From Acidobacteriota bacterium (GTDB lineage: Bacteria; Acidobacteriota; Terriglobia; Terriglobales; Acidobacteriaceae), in NCBI GenBank assembly GCA_013285705.1, contig JABDHA010000003.1, positions 1 to 64,000 on the forward strand: DNA of 64,000 nt. Direction: 5' to 3'. Position 1 is the first letter of the stretch; the number at the start of each line of letters is the position of its first letter. Of this stretch, positions 1-64,000 are shown piece after piece. The notes beneath the pieces are model-generated. The model was not told the origin of the DNA. It did no database searches and saw only the letters and a list, made by a program, of their open reading frames with translations. The position numbers and the translations under genes are program-made.

Positions 1-806
1 ATGAGAGCCACGATCAGGAAACACACGATGAAGGGCGACTGAAACCATAGGTCGCGCTCTCCTCTGCTGAGCGCAATTTGCATGGACCCCAGCGCTGCGA
101 TTAGGAGTCCCGCACCCCAGATATCGACATAGGCCTTGTCGCTGCGCAGATAGAGAAATCCTCGAGGCAAATATTTCCAAATTAGAAATGTTCCGATGGC
201 GAGAAAGGGGAAATCCAACAGGAAGGCATAGTTCCAGCGGAACGTATCGGAGATCCATCCCATGGTCGCGGGATAGACAACTGCGAAAACGTAAAGTTCG
301 CCGTAAAGCCAGGATATGGCGAGGATGCGGGCCTTGCCGGGGAACATCATGCGGACAAGGATAACGGTGCGAACCAGAAATGCTCCGCCGCCGAAGCCCA
401 TGACCACTCGCGAGACGAGCAAAGACTTGAGGCTGTGCGCGCTCGAAAAGCAGCCAATTACTCCGGTGGCGTATAGCGCAATACTGAGGAGTAGGTGTCG
501 GCGTGCACCAAGAACGCGCGTCATCCAATAGCTGATCGCGAGGGAACATAGGAAACCAAGATTGTATAGAATGATCACCCAGCTGACCTCGTCCGAACTG
601 CCCGCGACGTTGCCTTGCAAGTCTGGCAGCAGGACGTTGATTGAGAGCCGGTTCGAAACTTCGATTGCGGTGACCAAGCCAATGCTGAATAGAATGATCA
701 GCCTATGCTTCTGTGACAACTTGGCGAGCATTGGGCTTAGGCGTTGAGCGTATTCCTCTTCCCACGGTTCGCGACCGCGGGGAATGCCGCTTGCAAAATA
801 GCTCAT
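1..806 (-). CDS. MFS transporter, DHA2/EmrB-like (C-terminus cut by window start)
   Basis: Reverse-strand frame open from ATG at 806 to window edge: MSYFASGIPRGREPWEEEYAQRLSPMLAKLSQKHRLIILFSIGLVTAIEVSNRLSINVLLPDLQG...; multiple TM segments; directly upstream are HlyD and TolC genes on the other side (same strand). Confidence 0.8.
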   Translation of the reverse strand, partial: MSYFASGIPRGREPWEEEYAQRLSPMLAKLSQKHRLIILFSIGLVTAIEVSNRLSINVLLPDLQGNVAGSSDEVSWVIILYNLGFLCSLAISYWMTRVLGARRHLLLSIALYATGVIGCFSSAHSLKSLLVSRVVMGFGGGAFLVRTVILVRMMFPGKARILAISWLYGELYVFAVVYPATMGWISDTFRWNYAFLLDFPFLAIGTFLIWKYLPRGFLYLRSDKAYVDIWGAGLLIAALGSMQIALSRGERDLWFQSPFIVCFLIVAL

Positions 807-821
807 GACCCTCCCAACACT

Positions 822-2156
822 TCAGCGAGTGTAAATAGTGGCTTCCACGTTCATTCCCGGGCGCAGGACAAAACGCAAGTCACTACTCTGCCTGACCAGG
901 ATTTTTACCGGAATACGCTGCACAACTTTGATGAAGTTGCCGGTCGCATTCTGCGGAGGCAGAAGCGCCTGCCGGGAGCCAGCCGCTCCGGCGATGGAAT
1001 CCACGACGCCATCGAAATCGCGGCCGTAGGTATCCACATGAACCTTCGCGCGCTGACCAGGGCGCACGTGGTCCATTTGAGTTTCCTTGAAGTTCGCGGT
1101 GATATACACACGGTCGAGCGGCACCAGCGTGAACAGCAAGTTTCCGGGCAGAACGTATTGTCCCAAATGCACAGTTAACTGGGTCACCTGGCCGGAGATG
1201 GGCGCTTTGATCGTGGTGTATCCGAGATTCAGCTGGGCTTGCTCCCAGGCGGCTTTGGCGCGTTCGACACCCGCCTGTGCTGATTTGTATGTCGCTTCCG
1301 TGATCGGAACTTGTTGCTCGTGGGCCTTCGTTTCCAGAAGGAGAGATTGTGAGCGTGTTGCTCTAGCCTTTGACGAGTTCAGAGTGGCTCGAGCGATCGC
1401 CACATCCTGTTGCGCGGCGGCGAGTTGCTGTTCAGCGGCGACAAGATCACTTTGTGCAACGCGTGCGGTGGCGTCGACAGCGTCAAATTGAAACTTCGAG
1501 ACGTCGCCAGTTTGGACGAGCGGCTTGTAGCGCTCAAGGTCTGCTTGGGCGCGCTCGTTGGTAGCGCGCTTAGACGCCACTTCCGCTTTCGCTTGAAGCA
1601 CGTTTGCGGTGGCGGTGCGTTCCAGTTGGGCTTCAGACATGGAGTAGTCGGCTGTATCTGATTCAAGCTGTGCAGCGGCACTGCCAGTGCTGTGCGTTGT
1701 GGTGGCGCGAGTCAGCCCGATTTGCAGCTCGGCCGACTTGGCTTCGGCTTCGGCAAGATCGAGAGAGGCTTGCGCCTGATCGACTTCCGCTTTGTATTCA
1801 CGTGGATCAATCTGCACCAGGACATCGTCTTCCTTAACGTTCACGTTATCGTCGATCGAAAGCGCGACGACGTAACCAGAGACCTGTGATGCGACGGCTG
1901 TTATGTGAGCGTCCACTTGTGCATCGTCCGTCGAGACGCGCCCAATCCAGATGTACCAGCCTGCAAGCACGACAAGTAGGAGAACGATCAGGGCGAACTT
2001 GGCCAGGCGAGAGAGTTCGCGAATCGCTTTACCGGCTGTGGCTAGAAAGGATGGCGTCGTGTCCGTTGTCAGAGTCGCCGGCGATGGATTGGGGGGCTCG
2101 GCTAGCGAGCCGCTCCCCGGTGCGGTTTTTTCCTCGTTGGCTCCATTATTTGTCAT
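822..2156 (-). CDS. HlyD/EmrA-family efflux periplasmic adaptor
   Basis: ORF 822..2246; likely start MTNNGANEEK at 2156, overlapping the end of the TolC-like gene; GRVSTDDAQVDAHITAVASQVSGYV and NLGYTTIKAPISGQV typical of EmrA/HlyD. Confidence 0.9.
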   Translation of the reverse strand: MTNNGANEEKTAPGSGSLAEPPNPSPATLTTDTTPSFLATAGKAIRELSRLAKFALIVLLLVVLAGWYIWIGRVSTDDAQVDAHITAVASQVSGYVVALSIDDNVNVKEDDVLVQIDPREYKAEVDQAQASLDLAEAEAKSAELQIGLTRATTTHSTGSAAAQLESDTADYSMSEAQLERTATANVLQAKAEVASKRATNERAQADLERYKPLVQTGDVSKFQFDAVDATARVAQSDLVAAEQQLAAAQQDVAIARATLNSSKARATRSQSLLLETKAHEQQVPITEATYKSAQAGVERAKAAWEQAQLNLGYTTIKAPISGQVTQLTVHLGQYVLPGNLLFTLVPLDRVYITANFKETQMDHVRPGQRAKVHVDTYGRDFDGVVDSIAGAAGSRQALLPPQNATGNFIKVVQRIPVKILVRQSSDLRFVLRPGMNVEATIYTR

Positions 2157-3507
2157 ATGTGTTCTGCACGTCGCCCATAGCCTGGGCCAGATTGACTCGG
2201 GACTGGTTGAAACGGTAGAGAGCGTCGATCTGGTTGGAGCTGGCACGCGCTAGTGCGTCCTGAGCGGTGACGACTTCGACGTTCGTCGTGACTCCGGCTG
2301 CGAAGCGACGTTCGGCCTGCGCGACCTCGTCGTTCGCGAGTTGAAGTCCCAGGTTGGCGACGCCGACGTTTTTGCGTGCTGCATCCAATTCGTCAATCGC
2401 CGACTTCACTTCGCGAACAATGCGAGCCTCCAGGAGCTGGCGATTCTGCTCGATACGCTCTTGCTCCAGGTCTGCTCGCGCAATCTCGGCGTGAATCCGC
2501 CCACCGGTGAAGAGCGGAACGTTGAAGCCGATCTGATACCTGTACGCGGGAATGCCATTATTAAAACGCGAGCCCTGGTAAAGCCATATCCCAGAGAAAT
2601 CGATCTGCGGCACGCGTTCTTCAGACGCAGATTTCTGTTCGAGATGCGTGATGCGCTCTTGTGACGCCAGCGCCTGCATCTCGGGACGACTCATCAGCGC
2701 GGTGCTGATGGCTGCTGTTTCTTCAAACTCGGGCAAATAAACGAACTGCAGTTTGTCGGTGACCGCCGGTTCCTGGTCGCGCGGGAGATCGAGCAGTTCG
2801 GCCAGAATGTAGTTCGTGGTGTGCGTGGAAGTTTCCGCGTCGATCAGATTCTGCCGTTCGTTCTGCAATTCGACCTGCGCGCGAGTAGTATCGATGTTCA
2901 GGCCGATTCCCGTCTTCTGTAAATTCGACGCTTGTTCGTAAAGGCGCTCGGCGAGATCGACACGGACCTTCGCGGCGTCGTAAATAGCAAACGCACGGAG
3001 TACCAGGATGTATTGGGTTACGACCGATGCGGTGACATCTTCGCGCGTTACGTTCTCTTGCGCGCGCGCTTCGCGAACGCCTTCACGGGATATCTGATAG
3101 TTGCGAAACAGGGGAAGATCGAGAAGCGACTGCGAATAGGCGGGGCCAGCCTGAATAAATTGATAGGGGCCGCCCGTTGTGCGCGTGCTTGTGCGCTCGA
3201 CCGAGGCCCTGTTGTACTGCCTGACCACTCCGATGCTTGTGAGGCTTGCTTGCGGCAGTAAAGCGGAGCGAGAGATCTGGCTTTCGCGGCCGCTTTCCAG
3301 AGAGAGCAACCGCGAGGCCACAACCTCCGGGTTCTGCTTCAATGCCAATTGCACAGCTTCCTTCAGCGTGAGAGGAATAGTTTGAGGGGACGGACCAGGA
3401 GCAGATTGGGCGAGTCCGTCTTCACAAAAAACAGCAACGAACAACAGAGGGCAAAGGATGGCAGCCACAATGCGCGACGAAATAGATGCGTTTGCCTTAG
3501 TGCCCAT
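2146..3507 (-). CDS. TolC-family outer membrane efflux protein
   Basis: ORF 2146..3864; signal-peptide start MGTKANASISSRIVAAILCPLLFVAVFC at about 3507; TolC-like LTLKEAVQLALKQNPEV and coiled-coil repeats. Confidence 0.88.
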   Translation of the reverse strand: MGTKANASISSRIVAAILCPLLFVAVFCEDGLAQSAPGPSPQTIPLTLKEAVQLALKQNPEVVASRLLSLESGRESQISRSALLPQASLTSIGVVRQYNRASVERTSTRTTGGPYQFIQAGPAYSQSLLDLPLFRNYQISREGVREARAQENVTREDVTASVVTQYILVLRAFAIYDAAKVRVDLAERLYEQASNLQKTGIGLNIDTTRAQVELQNERQNLIDAETSTHTTNYILAELLDLPRDQEPAVTDKLQFVYLPEFEETAAISTALMSRPEMQALASQERITHLEQKSASEERVPQIDFSGIWLYQGSRFNNGIPAYRYQIGFNVPLFTGGRIHAEIARADLEQERIEQNRQLLEARIVREVKSAIDELDAARKNVGVANLGLQLANDEVAQAERRFAAGVTTNVEVVTAQDALARASSNQIDALYRFNQSRVNLAQAMGDVQNTYDK

Positions 3508-3893
3508 GACTCCTCTCCGGCGAGCACGTCTCTCTGCGCTCCCTTTTCGAAGGAATCCGTCAATGGTGAGTTCATCAAATCGGATCGCAACGCGGTGTGC
3601 CGAACTGTGATCGGGAATGAGAGCGGATTCCGTATGGTTAATGTTCACAAGTTTGCCGTCAATTCTACTGTTCAAAGTTGCGCCAGATTCGTCTCTCGTA
3701 TCGCCCGCGCCCTTATATCTCGCCCTCGGATATTGAAGCTGTTCCTTACACGTCCTTCGATGGTTCAAGAGCATGCGAATCGCCGTTAGATTAGCGACGG
3801 TATTTGTCTGGATATCGGAATCTAAAGGGATCTCGAAAAGGAGCCCTGCGGATTGTGAGTACAATTTCGCAGGGCCCGGGAAGCGAGCGCCAC

Positions 3894-4946
3894 TCAGAGC
3901 CTGTCGACGTCAACTACGGCTTGAGCAAACGCTTGCGGGGCTTCCTGCGGCAGATTGTGCCCCACGCCTCCGCTGATGAGGCGGTATGCATATTTGCCAG
4001 AGAATTTTTTTCGATACGCCGAGTCAGGCGGATGGGGCGCACCGTTGGCATCACCTTCAAGGGTGATCGTGGGCACAGTGATGACCGGAGCTTCGGCGAG
4101 CCGCTTTTCGAGGTCGTCGTACTTCTTCTCCCCTTCGGCCAGGCCAATGCGCCAGCGGTAGTTATGGATCACGATGGCTACGTGATCTGGATTATCAAAG
4201 GACGCGGCGCTGCGATCGAATGTAGCAGTGTCGAAGTCCCACTTCGGCGAAGCGAGTTGCCAAATGAGTTTGTTAAAGTCGTTGGTGTTCTTGCTGTAGC
4301 CTAGCTTCCCGCGCTTGGTGGCGAAATAAAACTGGTACCACCATTCGAACTCGGCCGCCGGGGGTAATGGCGCCTCGTTCGCGGCGGGGCTACCAATCAG
4401 ATAACCACTTACGGACACAATCCCTTTGCAGCGTTCAGGCCAGATCGCTGCCATGATGTCGGCTGTCCGCGCTCCCCAATCAAAACCAGCGACGACTGCC
4501 TTCTGGATCTTGAGAGCATCCATCAGGTTGATGATGTCGAGAGCAACCACAGATTGCTGACCGTTCCGGAACGTTTCACCAGAAAGAAAGCGTGTTGTAC
4601 CGTAGCCGCGCAGATAGGGGACGATCACCCTGTAACCTGCCGAAGCCAGCAATGGAGCAACGTCGACAAAGCTATAAATGTCGTAGGGCCAGCCGTGGAG
4701 GAGAATGATCGGTGGACCGGTCGCGGGGCCATCTTCGGCGTATCCGACATTGAGGAGGCCGGCGTCGATCTGTTTGATCGAGGCGAATGAGGTGTGTGTT
4801 CCAGGCTTGATCGCTGGAACATCTGTTGACGCGGGGTTTCGTTGCTGTGCACTCGCTGAGCCGAGAAAACCGAGTTGAGTCGCGGCAACGGCAAGAGCCG
4901 CATTACCGATGAACCGCCGGCGTTGATGATTGATTTCTTCGAGCAT
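3894..4946 (-). CDS. alpha/beta hydrolase (epoxide hydrolase/haloalkane dehalogenase-like), Tat-like leader
   Basis: RRRFIGNAALAVAATQLG leader; ILLHGWPYDIYSF, GFDWGART nucleophile region, GVGHNLPQEAP C-terminal His. Confidence 0.85.
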   Translation of the reverse strand: MLEEINHQRRRFIGNAALAVAATQLGFLGSASAQQRNPASTDVPAIKPGTHTSFASIKQIDAGLLNVGYAEDGPATGPPIILLHGWPYDIYSFVDVAPLLASAGYRVIVPYLRGYGTTRFLSGETFRNGQQSVVALDIINLMDALKIQKAVVAGFDWGARTADIMAAIWPERCKGIVSVSGYLIGSPAANEAPLPPAAEFEWWYQFYFATKRGKLGYSKNTNDFNKLIWQLASPKWDFDTATFDRSAASFDNPDHVAIVIHNYRWRIGLAEGEKKYDDLEKRLAEAPVITVPTITLEGDANGAPHPPDSAYRKKFSGKYAYRLISGGVGHNLPQEAPQAFAQAVVDVDRL

Positions 4947-5067
4947 CGTATTTTTCCTCCAATTGGGTGAATGTGATCTTGGTTGCCATCTTTGTCAGCC
5001 ATTTCCTGAACCGGCTTTGGTGTCAATTCAGGTGGCACTCCTGACGTCAGCGAACCCTCGGTTGAAA

Positions 5068-5910
5068 TCACTTGCATGATGGTTGGTGACCATTAGTTGG
5101 AACTCGCTGCAGGACAATGATCGTCTCATCGTCCGCCGCTTCTGCCCCTTCACGGAACCTGCGCAACGCGGACGGGAGCTGAACACCGAGTGATTCGGCA
5201 GAGCTGCAATCAAGTTGTCTCACCAGGTTCATAAGTCCCTCTGGACCGAGTTCGTCGCCGGCTGGATTCGTCGCCTCCGTGACGCCGTCCGAATAAAGGA
5301 GCACGAGATCGCCGACTTGCAGCTTCACTGCAGTCCTGTCATAGTCGGCGCAAGCGAAAAGTCCAAATGGAACGCCCACAGGCCACTTCCGACGAGGTTC
5401 CGGATTGATCTCAAGCCAGGTCCATTCCTTGCGTTCGGCTTCGAACACACAGGGTATGGGATGACCTGCATTGGCCAGTAAGAGCGACTCTCGCTCGTTA
5501 TGCCATCCGACGGCTACCATCGTGGCGTAATGCACTCCGTCAAGGCCCTGTTGAACGGCCCGATTGAGATCGCGCATGAGCCCGTCATGTTCCAACTCCG
5601 GGAGATATCTCTGCATCAACCGTCGAAGCTCGCCGGACAATGTTGACACCGCCTTCCCATGTCCGCTAACGTCCGCCAATGCGACGCGAGAGACCACGCA
5701 GCCAGGGCAGACCGAAACGTAGTGGACATCGCCTCCCACCCTGCTTGAGCCTGCAGGCGTCGAATGCACCCAAGCCAACATTCCTGGTAGCTCGAGTAGA
5801 CTCGCCGCTCTCTCACTTCCGGCCCAGGTTCCAGCGCACGCGATCTGCGTCCGAATACAGGGAGCCGTAGAGAGATTGCGATCAGGGTGTGTTCTCGATC
5901 CAACAGTCAT
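5068..5910 (-). CDS. PP2C/SpoIIE-type serine phosphatase
   Basis: VGGDVHYVSVCPGCVVSRVALADVSGHGKAVSTLS, LLLANAGHPIP, LVLLYSDGVTEATNPAGDELG motifs of the RsbU/SpoIIE family. Confidence 0.85.
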   Translation of the reverse strand: MTVGSRTHPDRNLSTAPCIRTQIACAGTWAGSERAASLLELPGMLAWVHSTPAGSSRVGGDVHYVSVCPGCVVSRVALADVSGHGKAVSTLSGELRRLMQRYLPELEHDGLMRDLNRAVQQGLDGVHYATMVAVGWHNERESLLLANAGHPIPCVFEAERKEWTWLEINPEPRRKWPVGVPFGLFACADYDRTAVKLQVGDLVLLYSDGVTEATNPAGDELGPEGLMNLVRQLDCSSAESLGVQLPSALRRFREGAEAADDETIIVLQRVPTNGHQPSCK

Positions 5911-5994
5911 GCGATACCTCCAGCGAAACGCGTCCGGGTTGAGAACTCTGTTGTTGGAATAGGCTGCAGAACATGGAAAGGCTCATCTGTTGCC

Positions 5995-6252
5995 CTACAC
6001 GCTCTGACCATCATTTCTTCCCGGAATTGGCATTGTTTCTTCCCCGAACAGCATTCTGAGGCGTTGATTCTCGATAAGTAACTCGCAAATCCACTGCTCG
6101 AGCACCCGCAACCGGTCGTGCCACCCTTCTGATCCTTGGTCTGGTTGTTCATGCTTCAGTCCCGGCACATGCGCACTTGCCAAGCGCCGCACTTCTGAAG
6201 TGCAGTCTTCCGACTCGTCGGCTAGCGGTTCGGATGTGCCGGGTGCAGCCAT
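5995..6252 (-). CDS. small hypothetical protein
   Basis: 85-aa ORF sandwiched between two same-strand genes with short gaps; no recognised domain. Confidence 0.35.
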   Translation of the reverse strand: MAAPGTSEPLADESEDCTSEVRRLASAHVPGLKHEQPDQGSEGWHDRLRVLEQWICELLIENQRLRMLFGEETMPIPGRNDGQSV

Positions 6253-6253
6253 T

Positions 6254-6682
6254 TCAGACTCGATCCTGAATCAGATTGATCACGACGTCGATGTTGCCGC
6301 GTGTCGCCTTGGAATAGGGGCATGTCTGATGTGCTGCATCCACTAAGGCTTGGGCGATGTCACGATCGAGCCCCGGCAGGCTTACGTTGAGGCGAGCTTG
6401 AAGGAGGAAAGCGCCGCCAGAAGTTCCAAGGTCCACTTCGGCGTTGACCGCCCTGTCTGCCGGAAGAGCGACCTTCATTTTGTTAGCCGCAATCCCCATT
6501 GCGCCGAGGAAACATGCCGACCAACCTGCAGCGAATAGCTGCTCGGGGTTGGTGCCGGTGCCGGCGTGGCCGGGAGGTGACAGCGTGATATCCAAACGAC
6601 TGTCGTCACTTCGGGCCGCGCCGTCGCGGCCTCCAGTAGTGCGAACCTTTGCAGTGTAAAGAACCTTTTCGAGCTTCGTCAT
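6254..6682 (-). CDS. OsmC/Ohr-family organic hydroperoxide resistance protein
   Basis: KVLYTAKVRTTGGRDG, NPEQLFAAGWSACFLGAM, HQTCPYSKATRGNIDV diagnostic of Ohr. Confidence 0.93.
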   Translation of the reverse strand: MTKLEKVLYTAKVRTTGGRDGAARSDDSRLDITLSPPGHAGTGTNPEQLFAAGWSACFLGAMGIAANKMKVALPADRAVNAEVDLGTSGGAFLLQARLNVSLPGLDRDIAQALVDAAHQTCPYSKATRGNIDVVINLIQDRV

Positions 6683-6779
6683 CGGGAACGCCCCCTTTTC
6701 AAAAAGATGAATTTACGTTCACTGTCGCAACTCTTCCATCAAGAGCAGTATTGCGACGCTTCATGAGCACTGATCTTTA

Positions 6780-7322
6780 TTAGTTCTTCTCGCCTGGAGG
6801 GAAGTGTTCGAACAGCTTATCCACAGCCGTGTCGAGATGTTTTATGTTCTTGTCGGATTTATCGGAGAGAGTGTCGCTCGCTGATCCGCGCCAGATGAGA
6901 GTCTTCGTCTTCGAGTCGAACAAATCCACGACCAGAGTTCCGACTCTATAAGTGGACGTTGTTGTCGTGGCATCTCCGAAGCCTCCCCCTCCCCATCCTC
7001 TCCAGCCCCAACCACCGCCGAAACCGTCGTAATAAGTATTGAGAGTCTGGTGAGTCTGGTTCATTTCCAGGGCCATGATGGACACGCTTCCGTCTGAACC
7101 AACCAGCGTCCAACCCTTCGCTGCCAGCGCCGAATTGACGGCCGACTTGATCCGATCAACCCATAACGGGTTTTCGGTGTGGACATTCTCCCAGGAGAAC
7201 GTCTTGTACTGATTGAAGTCCGCATTTCGATCGTAGTCAGTCTTCACCTGCTGTGCGAAAGATACTGCCGTGAAGAAAGACGCGATTGCGAGGAGGACGG
7301 AAAATCTGCGCCGTAAGCTCAT
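6780..7322 (-). CDS. DUF4136 domain-containing lipoprotein-like secreted protein
   Basis: MSLRRRFSVLLAIASFFTAVSFAQQVKTDYDRNADFNQYKTFSWE...; VGTLVVDLFDSKTKTLIWRGSASDTLSDKSDKN. Confidence 0.85.
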   Translation of the reverse strand: MSLRRRFSVLLAIASFFTAVSFAQQVKTDYDRNADFNQYKTFSWENVHTENPLWVDRIKSAVNSALAAKGWTLVGSDGSVSIMALEMNQTHQTLNTYYDGFGGGWGWRGWGGGGFGDATTTTSTYRVGTLVVDLFDSKTKTLIWRGSASDTLSDKSDKNIKHLDTAVDKLFEHFPPGEKN

Positions 7323-8277
7323 AGAGGCTCCTTGTGCGGTGTGAATGTTGGTAATGGCAACCTTTGTCAACGTCACTGGACTCAGGGTGGTCATTGGAGA
7401 ATCGTCGATCTCACATTCAACAGCTGCAAACGTTATGCCAATCAGCCATGGGACGGCGATACGAGCAGAGGGCCATTGAATTGAAATAGTTAGCTATCAC
7501 TCTGGAGTCAGAGCACTAACTGCGTGGCCTCCGAAAGTGTTGTTGAGCCGTCTCGATGTCGGTGCAGCGACACGCGCTCCTCGGCCTCCATGGGTTGTTG
7601 GAAGCGACAGGGAGACGATTCGAGAAGCCCCAACAACATGAGTGCAGTACCCTGACGGAGCCGCCAACCAACTCCGCATCCATGTAGAACAGGGAAGAGT
7701 TCAGCGCTAGCTGCCAGATGCCGCTGTTGTATCAGCTATCTGAATGAGTCGGTCTCAATGTACGCCGTCTTTGACGGGACCTTAGCAGTTTCACTTGCGA
7801 TGTTGCTCCTCTTCGGCAAAGGGGAGCCCTGGGTCCTGTCCGCGACTAGAAGGGGCTGTGAATTGCATACATGGGGTCATCATGAGCGTCTCGCTCGGGA
7901 AGCTAACAGATTCATGCGTACAGTCGATATGGCAACCCGAGCGTCAGTCCATGGACTCACCGTTCTGCCGTCATTGCGCAGATCGTGAAAGGAAAAAGGG
8001 CTGAGTAAGTTCCGCGCGATTATCAGGTCGTCGATTTCTCATTACCAACAAACCCCTACCTTCGTGCACGGACTGCACTCAGGGATCTTGCCGGGAAACT
8101 GAAATGAGAGCGTTTGGCAAATGCCACTGGCGGACGACTCCGCAGTGGTAAGCGTAATTCATCATTGAGAGGATTCGATCGAGTTTCGAGAGGATCCTCG
8201 CACATCAATAACACCAATTGCGCACTCGGCTAGGTTGCAACCTGAGAGTCCGGCTGTTCGAGATAGCTGTAGCGGCC

Positions 8278-9282
8278 TTACGCAATTTCGAGCGAGGTTG
8301 CAGCTGAATAAGGTATTGGTCTGTCCGAATGTTGTTCGTTCTGTTCTAACGCTTCGCGGGATAGTCCATGCCGTTGCATCATTCCAATCAGGGTCGTTCT
8401 AGGCACTCCGAGCTGCGCGGCCGCTCCGCGCCGCCCTCCAACAACCCAGTTTGTTTCGCGGAGAGTCGCTAAGATGTGTGCGCACTGAGCATCACCGAGT
8501 GTTCGGGCAGAAGCTGACTCCGTGTTGTGTCGTCGAAGGTCTGACGAATGTAGCTTCAGGGTGTGGTCCGCGCTCAAAATCACTGCGCATTCCATGACGT
8601 TCTGTAACTCCCGGATATTGCCGGGCCAGTCATGGCTCATCAACTCCTCAATCACGTTGTCCGGAATGCAGTCGATCATCTTGCCTTGTTGTTTGGCGAA
8701 CTTTCGAACGAAGTGCTCAGCAAGCCGAGGAATGTCGTCCATCCGGTCTCGTAACGGGGGAAGTGTAATTAGGAATACATTCAGCCGGTAGAAAAGATCG
8801 GCGCGGAATTTCCGCTCTTGTACCATCTTCCAGAGGTCCTGGTTGGTAGCCGCAATAATACGCACGTCCACTCGCATAGCTCGGCCGTTACCTAAGCGTT
8901 CCACCTGTCTCTCTTGGAGAACGCGGAGAAGCTTTGGCTGCAATTCAAGGGGAAGATCTCCGACCTCGTCCAGAAAAAGAGTTCCGCTATCTGCGGTCTG
9001 GAATCGTCCTATTGTCTGGGTCACTGCTCCGGTGAATGCCCCTCGTTCGTGTCCGAAAAGTTCACTCTCCAGCAGAGTGGCGGGGATCGCTGCGCAGTTC
9101 ACGGCCACGAATCGTTTCTGACGGCGAGGGCCGGCGTCATGTATCGCTTGAGCGATCACCTCTTTGCCCGTACCTGTTTCGCCTTGAATCAGGACAGCCG
9201 AGTCTACCGGCGCAACCATGTCTATCTGGTCAAGCACAGTCCGGAATCTTGCACTGGATCCGATAAGTTCGAGAGTAGACAT
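8278..9282 (-). CDS. sigma-54-dependent transcriptional activator (AAA+ and Fis HTH, no sensor domain)
   Basis: GETGTGKE Walker A, ELFGHERGAFTGA, GTLFLDEVGDLP, DWPGNIRELQN; C-terminal Fis-like HTH RRGAAAQLGVPRTTLIGMMQRHGL. Confidence 0.93.
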   Translation of the reverse strand: MSTLELIGSSARFRTVLDQIDMVAPVDSAVLIQGETGTGKEVIAQAIHDAGPRRQKRFVAVNCAAIPATLLESELFGHERGAFTGAVTQTIGRFQTADSGTLFLDEVGDLPLELQPKLLRVLQERQVERLGNGRAMRVDVRIIAATNQDLWKMVQERKFRADLFYRLNVFLITLPPLRDRMDDIPRLAEHFVRKFAKQQGKMIDCIPDNVIEELMSHDWPGNIRELQNVMECAVILSADHTLKLHSSDLRRHNTESASARTLGDAQCAHILATLRETNWVVGGRRGAAAQLGVPRTTLIGMMQRHGLSREALEQNEQHSDRPIPYSAATSLEIA

Positions 9283-9528
9283 CGTTGAACTCCTTTAGGA
9301 ATCGCGTTGCGAAATGACGCTGATTCCTCATGCTCGTTGATGGCGGCAGCCTGGATCACACCGAACTGGCCGGCGGTGCTGATCTATGGAAAACGTGACC
9401 GGTGTTCCGATCGACTGTCCCCAATGATGAACGGACTTCATTTCGAGGACATCCCTAAATGGGGGGGCTGTGGCCATCTCAAACGATGGCAGTTGAAGAC
9501 AACCCTTTTAGGGGGGAATAGAACTACT

Positions 9529-9903
9529 CTAGTGTTCTCGAATATCAATTCGCTTTCGTCCGAAGAGGCGCGCATCGATCGACCGGACTCCAGGGCCAAG
9601 CACCGCTAGGGCGGCACCGAAAGTGGCAAGCACGATGCAATTACGGAGGTCACCCGTTCTCGACAACATAGACCATAATTCGACGACTATGACCAACACT
9701 CCAGCCATGGGTGTCCATAAACCGACGAGAAGGAGTATCCCGGTGGCGATCTCCAGGAATAGCCGTATGATTCCTGGCCACGAAGGTCCTTCGAGCAGTC
9801 CAGAGACTCCATCGTTGATCAAGAGAATGCCCGAAACGAGCCGCAGGAGTAAAAGACCCCTCCCCGGCCACCCGTTCGGGAACATCGAGAAAAGTCGTTG
9901 CAC
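9529..9903 (-). CDS. DoxX-family membrane protein
   Basis: 124 aa, 4 TM; GLLLLRLVSGILLINDG...RLFLEIATGILLLVGLWTPMAGVLV. Confidence 0.75.
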   Translation of the reverse strand: MQRLFSMFPNGWPGRGLLLLRLVSGILLINDGVSGLLEGPSWPGIIRLFLEIATGILLLVGLWTPMAGVLVIVVELWSMLSRTGDLRNCIVLATFGAALAVLGPGVRSIDARLFGRKRIDIREH

Positions 9904-9989
9904 GGAAACCTCAACGACAAGCTTAGGTGTTCCTCAACTCCGGTCGAATCTCCAAATAATGGCGCCGTCATACCCCTCTTTCGAGGGGA

Positions 9990-10625
9990 TCACAGTTCGA
10001 TGATTCCGCGTTTCAGTGCAATCGTTACTGCGTGCGTTCGATCGTTAGCGCCTAATTTAGAAAGAATGCTTTTGACATGGCCTTTGACAGTCTCTTCCGT
10101 GATCGAGAGTTTGTCCGCAACGATTTTGTTTGCATTTCCCCCAGCAATCAGTTTGAGTACGTCGATTTCACGGGAAGTCAAAGAGTCGTCCGCAAGGTGG
10201 TTAGCGACTTGCGCGGCGACTTCGGCTGGAATTCTCTTTTGGCCTGCATGGACTGCACGAATTGTATCCAAGAGTTCTCTGCGCAGGAGGCTTTTTAGGA
10301 GATATGCGCGAGCCCCAACCTTGAGCGCTCGTGAAATCTGGACATCGCCCGCATAGGTTGTAAGGATAATGAAGCGCGCATCGGGGAACTCATTGCGGAT
10401 CGCGATCATGGCGTCGATGCCGTTCATATCAGGCATTTGCAAGTCCATGAGCACAACGTCCGGCCGGTGTTTTCGAAACTCCTCGATCGCTTCCTGCCCG
10501 CTGGACGCCTCCGCTACAAATTCCATATCGCGTTCATCTGCCGCCAGCGCTCGTACGCCTTGGCGAAGCACATGGTGATCATCGGCTAACAATATGCGTA
10601 TGGGTCTGGATGGTTTGTCCGTCAT
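9990..10625 (-). CDS. NarL/LuxR-family response regulator
   Basis: RILLADDHHVLRQGVRAL, VVLMDLQMPDMNG, LTSREIDVLKLIAGGNANKIVADKLSITEETVKGHVKSILSKLGANDRTHAV; ATGA overlap with upstream kinase gene. Confidence 0.95.
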   Translation of the reverse strand: MTDKPSRPIRILLADDHHVLRQGVRALAADERDMEFVAEASSGQEAIEEFRKHRPDVVLMDLQMPDMNGIDAMIAIRNEFPDARFIILTTYAGDVQISRALKVGARAYLLKSLLRRELLDTIRAVHAGQKRIPAEVAAQVANHLADDSLTSREIDVLKLIAGGNANKIVADKLSITEETVKGHVKSILSKLGANDRTHAVTIALKRGIIEL

Positions 10626-13600
10626 GGATTTCTTTTCCGTCTCCAAAATTGCCAGGAATAATCCTGCGGAAGAACCGTTTCGTACGCAATCGAAGCCGGA
10701 ACTCTCAACTCAATCTCGGTGCCCGCTCCCGGTTCACTCCACGCTTCCAATTCTCCACCAAGGCGCTCAGCGCGCTCGTGCATGCCTTTCAGACCCCAGT
10801 GCCCCGATCGTTCAGCGCGGACCCGCGCATCGGGATCGATGCCCTTCCCATCATCCCGGATTCGCAATCGAAACATGCTCTCGGTGTATGCCATTTCTGT
10901 CTCGATCAGGTGTCCCTGAGAATGGCTGAATGCATTTCGCAGGGCCTCGCGCGCAATGCGGAAAACTTCGATGTGCAGATTTGGGCGCATCGGACACGTC
11001 GAACCTTCAACTACGATTCGGAATTCCACTGGCTCTTTCGTATTGGCGCTCTTCGCAACCAATTCTTCACCAAGCGCTTTGATCTCTTCTGCCAGAGCTT
11101 TGGCGGCAGTTGTGGAGGAGCGTAAATCGTAAATCGCATCTCGTCCCTCTACAATTGCTTCGTCCGCTCCATCCAACGCCTGATCCAATGTGTGAATCGC
11201 CTCGGCGGCGCGATCTGGCAGAAGGTTGCGTGCTCTTTGAAACTGGAGCGTCAATCCCTGAAAGCTTTGCAGCAGCGTATCGTGCAGGTCGCGTGCGATA
11301 CGTTCCCGCTCCTCCATCCGCATACCAAGGCGCTCTTGGATATGTGCGCTGACCTGCCTCAGCCGGAGCGTGTAAGCTGTCCAAACGAGTGTGAGAGCAG
11401 CCACTGCGACTAGGAATTCGAACCAGATTGTCTGGAACCATGCGGGAGCAATGGCAAAGCTAAGGTTCGCACCAACCTTGTTCCAAATGCCATCGTTATT
11501 GCACGCGATGACGTGAAACTGATAACGGCCCGGAGGCAGTCGACTGTACAAAGCCTCTCTCTTTGTGCCGGGGTTCTGCCAATCTTTGTCGATGCCATCC
11601 AGCTTGTATCGAAATTGAACTTTCTCTGGAACCGACAGACTCAGTGCGCTGTAGTTGATTTGAACGTTCGCCGTACGCGCGGGGAGCCGCAGATCGGCCA
11701 GTTGCAAGTGGGGCGAGCCATCCGCCGATACTGATGTAATGGAAACTGGCGGCGGAATTGTGTTTCTCAAAATCTTTCGGGGATCGATCCACGCGACACC
11801 TTTTGTTGCAATGAACCAAATCCGTCCGTCCGTTCCCTGGATGACATGCGGATATGGTTCCGAACGCTTGCCTTTTCCCGGAAGGCCATCTGTTGAATCA
11901 AATTGCTCCCACTGAAATCGATAGGAGGGATTCTTTAGAGATTTCTCTATCTCGTGACGGGGAATGTGAACCACACCATCTACAGTGATGAACCAAACTC
12001 CTTCGTTCCCCGCATCAATAATTCCTGGAATGTGGCCAAAGTGATCCAAACCTGCTGGTTTTATCAGGGTAAAACGGCCATTGTCGAACAAAAGCAGTCC
12101 ATCCCCGCTGGTAATCCAAACTCCTGAGCCACGTCGGGCAAACGCACTTACATATTTAAGGAGGCCATTCGTTTGGGGGGAATAGGTCACGATGTTTCCT
12201 TTGTCCATGATGACGATGTCACCCGAGTAGGTTGACACCCAGATGCGGCCCGTATTATCGCAAAATGCGACGGCAGGCCATAGCTTGGCCACTTCCGGTG
12301 GAGTCGACAAAGCTTTCCATCGATGTCGATCAAGAGAGAGGAAGCCAAGGCCTTTAACAAATGCCCACAGGGTTCCTGAGTTGTCGCTCACGATCTGCAT
12401 ATCGCCCCCGATTCCACTCAGTCCATTCGGAGCACCTGCGACCCTCTGAAATCTGCCTCTTTCCCATCGCTGAAGACCGGAGCCGCCCAATAACCAAGTG
12501 ACGCCGGCGGGGTCGCGATAGGCTGAATAAACCTCGGCGTCTATTAGCGGCAGCTTCATCGAGTAGCCATCAATTCGTGCGACACTCCCAAAGTTAGCGC
12601 TAGCCCAAACGTCTCCTCCGTCAGCCGGAGCTAACCCGATTTCCATTGTCGAGGTCGGAAATATGACCGGAACGAGCCTGGTATCACGGAACTGATCCAA
12701 TCCATCGCGCGTCGCGACCCAGATACTTCCTTCCCGGTCTTCCAGAATGGACGTGCAGTTATCTGCGCTCAAGCCGTCCTTTGAAGTGAAGCTCTGGACC
12801 TCGTCCTCAGCCTCCTTAAGCGGTTCATTTTCGAGCCGCTGAGGATCGGGCAAGCGAAGCAGCCCGTGTGTCATCGCCGTAACCCAAAGGCTGCCATTGC
12901 GGTCGAAGAGCACTTCCATCGCATCAGTCCGGATTTCAAATTGATTATCGCTCGGGCATTTATCAGTAAATCGAAGGGCATTCACCTCGCATCGGGCCCT
13001 TGCAGTCGACATCGCGCTAACAGGCATGCTGATCACGCGGGTCGCCGAGCTATCGTCAGCCATCCATATCTTTCCGTCGGGCGCTTCTGCCATCGATATC
13101 GCTTGACCGGCATATGCGCCCGTCGGTTCAAATCGCTTTGATCCCTGTTTGAGATACATGACGGTATTGCCGACACCAGCCCAGAGAGTCCCGTGACTAT
13201 CCACAAACAACGCGGTGGAGCGAGTGTGTTGCATCTCCCGCGGAACATTCCATTGGCTGTCCACCCGCTCCCATTTCGTACCATTGAGACGAATCAAACC
13301 TGTCCCGGTGTTTGCCCACATCGTGCCTTCATGATCCTCGGCAATGGAAAGGATAGTAGTGTCCACTGGCAGACCGGCAGCCCTGGCGTAGTTCGTGACC
13401 TTGCCGTTCCGAAGGACACTTATCCGGCCTTCGCGGGCAAACCCGATCCACAAACCGCCATCGGGGGCAGCCAGAAGGCTTAACACAGCGCCTCCTTGAA
13501 GCTTGTCACCCGATCTTGAGAGATATCGTTCAAACCGAACTCCGTCGAAGCGGTAGAGACCATCATTGGTACCTATCCACAGAAATCCATCTGTGGTTTG

Positions 13601-13885
13601 TGCCAGTGCCCGCGGCTGACCAGGATACCCGTCCTTCTCGAGCCAGGAGCGGTGGGCAAACTGGTGTATATCGCGCTGCGGATCAAGCGCGAAAAGCGAA
13701 ACACTACATAGGCCCATCACCGCCCAAAGGCAGGCGCTGCGCAAGAGGAGCGCCCTCAGGCGGAGAATCCGAGTTCTGTCTCCCGTTGGCAATACCGTTC
13801 TTACCTCCAACTCGCGACTCGCTCGAACTACTTCCATCCGAGCCGCTTTACTCAACCTCCGGCGAGGGAAAGTCACTACGGCCAT
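10622..13885 (-). CDS. two-component beta-propeller hybrid sensor histidine kinase (HisKA_3/HATPase)
   Basis: Repeated DGFLWIGTNDGLYRFDG / EGTMWANTGTGLIRLNG propeller blades, Y_Y_Y domain, RERIARDLHDTLLQSFQGLTLQFQRAR, HWGLKGMHERAERLGGELEAWSEPGAGTEIEL. Confidence 0.95.
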   Translation of the reverse strand: MAVVTFPRRRLSKAARMEVVRASRELEVRTVLPTGDRTRILRLRALLLRSACLWAVMGLCSVSLFALDPQRDIHQFAHRSWLEKDGYPGQPRALAQTTDGFLWIGTNDGLYRFDGVRFERYLSRSGDKLQGGAVLSLLAAPDGGLWIGFAREGRISVLRNGKVTNYARAAGLPVDTTILSIAEDHEGTMWANTGTGLIRLNGTKWERVDSQWNVPREMQHTRSTALFVDSHGTLWAGVGNTVMYLKQGSKRFEPTGAYAGQAISMAEAPDGKIWMADDSSATRVISMPVSAMSTARARCEVNALRFTDKCPSDNQFEIRTDAMEVLFDRNGSLWVTAMTHGLLRLPDPQRLENEPLKEAEDEVQSFTSKDGLSADNCTSILEDREGSIWVATRDGLDQFRDTRLVPVIFPTSTMEIGLAPADGGDVWASANFGSVARIDGYSMKLPLIDAEVYSAYRDPAGVTWLLGGSGLQRWERGRFQRVAGAPNGLSGIGGDMQIVSDNSGTLWAFVKGLGFLSLDRHRWKALSTPPEVAKLWPAVAFCDNTGRIWVSTYSGDIVIMDKGNIVTYSPQTNGLLKYVSAFARRGSGVWITSGDGLLLFDNGRFTLIKPAGLDHFGHIPGIIDAGNEGVWFITVDGVVHIPRHEIEKSLKNPSYRFQWEQFDSTDGLPGKGKRSEPYPHVIQGTDGRIWFIATKGVAWIDPRKILRNTIPPPVSITSVSADGSPHLQLADLRLPARTANVQINYSALSLSVPEKVQFRYKLDGIDKDWQNPGTKREALYSRLPPGRYQFHVIACNNDGIWNKVGANLSFAIAPAWFQTIWFEFLVAVAALTLVWTAYTLRLRQVSAHIQERLGMRMEERERIARDLHDTLLQSFQGLTLQFQRARNLLPDRAAEAIHTLDQALDGADEAIVEGRDAIYDLRSSTTAAKALAEEIKALGEELVAKSANTKEPVEFRIVVEGSTCPMRPNLHIEVFRIAREALRNAFSHSQGHLIETEMAYTESMFRLRIRDDGKGIDPDARVRAERSGHWGLKGMHERAERLGGELEAWSEPGAGTEIELRVPASIAYETVLPQDYSWQFWRRKRNP

Positions 13886-13889
13886 CTTT

Positions 13890-14160
13890 TAGTGGCCCTG
13901 CTCCATCTTGGTGCGACAACTGTTTCGTAGGTAATAGAGGCAGGAACCTTCCACTCGATCCCAGTCCCCGCTCCAGATTCACTCCACACTTCCAATTCTC
14001 CACCAACGCGTTCTGCGCGCTCTCGCATACCATTCTGTCCCCAATGCCCCGTCCGTTCGGCGCGGATCCGCTCATGGGGATCGATGCCTTTCCCATCATC
14101 GCGGACTCGCAGCCGAAACTGAGTTTCTGTGTATGCCATTTCTGCTTCGATCAGGTGATA
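13890..14160 (-). pseudogene. remnant of a second histidine kinase: C-terminal HATPase segment only
   Basis: MAYTETQFRLRVRDDGKGIDPHERIRAERTGHWGQNGMRERAERVGGELEVWSESGAGTGIEWKVPASITYETV matches the C-terminus of the intact kinase at 10622..13885 almost residue by residue. Confidence 0.85.
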
Positions 14161-14579
14161 TCAGTAAGGACAACACGAGTGTTGGCCTGATGTGTGTAGA
14201 CTGATTTGTCGGGCGGCGTCTGCGCGTCGGACTGCACCTGTGACGCGCTGCGGGACGAGCGCTGTTGTCCATATACAGAATGCCAGAACCAACGTCGACC
14301 TTCGCGAAATCATGGGCCCACTTGGCATGCACCTGCTGCACGACACTATGGACGAATGGATGAGCTGGTAAGTTGCCGTATAGCCGGCTAAACGGAAAGC
14401 TGACTCCGAACCTCCCAACAATTCCCTGTTTGCAGTGACTAGGTGAAGCGTTGTGGGCCCGCCCTTCACCACAGAAGCCTATCGCACTACTCTTGACGTT
14501 GGTGTGCTGACCCCGACACGTCGGATAGACAACGTCGCGGCTGCCATGCGAGGCGCAGCCGCGACATTGTGCGCGGAGA

Positions 14580-16013
14580 CTATCTGCGGAAGCTGCCGTA
14601 GCCAAGCTGGAAGGGATTTCCGCTCAGGCCGGCGATAACATACCATCCGGTTGCGCCGATATGCAGGTTGGGGAAGTAGGAGAACCCGAAGCCGGTGTCC
14701 ATAAGGCTCGATGCTGCCTGCAAACCTTCTCCGCCTGGAATTACCACCCCATTCACCTTCTGTCCCGTACCGAGTTTCTTCTGCCCACTCTGCAGCTGAT
14801 TCAGGAAACCGACCGCGGTGCTAAGGTCCTCGAAGAGCTTGGGCAGGCTGTCGCCACCCACCTGGACGCGCGCCACCAACGCAGCAATGGTGTGCGCCGT
14901 GCCTTCCAGCCACACCGCATTGGGGTCGTCGCCGGAAGAAGGCGGAGTCGAGAGGCTGGCCGTGTCGAAGACCATGCCGCTAATCTTCTGGCTTCCAGTC
15001 AGGTTGCTGTTGCGTGCCGCCGGGGTGTCAGTGGACTGCAGGTTGGCCAGGGCCCAGTCGATCGAAGCCTTGAACTGATTATCCAGCAGCGCCAGGTACG
15101 ACCAGGTCTGGCAATCCTCGGGTACCGGACTGGGATTGATCGTGATCTGGTCTGCATTGGTGCCGGTAAAGAAGAATCCATCAGTGGAGTTGTACATGGC
15201 CTTCACAAAGGACAGTGCGTGGTCCGCAAGACTCTTCCAGCTTGTCCCGTTCGTCGCCGTTCCATGATTTGTCAGTTCATCGAGCATGGTGAAGAAGGCA
15301 AAGGTGTCGATGTTATGCTCGGTCGACTTGCCATTTCCTGACGGTACCGACTGGTTGAACTGGTTGATATTCGTGCCGAACGAGTAGCCTCCCGGCCCGA
15401 GCGTGTTAAATGTGTTGTTGACGATCCAATTGGCTATGCTGAGCGCCGCCGTGAGGTATTTGGCCTTACCCGTACGCAGGTAAAGCTGCGAAAGCGCCAT
15501 GCCCGCCCATGCCTGGTCTCCCACTGCGCTGGTGTAGAAGAAGAACGGAAAGGCAGCCGGCATAATGAATGCGCCGCTGGCGTCGGGCACGTTCACGTAG
15601 TAGGCCTGCGCAAAACGTCCGTCTGCAATGGGAAAGTTCGTCGTCTGGGCATGGATGAGGCCGTTGCCCAGCACCTCCGCGCGATTCATACTGTCCTCGT
15701 CGCCGCGGACCAGGTAGGCGTGGATGGTGACCGCATTGTCGTAGGTGAAGGCCACCGGCGAAAAAGGTGCGAACTCCTGGTCCGAGTAGCTTTGCGCGAG
15801 CCGGATCGTGTTGCCGGTCGCATAAGCGTCCATTATGGTGTTCAGAAACAGAACCGCATTATCGATGGACCCGGCATGGTCGCCGGCACTATCAAGTGGT
15901 GAAGCTGTGGTTGATGCGTGCGCTGGCGTAACAAAAGTTAGTGGAGCAACCGTTGCTGCCGCGGCAGCGCCAATGCCCATTCCAAAGAGATCTCTACGTG
16001 AAATACCCCTCAT
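14580..16013 (-). CDS. Tat-signal secreted protein, alpha/alpha-toroid (six-hairpin glycosidase-like)
   Basis: SRRDLFGMGIGAAAAATVAPLTFVTPAHA Tat leader; repeated helical hairpins (WAGMALSQLYLRTGKAKYLTAALSIANWIVNNTF...). Confidence 0.65.
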   Translation of the reverse strand: MRGISRRDLFGMGIGAAAAATVAPLTFVTPAHASTTASPLDSAGDHAGSIDNAVLFLNTIMDAYATGNTIRLAQSYSDQEFAPFSPVAFTYDNAVTIHAYLVRGDEDSMNRAEVLGNGLIHAQTTNFPIADGRFAQAYYVNVPDASGAFIMPAAFPFFFYTSAVGDQAWAGMALSQLYLRTGKAKYLTAALSIANWIVNNTFNTLGPGGYSFGTNINQFNQSVPSGNGKSTEHNIDTFAFFTMLDELTNHGTATNGTSWKSLADHALSFVKAMYNSTDGFFFTGTNADQITINPSPVPEDCQTWSYLALLDNQFKASIDWALANLQSTDTPAARNSNLTGSQKISGMVFDTASLSTPPSSGDDPNAVWLEGTAHTIAALVARVQVGGDSLPKLFEDLSTAVGFLNQLQSGQKKLGTGQKVNGVVIPGGEGLQAASSLMDTGFGFSYFPNLHIGATGWYVIAGLSGNPFQLGYGSFRR

Positions 16014-16401
16014 TATTTGTCTCCATGTACTTTGATCGGAACAAGTACGGCGGGGATTTTACGCGCTGCTCGGCAGGGCCGCCAAGGTAGAAACGTAACT
16101 GTTATCGATCGGATTTTGATCACGTCGATTTACAAGATGTTCATGAAGGGTTGTGGACAAAAATGCGCCCTCCGGTCAGATAGGAGGCGGCATCGGATCA
16201 CTTTACCTTCATTGGCCAGCATGGAAGGGTGCGGGCGTCCTGATTCGCCCAAATCAATCAATGGCCAATCTTGCCGGCCGGATTAGTATCGGGAAACACC
16301 GTTCAGTTGAACGATTGAGTTGCTCTTTCTATGAGGCACGCGGACGCGAGGACTGTGCAATCACCTGACTGCCGGATTTTTGTACATTCGGACGGTCATC
16401 G

Positions 16402-16926
16402 TCAGCGAAGCAAGCCGAGGTTGGACAATCGATTGCTCATGGCCGCAGTACTTACATGAAACCGTTTGGCCAAAAAGGTGATCGCCTCCTCGTCATCCAG
16501 ATCGAGATCGTTCTTCTTAAGCTCCTGCTGCACTAAGCTCCGAGGCATCAAGAGTGCAGCCCCGAACTGGTTGGCCTCGACCTCTTCATGGTCCACTCCT
16601 CCGGAGGAGTATCCGTCCCGCCGAAAGGTCATGTGACGATCAATAAAGAGCTGGGACTTTTGGTTCTTTTTTACGTGCAATAGATAGTGACTGATTTCGT
16701 GGGCGATCGTGAATCGCTGCCGGACAAGAGCGTGGGTTGAGTTATATCCTATTGCTCCCCGATCCCCTTCGATCACGAGCATGCCCGCTACATTGTCCCC
16801 GAGAGCTTCGGATTGAATCGCGAGGTTAAGGCGGTGCGCAAGCACTTCGATCGCGATCGGAATGCGATAGGTGTCTGTTTCACGAAGAGTTTTTTCAGCT
16901 TTTTCTTCGAGTTTTTCTCTGATCAT
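16402..16926 (-). CDS. ImmA/IrrE-family metallopeptidase
   Basis: HEXXH motif in RQRFTIAHEISHYLLH, EVEANQFGAALLMP; paired with upstream XRE regulator. Confidence 0.92.
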   Translation of the reverse strand: MIREKLEEKAEKTLRETDTYRIPIAIEVLAHRLNLAIQSEALGDNVAGMLVIEGDRGAIGYNSTHALVRQRFTIAHEISHYLLHVKKNQKSQLFIDRHMTFRRDGYSSGGVDHEEVEANQFGAALLMPRSLVQQELKKNDLDLDDEEAITFLAKRFHVSTAAMSNRLSNLGLLR

Positions 16927-17308
16927 GGGCTTTCCTGTCTGGGGAATCGATTTCGATCGTCGCTTTGAGCTTGCTGGCAAACCTGGTCAGAACCTTGATA
17001 GCGTCTGAATCATTATTCGCCGCCTCTCTAATCTGCTTAACCATCGCCGGGTCCAATGTGGCTTCCTTCGCTGCAGGCGAAAGTTCCTCTCGCCGAGGGA
17101 TCAACAGGCTTAAGTCGGTTGCGAGAGCCTCGGAAAACTGCCACAGCAGGTGCAGTGGAGCTCTCTGCCGGCCTGCTTCGATATTCACGACAGAGGCACG
17201 GCTGATTCCGAGTTGCTGCGCAAGTCGCTCCTGGCTAAGTCCTTGCGTTACTCTCGCTTGACGCAGCTTTCGTCCCACTTCTCCATACAGGTCATCGAAA
17301 TCTGCCAT
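16895..17308 (-). CDS. XRE-family HTH transcriptional regulator
   Basis: VGRKLRQARVTQGLSQERLAQQLGISRASVVNIEAGRQRAPLHLLWQFSEAL; 3' end overlaps ImmA gene. Confidence 0.92.
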   Translation of the reverse strand: MADFDDLYGEVGRKLRQARVTQGLSQERLAQQLGISRASVVNIEAGRQRAPLHLLWQFSEALATDLSLLIPRREELSPAAKEATLDPAMVKQIREAANNDSDAIKVLTRFASKLKATIEIDSPDRKAHDQRKTRRKS

Positions 17309-17519
17309 TGAGAGGAAGCTAATCCGGAATTTCAATGCGGTCAACAGAAAGAACCTCGTGATTATCTGGCAAAAACACATTGATTCGATTGCGCCTCATA
17401 TGGCGGCGATCTCGAGATGTCAACCAACAAATTTTCTTTCAATCACCTGTCCGTTCTACCCAGATTCGGCACGCTTATAGATAGAAGGTTGATATCGAAA
17501 TGATTCACGTGCCAAGAAT

Positions 17520-17660
17520 AGCGGACAGCAGAACCCCAACTGATTCTGAATTGCTGCGCAAGTCCCATTTGGCTAAGTCCTTGCGCGACTCTCACCTGAC
17601 GCAGTTTTCGTCCCACTTCTCCGCACAAGTTATCGAAATCTGCCACGGAAAGGAATCTAA
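17520..17660 (-). pseudogene. truncated duplicate of the XRE regulator 5' end
   Basis: ADFDNLCGEVGRKLRQVRVAQGLSQMGLAQQFRIS parallels ADFDDLYGEVGRKLRQARVTQGLSQERLAQQLGIS of 16895..17308; homology stops inside the HTH. Confidence 0.85.
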
Positions 17661-17803
17661 AGTGGAATTCCGGTGGATTAACCGGCATCGCCTGATTATA
17701 TGGCAAACATGTTTGTGTTACTTACGGTTTGACAAATGCAGCAATCGCGCTCAGCATAATGAACGAGCCACGGTCAAGACGACCGACCATTGGCTGGGCC
17801 AGA

Positions 17804-18502
17804 TCAGCCCTCTTGTTGAAGGTGGCCAGCTACTATGAGCGTCTCTCGATCTATCCTTTTAGCTGTTGTTTTATCAACCTCCCAGTTGTCGCCTGTCCCG
17901 GCAACAAGCCACCTTCCCTCGGGATCAAAGACGACGCTTCCCCGCGCGACCTGCTCTGATCCAGGAGAGTCGTCCTCAGTCAAAATGAAAAGGTGATCGT
18001 CTTTCACTCTGTAGGATGTGGGACTATCCATATGGAGATCGACAAAACCATCGTTCTTGCTGACTACTTTTGCCTGCACAATGTGCGGGCTTGCATAATC
18101 TATCGAAAAATTACGCAGAGTTACCCGGTCCGAATGCGAAATAACAATAGGAAGCATGGAATCATGAAAGACAAATTCCGATCCGTTGCCATCAAGTTCG
18201 AGGCCGCTAACGTGTTCGATTGATATGGCAACCGCGCGCTCGGCTACTCCATCATGGTTTGAGATAAAAAGGTGGCGTATAACCGCGCCCTGAGGCCAAA
18301 AGTCATACCTTCCTCGTTTGAACAATATCTTGGAACGATGGTGGCGTAATGCAAAATCGATCGCTCTCGCAACGCTTGGACTGCTGTTCTGAGCGGAGTT
18401 AGGTGTCGCTCCATAGAGCGATACGTCAACAGCCTGGCCAATCGCCTCCCCGCGCATGAGTATGGCCGACGAGGCGATGATTGCTGTATAAAGCCAGTGC
18501 AT
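17804..18502 (-). pseudogene. N-terminal fragment of a right-handed beta-helix glycosidase (GH110-like), truncated
   Basis: VDVSLYGATPNSAQNSSPSVARAIDFALRHHRSKILFKRGRYDFWP...LFISNHD...LELDGNGSEFVFHDSMLPIVISHSDRVTLRNFSIDY; only 232 aa, no catalytic C-terminal part. Confidence 0.55.
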
Positions 18503-18542
18503 TTGGGCGTCCTTTATCTTAGAAAGTAAATTTGCGACTCAT

Positions 18543-18935
18543 TCATATCACCCGATGATTTCGGTCACGATGCTCATGAACAAGAATGTCAAAGGCGTAA
18601 TAGACGATATTGGATTGTGCGGAACGAAACTTTTGTAGGAGATAGAAATCTGCATGGCCATCGGGCCCCAGCCCCACCACCTCGCCATCGATCACGGTTC
18701 CTGAACGCAGATATTCCAACGCAGTGGCGATGTATCCGAATCGATCATTCAGAACATTCTGACGGCGGGAATAGAGCGTGACTTCTTTTGTGTTTCTCAC
18801 TACTTCAAGACGGTATCCATCGAGTTTAATTTCGTAGGTCCATTCCGCTCCCTCCGGAAGCTTCGAGACCGGCAAGCAATCCATGGTCTCGACGAAGCCT
18901 ATCTTTCGTGAAACCGCTGACACCTTCTTCGGCAT
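18543..18935 (-). pseudogene. truncated ATP-dependent DNA ligase (LigD/LigC-like adenylation domain)
   Basis: YEIKLDGYRLEVV nucleotidyltransferase motif I (KxDG), GTVIDGEVVGLGPDGHADFYLLQ, IVYYAFDIL; ends after about 130 aa. Confidence 0.8.
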
Positions 18936-19215
18936 AGCGTTTTTGTACCGACTAAAAGAACGAAGCGCAAGGTGGCTGACGCAACTTCCGGCCACTTCGC
19001 CGATCCCCGTCGTTCCCTCCGCTTAGCCGTCCCTTCGGGTGAGCGCCGACTACGCGCCAAAGTCCAAGAACAACTTTGTCACTGGCCGCGCCTGCCACTC
19101 GGGACTACGCCGGGTCCCGGTCGTCGTTCTGTCCTGTTTGCTCGTTCCGTCGTTTTTGTCTCACTGCGCTGGTGAGAAACAAAAACGTCCGACCGGGCAG
19201 ACGAGGAGCAAAAAA

Positions 19216-19946
19216 ATGGAAGGAAGAGAGCAAAAGCAACAGCAACGGCAGACGGCGAAAGAAGTAATCGCCGCCAACGTGCAACACCTTATCCACCAAC
19301 TTGAACAGGGACATAGCGAAACGCTCACAGCTTACCTCACCGCCATGAGCCACTTTCACAACTACTCTTTCGGCAACATCCTCGAAATTGCACGCCAGAA
19401 GCCGGACGCAACCCACGTTGCCGGACTCTACACATGGAACCAGCTTGGCCGCAGAGTGAAGAAGGGCGAGAAAGGCATCCGTATTCTAGCTCCCATCATT
19501 GGGACAAAACGCAAGGAGCAGGAAGAAGCCGAGAAAGACTTGACGCGACAGCATGTCCCCGTTCTGGTTGGTTTTCGTGCAGCCTATGTCTTCGATGTTT
19601 CGCAGACTGAAGGCAAGGAGCTTCCTGAACATGCACGAGTCAGCGGCGATGCTGGCGCAAACCGCGACCGCTTGATTGAGTTCATCAATACTCAGGGAAT
19701 TGAGCTCGAGTTCAACGAGCGCATTGCACCAGCAATGGGCATGAGCTACGGCGGAAAGATCGTTCTGCTTCCTGGACAGTCGAAGGCCGAGGAGTTTTCT
19801 TGTTTAGTCCATGAGCTGAGCCACGAGATGATTCACAAATCCGAGCGTCGCACCGCAACGACAAAAACCGTTCGCGAGACGGAGGCCGAAGCCATTGCGT
19901 TTGTGGTGAGTAAAGCAGTAGGTTTGGAGACGGGAACGGCATCAGC
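19216..19946 (+). pseudogene. ArdC-like antirestriction / ssDNA-binding domain protein, 5' part (interrupted)
   Basis: TAKEVIAANVQHLIHQLEQG...YSFGNILEIARQKPDATHVAGLYTWNQLGRRVKKGEKGIRILAPI; zinc motif CLVHELSHEMIH; native frame ends at the recombinase element. Confidence 0.9.
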
Positions 19947-19947
19947 T

Positions 19948-19978
19948 GATTATGTTGTCTTCGAGGTTATGTGACGTT
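19948..19978 (+). repeat. left terminal inverted repeat of RIT element
   Basis: GATTATGTTGTCTTCGAGGTTATGTGACGTT; differs from the reverse complement of 23315..23345 at two central bases only (GA vs TC). Confidence 0.9.
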
Positions 19979-20037
19979 CATCCTCTGCCTCCCTATGAAC
20001 ACTGGAGATTTTCGTTTTGAACGTCACATAAGCTGGG

Positions 20038-21048
20038 TTAGAGTTGGGCGAGGAAGGTGAGCAGGTCGGGATTGTCCCGCCAGCGTTTCCTTCCGGATGG
20101 ACGCTTCTGTTCGCACATGCCGAGCGCTTTCGCTTTCATGTCGAGGTCCGTCTCGGCATAGATATTGGTTGTGTCGAGCGAGACGTGCCCCAGCCATGCA
20201 CGGATGGTGTTGATATCCACTCCGGCTCGGAGCAGGTGCGTTGCCGTTGTGTGACGGATGGTGTGCGGGCCGATCTTCTTCTTGTGCATTTCGGGCACGG
20301 AGGTCGCTGCAGTTCGTGCATGGCGAGTGACGATGTCATGGATGCCGAAGCGCGTCAGCGGTTGTCCCTTGCGGTTGAGGAACACAGGATCTTTGTCTTC
20401 ACGTCCACGCGTCATCTCACGCAGTGCGTGTGCGGTCGCCGCCCACAGCGGGCAGAGGCGGACCTTATTTCCTTTGCCCTTCAGACGCACCGAAGATAGA
20501 GTGCTCGTTCCATCGCTGCGCAGAGTTAGATCGCCTATCTCCAGTTGCGCCGCTTCATCCGCACGCGCGCCGGAGTTGTAGAGGAACAACAGCAAGACAT
20601 GGTCTCTGTACCCGATCCGTGTTGATTGGTCGGGAACAGCCAGCAACACATCGATCTCATGTTTGTCCAGATAGCCGACGGGGACACGGGTCGATCGCTT
20701 GAACTCCACCGAACGAAGCTGCGCCGACCAGCCGAGATTGTCCGGGCTGCGTTGGCCGATGAACCCAGCCAGCGCATGGATGGCCGCCAAGCGTTGATTG
20801 CGCGTGGAGATCGTGCAGTCACGCTCCTCTTCAAGATGCCGCAGGAAGGCCCGAACCGTGTCAGCATCGAGGTCGACCACAAGAAGCTTGTCAGCCTTCT
20901 TGTGCAACAGATTGGCTGCGAACACGATCATCAGACGCAACGCATCCCGGTAGCTCTGCTGCGTATTGCGCGAGAGGTTGCGGTCGTCGGGCAGATGCTC
21001 CATCAGGAAGCGCCTAACCCAAGAACCGAGAGTATGTTTATCGCTCAT
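20038..21048 (-). CDS. ritC: tyrosine recombinase, third gene of the trio
   Basis: NSGARADEAAQLEIGDL, HTIRHTTATHLLRAGVDINTIRAWLGHVSLDTTNIYAE catalytic R/HxxR/GH/Y; start overlaps ritB end. Confidence 0.88.
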   Translation of the reverse strand: MSDKHTLGSWVRRFLMEHLPDDRNLSRNTQQSYRDALRLMIVFAANLLHKKADKLLVVDLDADTVRAFLRHLEEERDCTISTRNQRLAAIHALAGFIGQRSPDNLGWSAQLRSVEFKRSTRVPVGYLDKHEIDVLLAVPDQSTRIGYRDHVLLLFLYNSGARADEAAQLEIGDLTLRSDGTSTLSSVRLKGKGNKVRLCPLWAATAHALREMTRGREDKDPVFLNRKGQPLTRFGIHDIVTRHARTAATSVPEMHKKKIGPHTIRHTTATHLLRAGVDINTIRAWLGHVSLDTTNIYAETDLDMKAKALGMCEQKRPSGRKRWRDNPDLLTFLAQL

Positions 21049-21976
21049 CGCCACCTCCACATACATAGCGCTCGAAGCGGCGATTGGCCTCTCCCAGAAG
21101 CTCCGGCGTCATCGCCAGATAACGCTGCGTCGAGTGCAACTCGACATGCCCGAGATAGGTCGAGAGAGCAGGCAGCAGGGCTTGCACATCGGCGCCGCTG
21201 CGATACCACTCCGTGAGTCGATGCACCGCGAAGGTATGTCGCAGATCGTGGATGCGTGGTTGGTATGGACTGGCCTTTTCCCGGCGCACGCCCGCAAGGT
21301 TGCATAGCCGGCGGAAGCTGGCCTCAACCACCTGCCGTGGAACTGCCTTATGCAACCGGGATTGGAAGAGTGGCTGGTCGTTGCGGTCAAGCCTCCCCGG
21401 CATGGCAAGATAGACTTGTAACTGCGCCTGAACATCCGGTCCAAGCGGTACTAGACGCGATTTGTAGAACTTCGTTCCTCGGACCGTGATGACGCCAGCA
21501 CCAAGATCCACATCGCCACGAAGTAACCGCAACGTCTCGCCGATGCGCATCCCCGTGCCATAGAGCAGAAGCAGCAGCGTGCGGAACATGGATGCCGACA
21601 TCAGACACGCATCTCTCTGCTGACTGTACAGAAGGGCAGAGAGCAACAGCCGCAACTCAGAGACAGTGTAGATATAGGGAACGAAGCTGGTTGTGTATTT
21701 CGGGGCTGGTGGCGGTAGAGGAACCGTGTGCAACTCCTCTCGCAACCGCCAGTGCTCGAAAAAGACCCGCAACGTGCCATACTTGTTCCGCCATGTTGCA
21801 GGGCCAGTGCGTGCCCCTGCCAGGAAGTGCGACATCTGATCAGGCGTAAGTGAGGCGAGTTCGAGTTCACCATAACTACGGGACAAGGCGCGAAGCACTC
21901 TGGCCGGACTGTAGTACTTCTCGCCTGTAGCCTGACGCTTTGCGATGTAGAGGGTGATTGATTCGGCTAGCTTCAT
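21038..21976 (-). CDS. ritB: tyrosine recombinase, second gene of the trio
   Basis: YGTGMRIGETLRLLRGDVDL, HDLRHTFAVHRL, YLGHVELHSTQRYL; ATGA overlap with ritA stop. Confidence 0.88.
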   Translation of the reverse strand: MKLAESITLYIAKRQATGEKYYSPARVLRALSRSYGELELASLTPDQMSHFLAGARTGPATWRNKYGTLRVFFEHWRLREELHTVPLPPPAPKYTTSFVPYIYTVSELRLLLSALLYSQQRDACLMSASMFRTLLLLLYGTGMRIGETLRLLRGDVDLGAGVITVRGTKFYKSRLVPLGPDVQAQLQVYLAMPGRLDRNDQPLFQSRLHKAVPRQVVEASFRRLCNLAGVRREKASPYQPRIHDLRHTFAVHRLTEWYRSGADVQALLPALSTYLGHVELHSTQRYLAMTPELLGEANRRFERYVCGGGDER

Positions 21977-23247
21977 AGCAGCCCTCCGAGGTCGAAGTCC
22001 GCTACGCGACGCAACATCGAGATATCGACCTTTGCATAGATACCCGTAGACATCGCGCTTCGATGTCCAAGGAGATCGCCGATTTCTTTCAACGACACGC
22101 CCTCCTGCAACAGGTGCGTCGCGCAAGCATGTCGCAGGCAGTGCGGCCCGCTTCGCCGGCAGCTTATACCCACCGCTTTGAGCTGTCGGTTAGTCATCGC
22201 CCACAAGCTCGTAGCAGCGACACTTCGGTAAGGGATATGCAGCGTCACGAACAGATGACGGCATTCGGTGCGCGGACGTGCCTTGGTGATGTATTGCAGG
22301 ATCGCTTCGCCCACCTCGTGCTGTAGCGGGTACGGCTGCCTTCCGCCGCGCTTGGAGTGCGTGACCAGGAACGTCTCGGCTGACCAGTCGAAGTCGCTCA
22401 GCAGTAAACGCGACACCTCGCCGCTACGCAGCCCATAGATCGCGAACAAGAGCAGAACCGCCCTGGCACGGAGCGCTGATGGACTGTCCCCTCCGATGCC
22501 GTGCAGCAACCGCTGTACCTCTTCCCACGTTGGCCCATCTGGCAGTCCTTCGTGAACATACCTCCGAGGCCCTTGGATCGCTCCCGCTATACCTGCCTTG
22601 CACCACCCACGCCGCTCGGCATGACGGAAGAAGGCGCGCAGTGCCTGTGCAGCCACTGATACGGATGTCCGGTTCCAACTGTCCGTCCCTTTCAGCGTCA
22701 GGAACTCATCTACATCCTGAAGCCGCACACGCGACAGGCAAGTATGCCGCGCGGTGAACCACGTCAGGAACGTCGAGGCCTTCCAGCAGTGCGACCGCAC
22801 CGACAGCGGCGATAGTCCCTGCTCTTCCATCATCCGTCGCGCGAAGTCATCCAGATGATCCGTGAACCATGCGCGTGGTTTGGACCGGGTCTCAAGCCTG
22901 CCTGCGAAGCGTAACCACTTCTTTGCCACGTATTCGAAGTAGCTCTCCGTCCGAACATAGGTGCGAGCCCGCGCGTTCGTTCGCTGCCGTTCGCCCCAAC
23001 GCCGCGAAGCCTGCTTGATCTCATCGACCGTGACATCGCGCAGTGCCTCCAACTTCAGCAAATCGATGACGTGCAACAGCTGCCCAGACACATTCCGTAG
23101 CGCTGCGCGGCTTGTTCCTCGCTCCTGCAAATAGTTCAGGAAAGCCAACCGCTCTTCCAGCAACGGGGCGTCACGGTGACGGTTGAGTGCAAATGGAAGT
23201 TCCAAAAGCGTATCCAGCATGATCGGGTCTCCTTGATCCCGGCTCAT
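21973..23247 (-). CDS. ritA: tyrosine recombinase, first gene of the trio
   Basis: AIYGLRSGEVSRLLLSDFDW, HCLRHACATHLLQEGVSLKEIGDLLGHRSAMSTGIYAKVD. Confidence 0.88.
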   Translation of the reverse strand: MSRDQGDPIMLDTLLELPFALNRHRDAPLLEERLAFLNYLQERGTSRAALRNVSGQLLHVIDLLKLEALRDVTVDEIKQASRRWGERQRTNARARTYVRTESYFEYVAKKWLRFAGRLETRSKPRAWFTDHLDDFARRMMEEQGLSPLSVRSHCWKASTFLTWFTARHTCLSRVRLQDVDEFLTLKGTDSWNRTSVSVAAQALRAFFRHAERRGWCKAGIAGAIQGPRRYVHEGLPDGPTWEEVQRLLHGIGGDSPSALRARAVLLLFAIYGLRSGEVSRLLLSDFDWSAETFLVTHSKRGGRQPYPLQHEVGEAILQYITKARPRTECRHLFVTLHIPYRSVAATSLWAMTNRQLKAVGISCRRSGPHCLRHACATHLLQEGVSLKEIGDLLGHRSAMSTGIYAKVDISMLRRVADFDLGGLL

Positions 23248-23314
23248 GCTAGCCCCTCAATTTATGTTGTCTCCAGATTGGCCATCCCCAGCATTCATGG
23301 GCATGATTCGCGAC

Positions 23315-23345
23315 AACGTCACATAACCGAGAAGACAACATAATC
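23315..23345 (-). repeat. right terminal inverted repeat of RIT element
   Basis: AACGTCACATAACCGAGAAGACAACATAATC, inverted match of 19948..19978; followed by sub-repeats TTTATGTTG / CAACATAAC. Confidence 0.9.
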
Positions 23346-23370
23346 GGCTTTATGTTGAGCCCAACATAAC

Positions 23371-23526
23371 GCCGACTACATCCAGCTTTATCACGGCAAC
23401 GCGTCGCTATTGGCTGAAAGTCTTGAAGTCATCCAGAAAGCATCCACCGTCATTCTTGCAGCACTGGAGCCAAAGCCGGAATTCGAGAATCAGGTGCCGC
23501 AAGATGATATGGTAGCCGCCAGTTAA
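23371..23526 (+). pseudogene. ArdC-like protein, displaced 3' part
   Basis: ADYIQLYHGNASLLAESLEVIQKASTVILAALEPKPEFENQVPQDDMVAAS* continues ...GLETGTASADY of the 5' part in frame. Confidence 0.88.
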
Positions 23527-24059
23527 TTCGCACCACCCCTACGGCGGACGGCTAGCAGCGGGTGGCGAGAAGAACTTGGAGTGCCTTAGCTCTCTTTGCC
23601 AGTATCGTTCTTACCAGTGAAATGAGCGTTTGGATGTGACGTCGCAAAAAGAAAAATGGTTGTCGGGACAGTGGCAGGCCATGCAAGTGACGAGACTAAA
23701 TATGAGATGAAGTCGAGGATGGTCCGGCTTCAGCTTTCATCTATCGATACCCTGGCGAAGGGACTGAGCTAGGCGGATTATTCCTCTCCTGAAGAGACAG
23801 CGAGATCTAAATGCCAGCAACCAGCTAAAGAACGTAGACACGCAGCATCAACCAGACAAGAAATAGCGCCACTATAGCGAGCACAACATGGGCGATCCAA
23901 TCGCCTGCTGTCCTTGGCTTCCCGAAGTTGAACATCCGGCACAATAGTAGCATTCATATATTCCTGAAAGAAATCATGGTTGTCATAGATGTTCTGTGTC
24001 ATCGACAATGCGGTGTGGTGCGCTTTTACGGCAGATTCGGCCACTGCTTGCAATGGAAA

Positions 24060-24605
24060 TTACTTCATCGACGTTTCTGAGGACTCACCCTTCGACTCAA
24101 AATTAAAAAGATACCGGGTTTCTTCACCCTTGGTGACAGCCATCGGTTTAGTATCCTGTGTAGTGAATCGGCACACTGCCCTAGCCCAGAAGCCCATCGC
24201 GGGAGCATTTGTGGTCATGACCCGAACCTCCCATGCTCCGGGAAATCTCCTCCAGATTTGCTCCGCGATCAAATACCCTACACCGCGGCACCGGACACCA
24301 CGCACAACAAAGAAGTCGGCCATATCCCAGACCTCGGTGTTTCCGGAAAAGTCAGAACCCTTCTTCACCAGAGCAAAGCCTGCCAACTTGCGCTCCACTC
24401 TGACGAGAAATGGAAAGCGATTTGATTCCGTCCAATAGAGAGGAAGGGGATCATAGCTGAACCTGCCGTCATCACCAAGCTCCCTCTCTACGAAGTCAGT
24501 GAAATCGTGGATGTAAAGCTGATACAGGTTTGAGAGGGCGGTCCGATCTTCTATCGTCGCGGGCAATAACTCTATCGATTGCGGTGCGTGCGTTTGCTGA
24601 GTCAT
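24060..24605 (-). CDS. GNAT-family N-acetyltransferase
   Basis: IEDRTALSNLYQLYIHDFTDFV, VWDMADFFVVRGVRCRGVGYLIAEQIWRRFPGAWEVRVM. Confidence 0.8.
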   Translation of the reverse strand: MTQQTHAPQSIELLPATIEDRTALSNLYQLYIHDFTDFVERELGDDGRFSYDPLPLYWTESNRFPFLVRVERKLAGFALVKKGSDFSGNTEVWDMADFFVVRGVRCRGVGYLIAEQIWRRFPGAWEVRVMTTNAPAMGFWARAVCRFTTQDTKPMAVTKGEETRYLFNFESKGESSETSMK

Positions 24606-24652
24606 CTCAGAAGGATGATTTCACATTGCAGAACAAGCGGAGGCACGAAACG

Positions 24653-24924
24653 AGGGGTTGCACGCACGTTCGGTTGGAAGTGCTCGATTGGGGCGGTTCT
24701 GGCAGGCCGATCATTCTACTGGCCGGGGCGGCAATGCGGCTCACGTTTTCGACGACTTCGCGCCGAAGTTCACGGCTCACTACCATGTCTACGGTATTAT
24801 CCGGCGTGGGTTCGGTGCCTCCGGTTATTCTGCAACGGATCGCCCGGCAGATCGCCTTGGCGATGACGTAGTGGCGGTCGTTAACGCGCTCAATCTGAAG
24901 AGGCCTATCCTCGTGGGACATTAA
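24653..24924 (+). pseudogene. alpha/beta hydrolase remnant, frameshifted and 3'-truncated
   Basis: [20 protein letters not shown] in one frame, then [62 protein letters not shown] in the next frame. Confidence 0.82.
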
Positions 24925-24988
24925 TATTCCACCCTGAATAAGCTGCGTGGACAGCGACGGCTCGTCCGCTGCCACTGAGGAATCCTTT

Positions 24989-25006
24989 CCCTGATTTTTT
25001 TCAGGT
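24989..25006. promoter_or_regulatory. candidate palindromic site CCCTGATTTTTTTCAGGT
   Basis: CCTGA-N6-TCAGG inverted repeat; same layout as sites at 30984, 43804 and 45183. Confidence 0.4.
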
Positions 25007-25143
25007 CTGAACCTGTAGAAACAGATAGGGCTGCAGTGGGTGATCATATGCGAAGCTTCCAAAAGCGACATCAGTTGCTCATGCTGGTCGGCTGACCAAC
25101 GCGACTCTGCTGACTGAGATATACGGCACCTCCGTAGGCCAAC

Positions 25144-26172
25144 GTGCCGAAGGGGATCAGGCGAGAACCGCATAAGGAGACGCTGTCGGTGGAGGTCGCG
25201 AAAAACAGAAAAACGATACAGGCCTTCGCTGAACTCCTCGCCATTCTCTTCATGGGTGCGGTCGCTTTGGCTGCTCAGTCTAGTGGGTTCATGCTCTTGC
25301 TCTTTCCCGAACTCGCGGCTCTTTCCCATGACATCATGACCCGTCCGCACGGCAAATGGGGCAGTCAACCTTTGCGTCTTATCCTGACGCCTACTCTTAC
25401 TGCGATTGTCGGTATTTTCTTCACACGTCGCTTGGGCTTCGGCGCATTCGGCATAGCACTCATTGTTGCGTTTAGCCTCGTCATCATCAAACTCATGAAG
25501 TCCACAATCGTGGCGGCCATCTCCGCTGGCGTCCTTCCCATGGCATTAAGCGAACGAAGTTGGCGATATCCTCTCGCAATCTTTGCAGACTGCACCGTAT
25601 TAGTCCTGCTATTTGTCTTGTGGAAACGTTACGCTGCATCGACAGACGTGTCCTACCAAAGCGAAACTAAGAATTCCAAGATCATTGACTCCCTTGAAGA
25701 TATCTCTCACGATCGTTTCTGGGGATTCGGGCTTATGTTCTTTGTCGTCGCGCTGGGAACAGCTGCCCAAGCCACAGATCTTCGCTTCCTCATCTTCCCG
25801 CCGCTCATCGTAATGGCATACGAACTATTCGGGCATCCTGAAGTTCCAGAATGGATGAGACGACCTGCTCTTTTCCCTTTGGTCTGCCTGCTCACAGCTT
25901 CCGTCGGATTTCTCGCTCACCATCTAATTCGCGTCAACTTTGTAGCGGTCATGCTCACATTTTTATGTTCTGTTGGCATCCTGCGCTTCTTCAATCTGCA
26001 CATGCCTCCGGCCCTCGCAGTCGGGCTACTCCCGTTTGTAATAAGAGCGCCGGACTATAGATTTCCTCTTTCAGTCTTGCTCGGTACCATTGCTCTGGGT
26101 CTGTATTTTATTGGATACAAGCGTTTGCGGAAGCAAGGGCAAAAAGAAATGGCTGTCCCGGAAAATACTTGA
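25144..26172 (+). CDS. polytopic membrane protein, possibly HPP-like with two repeats
   Basis: 342 aa, about 10 TM; duplicated FPELAALSHDIMTRPHG... / FPPLIVMAYELFGHPEVPEWMRRP modules. Confidence 0.7.
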   Translation: MPKGIRREPHKETLSVEVAKNRKTIQAFAELLAILFMGAVALAAQSSGFMLLLFPELAALSHDIMTRPHGKWGSQPLRLILTPTLTAIVGIFFTRRLGFGAFGIALIVAFSLVIIKLMKSTIVAAISAGVLPMALSERSWRYPLAIFADCTVLVLLFVLWKRYAASTDVSYQSETKNSKIIDSLEDISHDRFWGFGLMFFVVALGTAAQATDLRFLIFPPLIVMAYELFGHPEVPEWMRRPALFPLVCLLTASVGFLAHHLIRVNFVAVMLTFLCSVGILRFFNLHMPPALAVGLLPFVIRAPDYRFPLSVLLGTIALGLYFIGYKRLRKQGQKEMAVPENT

Positions 26173-26214
26173 GAGAATCGCCTTCGATTACGTTAGCCAC
26201 CATGAGCGCTCCTC

Positions 26215-26715
26215 ATGCTTCAAATGGTCTGCCTTCACCTAAAAGTGAAGGAAACGCCTGCCTCCTCCCGATCCCGTAAACTCGATCACGAAGGTGTGGT
26301 CGGTAACTCGCGCAATCCAGAACAGGTCGCACTCGCCTATACAGTCGATAGCCGCTGGCGAAATAAAGCTGAGTTCGTGAACGGGAGAGAAGCGATCGTC
26401 GCTTTTCTCAAGAGGAAATGGAGCCGCGAGCTCGACAATCGTCTGATCAAGGAGTTGTGGGCCTTAGACGGAAATCGAATCAGCGTACGTTTCGCTCACG
26501 AGTGGCATGACGACGCCGGCCAATGGTATCGCTCTTATGGAAATGAGAACTGGGAGTACAACGAGCAAGGCATCATGCTTCACCGCCACGCTTCCATCAA
26601 CGATTTACCGATCAAGGAAGAGGAGCGACCTTATCATTGGCCTCTTGGTCGATGCCCTGACGACTATCCGGGACTCTCGAAGCTCGGCCTCCAGCGACCA
26701 GGCTATTTCTTTTGA
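26215..26715 (+). CDS. DUF1348 (SnoaL/NTF2-like) family protein; N-terminus possibly frameshifted
   Basis: [51 protein letters not shown]...[29 protein letters not shown]. Confidence 0.8.
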
Positions 26716-27602
26716 TCTCGTCGCCACGCCGCGGGTGTGGTCCCGCGTGCTCTTCGGAATGTTTTGGTCAGATGGCTCTGATCGGCAAACCCGACCTGAA
26801 CCGCGATCTCCGAGACTGGAATGTCTGTGGACGCTAACAAATGTTCGGCAGCTTCAACGCGGCGCCGCAAAGCCCATGAGTATGGCGGTACACCCGTGGA
26901 AATCCGGAATGCGCGCGCGAAACGCGATTGTGAGAGATGCGTAAGGTTCGCTAATTCTGCAAGGCTGATGTCCTGTCGGAAGTATTCCTCAATGTAGGAC
27001 TTTGCAAGCCTCAGTTGCCACGGCACGAGACCGCTTTCGTTCGAAGCCGCCTCCCGACTCAGTTCCTTGTGAGTCGCTGCAAGAAAGGCAGCTACAAGGC
27101 TGTTCCCGTAGAGTTTGTCCTCCGCACCTGCCAGGCATGCGTTTGCAAGCAAGCTGGCACAGGTCGCGATTCGGCTGTCGTGACGCGGGTCGCTCGGGCG
27201 GTTGATCCGCCCGAAATCGAGATCGTTGCCGAGAATCCGCTCCAGCTGCTCAACATCAAACTGAACTTCGAGATACCTTAGGGCTCGCACCTTCTCAACC
27301 CAGCTAAAGTAGGTGACGTTGGGCGGAATCCAGAAAAAGAATCCCGGTCGCTGACTAGCCATAGGAAGGGGTTTTTGGGGATCGCGCCTTGGGCTCAGTT
27401 TGCCTCCGACGTGTCCCAGTACTGCAACCACTTTGAAGGAATTGCACGAGAGATCCAGGGCGGAGATCTCTGCCGTCGGAAGACAGTGGTTGTAGCGAAT
27501 GCTGGCTCCGTTCCACTTACGATTGAGCATGTAATACTCCCGATCGCCAATCCACTCATGGCTGGTATCGATGTTTTTCGGAATTCGTGAGATCAAGCTC
27601 AT
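26703..27602 (-). CDS. AraC-family transcriptional regulator (copy A)
   Basis: Two [48 protein letters not shown]...[34 protein letters not shown]. Confidence 0.93.
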
Positions 27603-27639
27603 ATCGCCTCCTTATCCCATCTGCCCTAACTCTGCTCTC

Positions 27640-28030
27640 GAAGCTGCCGAACGGCAGGTCGCGATTCTCGATCGGATCCGGAGAAACGGCCACGTGCTAG
27701 CCAACGAACTTGCGATCGAATTCGAGACCTCGGAGGACACGATTCGACGTGCGCTTCGCGAACTGGCCGAACGAGGGCTCTGCAAACGTGTCTATGGTGG
27801 TGCTTTAGCGAAGTGCCAGCCTCTGAAGCAATCGTGGTGCGAAATGCAGAGAATATAGATCGGAAAGCCGCATTAGGTGGCGCACTGGCTGAATTAGTGA
27901 CAAAACGGCAATTTGTGTTCATCGATGGCGGCACTAAGAATCTGGCTGCCGCCCGCATGATCCCTAAAAACTTTGACCTGACCGTGACAACACAAGACCC
28001 TGCCATGGCAACATCCGACCGTTTGGCAAT
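27640..28030 (+). pseudogene. DeoR-family regulator remnant (copy A): start deleted, frameshifted, 3'-truncated
   Basis: AAERQVAILDRIRRNGHVLANELAIEFETSEDTIRRALRELAERGLCKRVYGGAL, then other frame PASEAIVVRNAENIDRKAALGGALAELVTKRQFVFIDGGTKNLAAARMIPKNFDLTVTTQDPAMA; intact counterpart 34170..34946. Confidence 0.92.
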
Positions 28031-28068
28031 TTGCTTATGGTTGGGCATGAAAAGTCTCTGAAATCAAC

Positions 28069-29652
28069 TCAGAACTTGTAGATCACATCCATGCCGAAGA
28101 AAAACTGATTCCTGGATCTACCGCCGTTGTATCCCCGTTGGTCCCAGGAGTGGTCGAAGCGGAGTTCCGGGCGAAACATGACCGTGTTGCCGATGTATTT
28201 AGTTGCGTAGAGAGTATTTTCCGTATACTTCCCCGCAATGCCGGTACGCTGCCCCTTCTTGTCGTTGAGAAAGTCTGACCGGAAGCCAAACATCAGCTTC
28301 GAATTGATGTCCCGGTTGATGTAATTCACGACCGCATATTCGGGCGCTGTGCAGCGGAGCTCGCCGGGCGCGCAGAAGGCGCCATTCGCACCGGTCTCCG
28401 GCATGATCGGGTTCGTTACATTTCCAGCAACGTTGGGCACGTCGCGCTCATACATGTACCAGGTTTCCGTCGCCGTGTGCCATTTGCTGCTGAACTTGTG
28501 ATACCAGGTGAAGTCGTAGTCCTGCAGATTGTTGTACGCGTACTTGCCGTCATTAATGCCGTTGGCGCAGCCGTAGAAGTTGTCGTTATTACTTTTCGTC
28601 GAATAGTTTAAGCAGGCGATGGCCGAAGGCTTAGCGTCCGGCGTCCATAGGGCCACATCATGTCCACCTGACATGCCTAGCTGAACCGTCCACTGTTTGT
28701 TCAATTTCAGAGTGCCGTAGATTCCTGTATCGGTGAACGGATCGATCGTATAGAGCAGAGAGTGCGTCATGTTGTAGTTGTTCGGCGCAAGCTGTGCTTC
28801 GATGCCGGGGACGGAGAGGAAGCGGCCGATGCGAATATCGAGGCCTTCTTTTACTGGGAAATAAAGATCCAGGTATTCGAGAACCGGATCGAAGCCATAC
28901 TGACGGTTAAACAGCAGCAGTTGCTGGCTGAAGTAACCTTTCGCCGTCGTGAAGCGGTAGTCGATTCCATAGAACCCGGTGAGATGAAATCCCCAGTCGA
29001 AGTGAGAGTTTTGCACCGTGTTGGGCAGGCGTTCGACATAGACGACGGCCTGGTTGAGTTCTACCTTGTTCGGGAAAATATCGTAAGAGACCGGAAAGTT
29101 GTTGTGGCCCGACGTACTGAAATTAATGCTCGGAGCGATCCAACCATAGATCTTGGTTCGGCTGCTCTCAAATTTGAGTGCCGACAGCAGGGGGTAAGTA
29201 TTGCCGTCTGGTGCCCCGATGTCTGGTGATCCTCCATAACCCCAGTCGGAGAATGGAAACGGAGGCGAGTTTATCGGAGCCGGAAGGCCGCGCTTCGGAG
29301 GCAGAGCTGTTGTAACGCTTGTCCCATTCCAGTCTTGCAGATAAAACTGGCCGAGCCTTTGGAAGAAATTTCCGCTTAAGGGGATACCGGCTGAGTCGTT
29401 CTGACCGTTCGCTGACTTTTGGGGATCCTCTGCGGAGCCTGCACTGGGATCGTCCGGAAGTCCATTGTCCGAGAGGTCGGCAGTTCCCGAGGCAGTTGGC
29501 AATGCTGACGAAGAATTGGGCTCGTGATCAGCTGTGGTTGTGTTTACCTGTCCAAAACAGTGCGAGAGAAATCCGAAAACGGTAAGCAATGTGATCGCAG
29601 ACCAATGGGCCCTCCGTTTGTATTTCATGAAGCGTGAACTGGGTTGATACAT
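28069..29652 (-). CDS. outer-membrane beta-barrel (porin-like) protein
   Basis: Signal-like MKYKRRAHWSAITLLTVFGFLSHCFGQ; amphipathic strands; C-terminal ...NQFFFGMDVIYKF ending in aromatic residue. Confidence 0.82.
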   Translation of the reverse strand: MYQPSSRFMKYKRRAHWSAITLLTVFGFLSHCFGQVNTTTADHEPNSSSALPTASGTADLSDNGLPDDPSAGSAEDPQKSANGQNDSAGIPLSGNFFQRLGQFYLQDWNGTSVTTALPPKRGLPAPINSPPFPFSDWGYGGSPDIGAPDGNTYPLLSALKFESSRTKIYGWIAPSINFSTSGHNNFPVSYDIFPNKVELNQAVVYVERLPNTVQNSHFDWGFHLTGFYGIDYRFTTAKGYFSQQLLLFNRQYGFDPVLEYLDLYFPVKEGLDIRIGRFLSVPGIEAQLAPNNYNMTHSLLYTIDPFTDTGIYGTLKLNKQWTVQLGMSGGHDVALWTPDAKPSAIACLNYSTKSNNDNFYGCANGINDGKYAYNNLQDYDFTWYHKFSSKWHTATETWYMYERDVPNVAGNVTNPIMPETGANGAFCAPGELRCTAPEYAVVNYINRDINSKLMFGFRSDFLNDKKGQRTGIAGKYTENTLYATKYIGNTVMFRPELRFDHSWDQRGYNGGRSRNQFFFGMDVIYKF

Positions 29653-30236
29653 AAGGCGTCGTCTCCTGAAGTTGCCGAACTCGCGTGATTCATTGAGCAC
29701 CGTGCCACGCCCGGGCATGCTTCGGAAAATGCCCGTTTTTGCCCTATGTGTCCTTTCTAGCCCGCATAACATGCATGTGAGAGACCAGACCGAGATCAAT
29801 CCTGCCTCGTCGCAATGGCCTTTGAGTTCAAGAACCTCAGGACCACCAGCCGACGCGATTGGAATCGCCTTCATGGGGCAATTTCCTCTTTGCCCGTGAC
29901 AATCATCACGAAATACCCTACTTGGCTTAGTTGAGAAGGTGCTCGTGCACCTTTTCGGATAGCTTGTGATCTCGCCATAATCTACTCAAAATCCCAATCA
30001 GAACGGGGGCACAATCTCAAATGCTTTTTGAGTACAGTTGCGGATGCGTAAGATTCATCACTCTCAGGTATGGCCGATGTTTTCGAAAGACCGGAACATT
30101 CCTCTTACAGAGGGATAGCACAGAGAAATTATCGAATCCACACCATGCAGGTGTGATCCGAAAATATGCAGGGTTGTACCTGTTATTTTCTCTAGGTAAT
30201 TGTTGCGATCTTCTGGAACACTCACGACAAGGCACG

Positions 30237-30923
30237 CTACCGAACAGCTGATTGAATGCTGATCGTCTCGGGCGACTGGACCAGTGCGACCTTTTCGCTC
30301 TTGCCGCCCGCACGAACGGCAGGCAGTAGACGGGCCGCAGCTGAAGCGATGACACGTCGTTTGGCTCTCAACAAGCGGGTCTTGGTGGCAGGCAAGGAGA
30401 GGTGTAAACGAGCCGCAACTTCGTTCAAGGACAAGTCGTCATTAAGTCGTATCTGTAGACCCTCCTTGAGCGAACACGGCAAGGAATCAATCGCGTGTCG
30501 AAGCACTTCGTATTCTTGTTTGACCCGTAACATATTCAAGGGATCGGGACGTGGGTCGGGCACACTCATAAGCAACAAGTCATTCTTCTCAGGCTCGCCT
30601 GTCACCTCATACCCGTTCTTGTGCTTTCGTCGAATCATAAGCGCGGAGTTGATCGCGATGCGAGTGAACCATGTCGAAAATTTTGCTCTGCCGTCGAATG
30701 TAGACAGCTTGAAATAAGAGCGGATGAGCGCCTCCTGCAGGGCGTCTTCTGCATCAGCCTCTGCACGAAGGATTCTGTGTATAGCACGAATTGCTATGGG
30801 TGAGGCATTTTTGACGAGTTCAGCGTAAGCGTCGTCGTTGCCTGCCTTCGCAAGGGCTACAAGCTTTGCGTCCCCCGGCCCGAGGGAGACGTCATCCGTC
30901 TGATTGCCGCACTGTAATGTCAT
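30237..30923 (-). CDS. ECF-type RNA polymerase sigma factor
   Basis: LRAEADAEDALQEALIRSYFKLSTFDGRAKFSTWFTRIAINSALMIRR; region 4 DDLSLNEVAARLHLSLPATKTRLLRAKR. Confidence 0.9.
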   Translation of the reverse strand: MTLQCGNQTDDVSLGPGDAKLVALAKAGNDDAYAELVKNASPIAIRAIHRILRAEADAEDALQEALIRSYFKLSTFDGRAKFSTWFTRIAINSALMIRRKHKNGYEVTGEPEKNDLLLMSVPDPRPDPLNMLRVKQEYEVLRHAIDSLPCSLKEGLQIRLNDDLSLNEVAARLHLSLPATKTRLLRAKRRVIASAAARLLPAVRAGGKSEKVALVQSPETISIQSAVR

Positions 30924-30983
30924 GTCGCTTTTATCCTGCTCGACAATGTGGCGTTTCACAATCTCGGAACTGAGGGTCCATGT

Positions 30984-31000
30984 CCTGTAATTTCTACAGG
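30984..31000. promoter_or_regulatory. candidate palindromic site CCTGTAATTTCTACAGG
   Basis: CCTGTA-N5-TACAGG, about 60 bp upstream of the sigma factor ATG. Confidence 0.45.
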
Positions 31001-31030
31001 TCAACCTCGTAGCCTACAAACTCCATTACT

Positions 31031-31282
31031 CAAGTATCCGCCAAAGAACTCGCCTCGAAGAAGATTCGAAGAAATGCCGTCAACCTTGGCGCTGTTCACA
31101 CGGAAGGTTTCGAGTCGGCTGGCTTCAAAGACAGTCCATTCGAGGCGCATATTGTCCAGAACACACCGTTGGGTCGTCTTGGCACGCCCAAGGACATCGC
31201 TGACCTGGTTACGTACCTCGCATCGGAGAACTCCGGCTGGATTACCGGCTCATTGATCGATGCAGCCGGCGGCTGGAGATAG
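31031..31282 (+). pseudogene. C-terminal remnant of an SDR-family oxidoreductase
   Basis: QVSAKELASKKIRRNAVNLGAVHTEGFESAGFKDSPFEAHIVQNTPLGRLGTPKDIADLVTYLASENSGWITGSLIDAAGGWR*; no Rossmann N-terminus upstream. Confidence 0.88.
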
Positions 31283-31645
31283 TTTGGCCCGGCGCTCGCG
31301 AGGAAGAGTCGGACTCTGGCGATATGCCCGGTTTATTTGGCACAGAGCAATTCATTTTTCGTAACGATTGCCATAGGCGTGACATATTGAGACGGCACGA
31401 TCGTTCCAAAACAGTGGATTCGACAAGACCACCTCTCCCTCTGGAGCGTAGCCTCTTTAGCTATAAGCCTTCTGCCGCGTCTCGCGTTATCGACCTATAT
31501 TCTGGCGGCTTGCGAATTACGTCCAGGACATCAAGGGCTTGACGCTCCATTGTGGACGGAGAGATGTATGGGACGGCGAGCAGTGGTTAGGTGCGCATCT
31601 CCTCATCCGTTCACCGGGCGAAACATACAAGGATTTAAGCCAGAC

Positions 31646-32086
31646 ATGACAACCGCTAATTCAATGACAGGATTTCGTGTCGAAAGTAATCCACCTGAAG
31701 TCGATCTCGTTGGTGTAAGCAATCTCCTTGAGATTGTGGGTATGAGAGCGCGATCGATCGACGCGATGGCGCAAGCTATCAAAGCTTCTACCGAGGTGGT
31801 CGTTGTGCATGACGATAGAAAGATGCTCGTAGGATTCGGTCGCCTTGTTAGCGACGGGATGTATTACGGTACGTTGTGGGATATCGCAGTCCATCCAAAC
31901 GTTCAGAAGCGCGGAGTCGGCAAAGCGATTGTCAGTCGATTGCTGGCCAAGTGCAGGAGCCTTGAGTTAACGATGGTGGGACTTTTCACAGCGTTACACA
32001 ATCGGCAGTTTTACGAGAGTTCGGGTTTCGCGATGCTTGATTATATTCATGCTATGACACTCGATTTAAAGCAATCTGAACATTGA
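31646..32086 (+). CDS. GNAT-family N-acetyltransferase
   Basis: VVVHDDRKMLVGFGRLVSDGMYYGTLWDIAVHPNVQKRGVGKAIVSRLLAKC...FYESSGFAML. Confidence 0.9.
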   Translation: MTTANSMTGFRVESNPPEVDLVGVSNLLEIVGMRARSIDAMAQAIKASTEVVVVHDDRKMLVGFGRLVSDGMYYGTLWDIAVHPNVQKRGVGKAIVSRLLAKCRSLELTMVGLFTALHNRQFYESSGFAMLDYIHAMTLDLKQSEH

Positions 32087-32100
32087 GAGAGGAAAAAGAT

Positions 32101-32529
32101 ATGGATCGAGATTTGCTCGGCATAGTAGTCACGGAGTTTAATTCGGATATAAGCGAGGCAATGTTAACAGCAGCTCTGAATGAGGCGACGAGTTTAGGTG
32201 CCGAAATAGTGTCAGTTTCTCATGTACCCGGCGCGTATGAGATTCCTTTAATAACTGAAGAACTATTAAAAAACGAAGATATTACTTCTGTCGTAGCTCT
32301 TGGGTTTATTGAAAAGGGAGAAACGCAGCACGGTGAAGTGATGGCTCATACGGTTAGTACTTCGATATTAAACTCCTCTGTGAAACACGGAAAGGCCATT
32401 GGTTATGGACTCATTGGACCAGGTGCTTCATTGGAACAGGCCAATCACCGTAAGGAGCCTTACGCTAGGGCAGCCGTTCGGGCTGCAGTTGCATCTACCA
32501 GCGTGCTTCGGGATATTCGAAAAAGATGA
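32101..32529 (+). CDS. ribH: 6,7-dimethyl-8-ribityllumazine synthase-like protein (short, archaeal-type)
   Basis: LGIVVTEFNSDISEAML, SVSHVPGAYEIPLITEELL, VVALGFIEKGETQHGEVMAHTVS, GLIGPGASLEQANHRKEPYARAAVRAAV. Confidence 0.85.
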   Translation: MDRDLLGIVVTEFNSDISEAMLTAALNEATSLGAEIVSVSHVPGAYEIPLITEELLKNEDITSVVALGFIEKGETQHGEVMAHTVSTSILNSSVKHGKAIGYGLIGPGASLEQANHRKEPYARAAVRAAVASTSVLRDIRKR

Positions 32530-33042
32530 AAGACGGAGGATAGCTGGGTTTCCTCTTAGTGCTTTGTGAATAAACAATGGTTACAAGCGGAAGAAGTTAT
32601 TGGGCACAGGCAACGAGACGGTTTGCTCTTCGCGGATTCTACCTGAGCGAGATGGTTAACGATCGTCCAAACGTTTGTGCTCAGGGATTAGAATGGCGGC
32701 CGAGATGACCGCGACCGACTGTGTGGAAAGATGAAACAAACTCAACTACTGTGACATATATTTGTAAATCTCCCCTGAGTTCCACTCATACTACTCCGCG
32801 AAGCTTCCACGTTGAGACAACCCGTCGACCCCATTCCATCCGTCGATCTCTTACGAGGGTTTGCCATGATCTGCGTATTTGAGCCCCGCGCGCAATCCAC
32901 TGGACGGCTAGGACTGAAGCGGGCTACTTTCATTGCTAAAATGAAAAAGCTCGGAATCTCACGCCAGTGCACAAACACGATTTAAGCCGGCTCAACGAGA
33001 ACCAGTAGAGCGAGCAGTATTAAGCTAGAGGAGGGCTGTACC

Positions 33043-33116
33043 ATTGGCCTCTTGGTCGAAGTCCTGACGACCATCCGGGACTTTTCGAATTCGGCCTCTA
33101 GCGATCAGCCTATCTC
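33043..33116 (+). pseudogene. 3' remnant of DUF1348 gene (duplicate of the 26638..26711 region)
   Basis: ccattggcctcttggtcgaagtcctgacgaccatccgggactttt... versus cattggcctcttggtcgatgccctgacgactatccgggactctc... Confidence 0.8.
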
Positions 33117-34009
33117 TTCTGATCTCGTCGCCACGCCGCGGGTGTCGTCCCCAATGCTCTTCGGAATGCCTTAGTCAGATGGCTCTGATCGGCAAACCCG
33201 ACTTGGACCGCGATCTCCGAGAGTGCGATGTTTGTGGACGCTAACAGATCTTCGGCGGCTTCAACTCGACGTCGCAGAGCCCATGAGTACGGCGGTATAC
33301 CGGTGGAAATCCGGAATCCACGCGCGAAACGCGATTGTGAAAGATGCGTGAGGTTTGCCAGTTCTGCAAGGCTGATGTCCCGTCGGAAGTATTCCTCAAT
33401 GTAGGACTTTGCAAGCCTCAGTTGCCACGGCACGAGACCGCTTTCGTTCGAAGCCGCCTCCCGACTCAGCTCCTTGTGCGTCGCTGCAAGAAAGGCAACT
33501 ACAAGGCTGTCCCCGTAGAGTTTGTCCTCCGCACCTGCCAGGCATGCGTTTGCAAGCAAGCTGGCACAGGTCGTGATTCGGTTGTCGTGACGTGGGTCGC
33601 TCGGGCGGTTGATCCGCCCGAAATCGAGATCGTCGCCGAGAATCCGCTCCAATTGCTCAAGATCAAATTGCACCTCGAGATACCTTAGGGCTCGAACCTT
33701 CTCAGCCCAGCTCCAATAGGTCACGTTGGGCGGAATCCAGAAAAAGAATCCCGGTCGCTGAGTCGCCATAGGAAGGGGTGTTTTAGGATCGAGCCTTGGG
33801 CTAAGTTTGCCTCCGACGCGTCCTAGTAATGTAACCACTTTGAAGGAATTGCAGGAGAGATCCAGGCAGGAGAGCTCTGACGTTGGAATACAGTGGTTGT
33901 AGCGGATGCTGACTCCGTTCCACGTACGATTGAGCATGTAATACTCCCGATCTCCGATCAGCTCATGGCTGGTATCGATGTTCTTCGGAATTCGTGAGAT
34001 CAAGCTCAT
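33110..34009 (-). CDS. AraC-family transcriptional regulator (copy B)
   Basis: Same 299-aa length and about 90% identical by eye to 26703..27602. Confidence 0.93.
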   Translation of the reverse strand: MSLISRIPKNIDTSHELIGDREYYMLNRTWNGVSIRYNHCIPTSELSCLDLSCNSFKVVTLLGRVGGKLSPRLDPKTPLPMATQRPGFFFWIPPNVTYWSWAEKVRALRYLEVQFDLEQLERILGDDLDFGRINRPSDPRHDNRITTCASLLANACLAGAEDKLYGDSLVVAFLAATHKELSREAASNESGLVPWQLRLAKSYIEEYFRRDISLAELANLTHLSQSRFARGFRISTGIPPYSWALRRRVEAAEDLLASTNIALSEIAVQVGFADQSHLTKAFRRALGTTPAAWRRDQKR

Positions 34010-34169
34010 ATCGCCTACTTATCCCATCCGCCCTAACTCTGCCCCCAAAGATCAGTTTCCCAACCGCGTGTGGTGTCGCTGTACAGATAAACCTTCGACG
34101 ATTCTTATCATCCATTATTGCACGTTTATGCCTGTTGATGCATGATTATGTCTGGAGTAAAGTTCAAAT

Positions 34170-34946
34170 ATGGCTCAAATGGATCTCATGGCTGCCGAAC
34201 GGCAGGTCGCCATACTCGATCGTGTCCGCAGAAACGGCCGCGTCTTAGCCAGCGAACTGGCGATCGAATTCGAGACTTCGGAGGACACGATTCGGCGCGC
34301 TCTTCGCGAACTCGCCGATCAAGGGCTATGCAAACGTGTCTATGGTGGTGCTTTAGCGATATCGCCAGCTTCTGAAGCAATCGCTGTGCGAAATGCAGAA
34401 CATATGGATCGGAAAGCCGCATTAGGTGCCGCACTGGCCGACTTAGTGACAAAAGGGCAATTTGTATTCATTGATGGCGGCACTACGAATCTGGCTGCCG
34501 CCCGCATGATCCCTAGAAATTTTGCACTGACCGTGGCGACACAAGACCCTGCCATCGCCGCAGTTCTTGCTACGCGAGAAGACGTCACCCTGATCTTGAT
34601 AGGCGGACAGGTAAAGCCCCATCTCGGTTCTGCCGTAGGAGTTGAGGCGACACGACAAATGATGGATCTTCGACCTGACCTGCTACTTTTGGGTCTTTGC
34701 GCCTTTGACCCGCAGTCTGGAGTGTGGGCCTTCGATGCCGAGGACGCTGCGTTTAAGCGGTCTTTAGTAAAGAACTCCCGGAAGACGGTCACGGCCGCCC
34801 TAAATGAAAAGCTGGATGCATCGGGGCCGTTCCGCGTCTGCCCGGTCGAATCGATTCAGACGTTGATCGTCGAGTCGAACGCACCGCGTCGCGCTACCAA
34901 ACCATTCGTTGCCCGAGGGGTTCAGGTAAGAACGGCCAAGCCATAG
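34170..34946 (+). CDS. DeoR-family transcriptional regulator (intact copy B)
   Basis: AAERQVAILDRVRRNGRVLASELAIEFETSEDTIRRALRELADQGLCKRVYGGAL...FIDGGTTNLAAARMIP. Confidence 0.93.
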   Translation: MAQMDLMAAERQVAILDRVRRNGRVLASELAIEFETSEDTIRRALRELADQGLCKRVYGGALAISPASEAIAVRNAEHMDRKAALGAALADLVTKGQFVFIDGGTTNLAAARMIPRNFALTVATQDPAIAAVLATREDVTLILIGGQVKPHLGSAVGVEATRQMMDLRPDLLLLGLCAFDPQSGVWAFDAEDAAFKRSLVKNSRKTVTAALNEKLDASGPFRVCPVESIQTLIVESNAPRRATKPFVARGVQVRTAKP

Positions 34947-35186
34947 GCTCAGCGGCAACTCTGGTCACAAGGTACGTTGTCTATGGGCGGATCATCTTTG
35001 GTCAGCCTCATAGACCTCAATGTGCGCATCAGGCGTGCCTTCGGAATGATCCTCGCATCCTTGCTGCACGTCTCAGTTTCCATCCTGACTTAACCCTTTC
35101 GATCATTGAATTCAAGAGCAAGAACCGGAGTGTGACGTTATGAAAACGCCGCTAGAGTTGGTTATGTAAGCAGAAAGGAACATCCG

Positions 35187-36266
35187 ATGAGCAAGGCGGG
35201 AACAAACCTTGAACTCGCAAACAGTATCCAGCAGGATCCACGGTGGCAATCTGTGATCGATCGTGACTCCAAGGCCGACGGTAAGTTCTTCTACTCGGTC
35301 AGAACAACTCGAGTGTACTGTCGCCCTTCATGCGGAGCTCGCCTTGCTCGTCCCGAAAACGTGCAGTATCACCTGACGTGCGAAGACGCTGAAAAAGCCG
35401 GATTTCGAGCATGCAAACGCTGCAAGCCAGATCAAATGAGTTTGGCTGCAGAAAACTCAGTCAAGATCGCGAGGGCATGTCGGTTGATCGAGCGGTCCGA
35501 ACAGGTGCTGACTCTAAAGCAACTGGCGAAACAAGCCGAGATGAGCCCGTTTCATTTCCACAGAACCTTTAAGTCAATAACCGGACTCACACCCGCCGCC
35601 TATGCGAAGGCGCATCGCAATCAACGGGTACGAGCCTCATTAGAAAGGAGCAACTCCGTGACTGACGCGATCTATGATGCCGGCTTCAATTCGAGCGGGC
35701 GTTTTTACGAAAATACAAACCAAGTTCTCGGTATGACGCCGACTAAATTTCGTGAAGGCGGAGGCGACACGGACATCTTTTTTGCGATCGGCAAAGTCTC
35801 GCTGGGCTCGATTCTGGTCGCCCAAAGTAACAAAGGCGTTTGCTCGATCTTGATTGGCGAGGACCCTGAGGTCCTGATACGCGATCTTCAGGACCGGTTC
35901 CCCAAAGCGAATCTGATCGGAGACGAAGCTGGATACCAGGAGCTGGTCGCAAAGGTGGTTGGACTGATCGAGCAACCTGGAATCAGCCTCGATCTTCCGT
36001 TGGACATTCGTGGCACCGCCTTTCAGCAGCGGGTCTGGAAAGCACTACAACAGATTCCCCCGGGCACGACTGCGACCTATACCGAAATTGCGAAGAAAAT
36101 CGGTATGCCCAAGGCCGTCAGGGCAGTTGCACAAGCTTGTGGAGCAAATGCGCTTGCAGTGGCAATCCCATGTCACCGAGTGATTAAGAACGATGGTTCT
36201 CTCTCCGGCTACCGCTGGGGAGTCGATCGTAAGCGTGCGCTTCTTGAAAGAGAGGCGCGCGCATGA
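35187..36266 (+). CDS. ada: bifunctional Ada: methylphosphotriester sensor/AraC HTH/O6-methylguanine-DNA methyltransferase
   Basis: FFYSVRTTRVYCRPSCGARLARPENV...CKRCKPD; AraC HTH; AIPCHRVIKNDGSLSGYRWGVDRKRALLEREA. Confidence 0.96.
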   Translation: MSKAGTNLELANSIQQDPRWQSVIDRDSKADGKFFYSVRTTRVYCRPSCGARLARPENVQYHLTCEDAEKAGFRACKRCKPDQMSLAAENSVKIARACRLIERSEQVLTLKQLAKQAEMSPFHFHRTFKSITGLTPAAYAKAHRNQRVRASLERSNSVTDAIYDAGFNSSGRFYENTNQVLGMTPTKFREGGGDTDIFFAIGKVSLGSILVAQSNKGVCSILIGEDPEVLIRDLQDRFPKANLIGDEAGYQELVAKVVGLIEQPGISLDLPLDIRGTAFQQRVWKALQQIPPGTTATYTEIAKKIGMPKAVRAVAQACGANALAVAIPCHRVIKNDGSLSGYRWGVDRKRALLEREARA

Positions 36267-37036
36267 ACACCCTATTTGCTGAGAGAGCAGACTCTGTGCG
36301 GGAGACAGTCGGTCAATCATCTGAAGCATCGAGAGCTGTGGCTCGGATCGAATCGTTGAACTGGCCGCAGATCACGAATGAGTTAAATGATCAGGGGAGT
36401 TCCTTGTTGAAAAATGTGCTCACAGCTGAGGAGTGCGTCAGTCTGTCGCACCTATATCCAAATGAAGACGGATTCCGTAGCCGCGTCGTGATGGGACGGC
36501 ATGGATTTGGTCGCGGAGAATATAAATACTTCAGCTATCCACTGCCCGGAATTATTCAGGGGATGCGGACGGCGCTATATCATGAACTCACCCCGATTGC
36601 GAATCATTGGAACAAGAGCATGGGGATTGAAGTTCAGTATCCGAAGGAACACGCCGAATTCATTCAACGCTGTCACGACGCCGGTCAATCAAGGCCTACT
36701 CCACTCCTGTTGCAATACGGAACTGGAGACTACAACTGCCTGCATCAGGATCTCTATGGTGAGCACGTATTCCCGATACAAGTCGCGTTCCTGCTCTCCG
36801 AGCCGGGGCAAGATTTTGACGGTGGAGAGTTCGTATTGACGGAGCAGAGACCGAGAATGCAGTCGCGGCCCGAAATCGTTCCTTTACGCCAAGGCGACGC
36901 AGTCGCATTCGCGGTTCATCATCGTCCGGTTCAGGGCACTCGAGGTACCTATCGCGTCAATCTCCGCCACGGAGTAAGCAGGCTGCGATCAGGACATAGA
37001 TACACGGTAGGCGTGATTTTTCACGACGCGAGCTAG
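36263..37036 (+). CDS. 2OG-Fe(II) oxygenase
   Basis: ATGA overlap with ada; YNCLHQDLYGEHVFPIQVAFLLSEPGQDFDGGEFVLTEQRPRMQSRPEIVPLRQGDAVAFAVHHRPV (HxD...H). Confidence 0.9.
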   Translation: MNTLFAERADSVRETVGQSSEASRAVARIESLNWPQITNELNDQGSSLLKNVLTAEECVSLSHLYPNEDGFRSRVVMGRHGFGRGEYKYFSYPLPGIIQGMRTALYHELTPIANHWNKSMGIEVQYPKEHAEFIQRCHDAGQSRPTPLLLQYGTGDYNCLHQDLYGEHVFPIQVAFLLSEPGQDFDGGEFVLTEQRPRMQSRPEIVPLRQGDAVAFAVHHRPVQGTRGTYRVNLRHGVSRLRSGHRYTVGVIFHDAS

Positions 37037-37047
37037 GAGGATGCGCG

Positions 37048-37698
37048 ATGTCGACACTCTTTGATTCAATTCCCGGGCGGGGACTGCCTCACGATCTCCT
37101 CGGCCCGGGCACCGCCATCTTGAACGGCTTTGCACTTGGGCGCGAGACTGAATTGGCATTTATGATCCAAGCCATTAGTAAACTTGCGCCTTTTCGGCAC
37201 ATGATCACACCCGGTGGCTTTCGTATGTCTGTGGCGCTGACAAACTGCGGAAGATACGGTTGGGTCACCGATCGGACGGGATATCGTTACGACAGCATCG
37301 ATCCCGAAACAGAACAGCATTGGCCGGGAATGCCTGATAACTTTCTCGAATTGGCCAGAGCTGCTGCATCGACGGCTGGCTTCCCGTCATTCATTCCTGA
37401 TGCCTGTCTCATTAATCGTTACGAGCCTGGGTCGCGGCTCACGCTTCATCAGGACAAGAACGAACGAGATTTCACACAGCCCATCGTTTCGGTCTCTCTC
37501 GGGTTGCCGGCAACTTTCCTCTTCGGAGGTATGGAACGCTCCGATAAGACCGTCCGAGTCCCACTACATCACGGCGACGTCCTCGTCTGGGGAGGTCCGG
37601 CTCGGTTACGCTACCACGGGATCAACCCTCTGAAAGAGGGAGTGCATCCGACGTTTGGAGGCTACCGCTACAACCTAACTTTCAGGGCTGCGGGATAG
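37048..37698 (+). CDS. alkB: alpha-ketoglutarate-dependent dioxygenase AlkB
   Basis: CLINRYEPGSRLTLHQDKNERDFTQPIVSVSLGLPATFLFGG...VLVWGGPARLRYHGINPLK...YRYNLTFR. Confidence 0.95.
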   Translation: MSTLFDSIPGRGLPHDLLGPGTAILNGFALGRETELAFMIQAISKLAPFRHMITPGGFRMSVALTNCGRYGWVTDRTGYRYDSIDPETEQHWPGMPDNFLELARAAASTAGFPSFIPDACLINRYEPGSRLTLHQDKNERDFTQPIVSVSLGLPATFLFGGMERSDKTVRVPLHHGDVLVWGGPARLRYHGINPLKEGVHPTFGGYRYNLTFRAAG

Positions 37699-37757
37699 GT
37701 AGATCTCGAGGACTAATCAGCTAACAGGAGTCGACAGACACCCAGGAGAAAAAGATT

Positions 37758-38003
37758 ATGCGTTCTAAACGCGATGGAGACACCGTTGCTAGTTTGGGAT
37801 CAGACGAATACATCGTAGAACCCCTCTGTTTCGATACGGACGCGCTCGAGACCTATAAGGAGTTCGTTCTACGGTCTATCACTGAATTTGCGGAATCTGA
37901 CCTTGGCCTCCTTCATCAACCACAAGACGACGTTCAACGTCTTTATCTCATCACGGGTGGAGTCTTCCGTTTGGGGGATTCGGGCGTCACCCGGCTGAGC
38001 TAA
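37758..38003 (+). CDS. small hypothetical protein
   Basis: 81-aa ORF, AGGAGAAAAAG upstream of ATG, same strand as alkB; no recognised family. Confidence 0.45.
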   Translation: MRSKRDGDTVASLGSDEYIVEPLCFDTDALETYKEFVLRSITEFAESDLGLLHQPQDDVQRLYLITGGVFRLGDSGVTRLS

Positions 38004-38163
38004 TCGAGAGTGTGAAGGATAAGTGCACTTCTAACGCGATTGCTTCGATACAGGGCTGCCAGCGTCATTGGCGGCCCTCCTTCTGTCACTTTCACTGTAG
38101 CCGACACCGTCTCAGTAAGACCCCTTGTCCCTGGATCGTCGGAGCAGTCTCCTACCGAAGTCT

Positions 38164-38920
38164 TTAGAGGACTTCAACTGTACTGACTGGCAGTGAAATA
38201 AAGTAGACGACGATCGATATGGATTCGACCAAGTCATTGCTTCTTCTGCCTGAACATCCAGCTCTCGAGCCCGTCGAACGTTGAACAAGTCTCAGAATTT
38301 GGCCCGTCCCGATTTTGTAGTATGTCATGGATTGTGCCACTTCTTCGAGTGACAGCGTAGTTGCATGGCGTTCGAACCATGCGAGGATTTGCTGCTCATC
38401 GAGAGTGCCCTCCGCTAAGAGATAGTCGGCGAGGTGATCAATTGCGGCTTCGTCTGCTCTGATCAATCGAGACGCGAGCTTGTAGCCGACATGAGCAAAT
38501 GTGTTCGTGTCTTTTTAAGACTGCGAACAAGTCCCCTTTGCACAGCGGCTTCACGCGCCTCCTGCGCGCTCGTCATGTCAGAGTTCAGTTGCTTTGAAAT
38601 CGACTCCGACAGCGGTTCCGTCGGTGTCTGGTCAACGATCGTGCCGACATAGACGAAAGCAAACCCCCGTCTTATTAACTTCATATCGTCCCGATACGGT
38701 CCTCTGGCTTGTTCCAATCACATGTAGTTCCGCTTGCTCGCTCGCCCGCATCGACTACACCGATGCGTTCAACGGGAAAGTTCGCACGCAAAGCGACGAT
38801 CGCGCGTGCAGCAAGATGCCGAGCTGCTTGTTTTGATCGATGTCGTTCATACTGACTCCATTGTTGGTTCGTCATAACTGCTGCAATCTCGAATACGACA
38901 CCGTTGATCTGGCGAATCAT
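38164..38920 (-). pseudogene. frameshifted gene, weakly M41-peptidase-like
   Basis: Three overlapping minus ORFs (38681..38920, 38463..38717, 38164..38466) read as one protein: HRSKQAARHLAARAIVALRANFPVERIGVVDAGERASGTTCDWNKPED / YRDDMKLIRRGFAFVYVGT.. / FAHVGYKLASRLIRADEAAIDHLADYLLAEGTLDEQQILAWFERH. Confidence 0.5.
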
Positions 38921-39299
38921 AGGAAAATGTCTGTGATACTCTCGCTCACATGAGTGCCAGCGACGACAAGATTATCATCAACAAAACGATACTAGCCCTC
39001 CATTCACAGATCGCGGATCTTGACATTGAAATTGGCGAAATAGGCAGCGAAAACTCGAAGATGAATTGAACAGACTGAGTTGATTGGCCGCTGACATCCT
39101 GATTTCCCATCTCTCCCAACAGGATCCCGCTAATGTCTGCGCCGCTGATTATAGCTCGGTCAGAAGCCCTCGAAATAATTTGTCTGCAACTCTGCCGAAT
39201 GTCCCGAGAGGGCGCCCTGAAACATTAATCTGAGAGCACCCTCGAATGTCTTTGGTCGTCGGTACGGGTTCCTTGTTGCATACTGCTTTTGCCTTGAGC

Positions 39300-40199
39300 T
39301 TATATTTTGGCCGATTCGAAGAAATTGCGCATCGCTTCTGCAATCTCCTCAACGTGGGTTTCGAGTGCGAAGTGTCCGGCGTCAACGTACTGAACCGTAG
39401 CTTTAGGCATGTCCTTCTTAAAGGCTTCTGCGCCGGCAGGTATGAAGAAGGGATCATTCTTACCCCAGACTGCGAGGAAGGGAGGTTGATGGGCCCGGAA
39501 ATACTCGTGGAATTTGGGATAGATCGTCACATTGTTGCGATAGTCAAAATGCAGATCGAGTTGAATGTCGATGTTCCCGGGGCGCTCGACGAGCGCAATG
39601 TCGAGGGTGTAGCTCTCTGGCGAGACCCGGTCTGGTTCGGGCATGCCCGCGAAGTATTGAAAGCGAATTCCGCCCGCACCAAGAAACCCTCGAATCACTT
39701 CGCGATTCTCCGGCGTCTCTTCCTTCCACCACTTCTTAAGGGGCTCCCATGGCACTCCCAGGCCCTCTTCATATGCGTTGCCGTTCTGGGAAACGATAGC
39801 GGACACGCGCTCGGGACGCGAGAGCGCCAGACGCAGTCCAGTGGGAGCGCCAAAGTCGAAGATGTAAAGGGCGTATCGCTTCAAGTTGAGCGCGTCGGTA
39901 AACGCACCGATTGTTTTCGCCAGGGAATCGAAGGTGTACGTGTAGTTCCTCTCGGCAGGCACCTCGGTAAATCCGAAACCGGGGAGATCGGGAGCGATCA
40001 CTCGGTACTTGTCTCCAAGACGGAGAATCAACTCCCTGAATTGAAACGAAGACGTTGGAAATCCGTGGAGCAGCAAAACGACCGGGCCATCCGCCGGCCC
40101 CGCTTCACGATAGAAAATGGAAACGCCGTCCGCGGATACACGGCGCAGGAATGTGTGAGGAATCATGCTCTCGGAAGTTGACATAGTGGAAAGCCCCAA
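39300..40199 (-). CDS. alpha/beta hydrolase, haloalkane dehalogenase-like
   Basis: VVLLLHGFPTSSFQFRELI, YIFDFGAPTGLRLAL nucleophile Asp, AGHFALETHVEEIAEAM. Confidence 0.9.
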   Translation of the reverse strand: MGLSTMSTSESMIPHTFLRRVSADGVSIFYREAGPADGPVVLLLHGFPTSSFQFRELILRLGDKYRVIAPDLPGFGFTEVPAERNYTYTFDSLAKTIGAFTDALNLKRYALYIFDFGAPTGLRLALSRPERVSAIVSQNGNAYEEGLGVPWEPLKKWWKEETPENREVIRGFLGAGGIRFQYFAGMPEPDRVSPESYTLDIALVERPGNIDIQLDLHFDYRNNVTIYPKFHEYFRAHQPPFLAVWGKNDPFFIPAGAEAFKKDMPKATVQYVDAGHFALETHVEEIAEAMRNFFESAKI

Positions 40200-40521
40200 T
40201 CGTGAAGTGTGTTTTGCAATACGTATGAATTGCCCAAATGAGAGCCTGAAGTAGATGTGGCGGTTACAAAATCTTTAGCGTTGATTCTAAGCAGCCCTGG
40301 CGGAGACGCTCTCTTCAGGCCTTTTTGCGAATCCACGATGGATACCGATGAACCGAGAAGTAGAGTTCAACTCTGTTAAATAAAATGTAACCCCTCCCAG
40401 AAGTGCGGCTCTCATCTCGGACGAAAGATTCAGTAATTGGTGAACGACCTCTGGTCCCCAAGTGAGGACGGGTCTTACTCGCCGGATGCTAGATATTCAG
40501 TCGACGACAGGAGCACGAAAG

Positions 40522-40821
40522 ATGGGCAAACTTGCACTTGGATGCGCATTGTCGCTGGTGATCGGAGCGATGTGCTGCTGGGTAGATATTCCATTACCTA
40601 GTCCGCCGAAGATTCAAGGTGCGCTTCTCGTCGTAGCAATGACCCTGGGGTATCTCGCGACCGATTGGGTCATTGCCAGAAAGATCCCTTCCAGAGGGCC
40701 CGCGACGACGCAGTCCCTTTGTGGCGGGCCGACGGGAGTTCCGTGTGCCCCGAAGCAGCCGCAAAAAAATAATTGTTGTATTGACCAAAATCAGCAACAT
40801 CGATCGGAGAAGCCTAAATGA
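40522..40821 (+). CDS. XapX/DUF1427-like small membrane protein
   Basis: MGKLALGCALSLVIGAMCCWVDIPLPSPPKIQGALLVVAMTLGYLATD; stop overlaps start of next gene (ATGA). Confidence 0.75.
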   Translation: MGKLALGCALSLVIGAMCCWVDIPLPSPPKIQGALLVVAMTLGYLATDWVIARKIPSRGPATTQSLCGGPTGVPCAPKQPQKNNCCIDQNQQHRSEKPK

Positions 40822-41708
40822 CGAATACTGCCACACCGCCATCCCCAACCAAGTCCTATCCCGTCCACTACAAAACCGTAGCCATCGATGAGCAGGAGCT
40901 CTTCTACCGTGAAGCAGGCCCAACCGATGCTCCAGTGATGCTTCTTCTGCACGGGTTTCCGACTTCCTCCAACATGTTTAGGAACCTCATCGCGAAGCTC
41001 GCCCCGAACTTTCATGTGATTGCGCCGGATTACATTGGATATGGGCTGAGCAGCATGCCCGATCCTAAGACATTTGCGTACACTTTCGAAAACCAAACGA
41101 ACTTTGTCGAGAAACTGGTAAAGAATCTTGGACTGACCAAGTTCATCATGTATGTCATGGATTACGGCGCTCCGATTGGCTATCGTCTCGCATTGCGCCA
41201 TCCTGAAAAGGTCGCGGCCTTCGTCATACAAAACGGCAACGCATATGACGGTGGTCTCCTCGACTTTTGGGATCCTATCAAGAAGTACTGGAAGGACCAT
41301 TCCTCTGAAAGTGAAGCGAGCATCGCGCATCTAGTCACACTGGACGCGACGAAATGGCAATACCAGAATGGCGTCTCAGACACTTCGCTTCTCGATCCCA
41401 CAGCGTGGGTCCTGGATCAACACGGGCTCGATCGGCCGGACAACGACAGAGTCCAATTCGACATGTTTTATGACTATCGGACGAATGTTCCCCTTTATCC
41501 CCAATTTCAGGAGTTCTTCCGCAAATACCAGCCGCGGACATTGATTATCTGGGGAGAGAAGGATTTCATCTTCCCACCACCAGGCGCTGAGGCCTACAAG
41601 CAGGACCTGAAGAACCTCGAAATGTATATGCTCCCGACGGGCCATTTCGCGCTCGAGACGCACTGCGACGAAATTGCGCATCACATCAACCGGTTCTTCC
41701 ATAAGTAG
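40818..41708 (+). CDS. alpha/beta hydrolase, haloalkane dehalogenase-like
   Basis: VMLLLHGFPTSSNMFRNLI, MYVMDYGAPIGYRLAL, TGHFALETHCDEIAHHI. Confidence 0.9.
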   Translation: MTNTATPPSPTKSYPVHYKTVAIDEQELFYREAGPTDAPVMLLLHGFPTSSNMFRNLIAKLAPNFHVIAPDYIGYGLSSMPDPKTFAYTFENQTNFVEKLVKNLGLTKFIMYVMDYGAPIGYRLALRHPEKVAAFVIQNGNAYDGGLLDFWDPIKKYWKDHSSESEASIAHLVTLDATKWQYQNGVSDTSLLDPTAWVLDQHGLDRPDNDRVQFDMFYDYRTNVPLYPQFQEFFRKYQPRTLIIWGEKDFIFPPPGAEAYKQDLKNLEMYMLPTGHFALETHCDEIAHHINRFFHK

Positions 41709-41782
41709 GCATCCGTGCCTCAGACGTAGATTCGCACTTGCCTGGCTCATAAACTTGTCATCTGAAAGGCAATTCGCTTCGA

Positions 41783-41802
41783 GCGCCTTCACCTGAAGGC
41801 GC
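41783..41802. terminator. hairpin GCGCCTTC-ACCT-GAAGGCGC (terminator-like, no T tract)
   Basis: Perfect 8-bp stem, 4-nt loop, between two convergent genes. Confidence 0.4.
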
Positions 41803-41820
41803 GAAGAAGGCTTACAGGGC

Positions 41821-42100
41821 TTACAGATCTAATTCGACATCTGACGTCGGGCTCGAGCAGCAGATAAGAGCCCGGTCGGAAGTGAGGGTATCGATAGTAT
41901 CCGGGAGTAGCTCAATTCTCCACTGATGACCCCACTCTCACAGTTATGACACATTCCTGAGCGGCACGACCAACGCACAGGAACGTCACATGCTTCCGCG
42001 GCCTCAAGCAGATTATGAAAGCGCGAGCTCCAATGGAAGGCAACTCCGCTCTTGACCAAGGTTACGAGAGGGCCGGATTTCGCAGCATCTTGCGGTGGGT
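41821..42100 (-). pseudogene. 2Fe-2S ferredoxin-domain remnant, frameshifted
   Basis: PLVTLVKSGVAFHWSSRFHNLLEAAEACDVPVRWSCRSGMCHNCESGVISGELSY (CX4CX2C), then shifted frame LLPDTIDTLTSDRALICCSSPTSDVELDL*. Confidence 0.78.
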
Positions 42101-42332
42101 GTGGTTTGGAAAGCGGAGACGGAGACTGACCCGTTGATGCGGCGGCTGTCGTTCGCAAGAGATGTGGGGAGCAACGATCATCGCTGGGTTCAAAGCAAAG
42201 TTGAGATGAGATCACTCGAGATTGCCCACTGCAGGCACTGCGACTGGTGCGGGGGCATTCGGCCGCAGTGATTTCGAGATCCACTTCATGGATAGGTCAC
42301 GTTGATTTAAAACGACGGCTCAGCAGCCATCA

Positions 42333-42965
42333 CTACATCTCAAGCAAACCTCTACGGACCGCTAACGTCACAGCGTGTGTTCGGTCTCTCGCCTGAAGCT
42401 TCTCCGCGATGTTTTTGATATGGAAGTTCACTGTCGTCTCTGAAATCCCTAACTGATCTCCTATCTGCTTGTTTTTCGTGCCGTCTCGGATGAGCGATAG
42501 CACTTCGGTCTCGCGGAGAGTGAGTTCTTCCTCCCCCCAGTGTTCCGCAACGACGCCAGCAACTTCTGGAGGAATGTATTTTTTTCCTTTGTAGACGGTG
42601 CGGATGCTCTTAATCAACTCATCTTTGGATGTGCTCTTCAAGACGTAAGCAGCGGCTCCAGCGCGTAGGGCGCGTTGGATCTCTATGTCTCCCCTTGATG
42701 TTGTCAGCATGATGATTCGGGCGTTGGGAGATTGTTTGCGGATTGTCATCAGGGTTTCGGTGCCGGTCGCACCTGGAAGCCTCTGGTCCATCAGAACAAC
42801 ATCTGGCCTAAGACGGCGGTATTCACTTATTGCCTCGTCAGCAGTTTCCGCTTGAGCAACCAGTTCCATATCTGGTTGAGAAGATATAAGTGTCTCCAGA
42901 CCGCCCCGAAAGATCGGATGGTCCTCAACCGTCATAACTCGTATTCGCTTTCCGGTGGTCATCAA
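42333..42965 (-). CDS. NarL/LuxR-family response regulator (no adjacent kinase)
   Basis: RVMTVEDHPIFRGGLETLI, VVLMDQRLPGATG, LTLRETEVLSLIRDGTKNKQIGDQLGISETTVNFHIKNIAEKLQARDRTHAV. Confidence 0.94.
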   Translation of the reverse strand: MMTTGKRIRVMTVEDHPIFRGGLETLISSQPDMELVAQAETADEAISEYRRLRPDVVLMDQRLPGATGTETLMTIRKQSPNARIIMLTTSRGDIEIQRALRAGAAAYVLKSTSKDELIKSIRTVYKGKKYIPPEVAGVVAEHWGEEELTLRETEVLSLIRDGTKNKQIGDQLGISETTVNFHIKNIAEKLQARDRTHAVTLAVRRGLLEM

Positions 42966-43057
42966 GTTGCTGAATCATGCCTGCGAATCACAAATTGCCT
43001 TCCTAACAGTTGGCGCCAACCATATTCACACTCGAAGAGAAGAACGTCGCGTCGACG

Positions 43058-43573
43058 CTAGAAGATACTTCTTGTGTCTGCCGGCAGAGAATAAGCGGCC
43101 TTTAGAGAATCGGCTAAGGTCCAAAACGAGGCACCAAGCAAGACAAAGTCTTTGATCAGAAACTCGCCGACGCCACCGGACAGAGCCGGAAATCCGCCGA
43201 GGCTTGGTTCCCAGCCTGGCGTTGTGATAATAAAGGAGAGCGTTGTCAGAAACATGCATATGGCGCCCAGACTTCCGACGGCCGAAGCGCGCGGGAACCA
43301 AGGCCTTACCGCGAGCAACGCAACGATGACAAGCTCTGTCACCCCGATGATCATCGTGAAGTGATCAACACTCCAAAGGCTGTATCCCCAACTCAGAAGA
43401 GGGCTGTGGGCAATCAATGGCTGAATGCCCACGGCCTCATAGTGCGTCGCTTTCATCGCGCCAATCCACCCAATCGCAACGACCAATCCATAACGGAGGA
43501 GCAGCCTGGCTGTCAATTCGATCCCAGCCACCCGGCGTGCCACGACGTACGATTCTGGAGCTGATTTGTTCAT
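43058..43573 (-). CDS. DUF417/YkgB-family membrane protein
   Basis: LLLRYGLVVAIGWIGAMKATHYEAVGIQPLIAHSPLLSWGYSLW...LSFIITTPGWEPSLGGFPALSGGVGEFLIKDFVLLG. Confidence 0.92.
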   Translation of the reverse strand: MNKSAPESYVVARRVAGIELTARLLLRYGLVVAIGWIGAMKATHYEAVGIQPLIAHSPLLSWGYSLWSVDHFTMIIGVTELVIVALLAVRPWFPRASAVGSLGAICMFLTTLSFIITTPGWEPSLGGFPALSGGVGEFLIKDFVLLGASFWTLADSLKAAYSLPADTRSIF

Positions 43574-43803
43574 TGATGTCCTTTCGCCTCGAACAGCCAT
43601 ACGCTCCTGTCATCCTATTCTTAATGCCAAGGATGCCAGTTCAACACGCGCGGGGCACATTCCTTCTCTCCTTTCGTATTCTGCCGACTAGCGATGGCAA
43701 GCGTCTTCCGAAAACGTGCAGTAGTCAGCCTGTAGTTTCTTTAGGCCTCAACAGAGTGTCTTGCGAGAAGTTCTCAGCGGGGCAACAGATCAAGGTCGGA
43801 TAT

Positions 43804-43822
43804 ACCTGTATAAAACACAGGT
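43804..43822. promoter_or_regulatory. candidate palindromic site ACCTGTATAAAACACAGGT
   Basis: ACCTGT-N7-ACAGGT perfect 6-bp arms, between divergent DUF417 and GNAT genes. Confidence 0.45.
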
Positions 43823-44003
43823 TTTGAACTGGAACAATTTCGGTTTCTGATCTCTGAGCTTGAAGTTAAATAGACAGAACGATTCATGTTCTTTGTGCTG
43901 GATGACGCCGTGGTCACGCGGAACATTGATCAGACGAAGCGCCTGAATACGATCAGATGAACGCTGAGATCCGTCAGCCGATGCACAACTTCGAGGTAGA
44001 TTC

Positions 44004-44318
44004 ATGACTGAAACGACGGAAGCAATGAAGGGCAAATTCGAAATCGAACGGGATGGCGGTGTCTCATTTCTCGCCTACGAAACTGACGGCGAAGGATGGA
44101 TATCCCTTCTCTATACGGAAGTTCCTCCAGCGCTCCGCGGTCGTGGCATAGCGAATGAGCTTGCTCGGATGGGGCTCGAGTACGCAAAGGCCCATAAGCT
44201 TAAGGTGGATATCGTCTGCCCTATCGTCTTTCATTTCCTCACCAAAAATCCCGAGTACAAGTCTTTGGTCGGGATTCGTGGTTACCAACCAGCGAAACCT
44301 GAGTCGACACAACTTTAA
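44004..44318 (+). CDS. YjdJ-type GNAT N-acetyltransferase
   Basis: GVSFLAYETDGEGWISLLYTEVPPALRGRGIANELARMGLEYAKAHKLKVDIVCPIVFHFLTKNPEYKSLV. Confidence 0.9.
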   Translation: MTETTEAMKGKFEIERDGGVSFLAYETDGEGWISLLYTEVPPALRGRGIANELARMGLEYAKAHKLKVDIVCPIVFHFLTKNPEYKSLVGIRGYQPAKPESTQL

Positions 44319-44489
44319 CGGAACAATGATTGTCAGATTAACCGCTGGGCCTCGTAACCTGGGCGGCATTGTAGTGCCTGTAGAACGCGATGCTGCAGAC
44401 CGATGTCACGAGAAGATCAATCAGCGCTGCGCAACTTCCGGGATTTAGAGCACGCTGAGTCTAACTTGCCACTCTGAGTGCAGGCGTCC

Positions 44490-45116
44490 TTACATGTGCA
44501 GCAGACCTCTTCGCAGAGCGACCGTCACCGCATGGGTCCTATCATTCGCCTCGAGCTTGTCGACGACATTTTTGATGTGGAAACTCACGGTCGTTTCAGA
44601 TATTCCGAGGTCTCCGGCAATTTGTTTGTTGCGCAGGCCATTGCAGATAAGTCGAAGAACATCCAGTTCACGGGGTGTCAGGTCCTCATGGCCAAGGTGC
44701 TCCGCCAATCTGGTCGCGATGTTTGCAGGAATACACTTGCGGCCGCTGTGCACCTTGCGGATGATATCGAGCAGCTCGTTCTTCTCGATACTCTTGAGCA
44801 CATACGCCAGGGCACCAGCGCGTAGAGCATGTTGGATTTCTATGTCCCCGTCGAACGTCGCGAGCATGATGATCTTTGCTTTTGGGAATTCGCCTCGAAT
44901 GGTACACATTGTCTCGATTCCCGAACAACTCGGCAGCCGTCGATCGATGAGCGTTACATCCGGCTGATGTCGACGAAATTCCTCGATCGCCTCAGCCGAG
45001 TCAGATGCCTGAGCGACGTTCAGCATGTCGGGCTGCGTCGCAATAATCATTCCTAAACCTTCCCGATAAACGGGCATGTCGTCGACCGTAAGGATTCTGA
45101 TTTGTCCCGACACCAT
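44490..45116 (-). CDS. NarL/LuxR-family response regulator (no adjacent kinase)
   Basis: ILTVDDMPVYREGLGMII, VTLIDRRLPSCSG, LTPRELDVLRLICNGLRNKQIAGDLGISETTVSFHIKNVVDKLEANDRTHAV. Confidence 0.94.
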   Translation of the reverse strand: MVSGQIRILTVDDMPVYREGLGMIIATQPDMLNVAQASDSAEAIEEFRRHQPDVTLIDRRLPSCSGIETMCTIRGEFPKAKIIMLATFDGDIEIQHALRAGALAYVLKSIEKNELLDIIRKVHSGRKCIPANIATRLAEHLGHEDLTPRELDVLRLICNGLRNKQIAGDLGISETTVSFHIKNVVDKLEANDRTHAVTVALRRGLLHM

Positions 45117-45182
45117 GCCAACCTCTCTTCCAATTCCTGCTGCTCTTCCAGCCTCCTAGACCTGCACAAATTACAGTGTCGA

Positions 45183-45200
45183 ACCTGATGTTTTTCAGGT
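45183..45200. promoter_or_regulatory. candidate palindromic operator ACCTGATGTTTTTCAGGT
   Basis: ACCTGA-N6-TCAGGT perfect arms, about 67 bp upstream of the response regulator ATG; a degenerate second copy (ACCTGCACAAATTACAGT) lies just beside it. Confidence 0.5.
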
Positions 45201-45484
45201 GTGCCCGGCTCTTATCTCAGCGCACACTCAGAAGTGTTCCTGACCGGCATCGCTTGAATTATTGCTGAACCGGCTCGATGAACAGGAGGGGCAAACAGCT
45301 CCAACTCACTCTTAGTTTAGTGGAGATAAATACGCTCCGGAGTGACTGACCACGACGCCACAACAGGAACAGACCAAACGGTAATTTGAGACAAAAATAC
45401 GAAGACAGAGAGGCGCTCAACTCGGTCGTATCCCTTGAATTGTCGAAGTGGAACATCGCGTGAGGCGTCGGTCCAACCATCACT

Positions 45485-46321
45485 ATGAGAGCAAGCATGT
45501 GCATTGAAACGCCCACGGTCAGCGATGAAACCAGACTTATTTCGCTTATAGTTTCTGGGGAGGCAGACCTCTTCTATGACCTGATCCGCCCCCATGAACA
45601 CCGGCTTCGCCGCGTGGCGCTCGCAGTGGTTAGGAATGAGACCGATGCCGAAGACGTCGTTCAGGAGACACTTCTGAAAGCCTTTCTAAATCTGAGCGGA
45701 TTTCGAGCCGACTCAAGATTGAGGACGTGGCTCATCAGCATCGCGCTTAACGAGGCAAAGGGCCATCTGCGCCGTCGTGGACTCCTCGCTTTTGAGCCAA
45801 TCGAAGCCTATTGCGATCGTTTTTGGAGTGCCACAGACAAGCTGTCCAATCCGTATTGCATGACTGAGCAAACCCAGGTCAAAGAGATCGTCTCGCGGGC
45901 ACTGTCGGGACTTCACCCCCGCTATCGGAACATTTACTGTCTCCGCGAAGTTCACGAGTTATCAACACAGAAAGCCGCTGAACAGTTGGGAATCTCACTT
46001 TCCGTAGCAAAGACTCGGCTCCACCGTGCGCGCCACCTTCTTCAGGAGCGTCTGAATGTGCTGATGGGTTTCCCGGTGAAACACCGCGGTCATCCTTCTT
46101 ACATTTCTACCCGTAACGCTGAATCTTCACGGTCTGTAGCGAAGCGATGCGAGGTAGCTCCACGCGAGACCTCAGACCATAAAAAGCGAGATACTGCTGC
46201 ATCCGAATCGAGCGGTGGCCATCAAATCGCAGATCAAGACTGCGTGCGAGCGCCGCTCATCTACGATGTCGGGTTTCAAACAATTGGAGCTACCTTTTCG
46301 GAGGATACAGCACATGTCTGA
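45485..46321 (+). CDS. ECF-type RNA polymerase sigma factor (C-terminal extension uncertain)
   Basis: VVRNETDAEDVVQETLLKAFLNLSGFRADSRLRTWLISIALNEAKGHLRR; region 4 LSTQKAAEQLGISLSVAKTRLHRARHLLQ. Confidence 0.9.
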   Translation: MRASMCIETPTVSDETRLISLIVSGEADLFYDLIRPHEHRLRRVALAVVRNETDAEDVVQETLLKAFLNLSGFRADSRLRTWLISIALNEAKGHLRRRGLLAFEPIEAYCDRFWSATDKLSNPYCMTEQTQVKEIVSRALSGLHPRYRNIYCLREVHELSTQKAAEQLGISLSVAKTRLHRARHLLQERLNVLMGFPVKHRGHPSYISTRNAESSRSVAKRCEVAPRETSDHKKRDTAASESSGGHQIADQDCVRAPLIYDVGFQTIGATFSEDTAHV

Positions 46322-46744
46322 TACGGAACAGACGATTCTTTCAGCCCTTCAGTTGTATGGCGAAAGCCTCACCGCCGCATTGTTCGCGGCGTTCTTCAGT
46401 GCGTGGCGAAACAAGAGCCTACCTGGGTGGGGTCAGGCTTCGCAAGCCGGCGACTGCGGCGTTCCACCAAGTACATGCAGGCACATTTAATTGAAGACAT
46501 CAGCCTTGCTGAGATCGCGAAGGTTACAAAACTATCTCAATCCCAGTTTGCTCGGGCATTTCGTGACTCGACAGGTTTACCTCCTTATCGATACATCCTT
46601 CGATCACGTGTCCAACGTGCTGAACAAATGATTGCGACAACTAAGCTATCCAACTGCGAGATCGCTACAAACGTAAGCTTCGTAGATCAGAGTCATTTCA
46701 CCAAAGCATTTCGTCGTTTTGTTGGAGCGACGCCAAAGAGGTGA
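46314..46744 (+). pseudogene. C-terminal remnant of an AraC-family regulator, frameshifted
   Basis: SALQLYGESLTAALFAAFF in one frame, then RRSTKYMQAHLIEDISLAEIAKVTKLSQSQFARAFRDSTGLPPYRYILRSRVQRAEQMI...FVDQSHFTKAFRRFVGATPKR in another. Confidence 0.85.
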
Positions 46745-46944
46745 CGAGAGGATCGCCAGGGCTGAACGAGGGTTCAATTCCCTCAGGGGCTTAACCGTGT
46801 TCTGCCACTCGACTTTGCGATGGCAAGAGACCGTCTAAGCATACGAAATATTTTGTAACCTTGATATAGTCTCCAACTCCAATCTGCGTCTCGGTTGTCT
46901 GGCGAAGCCGTGAACAAAAGAGATCTGCCTTTTTGGGCGAGGAG

Positions 46945-47868
46945 ATGGGAACTAATATGCGCTTTGAGTATGATCCTTCTGTTTCATCGAAAACTGTGTC
47001 GTTCAAAACAATCGAGGTCGATGGGCTCAACATTGCTTATCGAGAGGCGGGCGATTCCAAGAGCTCTAAAATTGTGCTCCTGCATGGCTTTCCCTCGTCG
47101 TCGCATCAGTACCGCAACCTGATGCGCGAACTAGCAGGCAATTTTCATGTCGTTTCGCCCGATTACCCCGGTTTCGGTAACTCCGACATGCCAGATCCAA
47201 AGTCGTTTGCATACACCTTCGACAACACTGCGGCGATCGTCACCAAATTTCTCGAGAAGGTCGGCTTTACTCGATTCGGCCTCTACGTTCAGGATTACGG
47301 TGGCCCGGTCGGCTTCCGCATCCTCGATAAACACCCTGACTGGCTCGAATGGCTAATTATTCAGAACACCAACGCCTACGAGATCGGCTTCACTGAGGTC
47401 TGGAGCGCACTACGGACGAACTACTGGAAGGGGCGTTCTGCCGAAGCCGAAAAGGCAATCGCAGGCTTCCTCGAGCCGCCGACCGTTTACGCTGTTTACA
47501 CAACCGGCCATCCCGAACCAGAGCTCATCAGCCCTGATAACTGGAACATGGACAACCACTTTCTCGAACGCCCTAACGCAAAGCAGGTACAGCTCGACTT
47601 CTTCTACGACTATCGGACCAACGTGGAGCTCTACCCAAAGTGGCAAGCATTCCTCAAGGATCACCAACCTAAGACGATCATCTTTTGGGGCCAGGGCGAC
47701 ATCTTCTTCACGCCAGCTGGCGGTGAGGCTTTCCTCGAAATTCTGCCTAAGGCGGAGATGCATCGGCTGAATTCAGGTCACTTCGCTGTCGAGGATTGCC
47801 TGAACTACATCGCGAAGCATATGCAGGAGTTCTATCAGACGAAGGTAGCCGGCTCCCTCAAACGCTAA
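46945..47868 (+). CDS. alpha/beta hydrolase, haloalkane dehalogenase-like
   Basis: IVLLHGFPSSSHQYRNLM, YVQDYGGPVGFRI, SGHFAVEDCLNYIAKHM. Confidence 0.9.
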   Translation: MGTNMRFEYDPSVSSKTVSFKTIEVDGLNIAYREAGDSKSSKIVLLHGFPSSSHQYRNLMRELAGNFHVVSPDYPGFGNSDMPDPKSFAYTFDNTAAIVTKFLEKVGFTRFGLYVQDYGGPVGFRILDKHPDWLEWLIIQNTNAYEIGFTEVWSALRTNYWKGRSAEAEKAIAGFLEPPTVYAVYTTGHPEPELISPDNWNMDNHFLERPNAKQVQLDFFYDYRTNVELYPKWQAFLKDHQPKTIIFWGQGDIFFTPAGGEAFLEILPKAEMHRLNSGHFAVEDCLNYIAKHMQEFYQTKVAGSLKR

Positions 47869-47890
47869 GCAACTAGTCATTGGATCCATT

Positions 47891-47918
47891 CGCCAGGCCG
47901 TCTCTGCATGGCCTGGCG
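47891..47918. terminator. strong hairpin CGCCAGGCC-N10-GGCCTGGCG
   Basis: Perfect 9-bp GC-rich stem in the short gap between two same-strand hydrolase genes; no T tract. Confidence 0.4.
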
Positions 47919-47942
47919 GCAATTCAGGCTTGAGGATTTCGC

Positions 47943-48656
47943 ATGGAAATGGAATCGTGTTTTGCAGAAAAGGCAACAGTCGTCTTGGTTCACGGTCCCT
48001 GGCTTGATGCGGGAATGTGGAATAGCGTGATTCTTCCACTTCGACAGCATGGTCTTCAAGTCTTCGCCGCCCAACTTCCTCTTACTTCTTTCGAGGATGA
48101 TTTAGCGGCGATCGAGAGAACGCTGGACATGACAGACGGTCCGCTTATGTTAGTGGGACACTCGTATTCCGGCGCACTTATTGCAAATGCAGCACTTCGC
48201 TCAAATGCTATTCAGGCTCTGGTGTTCATCTCGGCTATTACTCCGGATGGCGACGAGACAGTTGCTGATGTACTGAGGCAGGATATCTTGCCCGAAGAGT
48301 CGCCTCGGATGATGGCGGATCGACATGGGTTTATATGGATGTCTGAATCTGAGTTCAGTACAACGCTCGCTCCCAATGCTGCTGCCCATCAGTGGGCTCT
48401 CATGACCGCTAAACAAAAGCCGATCTCAGTAAAGTGTCTGAACGGCCGTATTCCGAATTCCGCCTGGCAGCTACTTCCATCGTCCTACCTGATTGCAGAA
48501 CATGATCATGTTCTCAGCGCAAAGACGCAGCGACTGTTGGCGCAGAGGATGAACGCGCACATTTATGCACACCCGCTCGACTACGCTGCAGCGATGACCG
48601 AACCAGAAGTGGTGCTGGACGTCATTCTCGAAGCTGCCCACGACCATCTGGCTTAG
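47943..48656 (+). CDS. alpha/beta hydrolase (esterase/EstC-like)
   Basis: ATVVLVHGPWLDAGMWNSVI, LMLVGHSYSGALIANAA, AHDHLA. Confidence 0.88.
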   Translation: MEMESCFAEKATVVLVHGPWLDAGMWNSVILPLRQHGLQVFAAQLPLTSFEDDLAAIERTLDMTDGPLMLVGHSYSGALIANAALRSNAIQALVFISAITPDGDETVADVLRQDILPEESPRMMADRHGFIWMSESEFSTTLAPNAAAHQWALMTAKQKPISVKCLNGRIPNSAWQLLPSSYLIAEHDHVLSAKTQRLLAQRMNAHIYAHPLDYAAAMTEPEVVLDVILEAAHDHLA

Positions 48657-48753
48657 TAGACAGTTCCGGAGCCGAGGCAGCGTAAACATCCTTTGAGATG
48701 AGGTTGAAGCTTTGGTTCCGGCACTACACAACAGGCGTCAAATAGATTTACGG

Positions 48754-49500
48754 ATGTCTCTGCCAATGTATGAAGAACTCAACAACTCGTTAACAGCCTC
48801 ACATGTCCCTCCCTTTCGGCCCGACCTTGCGTATCCCGACCTCACACACGAGATGATCGACCGCATAGGAACATATGGAACTGTTGAAAGTGTTCCCGAT
48901 TAAACAACTCTCTTTGTGCGCGACGCACGTCAGGTAGATATGTTCGTCATCATCGAAGGAAGCATCGAGGTTTACACGCTGGCGGGGCGAAACGACGAGT
49001 GCTTTCTGCAGTTGCTCACTCCCCGGCAGTTCTCAGCGGAGCTGGATTTGTTTAATCACCAGCGAACACTGACAGGATGTCGAACCAAGGGTGACAGCCT
49101 CTTAATTCGGATCACTCGGTCACAACTTCAGCATCTGATGCGAGCCGAGGGCGATATCGCAAATCTGATCATGCAAGCTACGATCTGGCGCAAGCTGCGA
49201 TTGATCGGTGAACAAAAGGGCGGTGTCATCCTTGTTGGTCAGCCAAACAAAGTCGACTACCTATTGTTGGAGAGCTTCTTCATCCGTAACGGCTATCCAC
49301 ATCAAACGCTGGAATCGCACCAGGATTGTACCGTGATGCCATCCGTGATGCTCGCCGATGAGCGTGTCCTTCAGAAACCAGAAATTGCTACTTTAGCAGA
49401 TGATCTGGGAATCACTGAATTCCCCGATCCGAACTCCGTCTACGATGTTACTGTCGTTGGTGCTGGACCCTCAGGTCTCGCGGCTGCAGTCTACGCTACC
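48754..49500 (+). pseudogene. cNMP-binding domain + thioredoxin-reductase-like FAD protein, nonsense-mutated and 3'-truncated
   Basis: FRPDLAYPDLTHEMIDRIGTYGTVESVPD*TTLFVRDARQVDMFVIIEGSIEVYTLAGRNDECFLQLL... in one frame with TAA at 48901-48903; ends ...DVTVVGAGPSGLAAAVYA right after the FAD GxGxxG motif. Confidence 0.88.
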
Positions 49501-50065
49501 TCGCATTTGCTCCAGAGTAGCGCTGTCATTCGGTTCAATCTGTAATACCTTTCGGTAAAGTGGTAACGCTAGATCATCTCGTCCACTCTGCTGATAGAGA
49601 TACGCGAGATTGAAATAAGGATTCGGATCTAGCGGCTTAAGCTCCACAGCTTTATGAAAATATGAAATAGCCTCGGCTTGCCGCCCCTCGCGAAAGAGCA
49701 TAATGGCAAGATCGTTATAGGGCCCGATTTCTTTTGGCGCCAGGAGAATAGCTTGTTGGAACTGTGATTTCTGCCTTCTCGTTATCTCTGGAGTGTTCAG
49801 CGGCCACGGCGGAGTCAACGAGAACAGGCGTGAGATCAAGTGGCAAGGTTGGACTATTTGGCGTTGCTTCTAGTGAATGTCTATATAACAGGATCGGATT
49901 GCACCAGTCATCGAGACGAGATACAAGACGCCATATGCCCCAGATCATCCAGACAGCGATGCCTGCAGCAGCTACCCTGGTCCAGTTCCTGCCTGCCCAT
50001 GTGATCGAGGACGCTACTGCTATGGCAAAACCCACTGATGCCAGATAAAGATACCTCTCAGCCAT
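49497..50065 (-). pseudogene. C-terminal remnant of a TM + TPR protein, frameshifted
   Basis: MAERYLYLASVGFAIAVASSITWAGRNW...WCNPILLYRHSLEATPNSPTLPLDL, then shifted frame QFQQAILLAPKEIGPYNDLAIMLFREGRQAEAISYFHKAVELKPLDPNPYFNLAYLYQQSGRDDLALPLYRKVLQIEPNDSATLEQMR. Confidence 0.8.
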
Positions 50066-50129
50066 TTCCTTTCAATCGGCTGGTATCTGTGGGTTTAAAA
50101 GTATGTCAAACGGTTGCGCAGCATCGCCG

Positions 50130-50951
50130 TTATTCAAATCTGGCGAAGATTTCGTTTAGCCGGCCGCCCGAGGTTGAGCCTCCTAAAGCGTCGAAGGATC
50201 CTGCCTTGAGTTTTTCACTCGCCGCAACCATAGCTCCCCATCCTGATAAGGAAAGAGCTCCCCCTACGCTAATTCTGCGAACGCCGAGGTCTTCCAATTC
50301 CCTGGCCGTCGAGCCCGGTCCCATAACGAGAATATTTACAGGCTTGGGCGCTACCGCTCGCACCATTGCGGCAATGTCTTCTTTCTTGCTGACACCTGGA
50401 GCGTACAAACAGTCGGCTCCTGCGCCTGCGAACGCGACTAGTTTGTCGATCGCTTCCGTGATCGCCCCAGAATCGATGAGCAGCCCCTCGGTTCGCGCTA
50501 CTAGAATGACATTCTCACCAGTTGCGTCGATCGCTGAACGAGCGGCCCGGATTCTGTCAACAGACTGATAGACGTCATAGAGATTGGAGAGATCCCCAAG
50601 CTTGCGATCTTCAATCGAAACACCTGCAATACCTGTCTCAATCGCCAACTTTACATTTGTCGCGACGACATCTGGATCTGCAGCGAACCCGGACTCAAAG
50701 TCTGCATTGACCGGCAGATCGACTGCTTCGCAGAGCGATCTTAGGTGGCCTAATACGTTCTCCATGGTCATCGCATAGTCCGGTTTGCCCATAGTCCACG
50801 CAAAGCCTGTACTGGTTGAGGCGAGCGCCGAAAAGCCAAGATGTTGGAGGATGCGCGCGCTTCCGATATCCCATGGATTAGGCAGAATGAAGCAGCCATC
50901 GTTGTGAAGAGCACGAAATGTTGCGCGTTTTTTGGTGGTTGTGACTCTCAT
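50130..50951 (-). CDS. isocitrate lyase/PEP mutase family protein
   Basis: FILPNPWDIGSARILQHLGFSALASTSTGFAWTMGKPDY, GVSIEDRKLGD, VILVARTEGLL. Confidence 0.92.
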   Translation of the reverse strand: MRVTTTKKRATFRALHNDGCFILPNPWDIGSARILQHLGFSALASTSTGFAWTMGKPDYAMTMENVLGHLRSLCEAVDLPVNADFESGFAADPDVVATNVKLAIETGIAGVSIEDRKLGDLSNLYDVYQSVDRIRAARSAIDATGENVILVARTEGLLIDSGAITEAIDKLVAFAGAGADCLYAPGVSKKEDIAAMVRAVAPKPVNILVMGPGSTARELEDLGVRRISVGGALSLSGWGAMVAASEKLKAGSFDALGGSTSGGRLNEIFARFE

Positions 50952-51044
50952 CGGGATCTCCTTGATTCGTGTGTGAGGAACGATTGGCTTCCAGCTCATA
51001 ACGCTGCTTCTGATGTCGATGAGCAGGCGCGGACGACGATAGAT

Positions 51045-51638
51045 TTATTGTTTTAAAGCTTTTGCTTCACGGTCGACCATGGGGCGCTGTCGATCGTTCC
51101 CTCGGTTCGGGCTGAAAGAGAGAGCGCGCTCCTTATGCAGAACTCGATGGCATGGGACAGCAAATGCAAAGGGATTAATTGAGCAGGCATTTGCAACTGC
51201 CCGAATCGCTGACGGTGAGCCAATCGTACGTGCAAGATCGGTGTAGGTCGTCGTTTCACCTATCTTTAGCTTCCGTACGGCCCGCCATACTTTTTTCTGG
51301 AACTCTGTGCCTCGCAGGTCGAGATCAAAATTTACGTCCTCTTTTGCAGATTCGATGTAGCTAACTAACTGTGAGGTTTCGGATACAAGCATCTGGTCGT
51401 CACGAGTTAAACGGGCTTTTGGGAATCGCGTACGAAGGTCATCAATTACTACGGTTGGGGACTCGCCGATCAGGACAGCAGCCACACCCTTATCGCCGGT
51501 AGCGACAAGGACGCAGCCCAAAGCCGATTTCGCGATTCCATAGGTGAGGAGCTCGTGATCGCTATCTCTACGGCTTTTCTTAGGCGGTTTGAGTGACTGT
51601 TGGTGCGTACCTGATGCCGCATTGCGTGTTCGTATCAT
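51045..51638 (-). CDS. O6-methylguanine-DNA methyltransferase (Ada C-terminal-like), second copy in window
   Basis: YGIAKSALGCVLVATGDKGVAAVLIGESP...FDLDLRGTEFQKKVWRAVRKLKIGETTTYTDLARTIGSPSAIRAVANACSINPFAFAVPCHRVLHKE; PCHRV present, C-terminal tail divergent. Confidence 0.85.
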   Translation of the reverse strand: MIRTRNAASGTHQQSLKPPKKSRRDSDHELLTYGIAKSALGCVLVATGDKGVAAVLIGESPTVVIDDLRTRFPKARLTRDDQMLVSETSQLVSYIESAKEDVNFDLDLRGTEFQKKVWRAVRKLKIGETTTYTDLARTIGSPSAIRAVANACSINPFAFAVPCHRVLHKERALSFSPNRGNDRQRPMVDREAKALKQ

Positions 51639-51710
51639 TCCGATCCTCCCTTTAATTGAGAGCTGTGATTGGAATGGTGACGAGCGAAACAGGTGACAAA
51701 TTTTTTTTTT

Positions 51711-51742
51711 GCTCGGAGGACCTGCTTGCAAGTCCTCCGAGC
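51711..51742. terminator. strong hairpin GCTCGGAGGAC-N10-GTCCTCCGAGC downstream of the biotin operon
   Basis: 11-bp perfect stem preceded on + strand by T10 (51701..51710). Confidence 0.5.
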
Positions 51743-51792
51743 GGGTAGTCGCAATCCGTAGTTGCTGGCGCGCTACTGAACGCGACCGGGCA

Positions 51793-52791
51793 TCACACGT
51801 CGCCCACTCCTAAAACAACACTCCCCCCGGCCAGGCCTGCTCCCGCTGTAGTCAAAAGAATTCGTTCGCCCGAGGCAAACGGGCGATCGATGTTAGATAG
51901 GGATAGAGATAATGGTATGGTTGCTGCCGAGGAGTTTCCGAATTCTTCAATCGTGTGGACCGTTTTGCTGCTCGCTATGCCTAGGTTTTCGCAAACTGCG
52001 TCGAAGATACGGATATTAGCCTGATGCGGAACGAAGCGATCGATGTCCCCCGCAGCCAGGCCTGCCTGTTGCATCGCTCGCATGGCGCATTTCGTCATCA
52101 TGCGTATTGCCTGGGAGAAGACCGATCTACCGTCGCTCATTGTCATCATTAGCTCTCGTGGATCCATGCCTGCTGTGAAGGGTCTTCTACTCCCGCCACC
52201 AGGAATGGAAATCAGATCATAGTGACCTCCGTCGGCGGCCAGGTCGACTCCGAGCAACCCGGTTTTAGGCGAATCTGAGGGGGTCAGAACGACCGCTCCC
52301 GCCGCATCTGCAAAGAGGATCGCGCTGCCTTGCTCCTCTGGGTTGATTCGTCGGCTCAAAATGTTCGCGGCGACGATGAGTACGGGCTTACCCTGCGTCC
52401 TTACAAAACCATCCGCCAAGACCAAAGCGGAGAGAAACCCCGAGCAAGCACCGGTAAGATCAAGGGCACCGGAGTTAAAAAGGTCCAAGCGATGGCACAG
52501 CAATGGCGCGGACGGCGGCAGAAGGTGGTCAGGAGTGGATGTCGCGAGAAGCGTAAGGCCTATATTAGTTCGTGCTATACCCGCATTATCAATCGCCATG
52601 GCGCCCGCCTCAACGGCTAGGTCCGTCACCGACTGATAAGGAGCTGCCCAACGCCTCTCCCGGATACCCGTGCGACGCTCGATCCAACCGGCCTCAAGGC
52701 CGAGGCGCTTCTCAATCTCTGAATTCTCCACACGCCTCTCTGGGACATAATGGCCCAGACCAGCCATGCGACTCGATTGCGCCCGCATCAT
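51793..52791 (-). CDS. bioZ: FabH-like beta-ketoacyl-ACP synthase III in biotin operon (BioZ)
   Basis: KAS III motifs [13 protein letters not shown] (Cys), VPHQANIRI (His), [14 protein letters not shown] (Asn); ATG overlaps bioA stop. Confidence 0.85.
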
Positions 52792-54065
52792 TTGATTGCC
52801 TTGCCGATTACGTCAGCAGCCTCATCGATCGCAGCATACGCACGGTCGAGTTCGTTTGGAGTTACACAATAAGGCGTCATGAGGTAGATCACGTTTCCGA
52901 GTGGACGGATAAGCAGATCTCGGTCCTTGAAAAATCGTCTCAGCTTGGGCCCAACGTCCGAGAAATAACCTGCAGTCGAGACGTCGAGATCGAGCGCAGC
53001 GATGGTTCCGGTCTGCCGGACGTTGGTGAAGCGCGGATCCAACCGGAATGGTTCCAATCGCTCGCGATGCAGGCGCCCTAGTTTCTCGATACGTTGAGTA
53101 ACCGGCTCGGTCTGCCAGATCTTGAGATTCGCTACGGCTGCTGCACAGGCAATGGGGTTGGCCGTGTAAGAGCTCGAGTGGAAGAACATTCGGCTTCGGT
53201 CGACAGAGAGGTGAGCTTCGAAGATCTCGCGGGAGCACAGCGTCGCTGCCATTGGCAACGCGCCGCCAGTAATCCCCTTGGAGGTGCAGAGGATATCCGG
53301 AGTAATACCTGCTTGTTCGCAGGCGAACAGCGTACCCGTTCGTCCCCAGCCGGTCATCACTTCGTCGACGATCAGCAGCGTATGGAAGTGCTCGGCGATC
53401 TGCTTCAGCTCAGTCAGCAGACGAGCCGGATACATCTTCATCCCCCCGGCTCCCAGCACCAAGGGCTCGATGAGAAGCGCCGCTATCCTGCGCTCCCTGC
53501 AGAGTCGCTCAAATGCATCGAGTGTGTCCTGTTCCTGGCCCTTTTCAGGGAAGCGCACCGTGTCCACATCAAACAATAATGCTCCATAGGGCGCGTTGAA
53601 GAACCCTCGCTCTCCTGCGGACATCGTGCCAATGGTGTCACCGTGATAGCTGTGCTCCATCACGACAATGCGCGAACGAGGGTCTCCTGCATGATGAAAA
53701 AACCCGAGTGCCATCTTCAGCGCTACTTCCACTGACGTAGAACCGCTGTCGGAGTAAAAAACGTGAGCCAGGCCGGGTGGGGCCACCTGTAGCAGACCCT
53801 TTGCAAGTTCTTCCGCCGCCTCATGGGTGTATTCGGCAAAAATAATCTGATCAAAGATCTCGGCTGCAACCTGAATCGCTTCCGCAATGGCTGGATGCCG
53901 ATGACCATGAGTAATGACCCACCAGGACGAGATTGCATCGAGAACCGAGTGGCCGTGTTCATCGATGAGATAAGCACCTTGCGTCCTAACGATCCTGGTG
54001 GTTATGGCGTCGAGACCGTGCTGGGTAAATGGATGCCATACAGGAGACTGCGGGTAGGAGTGCAT
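52788..54065 (-). CDS. bioA: adenosylmethionine-8-amino-7-oxononanoate aminotransferase
   Basis: [98 protein letters not shown] lysine. Confidence 0.95.
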
Positions 54066-54703
54066 TACGTGATTGCCTCCCAGATCGATGAGATATCGAA
54101 CTGTTCTCGCAGAGCCCGGCGTAAGGTCTCCGCCGTCAATGGATTGAGATAAGGCAGTCTGCCAAGAATACGGACATGTCCCATCTCCTCGATCGTCTTT
54201 TGTGTGTCGAGATACTCATCCCCAATGAACGCGACACCCAATATCGGAATCAGGCGCTTCCTCATTGCCTCCACGGACAGCAGGGTATGGTTAATCGTTC
54301 CGAGACCTGTCCGGGCACATAGAATCGCTGGAATCTGCCAGCGCGCGAAGACATCGGCGAAAGTTCTGTGGCGGGTCAGAGGAACCAGCAAGCCGCCAGC
54401 CCCTTCAATAATGAGCGGCGAGCTGGTGGCCGGTGGTTGGATCGTTTCCGGGGTCAGCGTCAGACCGTCGTTTTCTGCCGATAGATGTGGAGAGACCGGC
54501 GTATTGAGCCGCCACGCCTCGGGCATAATTCGCTGAACTGGTATTTGCCCAAGCCGGGCTACGATCTCGCTGTCAGTCTCGTCAGCCAGCCCGGATTGAA
54601 TGGGCTTCCAATAGCAGGCACCAAGTGCGTCAGTCAGTCCAGCGGAGAACACTGTTTTGCCGATCCCAGTGTCAGTACCCGTGACAACGATTCGCAGGGT
54701 CAT
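54065..54703 (-). CDS. bioD: dethiobiotin synthetase
   Basis: [40 protein letters not shown]. Confidence 0.95.
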
Positions 54704-55845
54704 AGCTGGGCCTCAGCGATCACAGTTGCGAGCCGATCGAACATGCGAGAAACGGTCGACAGCTCTACGTTAAGCGTCACGGAGATACGTAGGCGGGCGG
54801 TATTCGCGGGAACTGTGGGGGGGCGGATGGCTCGAAGGTCGAATCCATCCGCCTGCATCTGCTGCGCGATGCGTAAAGTACGAGCATTATCACCAAGGAT
54901 TACGGGCAGAATCTGAGAGCCGCTACCTTCGCGTCCGAAATGACTAAGTATTTGGTCATTCGCGTAAGTGATCATGCTGTGGAGCTTTCGTCGACGCTCC
55001 GGTTCGTCATACAGAATCTTCAACGCTTCGCGCACAACTGCTGCCGCAAGTGGAGAGGGCGCAGTGGCGTAGATGAAGGGACGTGCGTGGTTGATAAGGT
55101 AGTCACACAATACCCCACTTCCTCCGACGAGCGCGCCCTCCACCCCGAGTGCTTTGCCGCAGGTGTGAAGTACGATGACGTTGTCCCGACCTTCCAATTC
55201 GGCAGCGAAACCGCGGCCGTCCATGCCGTGAACGCCTGTTGCATGAGCTTCATCAACAAAAAGAAATCCGTCATATCTATCGGCCAAGTCCATTAGCCCG
55301 GCAAGAGGAGCCTTGTCGCCATCCATCGAGTAGAGACTTTCAACCACGATCCACGGATGCCCCTTGCCGTCCGCCTGCCGCCACTTACGAATGACATCTT
55401 CCGTAGCTTCAAGATCGTTGTGTGACACGCTGGCCGCTCTACCCCGCCCTGCCGCTATCCCGGCATGTGCGCTCGCATGAATCAATTCGTCATAGATAAT
55501 CAGGTCGTTGCGCTGCGGCAACGTCGAAAGAACTGCCAGATTGGCAGCGTAACCGCTCCCGAAATACAACATCCGTTCGGAACCGAAGAACGTTGCAGCT
55601 TCTTCTTCAAGCATCTCGTGCTCGGGGTGATTGCCGCGAAGGAGCCGCGATCCTCCTGCTCCGACCGGAACGCCTCTCTCGATTGCAGAGATCACGCTCG
55701 CGCGCAATCTCTGCGATCCGACAAGGCCGAGATAATCGTTCGAAGTGAAATCCTTGCCGCTTTGTGCGAATAGCTTGCGCCGCCGCCCCTTCCGTTCAAG
55801 CTGGTTCAGTATGGTCTCGTAGCGAGCCAGTCGCTCCTGCATCAT
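54700..55845 (-). CDS. bioF: 8-amino-7-oxononanoate synthase
   Basis: [62 protein letters not shown]. Confidence 0.95.
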
Positions 55846-56837
55846 TTGGCTGCGGCCATGGGTGCCGGCGAGATTCCAAGCCGGCGAAGCAGACTTGTAT
55901 CCCGATCGCTCCCGGGGTTGGCAGCCGTGAGTAATGTGTCCCCAACGAATATCGAGTTGGCCCCTGCAAAGAAACAGAGTGCCTGCAGTTCGTCGGACAT
56001 GTTCTTTCGTCCTGCGGACAGGCGTACGTGAGATTTCGGCATAAGAATCCGCGCAAGCGCGATGATCCGGATGAATTCGATTGGATCGACCGGCGTCGCA
56101 TCGGACAGTTTCGAGCCTGGAATAGGAATGAGCATATTGACCGGCACGCTCTCAGGCGGCGATGGCAGGTTAGCCAGGGTCAGTAGCATGTCGATGCGGT
56201 CTTCTGGGGTTTCACCCATACCGATGATGCCACCGGCGCACATCTTGATCCCTGCCTGCCGGACATTCTCCAGTGTTTCGATACGGTTCCCGAAACTTCT
56301 GGTGGTAATGATCTTCGGGTAAAACCGCTCAGAAGTATCGATATTGTGATTGTAGTAATCAAGCCCGGCCTCGGCTAGGGTCGCGGCCTGGCCCGATGAG
56401 AGCATGCCAAGTGTCATGCACGTCTCGAGGTTGAGTGCTTTCACGCCCCTCACCATTGCGACAACACTGTCCATGTCGCGCTGTTTGGGACTGCGCCAGG
56501 CGGCCCCCATGCAATAGCGAGTAGCGCCCCCATCTTTCGCCTTGCGTGCCTCGTCGATTACCTGATCGACGTCCATCAACCTCGAAACGTTGAGACCTGT
56601 CGCGGAGCGTGCGGACTGACTACAATAACCGCAGTCTTCAGGACATCCACCGGTCTTTATGCTCAGTAATTTGCTGAGTTGGATTTGATTGGGGTTGAAG
56701 TTCTCCCGATGAGCTGACTGTGCACGAAAGAGAAGATCGTTGAACGGCAATTCGTAAATTGCGCGAGCGTCAGTGGTCGTCCAGGTATCTCGATCAGGCG
56801 AAGGGTACTGCGTTGAGACTGCGCTAACAGACGGCAT
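55842..56837 (-). CDS. bioB: biotin synthase
   Basis: [19 protein letters not shown] radical SAM CxxxCxx[37 protein letters not shown]; likely start [15 protein letters not shown] at 56837. Confidence 0.97.
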
Positions 56838-56892
56838 TATAAGTTCTTTCTCCAAGCGGCACCGCACCTTTTCTTTAACAAGCTTGGGCCAA

Positions 56893-56906
56893 ATCATAGA
56901 TAATGG
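56893..56906 (-). promoter_or_regulatory. candidate BioR-type operator in front of bioB
   Basis: ATCATAGATAAT, reverse complement ATTATCTATGAT, shared with the palindrome at 56966..56984; about 56 bp upstream of bioB ATG. Confidence 0.6.
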
Positions 56907-56965
56907 CCCCATGCAGACTTATTTCTGTCTCAATGTAGCAGCGGAGGTGGCTGTTGGAGGCAACA

Positions 56966-56984
56966 ATCATAGATTATCTATGAT
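56966..56984. promoter_or_regulatory. candidate BioR-type operator in front of the GntR gene
   Basis: ATCATAGAT-T-ATCTATGAT perfect 9-1-9 palindrome, 11 bp before the GntR ATG; resembles the TTATMTATAA BioR box. Confidence 0.65.
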
Positions 56985-56995
56985 AAAAGTGGTAA

Positions 56996-57610
56996 ATGGC
57001 AGAAACGACGGCGGAACGGATTGCGCGAACTCTTGCGGAGCGGATTGTCTCGGGAGCGCTCGCCCCCGACGCTCCTCTGCGGCAGGACAGGATTGCGGAG
57101 GAATTTGAATCGAGCCATGTGCCAGTACGAGAGGCATTGCAACTCTTGCGAGCCCAATGGCTGGCTGTCAGCGAACCGCGTCGCGGAATGAGGGTGGCTC
57201 CTCTCGACCACGTCACAATGCAGGAGATCGTTGAGATCCGTGCTTCGCTCGAAACGCTGGCTCTGTCTCACGCGGCTCCTAAACTAAATGCGGGGTGTTT
57301 CGAAAAGATCGAACATGCCATGCTGAATGGCGATCAGGCACAAACGATGCTCCAGTGGGAACAGGCCAACAGATCATTTCATCGGGAATTAGTCGCGCCT
57401 TGCAAAATGCCAAAATTACTCGAGATGCTCGATCAACTTCAGCTTGCCAATTCCCGCATCATCCTATCCGTAACCCGCTCCGGCGGCTGGAAGCCCACTT
57501 CCAGTCACGCTCATCGCCAGATTGTTGATGCTCTGAAGATGCGGAACTTTCCAGAAGGTGTAGAACTACTTCGACGTCATATTCGTGGCTTAGAGCGTGT
57601 AACCAGGTAA
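56996..57610 (+). CDS. bioR: GntR-family (FCD) transcriptional regulator, BioR-like
   Basis: AERIARTLAERIVSGALAPDAPLRQDRIAEEFESSHVPVREALQLLRAQWLAVSEPRRGMRVAPLD; divergent from bioBFDAZ. Confidence 0.75.
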   Translation: MAETTAERIARTLAERIVSGALAPDAPLRQDRIAEEFESSHVPVREALQLLRAQWLAVSEPRRGMRVAPLDHVTMQEIVEIRASLETLALSHAAPKLNAGCFEKIEHAMLNGDQAQTMLQWEQANRSFHRELVAPCKMPKLLEMLDQLQLANSRIILSVTRSGGWKPTSSHAHRQIVDALKMRNFPEGVELLRRHIRGLERVTR

Positions 57611-57662
57611 CGAAATTGTTGTAGTTCGGTACCTGGCATGTGCCAAGAAATTGCGTACCGTA

Positions 57663-57698
57663 TCGGAAAAAGACGGGGGCGTTGAGAATATGCCCCCG
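57663..57698 (-). terminator. intrinsic terminator of the HAD gene
   Basis: Minus strand CGGGGGC-ATATTCTCAAC-GCCCCCG-TCTTTTTCC just after the HAD stop at 57706. Confidence 0.7.
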
Positions 57699-57705
57699 AG
57701 GTCAA

Positions 57706-58464
57706 TCAGACAGCTTTCATTGGAGGAAGAACGTTTGCCAGCTGCATCAGGTCTTTTGCAACGAAGTTCGGCTGAGGTAAGCCAGGAATTGGCAGGGGCG
57801 CATTTCCTGGGCGAGTGATGAGTGCGGCCGAGAATCCCGCACTTTGAGCTCCGATTGTGTCCCAGACGTGCGCGGCAACCATGCAACACGAGGAAGGTCG
57901 GACGTCGAGCTCCTGTGCAACCATGTGATACACGACCTGGGCCGGCTTATAAGAACGCGCCGTCTCGATGCTGAATTGATGCTCAAAGTATTCGGCAAGA
58001 CCGGCCTGTTCGAGGGGACTCTTGCCGTTGGGATTTGGCGGCGAGTTCGTCAACGTCACCATGCGATACCCCAGCTTCTTCAAGTGCTTCAACCCTTCGA
58101 CAACATCTGGATGTGCCGGCATAGTCATCATCGCAGTTCTGATCTCTTCAATGTCCTGGAGACTAACTTTAACCCCTTTGATCGAGCCAATCATTTGGAG
58201 CAGACCCTGTCCCAGGGAATAGTAGTCCACATAAAGTCCGGACGACGTAAGTGTCATTGAGTACATGATCAGATGGCCTAACCATTCGCGCATCACATGC
58301 CTGTCACCGTAAATCCGTTCGAACAGCGAATTCATCGATTCGAAGTTAATCAGCGTCTCATTGACGTCGAATACAAGCACCGAGGGTTTTTCGCAGTTCC
58401 ACTGATACTTTGGGTCGATCCCATCCGGTTGAACAGTTTTTTCTTTGTTGGATTTGGTAGTCAT
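57706..58464 (-). CDS. haloacid dehalogenase type II (HAD superfamily)
   Basis: VLVFDVNETLINFESM, VTLTNSPPNPNGKSPLEQAGLAEYFEHQFSIETARSYKPAQVVYH, CCMVAAHVWDTIGAQSAGF. Confidence 0.93.
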   Translation of the reverse strand: MTTKSNKEKTVQPDGIDPKYQWNCEKPSVLVFDVNETLINFESMNSLFERIYGDRHVMREWLGHLIMYSMTLTSSGLYVDYYSLGQGLLQMIGSIKGVKVSLQDIEEIRTAMMTMPAHPDVVEGLKHLKKLGYRMVTLTNSPPNPNGKSPLEQAGLAEYFEHQFSIETARSYKPAQVVYHMVAQELDVRPSSCCMVAAHVWDTIGAQSAGFSAALITRPGNAPLPIPGLPQPNFVAKDLMQLANVLPPMKAV

Positions 58465-58503
58465 TTGTCTCGTACTCCTCTCATTTCATGTTTTCGTGCG
58501 TGT

Positions 58504-58530
58504 ATCAGCGATTTTTGAATAATCGCTGAT
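58504..58530. promoter_or_regulatory. palindrome ATCAGCGAT-N9-ATCGCTGAT between efflux operon end and HAD gene
   Basis: Perfect 9-bp arms, 9-nt spacer; operator or terminator cannot be distinguished. Confidence 0.45.
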
Positions 58531-58589
58531 GCAACCTCGAAGGCCACATTCCTGCTTCGGCCGATCTCGTGTTACCTACTCTCAACAAG

Positions 58590-60050
58590 CTAGTAATTAG
58601 GAAGCTGAGAAACGTCCCACCCTCCTCCAATCGCCTTAACCAACAGGACACTCGCGTCCATCTCGCGCTGACGTAGATCGATATCGTTTTGCTCGTTTTG
58701 TAAGGCGGTCGTCTGGGAGGTGACGACTTGCAGGTAGGTGTCCACGCCGTCCTGATAGCGTTTAGTGAACAGATCGAGTGCTTTTTCCGCGGAGGCCGTC
58801 GCGGTCCGTTGGTGTTCCACCTCTTTTGCCAGAACGCTGAGTGCAACAAGATTGTCTTCGACCTCCTCAAATGCAGTTAGGCTGTCCTGGCGGTAGATCG
58901 CAACCGTCGCGTCGTAGTTGTCGCGCGCACTCTCGGAGACTGCACGGCGCCGTCCGCCGTCGTAGATGACCTGAGATACAGACGGGCCTACAGCCCAAAG
59001 CCTGCTGGGCCAGCTAAACCAATTCGAAGCCTGGGTGGATTGAAATCCCGCCGCCGCACTGATGGTCACCTGAGGGAAGTAAGCGGCCTTGGCGATACCG
59101 ATCTGTTCATTGGCGGCGGCTACTCGACGTTCAGCCGCTGCCACATCCGGTCGGCGTTCAAGAAGAGTGCCGGCGACCCCAACAGGTATCAGAGGTGGCT
59201 GAAGCACATAGTCCGTGTCGGGGGCGATTGAGAGTTGGGCGGGTGTCTTTCCCACTAGGACTGCAATAGCATGCTCGTAGTTAGCCCTAGCTTGAACGAT
59301 ATCCGTCTCGAGAACCCGTGCAGACTGAAGTTGAGTGTGGGCCTGTTCAACATCGGCACGAGGTGCCGCCCCGCCCTTGTACCGATCTTCTGTAACCTTT
59401 AGCGCATGCTCATACGTTTTGACTGTGTCTTGAAGGAGCCGCTCTTGAAGATCGGCACTCCGCACGCCGAAATAGTCCCGGGCAAGTTCGGCATGAAGAC
59501 TCAGCTTGGCAGCTTCTACATCACCGGCCGAAGACTGTGCTTCCTCTTTCGCTGCGGTCACCGAACGGCGAACACGTCCCCACAGGTCTACTTCATAGGA
59601 AAGCTCGAGTGGAAAGACAAAGTTACCCGTACCGTTATTGACGAGAGATTGACTGAAGTACGGCTGATTGCCAGAGTCTCTCTCGTTCAGAATGCTCGGC
59701 GACAAGCTGATCGATGGAAACTGAGAAGCGCGATTGAAGCGAATGGTGGCCCGCGCCTGCCGGAGACGCGCCTCCGCGAGTTGAAGGTTCTGATTTGCCT
59801 GGGTGAGCTGTTCTTCGAAGTTGTTCAGGCGGGCATCTCCAAAGATCACCCACCATTTCCCACGCTCTACCTGGTCCTTGGGATCGGCTGTTTTCCAGTC
59901 GGAAGAGTCAGTCGCATTAGGGGGCAACGATTCCTTAAAGGCTGGTGGCGATGGTAACGCAGGTGGTTTGACATACTTCGGGCCAACCTCGCAGCCTGTC
60001 GCGAAAAGTGTCCCTAACGCCAGTAAAACAGCAATGCGCTTATCCATCAT
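58590..60050 (-). CDS. RND efflux outer membrane lipoprotein (NodT/OprM family)
   Basis: LFATGCEVGPKYVKPPALPSPPAFKE lipobox; WWVIFGDARLNNFEEQLTQANQNLQLAEARLRQARA; FFWPSRLWAVGPSVSQVIYDGGRRRA-like region. Confidence 0.94.
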   Translation of the reverse strand: MMDKRIAVLLALGTLFATGCEVGPKYVKPPALPSPPAFKESLPPNATDSSDWKTADPKDQVERGKWWVIFGDARLNNFEEQLTQANQNLQLAEARLRQARATIRFNRASQFPSISLSPSILNERDSGNQPYFSQSLVNNGTGNFVFPLELSYEVDLWGRVRRSVTAAKEEAQSSAGDVEAAKLSLHAELARDYFGVRSADLQERLLQDTVKTYEHALKVTEDRYKGGAAPRADVEQAHTQLQSARVLETDIVQARANYEHAIAVLVGKTPAQLSIAPDTDYVLQPPLIPVGVAGTLLERRPDVAAAERRVAAANEQIGIAKAAYFPQVTISAAAGFQSTQASNWFSWPSRLWAVGPSVSQVIYDGGRRRAVSESARDNYDATVAIYRQDSLTAFEEVEDNLVALSVLAKEVEHQRTATASAEKALDLFTKRYQDGVDTYLQVVTSQTTALQNEQNDIDLRQREMDASVLLVKAIGGGWDVSQLPNY

Positions 60051-61273
60051 TTTCCACCCTCGCGATGCTCTGGAGCGATTCTCACGAGCGTCCCAGAGGT
60101 TAGAGAGTCGGAGGGGTTCAAAATTATTTTGTCTCCCTTGGAGAGCCCTGATGTGACCTCTAATGTTGAACCGAAGTCCCTGCCGATCGTTATCGGAACC
60201 AGCTGTGCTTTGCTGTCACGAACCACAGCTGTGCGCAAACCTTCGGAACGGAACAGAACTGCATTGGCTGGAACAGTTAGAGGACCGGCAGCCTGATCTT
60301 TAGCATTTGTCGCCTTGAAGTGTGCTAGAACATATGCGCCGGTTTTGATCTCATCCTTTGCGTTGTCGATGTCGATCTCAACATTGAGAGTTCTTGTTGT
60401 TTGGTCGATCGCATCGGAAGTCCGGACAATCGACCCCTGAAACGTCCTGTTTGGGTATTCATCGAGAGTAAGTTCAACCGGAGCCCCTAACCGTACTACG
60501 GCGGATTCTGCCTCCGGAACAGACACGTAGATACGCAGGCGTGACACCGACGCCATATGAAACAGCTCCTTTGGACCGCCCGATCCGGAGTCGATGAGGG
60601 ATCCGATGTCCGTATTTCGCGCCGTGATCACGCCATCGAAGGGAGCGTAGACATTCTCAAAGGACTGCAGTTGCAGCAATCGATCGACGTTCGCAGAAGC
60701 TGAGCTCGTCGTGAACCTTTTTGCTTTGTAGTCGCTCTCGTATTGTTCCGCTTCTTGCTTCGACACAGCATCATCGTTTATCAGTCGTCGCCAACGGACG
60801 GCGGTCGTATAAGCGAGCTCTTCGTTCTGTTTCGCAGTAGACAGGTCCTGCTGAGCTTGTTTTAGCTGCTGGTCGAGCTCTGGTGTTTCGATATCAGCTA
60901 ATAGCTGTCCCTTCCTAACGTGAGCGCCGATATCGAAATACCACTTCTTGAGATAACCGTTTGTACGAGCGTAAATTGGCGCTTCTATGAAAGATTGGGT
61001 CGTCCCAGGCAATATCAGTTCGGGTGTGCTTTTGGATGGCGCAATAGAAATCACGTTGACGAGTGGAACTGCAGCGCGATCCGTGGTCTCAGTCAGATGG
61101 GCTGAAGCTGACTTACGACTCAGCAGTCCGGTCACGACGACAATCAATACGAAGACCATCGCAACAATTGCGAAAAGTTTCTGCATGCCTGAGAACGGCT
61201 TGCGTTTTACGACCAAAGTAGACTTATCGATCTGGTTTCCACTATTCATGTTTGCGGAGCTCACGTTTTCCAT
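60047..61273 (-). CDS. RND efflux periplasmic adaptor subunit
   Basis: LPGTTQSFIEAPIYARTNGYLKKWYFDIGAHVRKGQLLADIETPELDQQLKQAQQDL; ATGA overlap with OMF gene. Confidence 0.95.
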   Translation of the reverse strand: MENVSSANMNSGNQIDKSTLVVKRKPFSGMQKLFAIVAMVFVLIVVVTGLLSRKSASAHLTETTDRAAVPLVNVISIAPSKSTPELILPGTTQSFIEAPIYARTNGYLKKWYFDIGAHVRKGQLLADIETPELDQQLKQAQQDLSTAKQNEELAYTTAVRWRRLINDDAVSKQEAEQYESDYKAKRFTTSSASANVDRLLQLQSFENVYAPFDGVITARNTDIGSLIDSGSGGPKELFHMASVSRLRIYVSVPEAESAVVRLGAPVELTLDEYPNRTFQGSIVRTSDAIDQTTRTLNVEIDIDNAKDEIKTGAYVLAHFKATNAKDQAAGPLTVPANAVLFRSEGLRTAVVRDSKAQLVPITIGRDFGSTLEVTSGLSKGDKIILNPSDSLTSGTLVRIAPEHREGGK

Positions 61274-61293
61274 TTCTTGGTTACTCCCTTTCG

Positions 61294-64000
61294 CTACGCA
61301 CGCGCTGTCAGTTCCTGTTCTGGAAGGTTTTCGTCGGCGTTTTTCTCATTCCGCTTATGAACGAGGCTGAATACCGAAGGCACAAAGATGAGCGTGGCAA
61401 CAGTAGCGACGAGTAGGCCTCCAATAACTGCGCGGCCGAGAGGTGCATTCTGTTCACCGCCGTCACCAAGGCCCAACGCCGTTGGGATCATTCCGATGAT
61501 CATTGCCAGGGCGGTCATGAGGACTGGGCGAAAACGCGTAGTGCCTGCCTCGATCGCCGCGACGACCGGGTCGCCATGATGGCTTAACCGCTCCTTCGCG
61601 AAGGAGACCACGAGAATACTGTTGGCGGTCGCTACACCCATGCACATGATGGCTCCCATCAGAGCGGGGACGCTGAGCGTAGTGTGCGTGATAAACAGGA
61701 ACATCACGATACCCGCAAGCGCCGCCGGCAGCGCCATCACGATGACGAATGGATCCAGCCACGACTGGAAATTGACAACAATCAGCATGTAGACCAGAAG
61801 AACCGAGAAGATAAGGCCACCGATGAGACCGATGTACGCACTTTGCATCGTCCCGAACTGCCCCCTCAATGTGACAAAGCTTCCTCGCGGCAGGTCTTTT
61901 TTGTGACGGTCGACGATCTGGTTCACTTCGCGCCCAACAGCGCCGAGATCTCGGCCCTGGACGGCCCCATAGATATCGACCACTCGTCGAATGTTGTAAT
62001 GGTTTATAGACCCTGGTTCCATGGTCCGGTGAATCGTCGAGACATCTGTCAGGAGATCCTGATGAGTCTGGTTGGAGCTTGTTACGGGGATATTTTTGAT
62101 GTCCTGATCAGACTGGACTCCGTATTGGGGATTCTGAACAACAATGTCGTACTGAACTCCATTCTTGGGATTTAGGTAGTACATAGGAGACACCTGGAAG
62201 CTGCCACTTAGAGCAACGAGCATGCTGTTGACAACGTCATGTTCGGTGAGGCCAGCCTGTGACGCTTTGGTCCGATCCACATTGATATGAAGCTTTGGAT
62301 AGTCCTGTTGTTCCTGCACCCGAATGTCGGTGAGCCCAGGAACGTGACTCAGCTCAGATAACATCTCTCCGGCCACCTTGGTGTTCGCGGCCACGTTGGC
62401 GCCCTCGATCTGAATATCAACAGGGGCTGGGAGACCGAAGTTCAACGTTTGGGTGATGATGTCTCCTGGAAGAAAGTAAAAGGTATTTCCCGGGAACTTG
62501 TTCGCGAGATTTGCGCGGAGGGTGCGGACATATTCCCCGGTTGGTCGATGCTTTTCATTTAGAGAAACGAGAATGTCCGCATCGGCTTCTCCGGTCAGAC
62601 CGGATGTGTTGTACATGTAATTGATGGAACTGAAAGGGAGCCCGATATTGTCGAGGATGTTGTCCATCTCACCGGCAGGGACAACTGTTCGAATATACTG
62701 CTCTACTTCATCGGCCAGCCTCGCTGTTTCCTCTACGCGCGTTCCTGTCTTGGCTCGCACGTGAAGGATGAAGTGTCCGCTATCACTCTCCGGGAAGAAG
62801 TCCTGTCCAAGGAACGGGACGAGAACGAACACCCAGAGGCACAGAATAAGGAAGGTCGGAACGAAGAGTTTTCTGCGAAGGACCAATTGCTCCAAAAGCG
62901 AGTGGTACGCGTCACGGAACCGCATAAAGAGTCGCTCGAACCCCTCTTGAAAACGCGAAAAGATATTGGTTGAGGGCTTCGCGTGTTCGTCATGCGGCTT
63001 GAGGAGGAACATAGCCAACGTTGGAACGAGGGTTCGCGAGAGGATGTACGAGGCAATCATCGCGAAGATCACTGCTTCAGCCAATGGGATGAAGAGGAAT
63101 TTTGGAACTCCCTTTAGAAAGAACATTGGTAGAAACACGATGCAGATGCACATGGTGGATACGAGCGCTGGAATCGCAATCTGTGCTGCACCCTCAAGGA
63201 TTCCGTCATGAAGATCGGCGCCCTCTTCGAAGTGCCTTTCGATGTTTTCGATGGTAACCGTGGCATCATCAACCAGAATGCCGACAGCAAGAGCCAGCCC
63301 GCCGAGGGTCATGATATTGATCGTTTGGTGGAGGAAGCTCAACGCAATCACAGAGGACAAGATCGAAAGCGGGATAGAGATCGCGATGATCACCGTGCTT
63401 CTCCAGCTTCCGAGGAACAGCAGAATCATCAGGCCGGTCAGCGCCGCCGCAATTATCGCCTCTCTGACTACTCCATTGACAGCGCCCCGTACAAAGATCG
63501 ATTGATCCGTCAACGGCTGAATGCGAAGTTCGGGAGGCAAGGTCTGCGCCACCCTGGGAAGTAACTGACGAGTCTTCGTTACAATGTCAATCGTTGACGC
63601 GTCGCCAGCTTTGAACACAGTCAAAAGCACCCCACGTTTTCCGTCCTGGCGCACAATATTTTTCTGAGGCGCGAACCCATCACTTACCGTCGCAACGTCT
63701 CGAATGTAGATCGTCGTGCCGTTGATGGTCTTGATTGGCAGGTCGTTCAATTCCTGAATCGTCTCGGCGTCTGAATTGAGGTCTACGTCATATTCGAATT
63801 GGCCGATCTTTGCTGTCCCTCCGGGCTCGATCAGGTTCTGTGCCTGCATCGCAACGAGAACGTCATTCGCCGAGAGGCCCTTTGACTGAAGCCGCTGTTG
63901 GTTCAGAGTTACCATCGCCTGGCGAGTCTTGCCCCCGTAAGGGTACGGGATGGACGCGCCGGGAACCGTGACCAGTTGCGTACGCAGGAAATTGATCGCA
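61294..64000 (-). CDS. RND efflux transporter permease (AcrB/MexF-like), N-terminus beyond window end
   Basis: GDASTIDIVTKTRQLLP, LALAVGILVDDATVTIENIERH, MCMGVATANSILVVSFAKERL; frame remains open to 64000. Confidence 0.95.
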   Translation of the reverse strand, partial: AINFLRTQLVTVPGASIPYPYGGKTRQAMVTLNQQRLQSKGLSANDVLVAMQAQNLIEPGGTAKIGQFEYDVDLNSDAETIQELNDLPIKTINGTTIYIRDVATVSDGFAPQKNIVRQDGKRGVLLTVFKAGDASTIDIVTKTRQLLPRVAQTLPPELRIQPLTDQSIFVRGAVNGVVREAIIAAALTGLMILLFLGSWRSTVIIAISIPLSILSSVIALSFLHQTINIMTLGGLALAVGILVDDATVTIENIERHFEEGADLHDGILEGAAQIAIPALVSTMCICIVFLPMFFLKGVPKFLFIPLAEAVIFAMIASYILSRTLVPTLAMFLLKPHDEHAKPSTNIFSRFQEGFERLFMRFRDAYHSLLEQLVLRRKLFVPTFLILCLWVFVLVPFLGQDFFPESDSGHFILHVRAKTGTRVEETARLADEVEQYIRTVVPAGEMDNILDNIGLPFSSINYMYNTSGLTGEADADILVSLNEKHRPTGEYVRTLRANLANKFPGNTFYFLPGDIITQTLNFGLPAPVDIQIEGANVAANTKVAGEMLSELSHVPGLTDIRVQEQQDYPKLHINVDRTKASQAGLTEHDVVNSMLVALSGSFQVSPMYYLNPKNGVQYDIVVQNPQYGVQSDQDIKNIPVTSSNQTHQDLLTDVSTIHRTMEPGSINHYNIRRVVDIYGAVQGRDLGAVGREVNQIVDRHKKDLPRGSFVTLRGQFGTMQSAYIGLIGGLIFSVLLVYMLIVVNFQSWLDPFVIVMALPAALAGIVMFLFITHTTLSVPALMGAIMCMGVATANSILVVSFAKERLSHHGDPVVAAIEAGTTRFRPVLMTALAMIIGMIPTALGLGDGGEQNAPLGRAVIGGLLVATVATLIFVPSVFSLVHKRNEKNADENLPEQELTARA

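Follow-up and report, generated by a model that had tools for sequence, protein, structure and literature searches.

A RIT transposon inserted in an ardC gene and a proposed two-core reading of RIT movement

An intact RIT element in an ardC gene

The window analyzed here, a stretch of 64,000 nucleotides, lies on contig 3 of a draft genome that is 59% complete and consists of 229 contigs. An ardC gene in it is interrupted by an intact RIT transposon. The transposon carries three adjacent, translationally overlapping genes in the order ritA-ritB-ritC, all on the minus strand: ritA (positions 21973 to 23247), ritB (21038 to 21976), which overlaps ritA by ATGA, and ritC (20038 to 21066). The genes encode tyrosine recombinases of 424, 312, and 342 aa, respectively; RitA has a long N-terminal part. 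In RIT elements, two CB domains would be expected in RitA and an additional helix at the C-terminus of RitC. All three proteins match the Phage_integrase family and keep the R..HxxR..H..Y catalytic residues, which are invariant in alignments with other trios. Their identity to the proteins of other RIT trios is 38 to 66%, and that of RitC to its counterpart in the nearest copy is 89%. The nearest named relatives with a similar RIT are Acidobacteria, e.g., Bryocella elongata.

The 31-bp inverted repeats with two mismatches described in the initial annotation are present and extend further, to 35 bp at 91% identity (19944 to 19978 and 23315 to 23349). At the ritC end, the outer arm P (TTATGTTG, 19950 to 19957, plus strand) is followed by a second arm repeat, TTATGTGACGTTC, which starts at 19967, 17 bp inward of P, a spacing also seen in relatives, and by an inverted inner arm repeat (GAACGTCACATAA, 20019 to 20031, minus strand). 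The ritA end carries the outer arm P′ (CAACATAA, 23336 to 23343, minus strand), where 21 of 23 terminal bases equal those of the other end. Trio order, catalytic residues, repeats (~28 to 34 bp expected), and length (~3.5 kb expected) are those of a RIT, and the original identification of the locus from its three overlapping tyrosine recombinases is borne out.

The junctions have the following order: ardC - AGCTGA (S1) - TTATGTTG...RIT...CAACATAA - TCGGCT (S2) - TTATGTTG AGCC CAACATAA - CGCCGA (S3) - ardC. A 20-bp palindrome, TTATGTTG-AGCC-CAACATAA (23350 to 23369), thus separates S2 (23344 to 23349, plus strand) from S3 (23370 to 23375, plus strand), while S1 (19944 to 19949, plus strand) lies on the side without the palindrome. 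Since S2 is the reverse complement of AGCCGA, a 6-bp spacer occurs three times at this element, once inverted. Including the terminal palindrome, the element measures 3420 bp and extends from 19950 to 23369. The ends first proposed were off by a few bases: with the palindrome overlooked, the right end was placed incorrectly, and S2, the inverted spacer, was not noticed either.

Compared with the empty site, which is restored when 19949 is joined to 23376 (or 19943 to 23370), the locus is longer by 3426 bp. The flanks, i.e., the 5′ part of the interrupted ardC (19216 to 19943, plus strand) and its 3′ part (YIQLYHGNASLL... to the stop, 23376 to 23526, plus strand), are two parts of one ArdC protein (Pfam ArdcN, E = 9e-10), as had been proposed. 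Homologues of the joined protein were found in 43 of 150 family genomes, partial matches counted, with up to six per genome, and in many of the family genomes the junction is crossed without a stop. The nearest intact ardC (L151, same genus) is 88.5% identical at the DNA level through the junction. The predicted empty site therefore has a continuous counterpart in relatives. A simple 2-bp (GC) target duplication, also suggested at first, was rejected, since the spacer is 6 bp.

It had further been suggested that the RIT rode on, or invaded, a conjugative vehicle; in the form considered here, an ardC-bearing conjugative element would have brought it into this genome. Conjugative plasmids are indeed known to carry ardC, and many of the RITs found on plasmids reside on conjugative ones. 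However, the genes around the insertion are ordinary chromosomal ones (regulators, a porin, an efflux system, hydrolases, and similar), and none of 20 scanned neighboring proteins is a conjugation or plasmid protein. Relaxase and conjugation genes are also absent inside the element and among these 20 neighbors, as would not be expected of an integrative conjugative element, and ardC is widespread in Acidobacteriaceae-family genomes at the frequency given above. A conjugative vehicle is thus very unlikely and is not needed as an explanation. More plausibly, ArdC is a target that RITs have hit repeatedly: in the family, insertions lie at two different sites, one shared by the window and L034 and the second by L067 and L102. 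At the shared site, the trio of L034 has the opposite orientation to that of the window.

One palindrome and three spacers in RIT relatives

Relatives of the element were gathered from family genomes, from 80 loci in the genomes of bacterial and archaeal species, and from plasmids and viral contigs. Their ends were parsed by a terminal arm (ATGT repeated 17 bp apart), a 6-bp spacer, and a palindrome outside the spacer. Two plasmid RITs (L196 and L197) were degraded, and their ends were not recoverable. Among 41 non-redundant RITs from many phyla whose ends were both readable, 26 have the 20-mer palindrome at exactly one end, a test passed by 0.5% of random sites. The loop of the palindrome is 4 nt in all 26; a 4-nt loop also scored best among loop lengths of 0 to 10 in a first, unconstrained pass. 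The three spacers of these 26 elements agree at 5.0 (S1/S2), 5.15 (S1/S3), and 5.08 (S2/S3) of 6 positions, compared to 1.7 of 6 when spacers are permuted among elements, and none of 5000 permutations reached the observed values. Since the spacers vary widely (TAAAAC, CATCAC, CGACAA, CGCCGA, and others), the agreement does not reflect a shared consensus.

The palindrome is found at the ritA end in 19 and at the ritC end in 7 of the 26 RITs. At shared targets, its side relative to the target is always the same, regardless of trio direction. Nine insertions in the LDPFAGSG codons of methyltransferase genes (L140 and L141 taken as one insertion) have a single palindrome side, which is the ritA end in five and the ritC end in four of them. 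The same holds for three insertions in the SK(F/Y)(A/C)DH codons of IS66; in a fourth IS66 insertion, L032, the palindrome is absent, on the expected bare side. In the ASADY codons of ArdC, the window element and L034 share the palindrome side despite opposite trio orientations.

These patterns bear on the possibility that RITs carry the palindrome as a constant feature of one terminus, e.g., a terminator or a captured repeat, with no role as a second core. Such a reading would suit an earlier account in which nothing beyond an inverted repeat and a palindrome overlapping it was recorded as flanking ritA and ritC (PMC3414803). However, the palindrome can be at either end of the trio, where its loop is always 4 nt and the accompanying inverted spacer always matches the target, and the side on which it lies depends on the target. 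A fixed feature is therefore a very improbable explanation.

The one-palindrome test was failed by 15 of the 41 RITs. Similar flanks on both sides were detected by blastn in 6 of these 15, compared to none of the 26 one-palindrome RITs, and the flanks of L055 and L081 are alike by eye. L065, L102, L178, and L126 have no palindrome (the weak palindrome score of L126 is not real) and carry the same target half twice; L108 and L090 have a palindrome at both ends and the same target half on both sides. Since the palindrome is tied to one target half, such exceptions fit recombination between two insertions of opposite trio orientation, and, judging from their flanks, six to eight of the 15 look like recombinants. 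L094, L105, L127, and L181 do not fit this pattern.

Spacer polarity, identical copies, and a proposed two-core circle

The target origin of individual spacers could be assessed where a close intact target or a constrained structure was available. The S1 of L129 is the same as the spacer in an intact IS66 (92% identity), and its S3 is the same as the S2 of the element; similarly, L128 has an S1 close to the sequence of three intact IS66 genes and an S3 close to its S2. L143 carries the native spacer at S1 and the GACCTG of the element at S3. Two further cases are weak. In the window, S1 is nearer than S3 to the nearest intact ardC, which has GGCTGA at this position (5/6 vs 4/6 positions), and in L099, S1 restores the domain V stem of a group II intron better than S3 (−19.6 vs −14.3 kcal/mol). 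In all five of these informative cases, the two weak ones included, the 6 bp of the target appear to lie opposite the palindrome. Close empty sites for L045, L100, and L122, sought to widen the polarity test, yielded nothing useful. Such polarity has been taken as a sign of one-strand exchange in strand-biased circularizing integrative elements (SE elements) and Tn554 (PMC10214605), and the RIT polarity may likewise reflect exchange of one strand.

The model that we favor, and regard as quite likely on the basis of these comparisons, is movement via a circle with two cores, either of which can integrate. In the circle, the element ends would be joined as P′-s′-P-n4-P′-s-P. This arrangement would create two tyrosine-recombinase crossover cores, each with 8-bp arms and a 6-bp spacer, that are mirror images of each other around the 20-bp palindrome, and either core would recombine with a target 6-mer resembling its spacer. 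Since the cores are mirror images, the direction of the trio would be free while the palindrome side of the target stays constant. In the finished insertion, S1 would be the target's own 6 bp, S2 the unused core (inverted), and S3 the spacer delivered by the element; AGCTGA, TCGGCT, and CGCCGA of the window element are read in this way. The circle would be an obligatory intermediate, and the three recombinases would divide the labor of the reaction; a third one may be required for a reaction that brings together three kinds of half-site (the element arm and two target halves).

Identical RIT copies within strains of Escherichia coli allow the fate of single spacers to be followed. In strain WP4-S18-ESBL-07, there are four copies that show 0 differences in 3904 bp; one lies in the chromosome (yhdJ) and the others on three plasmids, and each orientation is represented twice. 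The two copies of strain 550, which show 0 differences in 3905 bp, have opposite orientations. When the flanks of the 550 plasmid copy are joined with one GACCCG kept, they are 100% identical to empty plasmids across 607 bp. GACCCG is also the native yhdJ spacer (L146). A variant spacer, GACCTG, marks the strain 550 element: the plasmid copy (L123) has it at S2 and the chromosomal copy (L143) at S3. Both locations are predicted by a circle with a GACCTG core on the ritA side and a GACCCG core, each copy having used a different core.

Both orientations could also arise if the trio flipped in place, i.e., if recombination between the S1 and S2 cores, which are inverted and nearly identical, turned the RIT around inside a fixed palindrome-bearing site. 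This process would fix the 20-mer relative to the target. In contrast, in both E. coli strains the 20-mer follows the trio: being slightly asymmetric, it has, when read from the ritA end to the ritC end, one phase within each set of copies (3/3 and 4/4), though trio direction varies. The presence of GACCTG at S2 of one copy and S3 of the other is also left unexplained by flipping in place. The phase does differ between the two E. coli sets, so at least one flip relative to the trio occurred between them, and some inversion does occur over time. The E. coli copies are partly non-independent (L138 and L144 share a flank), which makes the phase evidence suggestive and not strong on its own. Overall, in-place inversion as the sole source of both orientations is improbable and, given the 20-mer phase in E. 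coli, was rejected.

With regard to the two-core circle itself, joining S1 and S3 of the inserted form yields P′-s′-P-n4-P′-s-P between the trio ends. The junction was absent in exact-pattern scans of 396 phylum genomes and IMG/VR, with a pattern so strict that it misses even the one candidate found among the 80 loci. This candidate, L107 from a Calditrichaeota metagenome-assembled genome, is a 3543-bp contig with a 99-bp exact terminal overlap. Its junction, CAACATAA-TTATAG-TTATGTTTTTAAGAACATAA-CTACAG-TTATGTTG, matches the prediction. Since a tandem array would assemble in the same way, L107 supports the circle and does not prove it. For the E. coli element, the circle junction read from the ritA end to the ritC end is predicted to be CCACATAA-GACCCG-TTATGTTGAGTTTCACATAA-CGGGTC-TTATGTGG. 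The two-core reading thus predicts one exact junction in sequenced strains, which makes the mechanism of RITs directly testable.

A version of the two-core model, compatible with it, is that the substrate is single-stranded: one strand of the circle would fold P′-s′-P-n4-P′-s-P into a hairpin with a double-stranded core, and replication would complete the insertion. S2, the 20-mer, and S3 form a near-perfect stem with a constant 4-nt loop, and the spacer polarity implies exchange of one strand. Integron attC hairpins, in which a folded palindrome presents the recombination core, are similar in this respect; the resemblance goes no further, as RITs have no cassette array or attI. However, the products would be the same if a double-stranded circle exchanged one strand, a mechanism proposed for SE elements (PMC10214605), and we consider a single-stranded substrate possible but doubtful.

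Relation to known recombination systems

In gene content and size, the window element resembles published RITs such as ritA1B1C1 of Cupriavidus metallidurans CH34, which have three overlapping tyrosine recombinases, a length of ~3.4 kb, terminal repeats of ~30 bp, and targets in IS66 and other genes (PMC2864759, PMC3414803). The Rit trios described in Cupriavidus are inserted in radC and an IS66 gene (PMC2864759). Variable ends were noted for RITs in a 2012 survey, according to which their inverted repeat and the palindrome overlapping it “do not fit well” known sites (PMC3414803); in a 2023 comparison table, target specificity, empty site, and movement of RITs are all listed as untested (PMC10214605). 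The two-core reading would account for the variable ends and for both orientations, and it gives base-exact boundaries and empty sites. The window element is thus an ordinary family member, and what is new would lie in the two-core rule. The three-spacer, two-core reading is absent from PMC2864759 and PMC3414803; as this comparison extends to those two reports and not to Ricker et al. 2013 (Plasmid 70:226), its priority is uncertain.

The closest parallels are found in SE elements (PMC10214605). They share with RITs a 6-bp spacer, the 6 bp of the target at one junction and those of the element at the other, and several recombinases. They differ in encoding IntA, Tfp, IntB, and Srap, in a length of ~16 kb, and in having one core in the circle; neither the palindrome nor a mirror-image second core is mentioned in their descriptions (PMC10214605). 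The intA-tfp-intB-srap gene set is not found between the ends of the window RIT, where the three recombinase genes are the only ones. Judging from the five polarity cases, two of them weak, RITs appear to work like SE elements in spacer polarity without being members of that group.

Tn554-type elements also have multiple tyrosine recombinases and carry a 6-bp donor flank to one side of the new site (PMC10214605). In contrast to RITs, their TnpA, TnpB, and TnpC belong to other families, and a mirror-image pair of cores is not described for them in PMC10214605. The chances appear about even that RITs constitute a distinct transposition class, which would combine a two-core circle, a directional spacer-matched reaction, insertion in either orientation, one-strand polarity, and possibly a folded single strand. 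GInt islands resemble RITs in having three tyrosine-recombinase-type proteins in a row; unlike RITs, they are large, carry ginD, and are flanked by direct imperfect repeats (PMC5385486).

Targets of related insertions

Strongly conserved codons of other mobile genes were repeatedly found to be targeted by RIT elements gathered from other genomes, plasmids, and contigs (loci L033, L045, L046, L128, L129, L100, L126, and L083). Within this set, TnpC of IS66 was targeted at two motifs, and, as judged by eye, IstA of IS21 was also among the targets. Insertion into ArdC recurs as well: at three loci (L067, L102, and L039), the RIT lies within the zinc-binding HEL(S/A)H motif, a second site distinct from that occupied in the ArdC gene of the window.

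One RIT clade, represented by insertion points at L111, L099, L098, and L094, appears to use group II introns as targets, with insertion in domain V. Close to these insertion points, D1-D4 domains of the group II type, as defined in Rfam, were located, and, upon folding, the joined flanks of L111 and L099 formed a domain V-like hairpin.

Truncated, extended, and apparently circular copies

Contig JAGVEU010000149.1 (L107; 3543 bp), from a Calditrichaeota MAG, consists of one RIT and the palindrome, and its termini overlap exactly over 99 bp; it is apparently a natural circular RIT form. A partial second RIT in the window's own draft genome (contig 140; L042) is truncated by the contig end near 7650 and differs from the RIT of the window (66% identity). 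In genome G072 (L032, 3009-5803 and surroundings), a RIT lies inside an IS66 gene that itself appears to be inserted in an M61-type peptidase gene, resulting in triple nesting; the ritA end of this RIT is deleted. At 3.9 kb, the RIT of E. coli includes an extra gene (6227-6802 in L123 and 4015-4590 in L142), located past ritC and within the element ends.

Genes upstream of ardC in the window

Two overlapping genes lie upstream of ardC (16402-17380), one coding for a helix-turn-helix protein and the other for an IrrE/M78 peptidase; together they possibly constitute a small regulatory or toxin-antitoxin-like pair.
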